Assembly (NCBI GenBank): GCA_002709695.1
Contig: PAQF01000031.1
Span: 9,172 to 48,712 of the forward strand
Direction: 5' to 3'
Source: Candidatus Poribacteria bacterium
Lineage (GTDB): Bacteria; Poribacteria; WGA-4E; UBA9662
Length of the DNA stretch: 39,541 bases
The notes under the pieces were generated by a model. That model was not told where the DNA came from. It saw only the letters and a list, made by a program, of their open reading frames with translations, and did no database searches. Positions 1 to 39,541 of the stretch are shown one piece after another. The position numbers and the translations under genes were made by a program. Numbering within the stretch: position 1 is the stretch's first letter; the number at the start of each line of letters is the position of its first letter.

Positions 1-109
1 GCATTTTAGTTTATGCTGATTAAATAAGGAACTCCCTAGTCACCATGCTACTTAATCATTATTTGGCTTGGTGAAACGACGATTATAGGGAGTAGTACTT
101 GGCTTATCA

Positions 110-129
110 CAGAGATAGTCCTATCTCTG
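110..129. repeat. Inverted repeat, 9-bp arms
   Basis: The arms CAGAGATAG and CTATCTCTG are exact reverse complements with a 2-base centre (TC). It is followed by GGTTTTAAC, a weak T tract, so it could be a weak terminator of an unseen upstream transcript. The very short loop fits a protein-binding operator better. No gene lies close on either side. Confidence 0.45.
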
Positions 130-504
130 GTTTTAACTAGTATCATACTTCTATGATTGTAGTAATATAGTTTCATTTGCATGTTTCAGCTAATACCTAC
201 AGTCTTTCACGCAATACATACGCACAGTAAGATCCAATATCCTTGGGGTTGTGCTGGAGTATGTCGTAAAAAGCCATCATCTGTATAGTTAAAAAATCTC
301 GAATAGAAAGATTGACAACCATTCCAAACCAATCCGGATCATATTGAACAATTGTAAGTGGTTATTATACTAATTAAAACAAAAAGGAATCAGCATAACA
401 TGACAAAAGTTGTAGGTTTATGGAGAACAAGAAGCTAGGATACATAAAACATGAGACCATCACCAACCTATGGCAATTCAATCTCACTAAATATCTATTA
501 AACT

Positions 505-548
505 AGTAAAATCACCCATCTCTATTTTTCTAGAAGGGTAATTTTACT
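505..548 (+). promoter_or_regulatory. Imperfect hairpin upstream of GH32 gene
   Basis: Left arm AGTAAAATCACCC (505-517) pairs with right arm GGGTAATTTTACT (536-548) at 12 of 13 positions, with an 18-base loop. It lies about 85 bases before the TTG start of the fructosidase gene. There is no T run on the plus strand after the stem, so it is not a clear intrinsic terminator. A leader-RNA structure or operator is possible. Confidence 0.35.
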
Positions 549-633
549 ATTGCTTGTCGGAGTACCTGTACATGGCGCCAGCCGTCTAATGGCGAAAATG
601 TAAATTTGTATTCACGATAACAAGGAGGAAAAA

Positions 634-2202
634 TTGGACGGACACAGCATATCTATGACATTGGAGAAGAATTTCCTGCTCATTCCCATCTGGAATGGAG
701 CAAAGATGATTCGTATTAATTTAAGTATTGATGGCCAGAATGTACGTGAGTTTGATGCTGAACTTGCAACAACGAGGGAACAAATCAGTTTTTGGTCATT
801 CCTTGATATTACAGCTTTCCAGAAAAAGGAAGCTCTACTTAAACTAGATGGAGCAACGGAAGAAGGAATAGCACTGATTACCCAGGCTGACGAAATCCCA
901 GATTCCAGTGGCTTTTATAATGAGTCATTACGTCCACAGTTCCACTTTTCCCAAACGCTTGGTTGGAACAATGACCCGAATGGCATGGTCTACTATGATG
1001 GAGAATGGCACCTCTACTTCCAACACAACCCTTATGGTTGGAAGTGGGGAAACATGCACTGGGGACATGCGACTAGTACAGATCTGGTTCATTGGAAACA
1101 ATTGCCTATAGCTATTTATAACAAACAACATGGTGATTGGGCTTTTTCCGGTAGTGCTGTGGTTGATGAGAACAACACTGCGGGTTGGCAAACTGGTAAT
1201 GAGAAGGTTATTGTCGCATCATGGACCAGCACGGGACGAGGGGAATGTGTCGCTTACAGTAACGATCGTGGTAGGACATTTACCGAATATGAAGGCAATC
1301 CAGTGGTGCAACATGCTGGACGTGACCCAAAGATCATCTGGTATCAACCTGATAAACATTGGGTTATGGCAGTTTACGACGAATCAGAAGAATCAGGGCG
1401 ATCCATTGCTTTTTATACGTCTGGAGATATGAAGAACTGGGAATTCCAGAGTAAACTGGAGGGTTACTATGAATGCCCCGAGATTTTTGAACTGCCCGTT
1501 GACGGTGATTCTAACAACACTCGTTGGGTTTTGTTTGCTGCTGACGCCCGTTATGCTATCGGTCAATTCGATGGGAAGGTCTTTTCACCTGAACACGATG
1601 ACAAATACCAAGTACACTATGGAAAGTACTATGCCTCCCAAATCTTCAACAACAGCCCCGATGGCCGAAAGATCCAGATTGGTTGGGCGCAAATAGAGAT
1701 GCCAAACATGCCATTCAACCAGACATTCAGTTTCCCTCATTCGTTGACGTTACGAACGACTGACATAGGCATTCGTATGTTTGCAGAACCAGTGAAGGAA
1801 ATAGAGATACTTCATCGAAAACAACATATCAGCAAGGATGTGTGCCTCGTTGAAAATCAGCCGGTCAATCTTAATGTTTCAGGCGAACTCTTCGATATCC
1901 GAGCTAAATTCCAAATTAACGATGCAAAGATTATTGGCCTTGATGTGGGGGGAGAGAAAATCACATACGATACCAAAGAGAATCAACTAAACGGTATTGA
2001 GATGACACCAATAAATGGAGAAATTTCAATACAGATTCTAGTTGACCGTCCGATGCTGGAAATTGTTGGCAACAATGGAAGGGTATTCTTAACTAATCCA
2101 CGTCAACAGCACGGTGAAGTTTCGCTAATCTCTGCTTTTGTAAAAGAAGGCCAAGCGAGGTTAGTCAGTCTAGAAGCTAATGAACTTCGATCTATTTGGT
2201 AA
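634..2202 (+). CDS. Glycoside hydrolase family 32 (levanase/invertase-type beta-fructofuranosidase)
   Basis: This retaining glycosidase likely releases fructose from levan, inulin or sucrose-type oligosaccharides. All three GH32 signatures are visible: WNNDPNG with nucleophile Asp114, RDP with the stabilising Asp231, and ECPE with acid/base Glu280. The five-bladed propeller occupies about residues 98-400. A beta-sandwich follows to the end. About 95 residues precede the catalytic domain, as in levanases with an extra N-terminal beta domain. The TTG start is chosen because a strong AAGGAGG (622-628) sits 5 bases upstream; an in-frame ATG at 655 is the alternative. There is no signal peptide, so action in the cytoplasm on imported oligosaccharides is likely. 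Exact substrate is not readable from sequence. Confidence 0.93.
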   Translation: MDGHSISMTLEKNFLLIPIWNGAKMIRINLSIDGQNVREFDAELATTREQISFWSFLDITAFQKKEALLKLDGATEEGIALITQADEIPDSSGFYNESLRPQFHFSQTLGWNNDPNGMVYYDGEWHLYFQHNPYGWKWGNMHWGHATSTDLVHWKQLPIAIYNKQHGDWAFSGSAVVDENNTAGWQTGNEKVIVASWTSTGRGECVAYSNDRGRTFTEYEGNPVVQHAGRDPKIIWYQPDKHWVMAVYDESEESGRSIAFYTSGDMKNWEFQSKLEGYYECPEIFELPVDGDSNNTRWVLFAADARYAIGQFDGKVFSPEHDDKYQVHYGKYYASQIFNNSPDGRKIQIGWAQIEMPNMPFNQTFSFPHSLTLRTTDIGIRMFAEPVKEIEILHRKQHISKDVCLVENQPVNLNVSGELFDIRAKFQINDAKIIGLDVGGEKITYDTKENQLNGIEMTPINGEISIQILVDRPMLEIVGNNGRVFLTNPRQQHGEVSLISAFVKEGQARLVSLEANELRSIW

Positions 2203-2262
2203 ATAGGAACACACTGGAAATAACAACTTTTAGTTTAATACAAATTATCAACGAGATGCTAG

Positions 2263-3408
2263 ATGCTAACGCTCATTCTTGCTAGCTTAGTCATGGGACT
2301 AACATCAATAGTTTCTAATGTTGACAATAACGAACCAACAATAGGAAAAAAAGTGAAAGTTTTTATTTTAGCGGGACAATCCAATATGGAAGGCCATGGT
2401 CAAATACGTAGTCTTAATCATCTTGGACAACATCCACAGTATGGTTACTTGCTAGAAAAATTGAAAAACGCAGACGGATCTTGGAAGGAGCGTGAAGATG
2501 TGATCATTACATGGCAAGCCAGAGAGAAAAAGAGCGGGCCACTGACCGTTGGGTGGGGAAGTCAAAATCACGAAATAGGCCCGGAGTTGATGTTTGGTAC
2601 TGTCATGGGTGAAAAATATGATGAGCAGGTATTGTTAATTAAAACTGCTTGGGGAGGCAAAGATGTATTCTGCGACTTTCGTTCGCCTACTGCAGGCAGC
2701 CTAACTGAAGATGAAGCGCTTTTGTTAGAACGAGAACAATCGGAAAACAATAATCGCGAAATCGGATATTACTACCGCAAACTGATTTCAGAAATTAAAG
2801 AGCAGCTGATGAATATTGATAATTTGGTTCCTGGTTATCAAGGTCAGGGTTATGAAATTTCGGGAATGGCTTGGTTCCAAGGTTGGAACGATTTCTGCCA
2901 ATGGCATATCGAGATTGATCAGAAAAAAGTGGGAACTGGGATCATAGAAAATTATCCTAAGAATTTGTCAGCCATGTTTCGTGATCTACGTCAGGATCTC
3001 AATGTCCCCAATATGCCAATTGTCATTGGTGAAATGGGAATTGGTGGGTATGACATTGCGTTAAGGGCTAAGGGTCAGGAGAATCATGAAGCGCAAGCCG
3101 TGATGAACTTTCGTCAGGCACAACAAGCTGTTGCAGAGGACAAAACGCTGAGAAACGTCACTTTTGTTCCTACAGCGGGTTTTTGGGACACTCGCCTCCA
3201 AGAACTCCGTCAGATTAGTGATGCCTACTGGAGTGAAAAGCAGAAGAAAGGAATCTCGGATACAACGGAAAACCATCTACCTACCAAGGAACTGAACGAT
3301 GAATACTTGAATCGAGGTGGACACTGGTACTGTCACTACAACGGTTCAGCCACTAACTATTCCCTAGTTGGTTATGCTTTGGCGAACGCACTGATAACTG
3401 GAGAGTGA
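2263..3408 (+). CDS. SASA-type (DUF303) carbohydrate acetylesterase, SGNH fold
   Basis: The protein carries the sialic-acid 9-O-acetylesterase-like fold. Key motifs are FILAGQSNMEGHG with predicted nucleophile Ser40, the KTAWGG block near residues 127-132, AWFQGWND in mid-protein, and a C-terminal HYNGSATNY segment with candidate catalytic His358. In this family the reaction is removal of O-acetyl groups from sialic acid or plant/marine polysaccharides; here the sugar is unknown. The hydrophobic N-terminus (about residues 2-18) resembles an export signal but lacks positive charges in the n-region. It starts 60 bases after the GH32 gene on the same strand, so co-transcription in polysaccharide use is plausible. 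The ribosome binding site is weak. Confidence 0.82.
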   Translation: MLTLILASLVMGLTSIVSNVDNNEPTIGKKVKVFILAGQSNMEGHGQIRSLNHLGQHPQYGYLLEKLKNADGSWKEREDVIITWQAREKKSGPLTVGWGSQNHEIGPELMFGTVMGEKYDEQVLLIKTAWGGKDVFCDFRSPTAGSLTEDEALLLEREQSENNNREIGYYYRKLISEIKEQLMNIDNLVPGYQGQGYEISGMAWFQGWNDFCQWHIEIDQKKVGTGIIENYPKNLSAMFRDLRQDLNVPNMPIVIGEMGIGGYDIALRAKGQENHEAQAVMNFRQAQQAVAEDKTLRNVTFVPTAGFWDTRLQELRQISDAYWSEKQKKGISDTTENHLPTKELNDEYLNRGGHWYCHYNGSATNYSLVGYALANALITGE

Positions 3409-3456
3409 AACTAAGATTAAAACCAAACGCTAAATTTGGAATCATGGAAGGGAAAA

Positions 3457-4322
3457 ATGGATGCAAAAGAGCGATACTTCTGGGATATAACAGGATATTT
3501 AGTAGTCAAGAACGTCCTGTCTACAGAGGAATTGGAAGTTGCTAATGAGGCTATTGATTATTGTGCTGACCGCATTAATCAAAATGAGGATAATAAAGGT
3601 GTTGGCGATTCAACCTTTCTGCGTGGAACCGGTTCTCGCTGGATGCACGGTACTAACCTGCTGAACATTACCCCCCTTATTGCCAGCCGTTTCGCCAGAT
3701 GCTGGCCCACCCTGCGGTAGTCAGTCGGCTGAATCTGATGTGTGGCAAAGGGTTTCGGCTTGATCACGGTCCACAATTCAATAATGCTGTCAAAGGAACC
3801 GCCGGTTTAACACTTCATGGTTCGGGCGACCCACACAAACCTTATGTAGCTTACCATCACCAAAATAGGGGGTTTCACTGTGCTGGGGTAACCGTTACTT
3901 GGAATCTGAGTACTGCTCCTGCAGGTGGTGGAGGTTTCGCTTGCGTACCAGGTAGTCACAAGTCGAAATTTGCTATGCCTAAAGAGGTACGCAATTGCGA
4001 TGATGACATGGGTGTCGTTGTGCAACCTGAGATCCATGCGGGAGATATTCTCTTTTTTATGGATGGCGCACAGACACACGGTACCCATCCGTGGAGAAAT
4101 GACCATCAACGGAGGTCGGTACTTTTCAAATATGCTTCACGGACAGCCAACCGTGGCGGCTCCCGCCCGTATTATAAACCCGAAACCTATTGGGATGAAG
4201 AGATCGTAAGTGGAATGACGCCTGAAGAACGAGCAGTTATGTTTGGCCCCGCCTCACCACCAAAGACGCAGGAAGTTTACTTAACAGTTGATCCTGATGG
4301 CACAGTGCATCTTGATAATTAA
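3457..4322 (+). pseudogene. Frameshifted phytanoyl-CoA dioxygenase (PhyH) family gene
   Basis: The reading frame opens at ATG 3457 (GGAAGGG at 3446-3452 upstream) and would stop at 3720. The rest of the protein continues in the -1 frame to 4322. The switch falls on the six-C run at 3671-3676. Adding one C gives ...ITPPYCQPFRQMLAHP..., which aligns with TPYRKPFRQLLVHP in the intact neighbour at 4348. So one C was lost, either truly or as a sequencing error; programmed slippage is less likely. The two tandem copies look roughly half identical by eye. At the place where PhyH proteins have the iron-binding HxD, this copy reads HHQ. The distal His lies in THGTHPW. The gene is 25 bases upstream of its paralogue. 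Confidence 0.85.
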
Positions 4323-4347
4323 CTTAAGACTCTAAAGGAGACAATCA

Positions 4348-5229
4348 GTGAATGATCCAAACCGTTCCCTGTATACCGTTTCAGAAGAAGAAAAATATTG
4401 TTTCGACCTACGAGGCTATTTAATTGTATCGAATGTTTTGTGTCCAGATGAAATTGAGGCCTGTAACGCGGCTTTGGATCATTTCTCCGACAAGATTCAG
4501 ACCTTAGAAGCAGGGTCACTATCCGGAGGGTCAAGTGCGTTGACCGGTAGTTTCGGTCGACGGCAACTGACCGGGATGCTGGGTTGGCCAACTCCTTATC
4601 GTAAACCTTTCCGCCAATTATTGGTGCATCCGGTGGTCGTTTCCCGTCTGAACGAATTCTCCGGCAAAGGGTTTCGACTTGACCACGGACCGCTGTTGAT
4701 CAAAGCGATCAAAGGTACCGAAGGCCATCGGTTACATGGCGCTGGAGAGCCGTTTAGTCCAGTAGTCGCCTATCATCAACAAAATAGTAAAATTTATTGT
4801 CGAGGTATCACTGTAGCTTGGCAACTAGCTGATTGTGGGGCCGGTGATGGTGGATTTGCCATTGTTCCAGGTAGCCACAAGAGCAATGAACCGACACCAA
4901 ATGAGGTACGTAGCGTGGAGGACCATCTAGGTTTAGTGGAACAACCTGAAATGAAAGCCGGTGACGTCCTCTTTTTTGCCGAAACCGCAACCCATGGAAC
5001 CCTGCCGTGGACAGCTGACCACGAGCGACGCTCTCTCCTGTACAAATATACCTCCCGAGGAACTGCACGTGCAGTGGGAAAACACTTCACTCCCGAATCA
5101 CGCCACGGTGATTGGATCAATGAATTGCCAAGAGAACAACAAGCACTTTTCTATGGTCCCGGCGTTCATCATGGTGGGCAGTTACCTATTCTGGAATCAG
5201 ATGGGGAAACAACTTGGGTTGCTGATTAA
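4348..5229 (+). CDS. Phytanoyl-CoA dioxygenase family protein, tandem paralogue
   Basis: The 293-residue protein has the double-stranded beta-helix pattern of Fe(II)/2-oxoglutarate oxygenases of the PhyH family: the GGFAIVPGSHKS block, GDVLFF, and distal His216 in ATHGTLPW followed by an Arg pair at 227-228. The usual facial-triad motif HxD is replaced by His143-Gln-Gln145, and its upstream paralogue has HHQ at the same place. So the metal site may be altered, or another residue supplies the ligand. The GTG start is supported by AAAGGAG (4334-4340), 7 bases upstream. Substrate unknown. The neighbours are carbohydrate enzymes, which hints at a sugar or sugar-lipid substrate, but this is guesswork. 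Confidence 0.85.
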   Translation: MNDPNRSLYTVSEEEKYCFDLRGYLIVSNVLCPDEIEACNAALDHFSDKIQTLEAGSLSGGSSALTGSFGRRQLTGMLGWPTPYRKPFRQLLVHPVVVSRLNEFSGKGFRLDHGPLLIKAIKGTEGHRLHGAGEPFSPVVAYHQQNSKIYCRGITVAWQLADCGAGDGGFAIVPGSHKSNEPTPNEVRSVEDHLGLVEQPEMKAGDVLFFAETATHGTLPWTADHERRSLLYKYTSRGTARAVGKHFTPESRHGDWINELPREQQALFYGPGVHHGGQLPILESDGETTWVAD

Positions 5230-5320
5230 AATTACTTTTTCACAAGTAGCCCTCAAAACCAACTCAAACCAATCGTATAACAGAATACACTGGATATAAC
5301 AAGAAAGCTCGTTGCGACAA

Positions 5321-5338
5321 TCTGTATCGCGATACAGA
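5321..5338. repeat. Perfect 18-base palindrome
   Basis: TCTGTATCGCGATACAGA is fully self-complementary with no loop. It sits between the convergent PhyH-like gene (ends 5229) and mannonate dehydratase gene (ends 5485). No T run follows on either strand, so it is not an obvious intrinsic terminator. A dimeric regulator site is possible but the position between gene ends is odd for that. Confidence 0.5.
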
Positions 5339-5484
5339 CTTCATAGTATTCAAGATAAAGACTGGTTGAATTATCTCCGAGGGGAGCGTCATCCTTAAGA
5401 AGCTCTATAAAGCAGATTACCGAAGTATATTCTCTAGATTATGTGTTTTTTATTAGCCAAAGTTGTCTACACTAAAGATATCGT

Positions 5485-6504
5485 TCAATATGTATCCTCT
5501 TCTTCAGCTCGTTGCAACATAGCTTTCATATATGCAATTGTGTAGGCAGTTCCCACACGACTATCACCGGACATACTAGGGATATGGTCGGGGATAATAG
5601 GTCCTTTGAAACCAAACTGGTGAAGATTCTTCATGATTGGGTACATGTCCATATAGCCATTATCAACGAAAGTCTCTACGAAGTGTGGTAACGGCTTATC
5701 AACATTGCGAAAGTGAACTTTAAAGATCTTGTCGCGTTCGGCAAAATAGCGGATCGATTCCAGTACATCACTACCCATCCATTCTCCACCCTCTAACCAA
5801 CATCCAACGCAGAAACAGATTCCTACATTAGGACTATCTGCTATTTCAAGTGCTCTTTTGTAGCCATCAAAACTACTGAAGATGCATCTTGGAATTCCCG
5901 CTAACTTGGGAACAGGTGGATCATCTGGATGAATGCCAATCATTACGCCCGATTCTTCAGCTACTGGAGCTACCGCCTTAATGAAATAAGTATAATTATC
6001 CCAAATCTCTTCTTCTGTGTATTCACGTCCATGAGATAAAGGCATATCAAAAGTTCTGCCGTGCCAATGCCCTGCCTTAGCTTTGTTAAGATTGAAACCA
6101 CGAGCAGAAGCCCCACCACGTGTCTCCTCACGTTCGGTACTCCAAATACCATTGCCCATATGAGCATAAGTTGTATAAGGAATTCCAGCCTGACCCAATG
6201 CACGTAGATGAGCTTTATATTCCTCTATCTTAGCATCCCTATTTTCTAAGTTTAAAACGATTGCATCTTGGTTGTGAACATCCAAATTACCAAATCCGTA
6301 GACCTCAATACCATATTCAGCGAACTTTTCGCGCGTGTTTTTATAATAATCAACATTAGCATTTGTTGCATCCGTCCACAAAACGGCATGCTTTAATCCC
6401 ATTTGTCGGACAAATTGAAAGTCACCTTCAGTAGCCTCCGGTGACATTTGCGCTGTTATTTTGACGCCAGGTGCTATTCCAGCTAAAGGATCATCCTTAA
6501 CCAT
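5485..6504 (-). CDS. uxuA: Mannonate dehydratase
   Basis: Converts D-mannonate to 2-keto-3-deoxygluconate in hexuronate (glucuronate) breakdown. The TIM-barrel protein of 339 residues shows UxuA family marks: GIHPDDPP with His192, the cysteine block CFCVGC (Cys230/Cys232), KVHFRNV with His264, and IPDHIP with Asp306. These correspond to the His-Cys-His-Asp metal site of the family. It is somewhat shorter than the E. coli enzyme but similar to many single-domain homologues. The ATG start has GGGAGA about 6 bases upstream on the minus strand (6511-6516). It stands alone on this strand between two plus-strand carbohydrate clusters, so its regulation is separate. A related xylose-isomerase-like sugar enzyme is the less likely alternative. 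Confidence 0.9.
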   Translation of the reverse strand: MVKDDPLAGIAPGVKITAQMSPEATEGDFQFVRQMGLKHAVLWTDATNANVDYYKNTREKFAEYGIEVYGFGNLDVHNQDAIVLNLENRDAKIEEYKAHLRALGQAGIPYTTYAHMGNGIWSTEREETRGGASARGFNLNKAKAGHWHGRTFDMPLSHGREYTEEEIWDNYTYFIKAVAPVAEESGVMIGIHPDDPPVPKLAGIPRCIFSSFDGYKRALEIADSPNVGICFCVGCWLEGGEWMGSDVLESIRYFAERDKIFKVHFRNVDKPLPHFVETFVDNGYMDMYPIMKNLHQFGFKGPIIPDHIPSMSGDSRVGTAYTIAYMKAMLQRAEEEDTY

Positions 6505-7002
6505 GTTTAGTCTCCCATATTAATTCAATCACCATTTTAAAGTATGTCAAAACATTTATATCATTAATGAATTACTGTAGTGTTCACTGGTTTAATATTA
6601 TACCAGCCCGAGCCTATCTCAAGGTTGAAAATTGCACAAACCGCCGCACACATAAGTCTCTTCAACCATACCTAACTAAGGCAGTTATAGCCAAGAATGA
6701 ATTAAGAACAGGCGGCAAAATGTAGCTTTTTTCCTGATAATATCATATTCTAGGCGAGGCGAAGTTGAAATATCAAATTATTAATCCAAAGACTGTGGTG
6801 GTTCTTGAATAAAATGGTTGCGTTTCTATGGGGCTTGGCAATGGTGTTCTGGTTAGAGCTAACCAAGAAAACAAGTGATGACCAGTAAAAAGTTTTTCTT
6901 CCTTTGCACCTATCGTCTCAATCATTAAAATGTTAAGAGAAATTAATAGCAGTTCATAACCTAGGAAACACTCAATTAGCGTTATGTTGGATAACTAGAT
7001 AG
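6505..7002. other. Divergent intergenic region
   Basis: This stretch separates the divergent mannonate dehydratase and SGNH hydrolase genes, so it should carry promoters for both. No convincing ORF was seen. One short inverted repeat, TGGTTAG-AG-CTAACCA at 6850-6865, could bind a regulator. I could not identify clear -35/-10 pairs. Confidence 0.5.
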
Positions 7003-7551
7003 GTGAAAACAGTTCTTCTCATTGGTAGTTCTATATTTGAACAATGGAATAACATTAAGGACTTAGTGCCTGGTTATTCTGTAAAGAACTGTGCGATTGG
7101 AGGAACAACAACTTCTTACTGGTTAGAGCATTTGGCTGATGTTTTAACTGCCGAATCAACGGATGTAGTACTACTATACTGCGGGAGCAACGATGTCAAC
7201 CATGGAGTTCCCGAAGAGAACATTATTGCAAATGTATCGCAGTGTTGCAAAATTGTCCATGACCTATCACCTACCACAGTATTTGCTTATTTCAGTGTCA
7301 TCAAAGCACCGCAGAAAAGTGGCAAATGGGAACTCATTGAGAGGTTGAACTCAACCATTCGGATCGGACTACCAACCAGCGACCTCTATGTTGAAACGAA
7401 TGATGTATTCTTTGATGATAAGCTCCCCATGAACCATTTTTTTGCTAAGGATGGCCTACATTTAACAAATGAGGCTTACCTTGCACTATTAACTTATGCA
7501 CGGCCGCTCATATCTAATTGGATAGGAGTCGTTCCATCCACATCAACTTAA
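7003..7551 (+). CDS. SGNH/GDSL-family hydrolase
   Basis: A small single-domain esterase of 182 residues. Block I is GSS with predicted nucleophile Ser10, block II Gly is in AIGG (31-34), block III Asn63 in GSND, and block V is Asp150-x-x-His153 in DGLHLTNEAY. This is the full SGNH set, so it should be active. Family members remove acetyl or acyl groups from sugars, lipids or thioesters; no substrate can be assigned here. No signal peptide is present. The gene starts with GTG and is followed after 14 bases by the RraA-like gene, then GH89, forming a likely operon. A weak Shine-Dalgarno leaves the start slightly uncertain. Confidence 0.85.
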   Translation: MKTVLLIGSSIFEQWNNIKDLVPGYSVKNCAIGGTTTSYWLEHLADVLTAESTDVVLLYCGSNDVNHGVPEENIIANVSQCCKIVHDLSPTTVFAYFSVIKAPQKSGKWELIERLNSTIRIGLPTSDLYVETNDVFFDDKLPMNHFFAKDGLHLTNEAYLALLTYARPLISNWIGVVPSTST

Positions 7552-7565
7552 TAAAGGAATTTTGC

Positions 7566-8186
7566 GTGATTGAGTACTCAAAATATAGTAAGCTTTCGCC
7601 AACTGCTTACGCAGAGGCTTTAAACCGTTGCCAATTTATGGATTTTGGTATTAATGAGTTATGGCCACAAATACCAAGAATTGCAGGTCCAGCATTTACG
7701 GTGCAACTTCACCCGGGTGATAATTTAATGCTCCATGCCGCAATTTATGAAGCACCAACGGGTTCTGTGATTGTTGTCAAGGCTGGCGACACAGACTTCG
7801 CGGTAGCTGGCGGTAACGTTTGTGCAGTAGCACAAAAGAGAGGAGTCATCGGGTTTGTAATAGATGGCGTGATTCGGGATCTAGCAGAAATACGGCAGAA
7901 TAAATTCCCGGTATTTGCCCGTGGTGTTATACCGATACCTGGGCAAAAGAATATTACTGGGCCACTGAATATACCCATAAAATGTGGAGGAGTAAACATC
8001 TCTCCAGGAGATATCATTGTCGCAGATGAAGAAGGCATTGCAGTTATACCCATTGAAAAAGAAGACCAAGTATATAAAGCTGCAAAAGCTAGGTCAAAAA
8101 ACGATGCAATGATATCTCTCGATGATTGGGAAACAGAACACTACGCTAAGATAATGTCGTTAATCAAACAAAGATCCAAAACGTAA
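7566..8186 (+). CDS. RraA / HMG-aldolase family protein
   Basis: The protein belongs to the RraA-like family, whose catalytic members are metal-dependent class II aldolases acting on 4-hydroxy-4-methyl-2-oxoglutarate or similar 2-oxo acids to give pyruvate. The signature is VIDGVIRDL, with Asp100, Arg104 and Asp105, then FPVFARG. The conserved Arg-Asp pair matches the catalytic pair known in the aldolases, so an aldolase or decarboxylase role is more likely than the RNase E regulator role. I chose GTG 7566 because AAAGGAA (7553-7559) lies 6 bases upstream; a TTG at 7518 would overlap the previous gene. It may use a keto acid derived from sugar breakdown, which is inference. Confidence 0.85.
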   Translation: MIEYSKYSKLSPTAYAEALNRCQFMDFGINELWPQIPRIAGPAFTVQLHPGDNLMLHAAIYEAPTGSVIVVKAGDTDFAVAGGNVCAVAQKRGVIGFVIDGVIRDLAEIRQNKFPVFARGVIPIPGQKNITGPLNIPIKCGGVNISPGDIIVADEEGIAVIPIEKEDQVYKAAKARSKNDAMISLDDWETEHYAKIMSLIKQRSKT

Positions 8187-8217
8187 TAATTACAAACAAA
8201 GGACAGGTAGCATACGC

Positions 8218-10950
8218 ATGATCGACATAGTTGTGGAGGGACAACCTCGAGCACGTATCGTTGTTTCAGAAATTGATTTGCCGGTGGAACAGCACGCGGT
8301 GACAGAACTAAATAAGTACATCCGCCAGATGAGTGGGGTGGAACTTCCTGTAGCAACAACTCCTGGCGACAACACGACCAATATCTATATTGGCCGTGCA
8401 GCTTCAACTGAAGACATCGACATGTCGGAAGAAACCTTGGGCTTCGACGGCTACATAGTCAAAACCATTGAAAAAGATATCATTTTGGCCGGGATCAAAC
8501 CTTACTCGTGCCTTTACGCAATTTATCATCTACTGACGAGATATCTTGGTTGCGGTTTCTTTGAAGATGGAGACCAAATACCACAACAGTCATCAGTGGT
8601 TGTCAGCAAATTGAACGACGTATGTAAACCACGGTTTGAGTGGAGAAACAAGTGTGTAGCTCATTTCCCTGCCTATAGCGGTCATCGATGGTACAGTGAA
8701 GAAGAGTGGAAACAGTGGTTTGACTGGCTCGTCAAGACGCGTATTAATACTTGCGAAGTGGGCTGGCTAGCACGTTACACAGGTATTGAGGCGCTCGCAG
8801 CCGCTCAGTTCGGCATAAAGATTAAGCTTACAGCCTGGCAGAAGCAGAACTTAGCGATGATGCGGCGACTCTTCGACCACGCACGGATGTGTGGCATCCG
8901 CTGCTGGCATGAGGTCACTTGGCACATGCCCTGGCTTGCTACCGAACCAGGGTCAATGCCTTATTACGATGGGGTGCAAACCTCAGAATTCTTGAGCAAG
9001 TACCAAGCATTAACTGGTAAAAAGGTACCAACTGTACCTTATGAATGGTGCGGTCTCACCTTTCAATGGTTGGACCCCAGAATTCCAGAGGTACAGAAAT
9101 TCATTACTGCTTGCGTAACAACACAGATGGAAGTACTAGGTTCAGATCACTACTATTACATAGGCATTGGTGGTGAAGGACACTTTGGCAGGGGCTCCAC
9201 TGAAGAGCTAAGTGAACTGACTGAAGCCTTGCTGTTCAAAACAATCGACGCTGTCAAAAAAGCTGACCCACAGGCAATCATACTAACTGGTCAGCCGTTT
9301 CCTTATGCGAATACTTACCAAGCACAAAGAGAAGCTATAAAGAAATCCGATGCGATTGTCGTAACTAATTTCCTAGCGATTCCACAGCGTTTGCCGGACT
9401 TTAAGCTAAATGATTACTACTGGGGGTTGCGGTGGACTAACGGAATGGTAGTTCAGTGTGGCAAGCATACGAACCCTTGGGGCGATCTGAAGGTTGCTGT
9501 AGAAAACGCGAAGACTCTTTGCAGGGACCCGAAAGCCAAAAATTGGTGGGGATTCTCAGTCGGTGGGGAGTCCAGTCATCGTGAACATCTTAAGCAAGAC
9601 CTGCTAGCGGAGATAGCTTGGAACCCAATGACGGTCGATTTGGACAATTTCATAAGGCGTTGGACAACTGGACGTTATGGTTTGGAAGCAGCTGGGCGCC
9701 TGCAATGTGTAACCAAGGCAGCTATGGATACACTATACTCATGCTATAACATGGATATGACCAATCGACCGTTGTACCGCGACTGGGCCGGAGGTTACCT
9801 TCCAGGGTTAACTCCAACCTCGATTAAGCGAACGCTGGGATATTTACCAAAACTTCGTTTCGTCTTAGAAACAATGCTTAAGGAACACGACCTACTCAAA
9901 ACGAGCCCCCTTTATCACTTCGATGTAGTTGATTACGGTCGCGTTTATCTAGGTGCACTTTTTAACGACCAACTTGCCAGAACAAGAAAGGCGTTTCGAG
10001 CTGGAGACAAAAATTCTTTTGAACGTTATGCCATGGAGGTCGAAGAGGTGATGCGTTTTATTGCCAAACTAACTTCATCCCACGATCAGTTCCGAATGAA
10101 AGTCCACGATGACCGAGCGGCAAGATTCCCAGAAATTTTACCGGGATATGCAAACCACGAGAGTAATTGGATTACCTTCACGGCGACACAGTCGCCAACA
10201 GCTTGGCGTGCAATTTTAGACTACACCGCGGAAGATTATGCCGAACTGGTGGCACACTACTTCTGGCCCCGTGTCGAGCGATATCTGAACAAAATGCGGG
10301 AGATGCTTGAGCAAGGAAAGGACATTTCGGGAGATATGGGTAGAGACTTCGTGATATCCGACTGGGCTAGTCCAAAAGGAACACTACCATGGTCCCCATA
10401 CGGCATCCCTTGTGAGCCGGAGCTTAGTACTGGAGATCTAGAGTTAGCACATAGTATCATTACCTCCGGATCAAAAAGCGGGCAATATGATTTCTATGAA
10501 GGGTCATTGATGCCACTTATCAAGGAACTATTGGTTCGTTTTCCTGTACCAGAGGATCTGGACGAAATTCTTAATGAGGTCGACCCAACTCAAAAAGCGT
10601 ATCAGGTACAGTCGATGTCTGGAAAACCAGGGGAAGTAAATCAAGGGTTCCATACACCAGAAGTAGTTGAACTTGTGGATGTACCGGAAGAACTGGGCTA
10701 CGTAATCGAAATAGAGAATTTCGGATCGGTCTATAATGTTGCCAGAGGAGAAGTAACCCGTTACAAAGTACACGTCTCCGATTGGTTGAACCTCACGCGA
10801 TTACCTGATCGGAAATCAGAGAGAGGGAACCACTTAGTCGTGGTCTATGAGTTCGAATACGATGGAAAAAGTTGGGTTCTTCACTACGATCCAGGGTCGG
10901 ATCAGACATTTTCTGGCCTGAGGATCAATGAGTTCCATGGCAGGGTATAA
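8218..10950 (+). CDS. GH89-like alpha-N-acetylglucosaminidase (NAGLU family)
   Basis: This 910-residue protein begins with an alpha/beta domain like those that precede GH20, GH67 and GH89 catalytic barrels (about residues 1-120). A TIM barrel follows, then a helical region. Two glutamates stand at positions expected for GH89 catalysis: Glu320 in GIGGEGHFG and Glu451 in VGGESSHRE, spaced 131 residues apart. The human NAGLU pair (316 and 446) is spaced 130. The segment after Glu451 (DLLAEIAWNPMTVDLDNF) matches the start of the GH89 C-terminal domain. About 200 residues beyond the usual family length lie at the C-terminus and are unassigned. No signal peptide was seen. The enzyme would cleave alpha-linked GlcNAc from glycans such as heparan-type or mucin-type chains. 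It starts 31 bases after the RraA-like gene. Confidence 0.65.
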   Translation: MIDIVVEGQPRARIVVSEIDLPVEQHAVTELNKYIRQMSGVELPVATTPGDNTTNIYIGRAASTEDIDMSEETLGFDGYIVKTIEKDIILAGIKPYSCLYAIYHLLTRYLGCGFFEDGDQIPQQSSVVVSKLNDVCKPRFEWRNKCVAHFPAYSGHRWYSEEEWKQWFDWLVKTRINTCEVGWLARYTGIEALAAAQFGIKIKLTAWQKQNLAMMRRLFDHARMCGIRCWHEVTWHMPWLATEPGSMPYYDGVQTSEFLSKYQALTGKKVPTVPYEWCGLTFQWLDPRIPEVQKFITACVTTQMEVLGSDHYYYIGIGGEGHFGRGSTEELSELTEALLFKTIDAVKKADPQAIILTGQPFPYANTYQAQREAIKKSDAIVVTNFLAIPQRLPDFKLNDYYWGLRWTNGMVVQCGKHTNPWGDLKVAVENAKTLCRDPKAKNWWGFSVGGESSHREHLKQDLLAEIAWNPMTVDLDNFIRRWTTGRYGLEAAGRLQCVTKAAMDTLYSCYNMDMTNRPLYRDWAGGYLPGLTPTSIKRTLGYLPKLRFVLETMLKEHDLLKTSPLYHFDVVDYGRVYLGALFNDQLARTRKAFRAGDKNSFERYAMEVEEVMRFIAKLTSSHDQFRMKVHDDRAARFPEILPGYANHESNWITFTATQSPTAWRAILDYTAEDYAELVAHYFWPRVERYLNKMREMLEQGKDISGDMGRDFVISDWASPKGTLPWSPYGIPCEPELSTGDLELAHSIITSGSKSGQYDFYEGSLMPLIKELLVRFPVPEDLDEILNEVDPTQKAYQVQSMSGKPGEVNQGFHTPEVVELVDVPEELGYVIEIENFGSVYNVARGEVTRYKVHVSDWLNLTRLPDRKSERGNHLVVVYEFEYDGKSWVLHYDPGSDQTFSGLRINEFHGRV

Positions 10951-11129
10951 TTTAGTGCTGTTAGGACAAATACTATGATGACAGCCAAGGATAAAATCGG
11001 GGCTATAGGAAATGTCGATAGTAACACGAGGATTGGCTAGTGGAAAATTATCATTGAAAAAGCTATTGGATCTTTGAATGCGCCTGGAATCGATAAAAAT
11101 CAACTTAATGATCAACTACTATTTAGAGA

Positions 11130-12284
11130 GTGCTCAATATGTATGCAAATGGACTGTTATCAAATTTAACAAGAATTAGACGGGCCAAATCTGGTCGAGT
11201 TTCATCATGGGACGTTACAGGCCGAAACAACGACGCTTGGAATATCCCAGCGGGTGAAACTAAGGTCTTGGCCGAACTGGAAGGGCCTGGCTGTATCAAC
11301 CATATCTGGATGACGCAACCGAATGGCTACCGTTCAGTATTGTTACAGATCTACTGGGATGGAGAAGCACATCCCAGTGTTAGCTGTCCTTTAGGGGATT
11401 TCTTTGGTTTGGGACATGAAATTGTCAATTCGTACGACTCGTTGTTGTTTTCCGCTTCCACCGCCCGCAATAATGAATTCAACCAAGGTTGTGCACTTAA
11501 CAGCTACGTGCAGATGCCCTTCAACAGGTCAGCCCGTATAGAACTGGTCAATCAAGGTTCTGAGAGTCACCGTCAATACTTCTACATCGATTACGAATTG
11601 TATGATCATTCACTGGATGATGATGTTGCCTATTTCCACGCCCAGTTTTACAGGGAAAATCCATTTGGTGGCTGGGGCCACGAGATAAAAGTCAATACAC
11701 CAGAAGCCAACATCGCTAATCTAGGACATGAAGCTTGGGAGAACAACTACCTAATTCTCCAGGCTACAGGACAAGGACATTATGTTGGTTGCAACATTTC
11801 AGTAACCAATTTCCAAGGAACTTGGTGGGGGGAAGGCGACGACATGATTTGGGTTGATGGTTATAAATGGCCGCCCGATCTGCATGGGACCGGTTCTGAA
11901 GATTATCTCAATCAAGCTTGGGGAATGCAGCCTAATGCTTTTGCTCATAATGGCTCTTCAATATACGAACACCATACCAAAGGCTACCAAACTAGTTACG
12001 TGTATCATCTGGAAAACCCGGTTCGGTTCGAAAAAGAAATCCGGGTAACCATGGAACATGGTCACGGCAACCATCTATGTAATGAAATGTCGTCTGTAGC
12101 ATATTGGTACCAGCTTGAACCTCATACACCGTTCGAGGTACTACCGGTTGAACAGAGACGTCCGGTGTTGAAAGATGAAAACGGTGACTGGGTAATTGAT
12201 CCTTCGAGCCAAACAACATCCAGCAATCTGCCGATCAACGCCGAGATGAAACAGATGAAGCAACAGTGGTTAGAAAAAAATTAG
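11130..12284 (+). CDS. GH172 (DUF2961) glycosidase
   Basis: The protein shows the DUF2961 fold used by GH172: a double jelly-roll with blocks GPGCINHIWM, the Trp-rich NFQGTWWGEGDDMIWVDG, and HGTGSEDYLNQAWG. Glu257 in GSED and Glu280 in SIYEHH are the likely catalytic pair; known GH172 enzymes use two glutamates about 21 residues apart. Characterised members act on difructose dianhydride I (alpha-fructofuranosidase) or D-arabinofuranosides. The GH32 gene in the same block makes a fructan-related role attractive, but this is inference. There is no signal peptide. The GTG start at 11130 has only a weak ribosome binding site; ATG 11139 is a good alternative. Confidence 0.85.
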   Translation: MLNMYANGLLSNLTRIRRAKSGRVSSWDVTGRNNDAWNIPAGETKVLAELEGPGCINHIWMTQPNGYRSVLLQIYWDGEAHPSVSCPLGDFFGLGHEIVNSYDSLLFSASTARNNEFNQGCALNSYVQMPFNRSARIELVNQGSESHRQYFYIDYELYDHSLDDDVAYFHAQFYRENPFGGWGHEIKVNTPEANIANLGHEAWENNYLILQATGQGHYVGCNISVTNFQGTWWGEGDDMIWVDGYKWPPDLHGTGSEDYLNQAWGMQPNAFAHNGSSIYEHHTKGYQTSYVYHLENPVRFEKEIRVTMEHGHGNHLCNEMSSVAYWYQLEPHTPFEVLPVEQRRPVLKDENGDWVIDPSSQTTSSNLPINAEMKQMKQQWLEKN

Positions 12285-12449
12285 TACGACACGGAGTTTA
12301 AGTTGTAAGGAAACGCCAGAATAAATATAAAATCCGGTTTCGGGGTGATTCAAAAATTGGCAGTGTGAAGCAGGATGGACATGCAAGCGAATCCCGAAGT
12401 TAGTTCTACAGTCGTGGCGAATCAGAGACAGGTTAGTGATTAAAAAAAC

Positions 12450-13481
12450 ATGATCCTAATAACAGTAATTTTCTGTTTTCTTCTTGGTTGTGATAAGGAG
12501 GATCAACCAATTGACATAGATCGAGAGATCTACTGGCCAAAGGATGGCACCATCATGCGGCTGATTCCTGCTGGCACTTTTAAAATGGGTGATAATGATC
12601 TTTACCCCGAAGCCAAGGTAGAATTAGAAGGTCAAAGTGGCGACAATCCGCCACGTCCGGTGCACACCGTTGAACTTGATGCTTTCTATATGGACATTCA
12701 TGAAGTCACTGTAGAAAAATACAAGAGATTTGCCAATGAAACAGGACATATCTTTCGGATATCAGGCCAAGGCACCGAATTGTCTGAATTAGCTCCTACT
12801 GATCAGCATCCAGCCATTTATGTTTCTTGGTATGATGCTAAGGCTTACGCCAAATGGGCAGGTAAGCGGTTGCCTACTGAAGCCGAATGGGAATACGCTG
12901 CGCGCGGGGGGTTAGTTGGTAAGAGATACCCATGGGGACACGATCCACTAGATGGAACACAGGCCAACTTTGCCGATAAGAACGTACATCCTGTTTATGA
13001 GTATCTCGGTTATAACTTGGTATCTTTGTATAGTCAGGCCGTATTACGGAGAACTGACATAGCAGATGCTGAGAGGGAACTTCTCCTAAAACTGTTAAAC
13101 AGCCCTGACGGTATAGACGCCGTTTTACGGAATACTGATTTGTTCCGCGCAACTGGCAAAGATATTTTCCGTATTTTATACGTAGACGATGGCCATTCAA
13201 TCCTAGCCCCTGTAGCGAGTTATCCTTCCAATGGTTACGGGCTTTACGATATGGCTGGGAATGCTGCAGAATGGACTGCTGATTGGTATAGTCGTGGTTA
13301 TTATGCCCGTTCACCGAAAAAAAATCCGAAGGGCCCCAAAAACGGCACCTATAAGGTAATGCGGGGTGGAGGTTACCTTAGAAATGCAATTGAACAACAC
13401 GTAGCTCGGCGCGACATGCGCCGGCCGGAAACCGATTTTAGTTATGTCATTAGTTTTCGCTGCGTTGCAGATGTACCATAG
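12450..13481 (+). CDS. SUMF1-fold lipoprotein with an insertion
   Basis: The N-terminus is a short lipoprotein signal ending in LLGC (Cys14), though it lacks the usual positive n-region; an in-frame stop 9 bases upstream rules out a longer form. The rest is a formylglycine-generating-enzyme (SUMF1) fold: IPAGTFKMGD, TVEKYKRFA, VSWYDAKAYAKWAG, LPTEAEWEYAARGG, YGLYDMAGNAAEW and a C-terminal FRCVAD. The paired catalytic cysteines of true FGE are absent, so it is probably not a sulfatase activator but a binding or structural protein at the membrane surface. Compared with the paralogue at 25780, about 60 extra residues (roughly 178-251, helix-rich) are inserted before APVASYPSNGYG. Function unknown. 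Confidence 0.82.
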   Translation: MILITVIFCFLLGCDKEDQPIDIDREIYWPKDGTIMRLIPAGTFKMGDNDLYPEAKVELEGQSGDNPPRPVHTVELDAFYMDIHEVTVEKYKRFANETGHIFRISGQGTELSELAPTDQHPAIYVSWYDAKAYAKWAGKRLPTEAEWEYAARGGLVGKRYPWGHDPLDGTQANFADKNVHPVYEYLGYNLVSLYSQAVLRRTDIADAERELLLKLLNSPDGIDAVLRNTDLFRATGKDIFRILYVDDGHSILAPVASYPSNGYGLYDMAGNAAEWTADWYSRGYYARSPKKNPKGPKNGTYKVMRGGGYLRNAIEQHVARRDMRRPETDFSYVISFRCVADVP

Positions 13482-13543
13482 TAAATCTACTTCGAAGTTT
13501 GATGAATACTATTAGCTGAGCACCCTACAGGAGGTTACCAATC

Positions 13544-14794
13544 CTAGAAATTGTATTTCAATGAAATTTGAACATGAGAGAAACTTTCCAGATCGTTAAA
13601 TCGATCTTCAAGTTCGTTTTCATTGCCAAAAAACTGAGTAAAACCAAAGTTAACAGCGAGGTTCTTACCAAGCGAATAGTCCATTTTTCCATCCAGCATA
13701 AAACTATTCATCTCAAGATTATAAAACGTATAACTGCTTAGTTCCAAGGCGTTATCCATAAATGTTCGTGACAATAAAATTAGAAGTCCTCGGTCAGCAA
13801 TGATAGCGAAGGGCATACCCATCATTGTAGTTTTATTGACTTTTGCCCCATCCATTTTTAATGTTTGGCTTCCAAGAAACTGACTTGAGACAATTATCTC
13901 AAAAGGCACTGTAAACTCTGCTTGGAATGCGTATTGGCTGTATTCTGCTTCAGACTCCAATAGTATTGGTTGGGTGTAATCCCCACTTAAATCATTTCTT
14001 GTTTTAAAGTAAGCTATCTCACCACGAAAAGTTATGCCATGGTAGAAAGTGACTCCATCCAGCCCAAGCACCTGAGTCTTTCTGTAACCAAAGTAAGGAA
14101 TAACGGAAAAATCTTGGTCTAAATCATAGACGGCTAGCGAAAAAGTTCGATCTCTAGCTATCAAACCGCTAAGAGATAAATCACTGTTTTTTAGGTTGAC
14201 CTGCCACTTCCCTCCAAACTCAAATGGGTTTTCAACTTTCGCTACATGGTCTCTCGGATCCAAAAATTCTGTAAATTGTGAAAGGGGAAAATCAGGTTCG
14301 TCAAAAGGAATGCGATTACCAGTGTGCTGAGGAATAACAACTGCTTCAAAATTCCATCGATCGGAATAATATTTAAGATTAGCTGACAGCACACCAATTT
14401 TTCGCTGCGAACCGGGTTGGAAGATATAATAATAATCGTAAGGATTCAAATTGTCAGTTGGATTGTTCCCATCAACTTCACCCCAAGCATGAATCTGTTT
14501 GCCCAGCTTGAATTCTCCCCAACTCGGATACCAAGCTAAATAGGCTTCCCGAACGTCCACTTTTGTCTCATTACCGGCCCAGCGGTATTCCAAGGCTGTA
14601 TTTGTTATTATGTCTACATTCCCTTTGGAAAACCCTAGTTGATATTCTACCAGCCTGAATGGCAAAGATATTTCTTCCTGATCCAATATACCAATCAGTT
14701 TATAAAGTTGGAAGTGGCCAGAATGGTTTATTTGTCCGAATATTGGGTTAATAAACATTAACTGTGCCAACAAAAGCAGACGTAAATTTCTCAA
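13544..14794 (-). CDS. DUF1302-like outer-membrane beta-barrel protein
   Basis: The 416-residue protein starts with a signal peptide (about residues 1-20, ending near IFGQ) and is then made of alternating hydrophobic beta strands, ending in a terminal Phe (SLKYNF), the usual mark for Bam-mediated outer-membrane insertion. The segment FKLGKQIHAWGEVDGNNPTDNLNP resembles the conserved block of DUF1302 proteins (split here: GKQIHAWGEVDG and DNLNPYDYYY). DUF1302 barrels typically occur next to RND exporters and LolA-like or DUF1329 proteins, exactly as here. It is the last gene of a minus-strand series with the LolA-like gene 160 bases upstream. It probably forms the outer-membrane step of lipid export, which is inference. 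Confidence 0.78.
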   Translation of the reverse strand: MRNLRLLLLAQLMFINPIFGQINHSGHFQLYKLIGILDQEEISLPFRLVEYQLGFSKGNVDIITNTALEYRWAGNETKVDVREAYLAWYPSWGEFKLGKQIHAWGEVDGNNPTDNLNPYDYYYIFQPGSQRKIGVLSANLKYYSDRWNFEAVVIPQHTGNRIPFDEPDFPLSQFTEFLDPRDHVAKVENPFEFGGKWQVNLKNSDLSLSGLIARDRTFSLAVYDLDQDFSVIPYFGYRKTQVLGLDGVTFYHGITFRGEIAYFKTRNDLSGDYTQPILLESEAEYSQYAFQAEFTVPFEIIVSSQFLGSQTLKMDGAKVNKTTMMGMPFAIIADRGLLILLSRTFMDNALELSSYTFYNLEMNSFMLDGKMDYSLGKNLAVNFGFTQFFGNENELEDRFNDLESFSHVQISLKYNF

Positions 14795-14954
14795 AAATCA
14801 TGCTCCAATTGCAACGAATACCGTTTTAAACCGAGCGAGCTCTTTCTTAAAATTAGATACAATATGACTTATTTTGAAGATAATTATACTTTGCGCTCTG
14901 CACATGCAACCGTATGCTCTTTTCATTTCGATAAAAGATAGCATTATGAGGATT

Positions 14955-15692
14955 TCAATTTCTAGGTAGTCTCTTCAAATTCTTTTCGTGGAATAATTTT
15001 TCGTCAACACCCGTATCCACTTGGATGTGATTAAACTGAATGTTAGTAGTATGGTTTTTTTGTACATCTTTGACTGAGATTTGCTTAATTACATAATAGT
15101 TCTGTATCTTTTTAAAAACAAAAGATTTCACTTTTTTAAGCTTACCGTGTTTATCATAGGATTCCTCTTTGAATGGTACCAGACTTTCTTTGATTATCCA
15201 GTTCACATGATGTGAGTAGTCGGACTTAGCTTTAGGTTTAGGACTGATTTTCAAGACATAGCAATTATGATCATTAACAACTTCATCTTTGAGATATTTA
15301 TAATCGTTTTCGCTAAGGTTGCGGTTTGTGAGATCCTCGTAAGTTAGGTCAGAACCCATGAAGGAATTGCCTCTTTTTGTTGAGGCGATACGCCGGACCT
15401 TTTTAAAGGCTGGAAGCCACATCCGAATTTCACTTTCCTGATTATCATGCTCAATTTTTAAGAACGCTACACCTTTATCATCTTTTGGTTCCACAAACCA
15501 TATGATTTGCTTTTTGTTGTCATCAATAGATCTCAGTTTCATCACACTCGTTCGGGTTTTCCCTTTTGAATTCGCCAATACCATAATTGCTGTACTCGAG
15601 ATATCTTTAGGTTGTAGTCTCTCACCAACCCTCTCCGCGATTTCGAGTCCTGTTTGGGTAAAGAGCAACAATGATAGTATTAGTTCCGTCAT
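14955..15692 (-). CDS. LolA-like outer-membrane lipoprotein-sorting family protein
   Basis: The protein has a short hydrophobic N-terminus likely to be a signal peptide and a LolA-like beta fold. The family motif RMWLPAFKKVRRIAS followed by GNSFMGSDLTYEDL is clear (about residues 89-122). Proteins of this family bind hydrophobic molecules in the periplasm and are regularly encoded beside MMPL/RND exporters. Here the gene begins 16 bases after the RND gene stop, so the two are almost certainly co-transcribed. A periplasmic carrier role between the exporter and the outer-membrane barrel is inferred. It is not LolA itself: length and motif differ. Confidence 0.88.
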   Translation of the reverse strand: MTELILSLLLFTQTGLEIAERVGERLQPKDISSTAIMVLANSKGKTRTSVMKLRSIDDNKKQIIWFVEPKDDKGVAFLKIEHDNQESEIRMWLPAFKKVRRIASTKRGNSFMGSDLTYEDLTNRNLSENDYKYLKDEVVNDHNCYVLKISPKPKAKSDYSHHVNWIIKESLVPFKEESYDKHGKLKKVKSFVFKKIQNYYVIKQISVKDVQKNHTTNIQFNHIQVDTGVDEKLFHEKNLKRLPRN

Positions 15693-15708
15693 TATGAATT
15701 TCCTTCAA

Positions 15709-18108
15709 CTAGTTTGTTGTTAATCTTTTTTTCATTAGTTCAGCAACAATCGCTAATATTGTCAATGTCGCCACGGACGTAGAAACCATCGCAAATATAA
15801 GTAATCCACCAATGTATTGAATAGGAACAAAGACCGAAAATAACAAGGCTCCAAACCCCATATTTGACACAGCATCTAGGATTATAGGATAACCCACATC
15901 TTCAACGACTTCACGTGTTAGGGTATCAAGCGAAACAACGCTTTTTGCAGTATTTCGATACTGCGAGATATAGTGAAGGGAAAAATCGACACCAACACCA
16001 ATAATGATAGCAGAGAGAATCGCAGTAATATGGGAAAGGTCAACACCAAATAGCCCCATCATTCCAAAATTCAAGATAACAGCAGAAACAAGGGGTGTAA
16101 CAGAAAGCAGTGCCCACAGGACTTTTTTGAAAAAGACCCAAGAAATCAAAAATATCATGAAAATTGAAACCGCTATACTAGTAAATGCCGACCTTATGAC
16201 CGAGTAAACCAATTCGCGCATAATGACCAGAATTCCCGTGATATTTGTCTGGATGTCATCATTCGTGATGGACTGGATCATCTCTTCTGTATCTCGAACA
16301 AACTCGATAATCACAGTTGTAGTAATATGGCCCATGAGCGCTGTAATCAGACCTGTCTGATACTCATAATCAATCAACGAACTAAAATCGTCTAAGGTCC
16401 CAGACATAGAGTAAAGAGTAAACAAGTTACTCACTTTTTCCTTCGATTCCGGAATGATTTCGAATTTAGGGTCATCATCCATGATTGTTCGATGCATTTG
16501 CTTGATAATGTCTACAATGGATAATGTTGAACAGACATGAGAATGTGAATCAACAAACTCTTGGATTACTTGCATTTGGTTCAAGCTCTCAGGAGATTTC
16601 AGATTTCCTTCGACTCTGATATCGATGTCCATAACTCCGGTCATTTCCTGATTCATAAAATCGACGCTATCACGAATCTCGGATCCCGGTTTGTAGAATT
16701 TGGTAAAATCAACTTCCACTTCTATAAATAGAATACCAACTGCTGCGATAAGGACTACACCTACGCTAAATACTAGAATCACCTTTTGAAAACGAACAAC
16801 GTTTCTTCCATACATACTTACTATTTTTTCGATGAAACTCAAATGTGTGATTGCCTTAGACTTCAGATCCCATTTGTGATGGATGATTACGGCAGGAAGA
16901 AATAATGACGACAACAGCCATGCCCAAGCAATACCGAGTGAAACGGTAATACCATAACCTGTGAACTGTTCAATAGGAGCAAATACCAAAGACAGGAAAG
17001 CTGCGATAGTGGTTAGACTCGTCAAAAATACTGGCAACAAAAGCCTGTCCATAGTTACACGTATGGCTTTCTCAACATGCTTTTGTTTCCGTAATTCTCG
17101 AAAGAATTTCGTTAGAATGTGAACTCCATCTGCGGCAGCAATTGTCATCAAAATGATTGGCATAGTGGAGTTAACCATAGTGAAATGGAATTTCTCCGAA
17201 CCGGTCAAAGTAACAACCCAACCCATGAAGCCCATCATCGACACCAAGGCAATGATGATTACCCCCCAAACCAGCGTAACCGCGGCAACGCTACGGAAGT
17301 TCAAAGCCAGAATAGCAATTAATATTCCTATGCCGAATCCCATCAAAATTAGAACATCTTCTAGAATGAGCGTAGGGAGAGTTCCAAAAAGATAAGGCAC
17401 ACCACCATAATGGATTTCGTACTTACTGAGAAATTCGCCCGAAATCTCCACCATTTTGTCCCGCAAGATACTATTGTCTATGCCTATTTTAGGCTTTATC
17501 ATAATGTTCACATAATCATTGTGACGACTCACTATCCGTTTTTTAATGCGGGGATATTTGTTGAGATATCGCTCAACTTCCTCCACCTCATCCATAGTCA
17601 TATTCCTAGAAGGCTGAAGATCGCTGATTTCGAGAAAGCCTCCATCATTAGTCATCTGGCGCATTGTTGATATGGATAGAACTTCGTCTACTTCCTTAAC
17701 TTCTTCTAGCGCATGGCTTACATCCCATAGGCATGCCAACGACTCTCCATTAAAAATTGATTTTCTTCTATTTCCAAATGCGATAAAAGCCATATCTGTG
17801 CGGCCAAACTCACGTCTCACATTTTCCCAAGTAATTCGTTCTTCAGTAGTTTGAGGGAGCAGTTTCATCATATCTTCGTCAACAATGAAATGGGGCAGTT
17901 GAGTTGCGAAATGGTCGTAGGCTGAGGTAAAGATCTGGGCGGATTTTTCCTCCGAAAGCAACCATGTTCCCAAACCTTTAAAGGCGAAGAGAATGTTACC
18001 ACTCAGGCCCATGGCCAAGATCAGGGACAAAAACACAACTACCTGGATGGTTCGTTTGGAATTATCCAGGCTCTGGTGTGTAAACCATGCCTTGATGGAA
18101 TCCTTCAT
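15709..18108 (-). CDS. RND/MMPL-family lipid exporter
   Basis: The 799-residue inner-membrane protein has a TM helix at about residues 20-42, a large periplasmic domain, a bundle of TM helices, then a repeat of this layout, as in HAE3-type RND transporters (MmpL and hopanoid exporter HpnN relatives). Charged residues within the TM regions include Asp in IAAADGVHIL and Asp in IGVGVDFSLHY, the two equivalent family motifs that mediate proton coupling. Family members export lipids and other hydrophobic compounds. No periplasmic adaptor (MFP) gene is present; instead the LolA-like and DUF1302-like genes follow. The upstream neighbours on the same strand are a sulfotransferase and a type III PKS, so a sulfated lipid is a candidate cargo. 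Confidence 0.9.
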   Translation of the reverse strand: MKDSIKAWFTHQSLDNSKRTIQVVVFLSLILAMGLSGNILFAFKGLGTWLLSEEKSAQIFTSAYDHFATQLPHFIVDEDMMKLLPQTTEERITWENVRREFGRTDMAFIAFGNRRKSIFNGESLACLWDVSHALEEVKEVDEVLSISTMRQMTNDGGFLEISDLQPSRNMTMDEVEEVERYLNKYPRIKKRIVSRHNDYVNIMIKPKIGIDNSILRDKMVEISGEFLSKYEIHYGGVPYLFGTLPTLILEDVLILMGFGIGILIAILALNFRSVAAVTLVWGVIIIALVSMMGFMGWVVTLTGSEKFHFTMVNSTMPIILMTIAAADGVHILTKFFRELRKQKHVEKAIRVTMDRLLLPVFLTSLTTIAAFLSLVFAPIEQFTGYGITVSLGIAWAWLLSSLFLPAVIIHHKWDLKSKAITHLSFIEKIVSMYGRNVVRFQKVILVFSVGVVLIAAVGILFIEVEVDFTKFYKPGSEIRDSVDFMNQEMTGVMDIDIRVEGNLKSPESLNQMQVIQEFVDSHSHVCSTLSIVDIIKQMHRTIMDDDPKFEIIPESKEKVSNLFTLYSMSGTLDDFSSLIDYEYQTGLITALMGHITTTVIIEFVRDTEEMIQSITNDDIQTNITGILVIMRELVYSVIRSAFTSIAVSIFMIFLISWVFFKKVLWALLSVTPLVSAVILNFGMMGLFGVDLSHITAILSAIIIGVGVDFSLHYISQYRNTAKSVVSLDTLTREVVEDVGYPIILDAVSNMGFGALLFSVFVPIQYIGGLLIFAMVSTSVATLTILAIVAELMKKRLTTN

Positions 18109-18572
18109 ATTGCCTCAATTTTCTCGGCTAATTCTATGACTGAAAACAACTTAGTTCTTCTCCTCTTAATTTTGGAGGACACGATAGACTTTCAGCCTAC
18201 TCAGAAGAAAAGGCCCATAAAGATCCTGAGAGACAGCTAAGTTTGGACCATCATAATGTTTCTGGTTGTACTAAGATCTGGTTTTCAGTCAGGTCGGTTG
18301 GCCACTTTAAGACAAAGCCAGTACTTAAGATGAGTGAGAGATAACTACTAGTTCGTTGTTAATCTGCAATCTTCCATTTTGGCAGGTTACGTCTGTTTAT
18401 GATGAGTTCCACTCTGGCTACATGTTCTTTCAGTAAAACAATGTGGTTGTATGAGAGAATCCTCATTCAGCCAAATAAAATTCCGCCGTAGAAAAGAACT
18501 AGAGCTAACCAAGTTTTAAACTTCTCAACTTGGATTTCCGAATTTTAAGAACAAACAGCACAATCGTTTTTT
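18109..18572. other. Gap between sulfotransferase and exporter genes
   Basis: These 464 bases lie between two minus-strand genes. No ORF with coding character was seen on either strand, and no clear terminator hairpin. The gap could hold a separate promoter for the exporter genes, so whether the five minus-strand genes form one transcript cannot be told from the sequence. Confidence 0.5.
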
Positions 18573-19601
18573 TTAAAACCGTGAATAAATGAAATCAAAA
18601 TCCTGCAAGATTTGTTTTTTGCTTAAACTGAAATCTTCCAGAAAATATTTGTGCTCGGTTTTAAAGGAAGATTGTTTATTATCTTGCATATCAATAGCAT
18701 GTAATATATCGGGATGTCTTTCAAGTTCACAATAATCCATAATACGGAGCATTGTGCATTTAAAATCGTTTTTCAGTTCGTTGTATGTTACCAATTGAAG
18801 TTTGCCCTTGAACTTCTCATTAGAAAAAAGAGCATCCAAATGTTTGTAGTAGAATAGCGACATAGCATATAAATTCTCAAAGAAGCGAGCCTTTGTATTT
18901 TCATCTTGTCTATCAAAATCGTAGAGATTAGACTGGACACTTTTTTCGAGCGACATTAATGAAGGTATCGCTTCTAGTGGATCGCGTAACAGGACAACAA
19001 TCTTTGCTACAGGGAAAACCTCTAATATTGTTTCAATATTAAAAATACCGAAGAATGATTTTGATACCATTCTTTTGGAACATTGATACATGTTATTTTC
19101 ATGAATTTTGCGCAGGTAGTGGATAAATTTCTCTTTTTCGGCAGCATTGCGTATGCTCTGTTCTAAATCGGTAGTCGATGGGTATTTTTGCCACGAGCCG
19201 AAATATACCCATGATAGGATGCCCTCGGCATATCTGAAATGAATCGCGATATCGTCTGTTTCGGGCAAGAAAAAGTTGGTTTCGTGGATTCTTGGATCAT
19301 AAACTTTGTCAAGTGACATTCTTTTCAGTAATGGGACTAATGGTTTCAACAATTTGCGAGTAGTGATGGCGGGCAAAAGCATATCAATGAGCATCATTCC
19401 TTTTAGATCCATAAAATTATCACACATAAAACGATGCAGAAAAGTGGTGCCACTACGCAGATGACCAATGATAAAAATTGGTTTTTCGATTTTACCCTTG
19501 TTGTAGAAGAAAATTTTGTCCAAAAAAAAGGTCAAGAAGATTGTCCCTAAAACAAAAAACCTGACAATTTTCAAAAGAACAAGCTTTATCAATTTACTCA
19601 T
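18573..19601 (-). CDS. PAPS-dependent sulfotransferase family protein
   Basis: The enzyme should transfer a sulfuryl group from PAPS to a hydroxyl group of an unknown acceptor. The 5'-phosphosulfate loop is GHLRSGTT (residues 46-53) and the 3'-phosphate site is VVLLRDPLEAIPSLMS (about 202-217), both intact. A hydrophobic segment at about residues 8-32 suggests membrane association, and the acceptor may therefore be a lipid. The fold resembles the Sulfotransfer_3 group. It begins 54 bases after the end of the type III PKS gene on the same strand, so the pair is likely co-transcribed and the PKS product is the obvious candidate acceptor. The start is ATG. Confidence 0.88.
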   Translation of the reverse strand: MSKLIKLVLLKIVRFFVLGTIFLTFFLDKIFFYNKGKIEKPIFIIGHLRSGTTFLHRFMCDNFMDLKGMMLIDMLLPAITTRKLLKPLVPLLKRMSLDKVYDPRIHETNFFLPETDDIAIHFRYAEGILSWVYFGSWQKYPSTTDLEQSIRNAAEKEKFIHYLRKIHENNMYQCSKRMVSKSFFGIFNIETILEVFPVAKIVVLLRDPLEAIPSLMSLEKSVQSNLYDFDRQDENTKARFFENLYAMSLFYYKHLDALFSNEKFKGKLQLVTYNELKNDFKCTMLRIMDYCELERHPDILHAIDMQDNKQSSFKTEHKYFLEDFSLSKKQILQDFDFIYSRF

Positions 19602-19655
19602 CTAAAAATTGAAGTTTCATTTCTATGGTTTCAATATTAAATTTTCATCTTAACT

Positions 19656-20720
19656 TTAAAATTGCCATCGGTAAAGAAATGTTGCCAAATAATAGCCAGC
19701 TCCAAAACTAGCGATTATTCCGTAAGAATCTCTAGTTTTTTCTTCCTTTAAAAAAGATTCTAGAACAACAAAAGCACTGGGGGCACTTAAATTCCCATAT
19801 TCATAAAACATTTGCCTCGATCTCTCGATCTTTTCAGCGCTAATGTTCAAATTCCTTTTGTCAGCGAATGATTCTAGGATAGGTAATCCGCCTTGATGAA
19901 GACTCCATTCTTGAATCTGATCAATGGATAAATTTTCCCTTTTTAAAATTGGTTGTATCAATTTGGTTGAGACAATGTTGGGCAATGTGCTTTTAATGTT
20001 ATCGTCCAGAACCAAATATCCTTCTCGCATGTCAACAGCTGTACCCAATTGAAATTGGGTTGAATAATCAATTATCTCTAATAGCGGTTGATCAAATTCA
20101 CACTTCATGTTTTCCGGGATAACTAACAAACCAACACCAGCATCTGAAAAAAGCAGCGAAGTTATTAAATTGGCCTTAAAATCTCGATGTGTTTTGTCAA
20201 AGATGGGATTAGCTATCCAAGAACATTGATCGAAGGTGTAAACATAGGCGGCTTTCTGGCTTTCTTGGCAGTATTCAACAGCTGATTTAAGCGAAAACAA
20301 CCCACCAGCGCATCCATAATAGGAAATTTCCTCAGGTATTGCATCCAACTCAAGATTAGCATCCAAAGACAGCTGACAAGCCAAGTTTGGCAAAACATCA
20401 GTGTGCGAAGAAATATTGTAGGAAACACTTACAAACCCAATTTTTTTCGGATCAATTTTCTCTGATAAATTACTCAGAATTTGTTTTCCCCAATGTAAAG
20501 GATGGTATTCTTGAGTTGATAACTTTTTCTTGGGTAGAGAATTAGCATCAAGCACCGAATACCGTTGTTTAAAACCAAGGGATTTGGCTACCCTTTTAGC
20601 ATACAAGTTCAATTTTTCACCGGCCTCAGTAGCAGGGTAGAGTGCATCTACTGCTATATCGGGATGGTATCCTTTGGGGAAGATACTTTTGATGCTAGCG
20701 ATATATACTCGATTATTCAT
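19656..20720 (-). CDS. Type III polyketide synthase-like condensing enzyme
   Basis: A thiolase-fold condensing enzyme. Counting from ATG 20720 (354 residues), the catalytic triad is Cys137 in YYGCAGG, His275 in WSLHQGGLPILE and Asn310 in EYGNLSAPS. Spacings of 138 and 35 are close to plant chalcone synthase (139 and 33) and longer than FabH (132 and 30). LHQGGLPIL resembles the HPGG-x-x-IL of type III PKSs, and SFGAGYY takes the place of their GFGPG loop. Such enzymes make alkylresorcinols, pyrones or phloroglucinols from acyl-CoA and malonyl-CoA. A TTG at 20774 would add 18 residues without a ribosome binding site, so I prefer the ATG. A FabH-like or OleA-like enzyme remains possible. Confidence 0.75.
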   Translation of the reverse strand: MNNRVYIASIKSIFPKGYHPDIAVDALYPATEAGEKLNLYAKRVAKSLGFKQRYSVLDANSLPKKKLSTQEYHPLHWGKQILSNLSEKIDPKKIGFVSVSYNISSHTDVLPNLACQLSLDANLELDAIPEEISYYGCAGGLFSLKSAVEYCQESQKAAYVYTFDQCSWIANPIFDKTHRDFKANLITSLLFSDAGVGLLVIPENMKCEFDQPLLEIIDYSTQFQLGTAVDMREGYLVLDDNIKSTLPNIVSTKLIQPILKRENLSIDQIQEWSLHQGGLPILESFADKRNLNISAEKIERSRQMFYEYGNLSAPSAFVVLESFLKEEKTRDSYGIIASFGAGYYLATFLYRWQF

Positions 20721-21655
20721 AGTGCGTAATCCGAACCGAAATTGCTCGAAGAAAGAAAGCAGTCCCGTCAACAACCGGTAGTTTTGAACAGAGTTGATCA
20801 GCTTTCGTTCAAATCTTTAGACTAGCTGACCTAACACTCAGTGTTTATTTAGAATATAAGCCCAATGCATGCCAGAGCTCAAACCCAAGATCCAGCTCTA
20901 CACATAACTAGTATAGATAATTTAACGAAAAATGGCAAGATGGCAATAAAGTCATCCAATGTCCGGAACGTCCTATGGTAACCGTATAGTTTGTGTGTCG
21001 TGATGGAGTTAGTATATAGAAAAACAGTGTGTCCTCAATCATGCCCGAAGTAACAAAGCTAAAAATCAGATACCAACACAAAATTGCATTTAAAGATACT
21101 TGGCGGAAGGACTTCTCCTTACTAGGACTATCGTATAGTAATTATTGCACATGCAAATTATATTCGGCTATTTAGAAAAGCGTAGGGATAAAATTACTAA
21201 TCAATACATCTTTATTTATGTATCCGATACTATTTATTCTAAATCACTGCCATTCAGCGGTCTCTTTACCTTGGTATGTTGATCGTGCTAGAATATCCTC
21301 CTAAATCTTTAGCAGAACTAAAATGGTGAATCCAGTTGGGATCGCAGATTATGCCGAGCAGGATTTTGCATCTTGATGTTTCAAAACGATTGCGTTTATC
21401 TGGTAAAGTACATTTTCCTGACAGAAATTAAGAATGGAAACTTTAAAAACTGCCAAATATACTGCAATTTAACCGCGAAAATATTCAAAGAAATTCATGA
21501 TTCTCGTGTGATATTGAGAAACCTAGAAAACTTTTTAAGGTATCGTAGACGTGTATAAACTACAGATAGAATTTTGGGGATAGTGACCTCAGTCATCTTG
21601 GTAACACAAAAACAACATACAGTCAGCAAAAACATGTTTTGTAAAGGAGACAAAA
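20721..21655. other. Long divergent intergenic region
   Basis: About 930 bases separate the minus-strand PKS gene and the plus-strand FG-GAP gene. The sequence is AT-rich and stop-dense. A 61-codon plus-strand frame at 21373-21558 has no ribosome binding site and no recognisable similarity, so I do not call it. No tRNA, repeat array or mobile element end was found. It should hold promoters for both flanking genes. Confidence 0.5.
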
Positions 21656-22741
21656 ATGCCACTTAAATTTAAGAAATCACTTATATCTGAAGAAACTTAT
21701 GAAACAGCGGCTGCGTTTGACGTTGACGGCGACGGTATACTGGATATTGTATCCGGTGGGTGGTGGTACAAAGGACCAGATTTCGTAGAGCGCTACAAGG
21801 TCTGCGAAGTGAGAAGTGAAGGTGAATATTACGATGATTTTTCCACGATTCCTATGGATATAAATGGCAATGGTAAAATGGACTTTGTGACCGGCGGATG
21901 GTTTGGATGCAACCTCCGTTGGCACGAAAACCCTGATAACCTGAACAAAGAGTGGTCAGGACACATCATCGCTGAATGTGGCAATGTGGAAACCACCCGC
22001 GCGTGGGATGTTGACGGTGACGGTCAGCTTGAGATTGTTCCCAATACTCCACCGACACCTTTGGTCGTCTACAAACTAATACAAGATGAGAGAGGCAAAG
22101 GCACTGGTAAGTTTACCGCCCATAAAATCTATGATGAGCGTCAAGGACATGGACTTGGCTTTGGCGATATAACGGGCAATGGTCGTGGTGATTTTATCTT
22201 GCAAAACGGCTGGCTTGAAGCTCCAGAAGATACCTATGACGGAAAATGGACTTTCCATCCTGATTTTGACCTTGGTAGCGCCAGTGTACCTATATTGGTG
22301 GTAGACGTGAACGGCGACGGTTTAAATGATCTAATTGTTGGACAAGCACACCCCTATGGACTAGATTGGTGGGAGCAACGTGTGAGTGAAAGCGGTGAAA
22401 GAACTTGGATTAAGCATCCTATTGATCCTTACAATTCCCAGTATCATGATATTCAATGGGTGGATATTGACGGCGACGGCGAATGCGAACTGGTTACAGG
22501 CAAACGCTACAGGGCACATTGTGGTGGTGATCCGGGGGCAGATGATGATATAGGACTTTATTATTTCAAATGGAACGGAGAGTCCTTCGCTAAACAGGTG
22601 ATTGACTACGGTCCAGCAGGTGTTGCCTCTGGGTGCGGCATTTTCTTTCATGTTATTGATCTTAACGGAAATGGGATGCTTGATATTGTCGCTCCCGGCA
22701 AAGAGGGGCTTTTTGTTTTTGAAAATCTTGGACAGAGCTGA
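21656..22741 (+). CDS. FG-GAP/VCBS seven-repeat beta-propeller protein
   Basis: The 361-residue protein consists of seven similar units, each with a calcium-loop-like motif: DVDGDGILDIV (22-32), DINGNGKMDFV, DVDGDGQLEIV, DITGNGRGDFI, DVNGDGLNDLI, DIDGDGECELV and DLNGNGMLDIV. Seven units fit a complete seven-bladed propeller of the FG-GAP/integrin-alpha type. There is no signal peptide and no other domain, which is unusual because such proteins usually act outside the cell. The start ATG has AAAGGAG a few bases upstream. In related marine bacteria these proteins occur near sugar-use genes; a ligand-binding or rhamnogalacturonan-lyase-like role cannot be decided here. Confidence 0.85.
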   Translation: MPLKFKKSLISEETYETAAAFDVDGDGILDIVSGGWWYKGPDFVERYKVCEVRSEGEYYDDFSTIPMDINGNGKMDFVTGGWFGCNLRWHENPDNLNKEWSGHIIAECGNVETTRAWDVDGDGQLEIVPNTPPTPLVVYKLIQDERGKGTGKFTAHKIYDERQGHGLGFGDITGNGRGDFILQNGWLEAPEDTYDGKWTFHPDFDLGSASVPILVVDVNGDGLNDLIVGQAHPYGLDWWEQRVSESGERTWIKHPIDPYNSQYHDIQWVDIDGDGECELVTGKRYRAHCGGDPGADDDIGLYYFKWNGESFAKQVIDYGPAGVASGCGIFFHVIDLNGNGMLDIVAPGKEGLFVFENLGQS

Positions 22742-22995
22742 GTTGTGCGGAAAGTCGGAAGACCTCTTAACCACACTGAGGGAACCTGCATATGATTGGC
22801 TTCAAGTGGCTGGAGGTTGACGGCAGTTTGAGCCTGTATTTTCAAAATGAATCCTAGGATAAATATCTCCCAAAACAGAACATATTCCTATGAATAGGAC
22901 AGGGTCGAGATCCTGATAAAACCCATTCTAGCTACATAAGAGCTAGGTCTTACCAAAGCACCTAAAAAAACATCAATAAGTATTTCGCTGATATC

Positions 22996-25383
22996 ATGAT
23001 GATCCGGTTCTTGAGGTTGCTTTTTCTCCTTGTTGGAATATGGATCCTTATTCTGACCATTCCACTCAGTAGTCCGTCAAGCCTTACCAACATTATCACA
23101 TCTGGAGGCATTAATCATCAAGTTACTATAAATACCCCTATACTCAATTCGTCTCTCATAGTTTCTGGGACACAGATGTTCTTTTGTATGCTACTTTTCT
23201 CCATCTGCTTGGTGTGTGTGTCTCCTTCGGGGCGAAGGAACTTTTTTGGAATTATCCATTCACCAAAGAGATCTATCAGTATCCTACTGCCACTCACCAT
23301 ATTCATTTTTGCGTTATATCCTACCCAAAACGGCTTACCCATAGTCTTATACCTAACACTATCCACATTGGGGCTACTATCTATATTGTTTGGGGCATAC
23401 CCCGTTATTTCTTACCTGCGTAGATGGTTACCGGAGAAACATTTTAGTATTGTTATTTACGCCTTTATTAATATCCGTTCTGCATACTTCCTCACACTAA
23501 TATTTGCCATAACATTCACATTAACTAACCTCTGCTCTTACTTCATTTTTGAGCATGTGCCACATGTTCAGGACAACATCGATCAACTTTTCCATGCTAA
23601 GATTTTTCTCTCGGGACACCTGACCGTACCATCCCATGAGCACAAGGAATTTTTCGACTTTACGCACAATATTAACAATGGAAAATGGTATTCCGAATAT
23701 CCGCCAGGGCACACACTTATGTTGATGTTGGGGTTAATCCTGAACGCACCATGGATAATAAATCCATTTTTGGGGTCGGTTTCTGTCGTACTTTTTTATT
23801 TGATCGGCAAATCGCTTTTCGACGAAACAACCGGCAGATTGGCTTCGCTATTGGGAGGATTTTCGCCATTTGTTATCATCATGTCGTCGGGTTTTTTCTC
23901 TCATAATACATCATTGTTTTTTACTGCTCTGTTCGCTCTTTTTTTCTTTAGAACCATTAGAACAAGTAAGTTTAGTGATTCGTTGATCGCCGGTTTATCG
24001 CTGGGGATTTGCTTAAATGCCCGAATTTTGACTGCTATTGGTATAGGTCTTCCCTATGCTTTCTACGCAGTTTACCTGATGCTGACAAAGACAAGAGTCT
24101 ACATACTTTGCTTTATGGTTATGCTTGCAGGTTTCCTTATGATGGTTGGTGTTCTGGCCAGTTTTAATTATCTTACCAACGGACATCCAATGCTTACTGG
24201 TTATGAGGTACTGTGGGGTAGCGACCACAATCCAGGATTCGGACACAGCGCATGGGGAGAACCTCATACGCCAAAGAGAGGTTTAATCCAAAACCTGAAT
24301 AACCTCAATGCCCTGAATAAGTACCTCTTCGAATGGTGTATTCCAAGTACATTTTTCGTTATGCTGTTCTTTGCAGGTGGTCGACGCACCCAGTGGGATT
24401 ACTTACTGATTGCTTCAGTATTTTCCTTGTCATTTGTCTATTTCTTTTATTGGTATCAAGGTTGGTGTTTTGGTCCTAGGTTTATGTATGAATCAACTTG
24501 CCCATTGATTCTGCTGACCGCCAGAGGAATCATTCATACACCTGATATTATTAAAAAGAAGTTTCAACCCAAGCTATCCGAAGGCGATCTACGCTACTTC
24601 TTATCGTTGATCATTGGCTTTTGTGTATGTGTTGCCCTTTACGTCAATGTTCCTACGTTGATCAAATTGTATTCAGATGATTACTGGGGTGTTAATACCA
24701 AAGTTCAAAAAGCAGTTGAGAGAGAGAAGATTAGTAATGCGGTGGTCTTTGTCAATTCATACTACGGCTCTGTGTTAGCATTAAACTCGCCCCAACTGGA
24801 CAGCAAAATTATATACGTTCGCGATCTGGGAGTCAAAAACAAACTGATGATGGATTTCTACCCCGAAAGAAAGTATTATCTTGCTTCAGGTAGTAACATC
24901 CAGAAAATATTCAGTTTTTACTATGACGGCACGGGTGAACCAGCAGTAACAAATGGCGATTTTGAGATGGGAACACTTGATGGTTGGCAGATTGATGGCC
25001 ATGCATGGGGAATAACTGGTCGAGATCGAGAGGGACGAATAGGGAATTTCCATGCTGAATCGCTAGTAGGAGGTGAGGAAACGACTGGAATTATGAAATC
25101 AGACATGTTCACTGTTACTGGGGAGGCGATTGGGATTTCTATAAATGGGTGGGACCGTGATCCTCTCAGACCAAATCAGTGTCTCCTAAAAGATTTTCTG
25201 ACCAACGAAATCCTAAGGACAGCATCACCGCCAAATCAGGATGCGTTTGTAACTAAGTTCTGGGATGTTTCTGACTTGGTTGGACGTAAAGTTTACCTTA
25301 CAATTGTTGATAATGATGATGATACATTGAAAAAAGGAGGGTTTGCTTGGATAGGCCTGAGTGCTATATACCAGCTCGAGTAG
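22996..25383 (+). CDS. GT39/ArnT-like membrane glycosyltransferase with C-terminal sugar-binding-like domain
   Basis: The first 570 or so residues hold about a dozen hydrophobic segments, the pattern of GT-C transferases that use polyprenyl-phosphate sugars (dolichyl-phosphate-mannose mannosyltransferase and ArnT relatives). Acidic residues after the early TM region, in HVPHVQDNIDQLFHAKIF, fit the catalytic loop of this class, and YPPGH also resembles family members. From about residue 650 the protein becomes soluble and resembles a beta-sandwich of CBM66 or galactose-binding type: NGDFEMGTLDGW, GFAWIGLSAIY. The domain would sit on the periplasmic side. Likely role is glycosylation of a lipid or protein at the membrane. 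Acceptor and donor are unknown. Confidence 0.75.
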   Translation: MMIRFLRLLFLLVGIWILILTIPLSSPSSLTNIITSGGINHQVTINTPILNSSLIVSGTQMFFCMLLFSICLVCVSPSGRRNFFGIIHSPKRSISILLPLTIFIFALYPTQNGLPIVLYLTLSTLGLLSILFGAYPVISYLRRWLPEKHFSIVIYAFINIRSAYFLTLIFAITFTLTNLCSYFIFEHVPHVQDNIDQLFHAKIFLSGHLTVPSHEHKEFFDFTHNINNGKWYSEYPPGHTLMLMLGLILNAPWIINPFLGSVSVVLFYLIGKSLFDETTGRLASLLGGFSPFVIIMSSGFFSHNTSLFFTALFALFFFRTIRTSKFSDSLIAGLSLGICLNARILTAIGIGLPYAFYAVYLMLTKTRVYILCFMVMLAGFLMMVGVLASFNYLTNGHPMLTGYEVLWGSDHNPGFGHSAWGEPHTPKRGLIQNLNNLNALNKYLFEWCIPSTFFVMLFFAGGRRTQWDYLLIASVFSLSFVYFFYWYQGWCFGPRFMYESTCPLILLTARGIIHTPDIIKKKFQPKLSEGDLRYFLSLIIGFCVCVALYVNVPTLIKLYSDDYWGVNTKVQKAVEREKISNAVVFVNSYYGSVLALNSPQLDSKIIYVRDLGVKNKLMMDFYPERKYYLASGSNIQKIFSFYYDGTGEPAVTNGDFEMGTLDGWQIDGHAWGITGRDREGRIGNFHAESLVGGEETTGIMKSDMFTVTGEAIGISINGWDRDPLRPNQCLLKDFLTNEILRTASPPNQDAFVTKFWDVSDLVGRKVYLTIVDNDDDTLKKGGFAWIGLSAIYQLE

Positions 25384-25779
25384 AACAAAAAAAATCCGAT
25401 CTTTTCTATTTGTCAGGCCAACGTTATCTAATCAATCCAACATGCTAACCCCCTTGAAGAAGCACTATAGCACGGTTAAACTCAGTGGAGAAAAAATTGA
25501 GTTCCACTCAGAACACTATATCTAAGCCTGCTTCGAAACGCGAAATGCTGAAGTCTTGTTGTGCGGTTAACGCTTGGGAATGGCAAGGAGCATCGTGTTT
25601 CCACTTTTTGTCTAATGGTAAATTTGAGTTACTTAGAAGAAAAGCCACACATTTCTTCATTGGTTCCAGTACTGTTTAATAAAAGCCAAGAAGTACTTCA
25701 AACTCGAAAATTATTCTGTTGACTAATTCAAGTTAGAGCCTAAAATTCAATCTAAGAAAAATTACAAGAGGTAAGTGAC
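25384..25779. other. Intergenic region
   Basis: A 64-codon frame at 25485-25679 has no ribosome binding site, no conserved motif and a composition unlike its neighbours, so I treat it as chance. No hairpin terminator was seen after the glycosyltransferase gene, although an A8 run follows the stop. The last 15 bases carry AGAGGTAAG, the ribosome binding site of the lipoprotein gene. Confidence 0.5.
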
Positions 25780-26676
25780 ATGCTCAAAAATGTCATCGTT
25801 TGGATATTAATGGGACTATTTTTTATTGGATGCAGTGATGATGAAGAACCTGATGAAATAAAATTTTCAATACAAGAAATAATTTGGCCGAAGGATGGAT
25901 CAAGAATGATACTTTTGCCAGCCAACGATTTTGAGATGGGATATTCTAATAACAAATCTGATATCTTAATGGAGCATTCTCTTCCCATTCATACGGTTGA
26001 ACTCGAAGCTTTTTATATTGATGTGCATGAAGTCACAGTTGGACAATTCAAAAGGTTCATTAATGATTTCAATTATATTCCATCTATAGTTGACAACCAT
26101 TGGAAATCATTAGAAAAGTACTGGATAGAGGTTTCTGCAATATCACCAACGGATCTTCACCCGATAGTTTACGTTAGTTGGCATGATGCTATGGCTTATG
26201 CTCTATGGATAGACAAGAGGCTTCCTACAGAAGCGGAATGGGAGTATGCCGCTCGCGGAGGTTTGACAAACAACCTTTATCCATGGGGCTCTGAGATCAC
26301 TCACGATAATGCCAACTACTTAGGAACAGGAGGACGTGATCAATGGGATAAGGAAACTGCACCAGTTGGCAGTTTCGAACCGAACGGCTATGGCATTTAT
26401 GATGTCGCAGGCAATGTTTGGGAATGGTGCTTGGATGAGTGGGAGCAAGATTTCTATACCAGGAGTCCGATCTCAAACCCAGTGGCAGGTCATACTAACA
26501 CTAATGAAATAATAAACAATTATAAAGACATAAGATCAAATCGCGTACTTCGTGGCGGGGCTTGGATTAGTCCTGAAGAGAACCTTCGTGTTGCCAATCG
26601 ATACGTCGCTTACGATTCTCCCGAAAACATGAGTGGGTACGATGGGTTTCGTTGCGCTGCAGACATCGAGCAATAA
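25780..26676 (+). CDS. SUMF1-fold lipoprotein
   Basis: The signal peptide has one Lys then a hydrophobic core ending in the lipobox FIGC (Cys18), followed by an acidic linker. The mature part is a SUMF1/FGE-sulfatase-modifying fold: LLPANDFEMGY, EVTVGQFKRF, VSWHDAMAYALW, RLPTEAEWEYAARGG, YGIYDVAGNVWEW and GFRCAADIEQ at the end. The catalytic cysteine pair of active formylglycine-generating enzymes is missing, so a sulfatase-activating role is unlikely. It is a shorter paralogue of the lipoprotein at 12450, and both share an acidic region plus IIWPKDGS/IYWPKDGT just before the domain. No sulfatase gene is present in the window. Role unknown; surface binding is a guess. Confidence 0.85.
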   Translation: MLKNVIVWILMGLFFIGCSDDEEPDEIKFSIQEIIWPKDGSRMILLPANDFEMGYSNNKSDILMEHSLPIHTVELEAFYIDVHEVTVGQFKRFINDFNYIPSIVDNHWKSLEKYWIEVSAISPTDLHPIVYVSWHDAMAYALWIDKRLPTEAEWEYAARGGLTNNLYPWGSEITHDNANYLGTGGRDQWDKETAPVGSFEPNGYGIYDVAGNVWEWCLDEWEQDFYTRSPISNPVAGHTNTNEIINNYKDIRSNRVLRGGAWISPEENLRVANRYVAYDSPENMSGYDGFRCAADIEQ

Positions 26677-26914
26677 ATTTCATTCGTAATAAGATAATTC
26701 ATAAGTTTGAAGCATATATATTGTCTTGAAATACAAGCATGTAAAGGCTATGGATGGCGAACCATTTTTTCGACCAAATTGTAGTCGCCTGAGTCAAGGA
26801 TTTGTGCTAAACTCCATCCAGACATTGTTTTGAGGGACAGATAAGGAAGTCCCAAAAAATTGACAATCTTTTTCTGTATATAGTTACGAAATAATTAGGG
26901 AGAGCTCTCAGTTT

Positions 26915-27730
26915 ATGGTAAATTCATTGTTTGATTTGGGGGGACGCATTGCACTTGTGTCTGGAGCAGCTAGCGGCATGGGGCGTGCCATGGCACTTGG
27001 TTTCGCAGAAGCTGGTGCAGATCTAGTATTAGCAGATATTAATACTGAAGGAATGGAAGATACTGCTTCACTTGTTGAGAAAATGGGAAGACGCGTTTTG
27101 CCGATTACCTGTGATGTTTCGCAACCTGATTTGATCCGAGAGATGTTTGGCCAATTAGATCAAGAATACGGCAGAATCGATATTCTTGGCAATGTGGCAG
27201 GTGATGGTGTTTTGGCCCGAGCGGAAGAAATAACCATAGAACAAGTACAAAAGATTTTGCAATCATTGATCATCGGACGTTTCTGTTGTTGTCAAGAAGC
27301 AGGCAAACGCATGTTGGCTATTGGTAAAGGAAGTATTATAAACATTGGTTCATTGGCCAGTACCACGGCACTCGGTCGTGGACACATTGCCTATAGTATG
27401 GGTATGGGAGCCGTGGTTCAGATGACTCGCGAGTTAAGCACAGAATGGAGTGGTCGAGGAGTCCGTGTCAATGCCATATTACCAGCACAAGTAGTTAACG
27501 CAGGTTTAAAAGCTCGGATGGAAACTGATCCAAATTTGGAATCTACTTTCCTAAGTGGTATTCCAGCGGGTCGATTAGGTGTACCGGAAGACATCAAAGG
27601 CTTAGCTGTGTTCCTTGCCTCTGAAGCTTCAACGTGGATAACAGGTACGCTAATTCCTATGGATGGTGGAAACTTGGCTATGAATGCCGGAGGTTCAGTT
27701 GGCCCACCGCTAATACCTGGTGGTAACTAG
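26915..27730 (+). CDS. SDR-family oxidoreductase with altered active site
   Basis: The Rossmann protein of 271 residues has the cofactor motif SGAASGMG (16-23) and Asp41 after the second strand, which favours NAD(H). Catalytic Ser146 (IGSLAS) and Tyr160 are present. The Lys of the Y-x-x-x-K motif is replaced by Met164 (YSMGM), and the Asn of the tetrad seems to be Leu118. Classical SDRs without this Lys are usually inactive or strongly impaired, so the protein may have lost redox activity, or one sequence error (AAG to ATG) explains part of it. The C-terminal half is otherwise well conserved (TGTLIPMDGG). Gene neighbours give no substrate. Start ATG, with a modest GGGAGAG upstream. Confidence 0.85.
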   Translation: MVNSLFDLGGRIALVSGAASGMGRAMALGFAEAGADLVLADINTEGMEDTASLVEKMGRRVLPITCDVSQPDLIREMFGQLDQEYGRIDILGNVAGDGVLARAEEITIEQVQKILQSLIIGRFCCCQEAGKRMLAIGKGSIINIGSLASTTALGRGHIAYSMGMGAVVQMTRELSTEWSGRGVRVNAILPAQVVNAGLKARMETDPNLESTFLSGIPAGRLGVPEDIKGLAVFLASEASTWITGTLIPMDGGNLAMNAGGSVGPPLIPGGN

Positions 27731-28246
27731 TTAGCAAAGGACTTCCTACCCGCATAGATAAAGTTACTTTAATTTTTTCACCTTGTGTCCGTGCTAGTTG
27801 GGTTGCGATGCTTCAGCTGATTGGGGAAATACCAAGTCTAAGAAATCAAATACTGCGAAAAAGCTCGTGTTAGAGTTGCATTATAACGACATATAATATG
27901 CAGTGGGCTGGCTAGTGCCAAGTAACATTTGAGGATTGCCAGATTCAGGAGAAAGATAGTCTTGGAAGGATGATTTTTGGTCCTACGATGTACACGTCTA
28001 CAAATTCAACGTGGCAGAGTAATCCCAGACCGGATTTTTTATCAATTTTGCTTCCAACACATATAAATTTTAAGCTCTAAAGTGGAGTTATTCCGGCACC
28101 TGTTACATCAATACAACCTTGGTTTCGATAGAAACTTGAATTGCTGTGGCAAATGACTAGACTTTCGTTCTAGGCTTCAGAATCTGCAGGAGGGAAAACT
28201 TTCATATACAAAGTGTCCAAACAATTAAGTAAGAAGAGACATAAAG
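27731..28246. other. Intergenic region
   Basis: About 516 bases between two plus-strand genes, without a credible ORF. A TATAAT at 27892-27897 is visible but has no good -35 at the right distance. No terminator hairpin with a T run was found after the SDR gene. Confidence 0.5.
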
Positions 28247-29104
28247 ATGCTCGAAATTCGTAAATTGGAAAGACACATCGGTGCGGAAGTACAGGGTGTT
28301 GATATCAGCGCACCCATTGACGCTGAAACATTCAAAAAACTTCGAGAAGCACTTTATGCCTACGCGGTACTCGTCTTTCATAACCAAGGTATAACCGATC
28401 AACAACACGTTGCTTTCAGCGAAGGCTTCGGTCCAATCGAAATGACCATGGAAAGTGATCCCATAGGTAATGGTGGGCCAATTGGAATTATTTCCAATGT
28501 CGATGAATATGGGGAGCTTATTCCAGCCGAAGATCCTCGGGTTTTGTATACCAAAGGCAACTCGCTGTGGCATTCCGATGGTTCGTTCAAAAGTAACCCT
28601 TTGCGAGGTTCTCTTTTGGCAGCGAAGGTCATTCCGCCTGAAGGAGGAGAGACTGAGTTTGCTAGCCTTTGTGCAGCCTATGAAAGTCTGCCTGAAGAAA
28701 AAAAAGCTGAACTGGAAGGGCTAGTAGCTGAACACAGTTTGGCAAATTCGCGGGCTCAGATCGCTCCTAACCTCATGAGCGAGGCTTTCCTAAAGGAAAC
28801 ACCTCCAGCCAATCAGGCACTGGTACGTACCATCTCTGAAACGGGCCAGAAGGCTTTGCTGGTCGGCTCCTACACAACACGTATCATCAACTGGCCAACC
28901 GAAAAAGGAAAAAACCTGTTAAAGGAACTGCTGGATTGGGTAACCCAGCCACAATTCGTTTACCGTCATAGCTGGCATGTGAACGATCTTCTCGTATATG
29001 ATAACCGTTGCTGTTTACATCGAGGATTACCGTGGGATCGTAGAAAGTACAAACGTATCTTACATCGTACAACATTGGCTGGAGAGGGACCTACACTGCA
29101 ATAG
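28247..29104 (+). CDS. TauD/TfdA-family Fe(II)/2-oxoglutarate dioxygenase
   Basis: A 285-residue oxygenase close to E. coli TauD in length. The iron triad is complete: His109 and Asp111 in WHSDGSF, and His258 in CLHRGLPWD; the Arg in ILHRTTL anchors 2-oxoglutarate. The N-terminal GAEVQGVDIS is also typical. Known members hydroxylate taurine, alkylsulfates, 2,4-D or other carboxylates, with release of sulfite, aldehyde or glyoxylate. The substrate cannot be read here. The stop lies 6 bases from the stop of the convergent TPP-enzyme gene. Start ATG has weak AGAAGAGA upstream. Confidence 0.92.
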   Translation: MLEIRKLERHIGAEVQGVDISAPIDAETFKKLREALYAYAVLVFHNQGITDQQHVAFSEGFGPIEMTMESDPIGNGGPIGIISNVDEYGELIPAEDPRVLYTKGNSLWHSDGSFKSNPLRGSLLAAKVIPPEGGETEFASLCAAYESLPEEKKAELEGLVAEHSLANSRAQIAPNLMSEAFLKETPPANQALVRTISETGQKALLVGSYTTRIINWPTEKGKNLLKELLDWVTQPQFVYRHSWHVNDLLVYDNRCCLHRGLPWDRRKYKRILHRTTLAGEGPTLQ

Positions 29105-29110
29105 CACGTT

Positions 29111-30730
29111 TCATTGAACCATACCGGTGGTAGCCATAAAACTGTCCCGATAGGGTCCTGGGTCAACGCGAGCATCTATGACTGTTGCTGTATCGGCAGT
29201 CATAGCTTGTTTTAAAGCAGTAGCGAAAGTCTCTGGCCTATCCACTATGACACCTTTCAGACCAAGCCCTTGGGCTATATGAGCGAAATCTACCAATTCT
29301 AGTTGCAAACCATAATTTGGAAATCGTTGGAATTTCTGCTGTGCTTGTATCGTTCCCAGTGCTCCGTCATTCATAATCACTAGAGGTGCTACTGTACCCG
29401 TTCTGGCAAACGTTTCCAGCTCTCCAAGTCGCATTAAAGTGCTTCCGTCAGTACCAAACCCAACCATTGGATGATCTGGACATGCCAGCTTAGCACCTAG
29501 CAAAGCTGGAATCGTCAATCCCATAGTACGCCCCACGGTAGAGGCGAAAAATGTATTGGGAACTGTTACCGGCCAGAGGTGCTCCAGCATTGACTGGAAT
29601 ACACCGGTTTCGGCAAAGATCAGTCCGTCCTCTGGTAGCTGTTCCCGTGTAATAGCAATAATATCGTTGACTGCTAGTCTTGCTCCTTGAGGACGTGCAA
29701 ATCGGGGTTGGGCCATGTCACGTAATTCTGCGATTCGGGATATGGGAAAGCCAAACTGATTCTTCAAATGGGACAGACGCTCAAGGCTAGTGGAAAGCTG
29801 ACCATGGAGACGTAACCTGGGTGTACCGCTAAGCGATGGAAACTCGGGCTGAGTGACCAATTCACAGACGGGAATATCAAAATCCCATCTTGCTTCTTTC
29901 ATACGACCATCGGTACCAACGACAAGTACTCCGTCAGCTTCTGCCAGAAATGATCTGTACAATGCATATGGTGGGGCTGTACCGATATACACACAACCAA
30001 AACGACGGTTTGTTTCCGGAAACACTCCACGCCCATCCATCGTAACCAGCACAGCAGCTTTCAGCGATTCTGCCAAAGAAAGAAGTGTAGGTATACAACC
30101 TTCAGTCCTAACATCATCCCCCGCAATGATGACCGGTTTTTTAAATGATCCCACCAAATCACAGATAGTACTTAGAGCCTCCGGATTGGGAGCTTGAGGG
30201 ACAGGTTTTTGGGTTTTAGTCAGATCCATACCCGCTTCGCAATTACCCAAGTTACGTGGCAGTTCCAGAAGCACCGGTCCTAATCGCGGTCTGATCGCAA
30301 GACAGAAAGCATCGTGTAGAGCCTGTGCCGCATTTTCTTTTGTAATCCGCAGGCATGCCTTTGTTGTACTCTTAAACAAACTTGGATGATCAGCCTGTTG
30401 TCCCCATGCACCGAAGTCATCAATGGCGGGACATTCACACACACATACAACCGGTTTGCGTTCGAACTGCACGTTTACTGCACCACTAACCATATTACCT
30501 GCCCCTGGTCCCTGGATAGCAATTGCTAACCCAGCACATCCCTTGAAATAACCATAATATGCCGCAGCAATGACTCCACTGGATTCGTTAGCAGTGCTGA
30601 CAAACTCGACATCTCGTTGGCGTCCTGCTTCCAATAAATGTAAGAGGACACCACTACTAGGCAACCCGAAAAAATGGTTAATCCCCTTAGCTTTGACGTA
30701 CTCAATTACCAATTCTGGAACCGTTGGCAT
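29111..30730 (-). CDS. Thiamine-pyrophosphate-dependent enzyme (acetolactate synthase/benzoylformate decarboxylase-like)
   Basis: The three-domain TPP-enzyme layout is visible in 539 residues: an N-terminal Pyr domain with the activating Glu49 in STANESSG, a central domain (about 190-320), and a C-terminal PP domain with the metal and cofactor motif GTDG (426-429) to Asn454-Asp in IMNDGALG. Members of this group decarboxylate 2-keto acids or condense them. The sequence does not let me choose among acetolactate synthase, benzoylformate, sulfopyruvate or phosphonopyruvate decarboxylase. No small regulatory subunit follows, which speaks against a biosynthetic acetolactate synthase. It converges on the TauD-like gene, and the upstream PhyH gene (241 bases away) is on the same strand. 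Confidence 0.85.
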   Translation of the reverse strand: MPTVPELVIEYVKAKGINHFFGLPSSGVLLHLLEAGRQRDVEFVSTANESSGVIAAAYYGYFKGCAGLAIAIQGPGAGNMVSGAVNVQFERKPVVCVCECPAIDDFGAWGQQADHPSLFKSTTKACLRITKENAAQALHDAFCLAIRPRLGPVLLELPRNLGNCEAGMDLTKTQKPVPQAPNPEALSTICDLVGSFKKPVIIAGDDVRTEGCIPTLLSLAESLKAAVLVTMDGRGVFPETNRRFGCVYIGTAPPYALYRSFLAEADGVLVVGTDGRMKEARWDFDIPVCELVTQPEFPSLSGTPRLRLHGQLSTSLERLSHLKNQFGFPISRIAELRDMAQPRFARPQGARLAVNDIIAITREQLPEDGLIFAETGVFQSMLEHLWPVTVPNTFFASTVGRTMGLTIPALLGAKLACPDHPMVGFGTDGSTLMRLGELETFARTGTVAPLVIMNDGALGTIQAQQKFQRFPNYGLQLELVDFAHIAQGLGLKGVIVDRPETFATALKQAMTADTATVIDARVDPGPYRDSFMATTGMVQ

Positions 30731-30971
30731 TAAATTATTACTCCATTTCCATCAAACAATAGGATTTGCCTCTGATTATTGTTAAGGACTGACATAAAAG
30801 CCCTTTCCCGGGATAGCCTGCTCAACTTTAAAGACACCACATAGCAGTTGTTGATTTGCCTGAAAACTGTAACTTTATAGTGTCCAATTCATGATACAGA
30901 TGTTAATCAAATTTGATATCTTTAAGTGATTACAGCTTTTATTGTTACGGGTTTAGGGATCGTAAAAGTGG

Positions 30972-31826
30972 CTATTCATCCCTGAAATAGGAGAAATCCC
31001 AGATGGCAGCTTCAGCTTCGGTTTTGCTCATTACCCATTCGCGATCCACCCAATGTCGAACCAGAGGTCTTACCTGCTCTGGAAGTAAATCGTGCACTTC
31101 CCCCTTAAGATAAGGCCAATGTCCTGCCGGGGTGTAACCTGCATCAGATTGTATCTTGTGCTCAACAGAGCATGGTCTTCGTGCGTGACAGTTGAGCCAC
31201 CAAGGAGCATAGTTAACTCCCCAGAAAATCCTGGGTACCACGCTCCGGTTTGTTCCCCCTTTGTGCCATAGCCGTCCATCGAACACAAGCACACTACCAG
31301 CCGATGCTTCTACTTGAATCTCGGTCGGACGTGCCTTTTTCAATTCGGGGTAACCATTAGGGTTCTTACCCGCCTTGTGTGTACCGGGTGAGACGATGGT
31401 TGCACCATTTTGTCTCGTAAAATCAGTAAGCATCCAGAACGTCGTCAGATTAATGACAACATTCGGCAACGTCCCTTCAATATAAGATGCACCCGACTGA
31501 CCCCATGGCCAGTCTACATGCAAGTTACCTGGGGGAGAGGGGTTGGCCTCAGGTGACGGAGAACTCATATTACCACTGGTAGATATAATTCGAGCACTAG
31601 AGCCTAAGAGAGACCTGACCACTTCCATAATTTTGTGATTTGCTAAATAAGGTGCTAAGCTTTGGTTATGATTTAGAAAGGTGCTTCCAAAGATCTTTTC
31701 TGGACCTTCCAAAAGCGTGGCCTTCGTACTCGCATGCACCTCCTCAACTTGCATAGGAGAAAGTACGGATTCTTCAATATAGAATCCCTCTAAATCCAAA
31801 GCTAGAAGTTTTTCTTCGAGCGTCAT
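30972..31826 (-). CDS. Phytanoyl-CoA dioxygenase (PhyH) family protein
   Basis: An Fe(II)/2-oxoglutarate oxygenase of 284 residues with a complete triad: His103 and Asp105 in NLHVDWPW, and distal His188 in RLWHKGGTN, with Arg residues just downstream (194, 199) for 2-oxoglutarate. The block GATIVSPGTHKAG is the family's PGSHK equivalent. Likely reaction is hydroxylation of an unknown small molecule. The start ATG is at 31826. It is followed on the same strand by the TPP-enzyme gene, possibly one transcript. Its sequence differs strongly from the tandem pair at 3457-5229, so it is not a recent copy. Confidence 0.88.
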   Translation of the reverse strand: MTLEEKLLALDLEGFYIEESVLSPMQVEEVHASTKATLLEGPEKIFGSTFLNHNQSLAPYLANHKIMEVVRSLLGSSARIISTSGNMSSPSPEANPSPPGNLHVDWPWGQSGASYIEGTLPNVVINLTTFWMLTDFTRQNGATIVSPGTHKAGKNPNGYPELKKARPTEIQVEASAGSVLVFDGRLWHKGGTNRSVVPRIFWGVNYAPWWLNCHARRPCSVEHKIQSDAGYTPAGHWPYLKGEVHDLLPEQVRPLVRHWVDREWVMSKTEAEAAIWDFSYFRDE

Positions 31827-32191
31827 CTGTTAGTCCTTTGGGTTCTCGATTTTCGGTGTCGTTGATTGTGATTTCAATATTTATATCAAAGTGTTACCCA
31901 CACTATCAACACAGGCTTGTTCAAAACTATTTCTATATTAAAACAGTAGACCATGTTACTGAAAAGTTAAAAGCTTCCGTATTAATTCCAGGGTTTTATG
32001 TTTTCGATGAACCATCTTGGTGGTTTTGCAGATGATAGTTGATCATCAGGCTTAGTAGTCTACATAACCTGATTTTCTTGTCATTAATTGCACCTTTAAA
32101 ATAACCTGCAATTGTAGCTAATTGCAGGTTATTTTTTTAGGTGATTGGCTAACAAATTGCTGTTCGCAAAACAGAAAGTTTCGCAATGCCC
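31827..32191. other. Spacer between two PhyH genes
   Basis: This stretch holds the strong hairpin at 32098-32135. A 65-codon plus-strand frame from TTG 31838 to 32035 has no ribosome binding site and no recognisable similarity; it is not called. The promoter of the PhyH gene at 30972-31826 should lie in this stretch. Confidence 0.5.
32098..32135. terminator. Intrinsic terminator, 16-bp perfect stem, both directions possible
   Basis: Arms at 32098-32113 and 32120-32135 pair without mismatch; the core is AACCTGCAATT / AATTGCAGGTT with loop GTAGCT. On the plus strand seven Ts end the structure (32132-32138). On the minus strand TTATTTT is inside the stem. It lies 57 bases beyond the stop of the minus-strand PhyH gene, which it probably ends. 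The better T tract is on the plus strand, where no gene is seen upstream. Confidence 0.85.
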
Positions 32192-33073
32192 TTAGGCAAG
32201 ATTAGAAAGGGTTCTTTTTTTTCGCCATATTTCCCAAGATTCAATTGTCTCAGGTCGACGTTGGCTCCGTGCGATAAAACCAGGCCACTTTTCATGAAAC
32301 CACTCTAATGGACTATCGGTAGGGCTATACCGCAAGTCAATACTCCAACGAATATCTTCGCTGTTATTCTCTAAGGAGCGATGGAAGGTAAGGTTGCCGA
32401 ACACAAAGATATCTCCTACGCTCATACTCACGTTCTCGACCTTTCCCCAACTTTCAACATCCTCTACAGGAACCATTCGCCCATTTTCATCGTGATGAGA
32501 CGGTCGTAACCCTTGTTTGTGACTTCCAGGAATTACCTGCAAACAACCGTTTTGTTCATCGACATCTACCATAGGAATCCATATCGTCAGGATCTGGCTT
32601 TGCTCAGAAAGAGTTACCTGTTGATTTGGATCGGCGTTACCATTGTAATAAATACTGTCCTGATGCCAAGGAAAGACTGATTGTCCCCCCGTCGGCATCT
32701 TGAAACGGACCCAGTAATCTCCATTGACAGTGATCTCTGGACCAATGAGAGAGGCTACGATATCCAAGATCACCGGTTGGATTGCCAATTCATAAATCTC
32801 TCGGCTGAAGACCTCTTTATTCCAGTTCCAACCCAAAAGTGGACCTTTTTGAGATTCGCGGAGAATCTGTGTCAATCGATGATAAAAGGACAAATCTTCG
32901 TACAGGCTGGAGATCTTGCCTTCGTTATAGAGTAATTCGGCACGATCGTTAATGGCAGATGCAATGACGTGACGCAGTGAATCGAAAACTTGTTCATCAA
33001 GTATCCCTTGAACTAACAAATACCCTTGTTCTTCAAATGCTTGGCGTTGTTCAATGGTTAATAAATTACTCAT
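32192..33073 (-). CDS. Phytanoyl-CoA dioxygenase (PhyH) family protein
   Basis: The protein of 293 residues is a canonical PhyH: WHQDSIYY with His137 and Asp139, the block CLQVIPGSHKQG, GDIFVFGNLTFHRS with distal His231, and Arg residues (242, 248) after it. The complete triad predicts an active Fe(II)/2-oxoglutarate hydroxylase. The family includes phytanoyl-CoA, ectoine and many natural-product hydroxylases; substrate here is unknown. The start is ATG. It stands upstream of the PhyH gene at 30972 on the same strand but a terminator separates them, so the two are probably expressed separately. It is followed (on the other strand) by the two VOC genes. Confidence 0.9.
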   Translation of the reverse strand: MSNLLTIEQRQAFEEQGYLLVQGILDEQVFDSLRHVIASAINDRAELLYNEGKISSLYEDLSFYHRLTQILRESQKGPLLGWNWNKEVFSREIYELAIQPVILDIVASLIGPEITVNGDYWVRFKMPTGGQSVFPWHQDSIYYNGNADPNQQVTLSEQSQILTIWIPMVDVDEQNGCLQVIPGSHKQGLRPSHHDENGRMVPVEDVESWGKVENVSMSVGDIFVFGNLTFHRSLENNSEDIRWSIDLRYSPTDSPLEWFHEKWPGFIARSQRRPETIESWEIWRKKRTLSNLA

Positions 33074-33358
33074 AAAACCCCAATCCCGATAAGAAACTGC
33101 GATACTACGTTGAAGGGCAACACATTCGAAAATCCAAATGGTATTAATTAACTCGATACAAACCTGAGTTTACTTTCACCCAAAAGTATTCTGCTACGGT
33201 TGGCCTCTCTAAGACGAAGGATGAATTCGCTGAGACCACTTGAATTATATGATTGTATAATAACAAAAGACAAGTTAACTTTGTGAGGAAAGTTGGCTTT
33301 TAAGACAATTTACTTACTTGTGAACTGAGTGTACCGTTATATTGAGGAGAAATGTGAC

Positions 33359-33736
33359 ATGTCCAATTTACTTTTTATCGCAGCATCACCGTACCAAGAA
33401 GATGTCCTGAACCTGCCAGTTAAAGATTTGGATACTGCTATTCCTTTTTATGAAGATTTCATGGGGTTTCAAGTCCTCGAACGTGCTGAAGTTCCCCATA
33501 AGCGGGCTACTCTGTGGCGTCAGGATGTAAAGATTGGTTTGGCTGAAAATGGTGGTAACCCTGAAGAAGAGGGAAGCTATTTCAAAGTCAGCTCAGTTCA
33601 AACAGCATTTGATTTTTTCTCGGCTAATGGTCTGAAAGAATGTGAGAAAGCCTCACTTTCTGAACGGATTAATGATGAAGGTATTTTCTTCATCGTAGCT
33701 CCAGACCAACTCTGCTATTGTTTTGGTGAAGAATAA
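33359..33736 (+). CDS. VOC (glyoxalase/bleomycin-resistance fold) protein
   Basis: A 125-residue single VOC module: VLNLPVKDLDTAIPFYEDFMGFQVLER is the N-terminal beta-alpha-beta signature (seen at residues 16-42), and a second unit ends in CYCFGEE. The start ATG 33359 is preceded by GAGGAGA (33344-33350); a GTG at 33329 would lengthen it by 10 residues and lacks a binding site. No obvious set of four metal ligands was found, so it may be a binding protein rather than an enzyme. A second VOC gene follows after 79 bases; the two are diverged and may form a pair. Confidence 0.82.
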   Translation: MSNLLFIAASPYQEDVLNLPVKDLDTAIPFYEDFMGFQVLERAEVPHKRATLWRQDVKIGLAENGGNPEEEGSYFKVSSVQTAFDFFSANGLKECEKASLSERINDEGIFFIVAPDQLCYCFGEE

Positions 33737-33815
33737 TATAGATAATTCATTTGCCTGGTCAGTCTTAAGGTCTGGTTAATCTTGAGGTGAGGGCACTGAT
33801 ATTTGGGAGAACTTA

Positions 33816-34193
33816 ATGGAAGAAATAGAATTCAATAATATAGCACCTCATTTAATAGTTGCTGATGTAGTGACATCAGCTGAATTTTACAGAGATTCAT
33901 TAGGTTTTGATTTTAACCGATTTTGGGGAGAGCCACCTAACTTTGTCATTCTTTTTCGTGGTTCTGTACAACTGATGCTTAGCCAAGACAAGACGAATGC
34001 TCCTCAACCATTGCAAAATGGTGAGTTTGATGCCTATATTTGGTTGAATCAGGGAATCGATAAACTTTTTTATGAGTATAAGCAAAAGAAGGTCGAAATT
34101 GTTGAACCACTAGAAACTACCTTCTTTCAGATGCAGCAATTTCTGATTAAAGACAATAGTGGATATGTCTTATGCTTTGGCCAAGAGGTTTGA
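33816..34193 (+). CDS. VOC-family protein
   Basis: Second 125-residue VOC module. APHLIVADVVTSAEFYRDSLGF (split: PHLIVADVVTSAEFYRD) is the classic first unit, and YVLCFGQEV the end of the second. Candidate metal residues are His in the first strand (APHL) and Glu in the last (FGQE), placed as in glyoxalase-fold enzymes, so catalytic activity is more likely here than in the preceding VOC gene. GGGAG lies upstream of the ATG. Substrate unknown. Confidence 0.85.
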   Translation: MEEIEFNNIAPHLIVADVVTSAEFYRDSLGFDFNRFWGEPPNFVILFRGSVQLMLSQDKTNAPQPLQNGEFDAYIWLNQGIDKLFYEYKQKKVEIVEPLETTFFQMQQFLIKDNSGYVLCFGQEV

Positions 34194-34281
34194 GGCTTTG
34201 AAATTCCTATGTTGTCTAACAGGCCCATGTTCAAAGCATCGATTACTTAAGTTGTGATTGCACTCCAAGGCATTGAAAGAC

Positions 34282-35631
34282 ATGATAGATACTACTCAAA
34301 TCTTTGAACAGGCAGTTGAATTCATTCAGCGAACAGACCCACAGGCTCTGAATATATTGCTCCAAACCCATTGTCAATTATCGCGTTGTCCGGATCCAAA
34401 TGATCCCAGCCAAAAACTGATTCACCACACTCTTTCATATGCCAATTTTGCTGGTGATGATCCCAGTTTTTGGTCAACTCCAGAATGTGCTGACGTGCTT
34501 TTGGAAAACGGAGCCTTAGTTGATACCAAATTTTACCTCCGGGCTCTCAACACAGCTGATTTACCAATGATTACATTATTGAGTCGCAAATTTATGTTGC
34601 CACTAAATATGCGTACCATGGCTGTTCTTGGCGAATCCAGAGATTTAGAAGATTGGTTTGATAAGGGAAGACTCAAGCCAAATGCGATCCCACCAATAGA
34701 GTGGTTAAAAAATTCTTCTGATCCTTTACATCGAAGATGGCAGATTCAAAATAATCAGCTCACGGACGATTGGCTGATTACCGACGCATTTCGGTATGCC
34801 ATTCGATTTGGGCAAAAACACGCGGCTGAGTTTCTGTTAGAACGGGCTACAGATATGAACCCAAAATTGGCAAACCAAATCAAGAAATTAACTAATGGAA
34901 CCTTTCTTAATTACCTAATCCAGTATCGTGGAACAATCTGTATGACCGATACATTCCCTATTTGGGAAATGTCACAAATGGTCAGAGCTGTGCAGGCAAT
35001 CGTAACTGGTGATATTGATTCATTCCAAGCAGTTTTGCAGAAAACACCGTCATTGTTAAAACGACAATATGTAACCCAACAAGTTGAATTACTTGAACTG
35101 GCTGCTTACTCTAACGGGTATGTGTTTGCTAAATTTTTGTTGGAAGCAGGAGCATACATCACAGAAGCCAACCCTCGTCCGAAATCCCAGGCTTTGGTAT
35201 ACGCCATCGAATATGGTGACCAAGAGACAGTTAAGCTACTGAGGGGACTTTGGGAACCACCAAATGATCTGGCAACCCTAGCTGGATTGGGGGACCTAGA
35301 AAAAGTACAGGTTTTCTTAAATAGCCAAACAGACGAAGTAGATTTAGTTCATGGGTTAGCTTTAGCTTGTATGAACCAACATATGGAGATTGCCGATTAT
35401 CTAATCAAACAAGGGGTAGATATCAATGCAGAATGGAGCTTGCATGAACCAGCTACCATTCTGCACCATCTGGCATTTTTTGGTAAGTTGGAGATGGTTC
35501 AGTTTTTGGTCGAACGTGGTGCGGATACGAATATCAAAGATTTTCGTTATCAAGCAGATGCTTTAGGATGGGCCAAATATAATGGGCAAGACCAAGTAGC
35601 CGCTTATCTTGAACAGTTTAAAAAAACATGA
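34282..35631 (+). CDS. Ankyrin-repeat protein
   Basis: The protein of about 449 residues is built of helix-turn-helix ankyrin units. Clear ones include ECADVLLENGALVD, HAAEFLLERATDMN, YVFAKFLLEAGAYI, MEIADYLIKQGVDINAEW and LEMVQFLVERGADTNIKD; earlier units are more diverged. There is no signal peptide or enzymatic domain. Ankyrin repeats bind proteins; in sponge and other symbionts they are often tied to host interaction, but an internal role is equally possible. ATG 34282 is preferred; TTG 34258 would add 8 residues, and neither has a strong ribosome binding site. It lies 88 bases after the second VOC gene on the same strand. Confidence 0.85.
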   Translation: MIDTTQIFEQAVEFIQRTDPQALNILLQTHCQLSRCPDPNDPSQKLIHHTLSYANFAGDDPSFWSTPECADVLLENGALVDTKFYLRALNTADLPMITLLSRKFMLPLNMRTMAVLGESRDLEDWFDKGRLKPNAIPPIEWLKNSSDPLHRRWQIQNNQLTDDWLITDAFRYAIRFGQKHAAEFLLERATDMNPKLANQIKKLTNGTFLNYLIQYRGTICMTDTFPIWEMSQMVRAVQAIVTGDIDSFQAVLQKTPSLLKRQYVTQQVELLELAAYSNGYVFAKFLLEAGAYITEANPRPKSQALVYAIEYGDQETVKLLRGLWEPPNDLATLAGLGDLEKVQVFLNSQTDEVDLVHGLALACMNQHMEIADYLIKQGVDINAEWSLHEPATILHHLAFFGKLEMVQFLVERGADTNIKDFRYQADALGWAKYNGQDQVAAYLEQFKKT

Positions 35632-35730
35632 AGCTATTGGGAAATGATGTCAAAACCAATATATAACTGGATTGAGATGTTTATCCGTTGAATGGGTGCT
35701 GGTGTCCAGCGTAATCCGTTGGAGAAATTT

Positions 35731-36492
35731 CTAAATGCAACCTTCGATCGACTTGCCTGAAACCAAGTCATACGCTGGCGGTTCGCCGGAACCTATAAAC
35801 TTCGAGTGCGCACTCATGTAGGCGACAGTGGCACCAATCCGTTGTTGAGTCGTTGGATTTGGTTCAGTTCGATGAAGCACTAGGCTGTGATGCAGGGTGC
35901 AACTGCCCGCCGTCAAAGGCACCGCGACTTCACTATTGTAATCAATGTGACTGTCTTCTACCCGAAAATCTTCCAAGTGTTTATGTTCGATCACACCCCG
36001 TTTATGCGAACCCGGAATAAAGCGCATACATCCATTATCTACGGTTGAAGGCGTGAGTGCCATCCAACAAATAACCAAATTCGGCGGATCGATATTCACC
36101 CAGTACGCTGAATCCTGATGAGGAGGCTTGGCTGACCCTACTTTCGGTGGCTTACAGAGCGTCTGGTCAACAAAAATCTTTAAATCTGGTCCAATCAACT
36201 GGGTAACCATTTCGATAATTTTAGGTTGGCGAGCGTAAGTTCGAAAAAGATTATCGTGCTTAGTTAGATTCCAGATTTTCCTGACATTGTTGAACTTAAC
36301 TGGGTCGTCAGTCCCTTCCTCGACAACTTGAGGCTCAACCTGAATATATTGTTCCGGAAAATCGACGATCTGATTACCAATATCCTGTAGACGAAGATGA
36401 AGAGCTTCCGTTTCTAATTCAGTCAATACATTGTCCACCGCCAGAAAGCCATCTCGGTGGAATTGATCGACTTGTGATGAAGTTAAAGACAT
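35731..36492 (-). CDS. Phytanoyl-CoA dioxygenase (PhyH) family protein
   Basis: A compact 253-residue PhyH with all key residues: His125 and Asp127 in PPHQDSAYW, GCMRFIPGSHKRG, and distal His207 in VLHRTEPNP, followed by Arg219 for 2-oxoglutarate. The start ATG 36492 is supported by GGGGGT about 7 bases upstream; a TTG at 36507 would add five residues. The layout resembles hydroxylases of secondary metabolites and ectoine-type substrates, but the substrate is unknown. The next gene upstream on the same strand is a Gfo/Idh/MocA dehydrogenase, 141 bases away, so they may act in one sugar-derivative pathway. Confidence 0.88.
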   Translation of the reverse strand: MSLTSSQVDQFHRDGFLAVDNVLTELETEALHLRLQDIGNQIVDFPEQYIQVEPQVVEEGTDDPVKFNNVRKIWNLTKHDNLFRTYARQPKIIEMVTQLIGPDLKIFVDQTLCKPPKVGSAKPPHQDSAYWVNIDPPNLVICWMALTPSTVDNGCMRFIPGSHKRGVIEHKHLEDFRVEDSHIDYNSEVAVPLTAGSCTLHHSLVLHRTEPNPTTQQRIGATVAYMSAHSKFIGSGEPPAYDLVSGKSIEGCI

Positions 36493-36633
36493 GTGTGTTA
36501 CCCCCAATTTGGAATACCAAAACTTTCGAGCTCAAAAATAGCTGGCTTAGTTAGAAGAAAGACCGTTCCTAGGATTTTTGCCTGCACTAAACAAATTAAT
36601 ACCTTCCAACATTATTTTGCACGGGTTATGGAC

Positions 36634-37755
36634 TTAATCATCTATTGTCCAGTCTTCCAATCCAAGTGGTAATGGGGATGGTTGAGGACATGTACTAGCC
36701 AGTTCAATATGCCGGTTTTCTGCCGAAGCTTCATGTAGTGCGTGGACAATATCGATGACATGATAGCCCATCTCACCACTTGCTCGGTAGGGACGGCCGT
36801 TCCGAATTCCAACCGCCATGTCCGCCACTCCAACACCACGGCTATTCTGATTGTAACCGTACTGAGACTCAACTTCGATCAGGTCACGACCATCTGGTTT
36901 GCGCAAGTAGAGTTGCCCCCCAAAATTGTTGGGATCAATACAGCGAATCGACCCTTCCGTGCCGTACACCTCAATATGCGGTAACCCAGTTGAATGAACA
37001 TCAGAGGTCATGAGAAACGTACCCACAACACCACTTTGGAAATCCAAGACACCTGCGAAATGAGTTGGTGTTTTAACAATTTCTTCAAACATCTCTTTTT
37101 CACCCCAAGTGTTTTTTGCCGAACAGGTGACCCGTCGTACAGGGCCAAGAAGATGAATTAAAGCATTTAAGTAATAAGGGCCACGGTCAAAACTCCATGT
37201 TACACCAAACGTAAAGAAGTCAGTTTGGTAAAAGTTAACATAGTCTGACGAATCAGCTTGCGATGTTTGAAGACGTGGTGCATTGTAGGCCATCAAACAA
37301 GCAGATGCCGCAACGGGTTCGCCGATTACTCCTTCATCAATAAGTTTTCGCGCTGTCTGCCATGCTCCACCAAAGAACGTATCGGGTGCACAACCAACAT
37401 GTATCCCTTTTTCTTCAGCCAAGTCAAGCATCCGCTGACCTTCCTCCCGATAGACCGCAAATGGCTTTTCGTTATACACGCTTTTACCTGCTTCGAGTGC
37501 AGAAATACCAACTGGTCCGTGCGCAGCGTGCGGTGTCAGGTTAATAACGATCTCAATTTCTGGGTCAGCGAGCAATTCTTCGACGCTACAACCTTTTGGC
37601 ACTCCATATTCCTCTGCTCGTGCCTGTGCAGCTTCGACGCGGGAGTCTGCGATAGCTACGATATCGAATACTCCAAACCGTTTTGCATTAGGTGCGTAGG
37701 TCTCGCTAATTTTACCACAGCCGATGATACCAACTTTTGTTGGTGTATAGGACAT
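36634..37755 (-). CDS. Gfo/Idh/MocA-family oxidoreductase
   Basis: NAD(P)-dependent dehydrogenase of sugars, inositols or their derivatives. The Rossmann motif VGIIGCGKIS is at residues 8-17, and the catalytic EKPF with Lys97 lies at 96-99. The C-terminal beta-sheet domain follows, ending near residue 373, the usual length. Start ATG at 37755 has AAAGGAGA about 7 bases upstream on the minus strand. The substrate is not determinable. The PhyH gene downstream (141 bases) is on the same strand, a pairing common in lineages rich in both families. Confidence 0.92.
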   Translation of the reverse strand: MSYTPTKVGIIGCGKISETYAPNAKRFGVFDIVAIADSRVEAAQARAEEYGVPKGCSVEELLADPEIEIVINLTPHAAHGPVGISALEAGKSVYNEKPFAVYREEGQRMLDLAEEKGIHVGCAPDTFFGGAWQTARKLIDEGVIGEPVAASACLMAYNAPRLQTSQADSSDYVNFYQTDFFTFGVTWSFDRGPYYLNALIHLLGPVRRVTCSAKNTWGEKEMFEEIVKTPTHFAGVLDFQSGVVGTFLMTSDVHSTGLPHIEVYGTEGSIRCIDPNNFGGQLYLRKPDGRDLIEVESQYGYNQNSRGVGVADMAVGIRNGRPYRASGEMGYHVIDIVHALHEASAENRHIELASTCPQPSPLPLGLEDWTIDD

Positions 37756-38055
37756 AATTGTGTCTCCTTTGGTTTTGTAATTTTCTCTTGATTCCCGATA
37801 GCAATTTTAGCAAAAGATTGAGGTAATATAGATCTTGATCTACTATCTTCAGTTCAACTTGTCCAGAATAGGGACCTCATTCATCCAGACGGTATTGTGG
37901 AAAGATCAACTCTTACAGAGAACCAGATCATTACAATATCAATATCCTAACCAAATTTTGTATCTTTGTCGGTAGTTTCTGTAACTTCGATATTTATTTT
38001 GGTTACAAAAGCATGTACACTCATTTCTTTTTCAAATCTCTCTATTTATCATTTA
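37756..38055. other. Intergenic region
   Basis: About 300 bases between two minus-strand genes. No ORF, hairpin terminator or repeat stands out. It carries the ribosome binding site and presumably the promoter of the Gfo/Idh/MocA gene. Confidence 0.45.
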
Positions 38056-38595
38056 TTATGAAGCAGTGGCAAAAATGCGATCGAATTCCTCAAGGGCGAT
38101 GCCTCCGTAATATTTAGCCATTGCCTGATAAGCATCTCGCCGATAATCCCAAGTTTGAGAACGAGGTACCTGTTCCAGCCAATCACACAAGTGCATAAAA
38201 CCAAGATCATCAAAATCTTGCGGTTCTATCTGATAGACCTCACTGGTCTCGCGGTTGATCACACGCCGATCTGGTTTCCCTTCAACAAAAATCGAATCAA
38301 AATCTTCACGCTCCATAAAGCAGTTCAGGAACGCAATCCATTCAGCTCTCTCCCCAATGAGTTCTTTAACCTGATCTCGCTGTTCGATTGGAAGAGAAAA
38401 CGCCTGGAACCCTTGGGTACCATAGATCGAATGAAACAAACCAGCACGACAAATGTCCCGATCGGCACCCCACCTTTTCAAGTCTTTAAACACGCTGATC
38501 AGGTGCGCCATGAAAGGTTTACCTGAATGTGGGGTCTTATCAGTTCCCAGATCCTTGAGAAATTGTATCATCTCCTGGTATTTAGGGTCATTCAT
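38056..38595 (-). CDS. DUF6817-like (HD-related) protein
   Basis: A 179-residue protein whose N-terminal half carries TPHSGKPFMAHL (His23, His31) and AGLFHSIYGTQGF (His55), the pattern I recall from DUF6817 proteins, a family related to HD-domain folds. The histidines could bind a metal, and a hydrolase function is conceivable, but no activity is established that I can name. The C-terminal half is helical and less conserved. The start is ATG; an AGGAGGAC (38601-38607 on the plus strand reads cctcctg) lies just upstream on the minus strand. It is the first gene of the minus-strand series 38595 to 35731. Confidence 0.65.
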   Translation of the reverse strand: MNDPKYQEMIQFLKDLGTDKTPHSGKPFMAHLISVFKDLKRWGADRDICRAGLFHSIYGTQGFQAFSLPIEQRDQVKELIGERAEWIAFLNCFMEREDFDSIFVEGKPDRRVINRETSEVYQIEPQDFDDLGFMHLCDWLEQVPRSQTWDYRRDAYQAMAKYYGGIALEEFDRIFATAS

Positions 38596-39187
38596 TGCGT
38601 AAAGTCCTCCTGCCTTTTATGGTGCTGTGATGTTTATCCACCCTATATTAAGGTATACGGTTAGAGTCCTAATGGGCGTAATTCATACTTTAATTATTCA
38701 TTACTATTTTATCATGATAACCATATCAAGGAAAGTGGTGGTTTTGCTAACAGTAACGGGATTCAAAAATTGGACAAGTACACGATAAAAAAAGCCAAGC
38801 TGGATGGTAATTGATCCGCCTATACTGGACTATCTCCTCTACATAGTGAAATCTGATACGGGATCACGCTCTCTTAAAAACGGGTCTTTCGCTTTTGAAA
38901 ATTAGCTGACCGTATATATAGTAATAAATTGGGTCTAAAACCATTCTGCAATATATTAACAAAATTAGTAAAATCTAAGACTTCATACTTTTCTTTATCA
39001 GTTGCTAGTTTTTGGAACAACTTGGTTTTTGGCAATTCTTTCAATATAAAATCACCTAGTCAATACTTGTCAACAGGTGAGAAGTTTACATTGTGAAGCC
39101 CAACCGTTTCATCCCCAATCGATTTTGTGCCTTTTAATAATTCCCGCATAATTTTTTGACCTTATTGTTTTGTGGAGGTAAATATAA

Positions 39188-39203
39188 GTGTCAACATTGA
39201 CAC
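39188..39203. promoter_or_regulatory. Palindromic operator-like site overlapping a -35 box
   Basis: GTGTCAA-CA-TTGACAC has 7-base perfect arms. Its right half contains TTGACA (39197-39202), a consensus -35; TAATAT at 39219-39224 follows after 16 bases as a -10. A regulator bound here would block such a promoter. The dienelactone-hydrolase-like gene starts about 160 bases downstream. The same bases also encode the mini-ORF listed separately, so the site may have another meaning. Confidence 0.5.
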
Positions 39204-39214
39204 TCCTTAATTAA
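39188..39214 (+). CDS. Possible 8-codon leader peptide
   Basis: GTG at 39188 opens the peptide MSTLTLLN and stops at TAA (39212-39214). GGAGG (39174-39178) sits 9 bases upstream, a good ribosome binding site. An intrinsic terminator begins 16 bases after the stop. This order (binding site, short peptide, terminator, gene) resembles a transcription-attenuation leader, with Thr and Leu codons enriched. It is too short to rule out chance, and the DLH-like gene downstream is not an amino-acid biosynthesis gene. Confidence 0.25.
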   Translation: MSTLTLLN

Positions 39215-39230
39215 GAGATAATATTACTAG

Positions 39231-39265
39231 CCTCTAATCCAAACACATGGATTAGAGGTTTTTTT
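39231..39265 (+). terminator. Intrinsic terminator upstream of dienelactone-hydrolase-like gene
   Basis: CCTCTAATCC (39231-39240) pairs perfectly with GGATTAGAGG (39249-39258) around an 8-base loop, and seven Ts follow. It only works on the plus strand. No plus-strand gene ends nearby (the closest upstream is the ankyrin gene, 3.6 kb away), so it must end a small RNA, a leader or an unseen transcript. Confidence 0.88.
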
Positions 39266-39365
39266 ATCTGTGTTAGCGATTTTCCTGATTTATAACCTTG
39301 CCATTGCCCACAAATCTTAACTTTGGTAGGATGTCGACATTAGCTAAGCGTATAAGGAGAGAATC

Positions 39366-39541
39366 GTGCCCCATCGTATTGAAACAATCGAAGTCAATGG
39401 TAGTCCTATGGAGGTATTCATCTTTGAACCTCAGCAGCAAGGCCCTCATCCAGGCATTATGCAATGTATGCACATACCTGTAGGCCACACAGGTATTGAG
39501 AATGACAAATTTACTTTAAAATCAGCCCAACGTTACGCAAA
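39366..39541 (+). CDS. Dienelactone-hydrolase-like protein, N-terminal part (cut by window edge)
   Basis: The frame from GTG 39366 stays open to the window end (58 full codons). AAGGAGA (39354-39360) lies 5 bases upstream and fixes the start. The visible N-terminus (VFIFEP, then GPHPGIMQCMHIP) is typical of alpha/beta-hydrolases of the dienelactone hydrolase family, where the strand before the GPHPGI segment leads to the oxyanion region. The nucleophile and other catalytic residues lie beyond the edge. Members hydrolyse lactones or esters. Confidence in the family is moderate because only the first quarter is visible. Confidence 0.65.
   Translation, partial: MPHRIETIEVNGSPMEVFIFEPQQQGPHPGIMQCMHIPVGHTGIENDKFTLKSAQRYA

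Follow-up and report, generated by a model that had tools for sequence, protein, structure and literature searches.

A deeply divergent type III polyketide synthase-like gene and a sulfotransferase gene beside an RND exporter set in Candidatus Poribacteria: a possible locus for a sulfated polyketide lipid

Might a run of five genes in the 5.2-Mb draft genome of a Candidatus Poribacteria bacterium allow a polyketide lipid to be made, sulfated and exported? The window, which is the whole stretch of 39,541 nucleotides that was analysed, carries these genes on the minus strand between positions 13544 and 20720, and a preliminary description had read them as a type III polyketide synthase (PKS), a sulfotransferase (ST), an RND exporter, a LolA-like protein and a DUF1302-like barrel. 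All five reading frames are intact and open and lie in that 5' to 3' order (Table 1), with intergenic distances of 54 bp (PKS–ST, exactly as had been described), 464 bp (ST–RND), 16 bp (RND–LolA-like) and 160 bp (LolA-like–barrel). The PKS catalytic triad likewise matches the residues first named when it is counted from the ATG at 20720. An alternative TTG start would reach 20774; similarity to the sister species sets in at the ATG, and thus the TTG is probably not the start.

Table 1. Features of the five-gene locus (positions in the window; G001 is the genome of the sister species)
Feature	Position	Strand	Characteristics
Type III polyketide synthase-like enzyme	19656..20720	minus	354 aa from ATG; triad Cys137/His275/Asn310; SFGAG for GFGPG
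PAPS-dependent sulfotransferase (ST, Sulfotransfer_3)	18573..19601	minus	342 aa; N-terminal hydrophobic helix; Pfam 3.3e-19
ST–RND gap, 464 bp	18109..18572	minus	from ST stop to RND start; a short conserved block at each end; length in G001 1275 bp
RND transporter, HAE3/MMPL type	15709..18108	minus	799 aa; Asp327 and Asp708 in two MMPL-type membrane motifs
LolA-like periplasmic protein	14955..15692	minus	245 aa; LolA_like 3e-52, DUF1329 9.7e-10
Putative outer-membrane beta-barrel	13544..14794	minus	416 aa; C-terminal Phe; weakly DUF1302-like

Sequence and modelled structure show that the PKS-like protein, a predicted enzyme, truly belongs to the type III fold, although it has diverged deeply. 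Its Pfam scores for the type III and FabH C-terminal domains are weak and almost equal (Chal_sti_synt_C, 9.7e-10; ACP_syn_III_C, 2.9e-8), whereas it matches a type III PKS profile end to end at 133 bits and a profile of the phylum's FabH at 24 bits in two separate pieces. The triad residues lie in type III contexts (GCAGG for GCxGG, HQGG for HxGG, EYGNLSAPS for YGNxS), and an insertion near the active-site gate is absent from FabH. The structure prediction proposed earlier gave a confident AlphaFold model (pLDDT 84, pTM 0.88) with a type III PKS fold; every one of the top 50 Foldseek matches in the PDB is a type III PKS, with CylI (resorcinol) and mycobacterial enzymes, Pks11 and Pks18 among them, at the head. 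Motifs, profile and fold agree in ruling out a FabH identity, and the original class assignment is upheld.

The divergence of this protein is equally evident. It reads FSDAG where FGDGA is expected, and the GFGPG loop of most type III PKSs is replaced by SFGAG, which makes its chemistry uncertain. However, FGAG is also found in some other divergent type III homologues, so that the loop is variable in deep branches and no bar to type III membership; the carriers form a deep group, with three members from Omnitrophota, Verrucomicrobiota and Kiritimatiellota (L065, L121, L102) and one, L088, from an unclassified bacterium. In a tree the protein is separated from FabH and also falls outside the remaining type III PKSs, with a branch length of about 5 changes per column; because branches of such length can draw together, its precise placement is not reliable, and our claim is limited to a deep and isolated position. 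Among the matches listed from species-level named genomes, relatives elsewhere reach at most about 30% identity along most of their length, and none of those matches is close or points to a donor in another phylum. No closer relative was detected in the phylum of L060 and none in viral contigs, and relatives on plasmids reached only about 22–24% identity.

The sulfotransferase assignment is firm at the family level (Sulfotransfer_3, 70.4 bits against a cut-off of 27; Pfam about 3e-19). Both PAPS motifs that had been described are present, the 5' PAPS loop as IIGHLRSGTTFLH with its RSGTT motif and the 3' PAPS-like motif as VAKIVVLLRDPLEAIPSL with a conserved VVLLRDP..S, and both are kept in the sister species, whose orthologue is 87% identical. 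An N-terminal hydrophobic helix had also been described. The first 30 residues are indeed hydrophobic, but the stretch is broken by K11 and R14, which is consistent with a membrane-associated helix, more than a clean transmembrane segment, that might place the enzyme near a lipid substrate. A single-sequence AF2 model of the ST is of low confidence (pLDDT 43), and we make no claim about its fold. Use of PAPS requires APS kinase, and the host genome encodes one (contig C63, 3.2e-71), consistent with a cellular PAPS supply; this gene is on another contig, and no dedicated PAPS cassette was seen among the neighbours scanned.

We found the locus conserved within its genus. Across 59 genomes searched, the host's own included, a PKS orthologue occurs only in G001, the sole other genome of the genus, at 84–85% identity, and G001 carries the same five genes in the same order at 78–87% identity, ruling out an assembly chimera. 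PKS orthologues are present in 2 of 85 genomes of the phylum and ST orthologues in 2 of 83 genomes of the class, in each case both from this genus, to which strong RND and barrel orthologues are also limited among the 85. Between host and G001 the dN/dS values of the five genes are 0.20–0.27 (0.20 for the ST), and thus all five are kept by purifying selection. Comparison of the DNA shows that the block syntenic with G001 extends from 12444 to 25441, about 13 kb, and also holds unrelated genes, namely FG-GAP and PMT_2-like genes on the PKS side and, at the barrel end, a gene with an FGE-sulfatase domain. In two such close species, the shared order is therefore supportive yet weak proof of a shared function.

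The evidence supports PKS and ST as one unit, given their close spacing (54 bp here, 49 bp in G001), their conservation in both genomes, the rarity of their families and the pairs described elsewhere. The host genome holds one type III PKS, two Sulfotransfer_3 proteins, two MMPL proteins and four LolA_like matches (three over the cut-off); adjacency of PKS and ST alone would arise by chance with a probability of order 1e-3, a rough estimate that assumes about 4500 genes, and with so few members per genome it is unlikely that all four families would be found together by chance. The pairing is specific to this genus in the genomes searched. By similarity or PAPS motif, no recognisable ST lies within 10 kb of the best 80 type III PKS relatives elsewhere, and 20 genomes of those relatives show no ST relative anywhere. 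The sole PAPS-motif match near those 80 PKSs, L085, was a 139-aa open reading frame with no similarity to the ST and was discarded. The conservation search suggested in the preliminary description recovered PKS and ST beside the exporter genes in both genomes of the genus, but not near the best 80 PKS relatives.

Comparable pairs are known from actinobacteria. In the adp cluster of Streptomyces davaonensis, AdpST has been shown experimentally to sulfate type III PKS alkylresorcinols, the sulfatostatins (PMC12135136). As here, a type III PKS gene is followed by a PAPS-dependent ST gene, and the product is a sulfated alkylresorcinol (PMC12135136); unlike here, adp is a five-gene operon with a dedicated PAPS cassette and no exporter, whereas our pair adjoins an RND–LolA–barrel set; the likeness noted here is one of gene content. 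In the Rv1371–Rv1372(Pks18)–Rv1373 operon of M. tuberculosis, a type III PKS that makes lipid pyrones is encoded next to a sulfotransferase for (glyco)lipids (PMC13141999), and Pks18 ranks with the closest fold matches of our protein; the differences are the approximately 20% identity, a predicted desaturase in the operon and the absence of a transporter from that cluster (PMC8086630). In caprazamycin biosynthesis (cpz), a type III PKS gives rise to sulfate-relaying pyrones (described in PMC4924298).

The exporter genes are assigned with graded certainty. The RND protein matches MMPL (1.2e-13), and HAE3 (TIGR00921; 9.3e-47) is its best-matching RND subfamily, although at 159 bits, under the curated cut-off of 351.9, it is not a member by the NCBI rule; 11 of the 12 expected hydrophobic segments were found. 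The LolA-like protein scores 177 bits against LolA_like (PF17131; cut-off 30), has PDB relatives 9tp6, 3bk5 and 4z48, and shows no lipobox Cys. The DUF1302-like label of the barrel survives as a weak resemblance, at 20.6 bits here and 16.3 in G001 and so under the cut-off of 23.2, while a homologue in G068 reaches 39.8 bits, over it; solved structures gave no meaningful match.

Related exporter genes also occur elsewhere without the biosynthetic pair. In G060 and G068, genomes of the same class, distant RND, LolA-like and barrel genes lie in a row without PKS or ST, neither of which has a match anywhere in those two genomes; the G060 trio sits behind a TetR-family gene, and G059 has RND and LolA genes on a short contig. 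In G064 (L143:6044-9298), RND and LolA-like sequences are fused in one reading frame of 1085 aa beside a weak match to the barrel, a fusion that supports joint work of the two proteins in transport. Such trios indicate an old, portable cassette. An exporter set occurring equally often without PKS and ST had been named at the outset as a finding that would count against a joint locus, and sets that lack both genes are what we observe for the distant homologues in G060 and G068.

This architecture also has precedents. AmeABCD of Castellaniella defragrans brings together an HAE3-family RND protein, a periplasmic partner of the LolA superfamily (DUF1329) and, in the outer membrane, a DUF1302 protein (PMC6394551), but has four parts and lies in a monoterpene degradation island without PKS or ST; the barrel of our locus is only weakly DUF1302-like. 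ApeL/ApeM/ApeN of aryl polyene export place a LolA-like chaperone and an RND transporter in a Gram-negative polyketide-like lipid cluster (PMC8253772), whereas there a LolB-like ApeN replaces the barrel, the biosynthesis is different and no ST is present. The export of SL-1 and PDIM differs from our case in its type I PKS chemistry, its trehalose core (SL-1) and its mycobacterial envelope. In mycobacteria, MmpL8 (for SL-1, which is sulfated) and MmpL7 with LppX (for PDIM) are RND/MmpL transporters of polyketide lipids. A passage in PMC11539658 names MmpL7/LppX for PDIM export.

From the enzyme and protein classes established by computation, we infer a product, a sulfation target and a cargo. 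The type III PKS would join an acyl-CoA starter, probably fatty, with malonyl-CoA into a cyclised phenolic or pyrone lipid, and the membrane-associated ST would transfer sulfate from PAPS to a hydroxyl of that lipid. The RND transporter would then extract this amphiphile from the inner membrane for the LolA-like protein to carry across the periplasm, and the barrel would insert or release it at the outer membrane. A lipid is plausible as the product by analogy, because the nearest solved PKS relatives take fatty-acyl starters.

The likeliest reading, to which we nevertheless give somewhat less than an even chance, is that the locus produces a sulfated polyketide lipid and exports it. Counting for it are the five-gene order in the sister species, the dN/dS values, the type III class of the PKS, the family rarity, the APS kinase, the genus-confined orthologues, the adp precedent and the inclusion of RND transporters in some cyanobacterial type III PKS clusters (PMC8086630). 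Counting against it are the ST–RND gap, the trios without PKS or ST, the unrelated genes in the syntenic block, the lack of an ST near the best 80 PKSs, the SFGAG loop and the absence of acyl-activating or tailoring genes adjoining the PKS. The claim that the trio exports the PKS–ST product retains the conserved neighbourhood in G001 but is less well supported than the joining of PKS and ST, given the gap and the solitary trios.

The main rival, possible but still doubtful in our estimate, is that two independent modules happen to be neighbours, with PKS and ST making a sulfated polyketide and an AmeABCD-like cassette of HAE3 RND, LolA-like and DUF1302-like proteins removing other hydrophobic compounds. 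The gap is 811 bp longer in G001 while its ends are conserved, which suggests that the exporter genes may have their own promoter, and one conserved block lies just upstream of the RND gene; trios that stand alone in G060 and G068, the fused pair with its weak barrel in G064, and the action of AmeABCD in monoterpene tolerance (PMC6394551) fit the same explanation. Against it, the strong orthologues of either half are, within the phylum, all from this one genus, and the exporter genes are conserved beside PKS–ST in the sister species as well.

Other readings concern the chemistry. The PKS-like protein could be a neofunctionalised condensing enzyme yielding a beta-keto acid, a ketone or an acyl transfer product in place of a cyclised polyketide, with the ST acting on another hydroxylated lipid; its very long branch, its lack of relatives much above 30% identity among the matches listed, its near-equal Pfam scores and its departures from GFGPG, FGDGA and HPGG would all suit such a change. 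Against this, the full-length type III profile match, the GCxGG motif, the gate insertion absent from FabH and the type III fold make it improbable. Far less probable again is a sulfate relay as in caprazamycin, in which a sulfated alkylpyrone carrier would pass its sulfate to another acceptor via a PAPS-independent transferase, as no second transferase of this kind was recognised among the neighbours scanned.

Both the PKS–ST pairing, in actinobacteria, and the exporter architecture, in AmeABCD, were already known; the new part, which is only moderately supported, is the link between pair and exporter. The literature that we found agrees with the preliminary description that no described system has this exact gene set, but both halves have precedents (adp, cpz and pks18–Rv1373 for one, AmeABCD for the other). 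On the unlikely side, in our view, is a Gram-negative pathway not described before: a type III PKS of a new, deep-branching class would form a lipid, sulfation would follow in the cytoplasm, and a dedicated RND–LolA–barrel line would bring the sulfated lipid to the outer membrane, giving the cell a surface lipid like mycobacterial sulfolipid but of independent origin. If synthesis, sulfation and export are indeed joined here, the locus would offer a compact five-gene test case for polyketide-lipid transport to the Gram-negative outer membrane, a possible cargo for poorly understood exporters of the RND–LolA–DUF1302 type, and a sulfated surface lipid for this lineage, for which we know of none. 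Additionally, it exposes a type III PKS branch for which the matches listed from species-level genomes include nothing beyond about 30% identity along most of the protein.

Further observations concern the surroundings. FGE-sulfatase-domain genes flank the region at 12450–13481 and 25780–26676, both on the plus strand; this domain is common in other roles too. Upstream of the PKS, 881 bp without a long open reading frame (20775–21655) are partly conserved in the sister species (67–74%) and have no Rfam match. Rfam and tRNA scans gave no matches, counts of promoter-like and terminator-like sequences were not above those in shuffles, and PADLOC returned no match for PKS or ST. In another family of the same order, G019 (L005:16-1795) carries a different, ordinary type III PKS gene directly after a UbiA-type prenyltransferase gene, perhaps constituting a prenylated resorcinol pathway.
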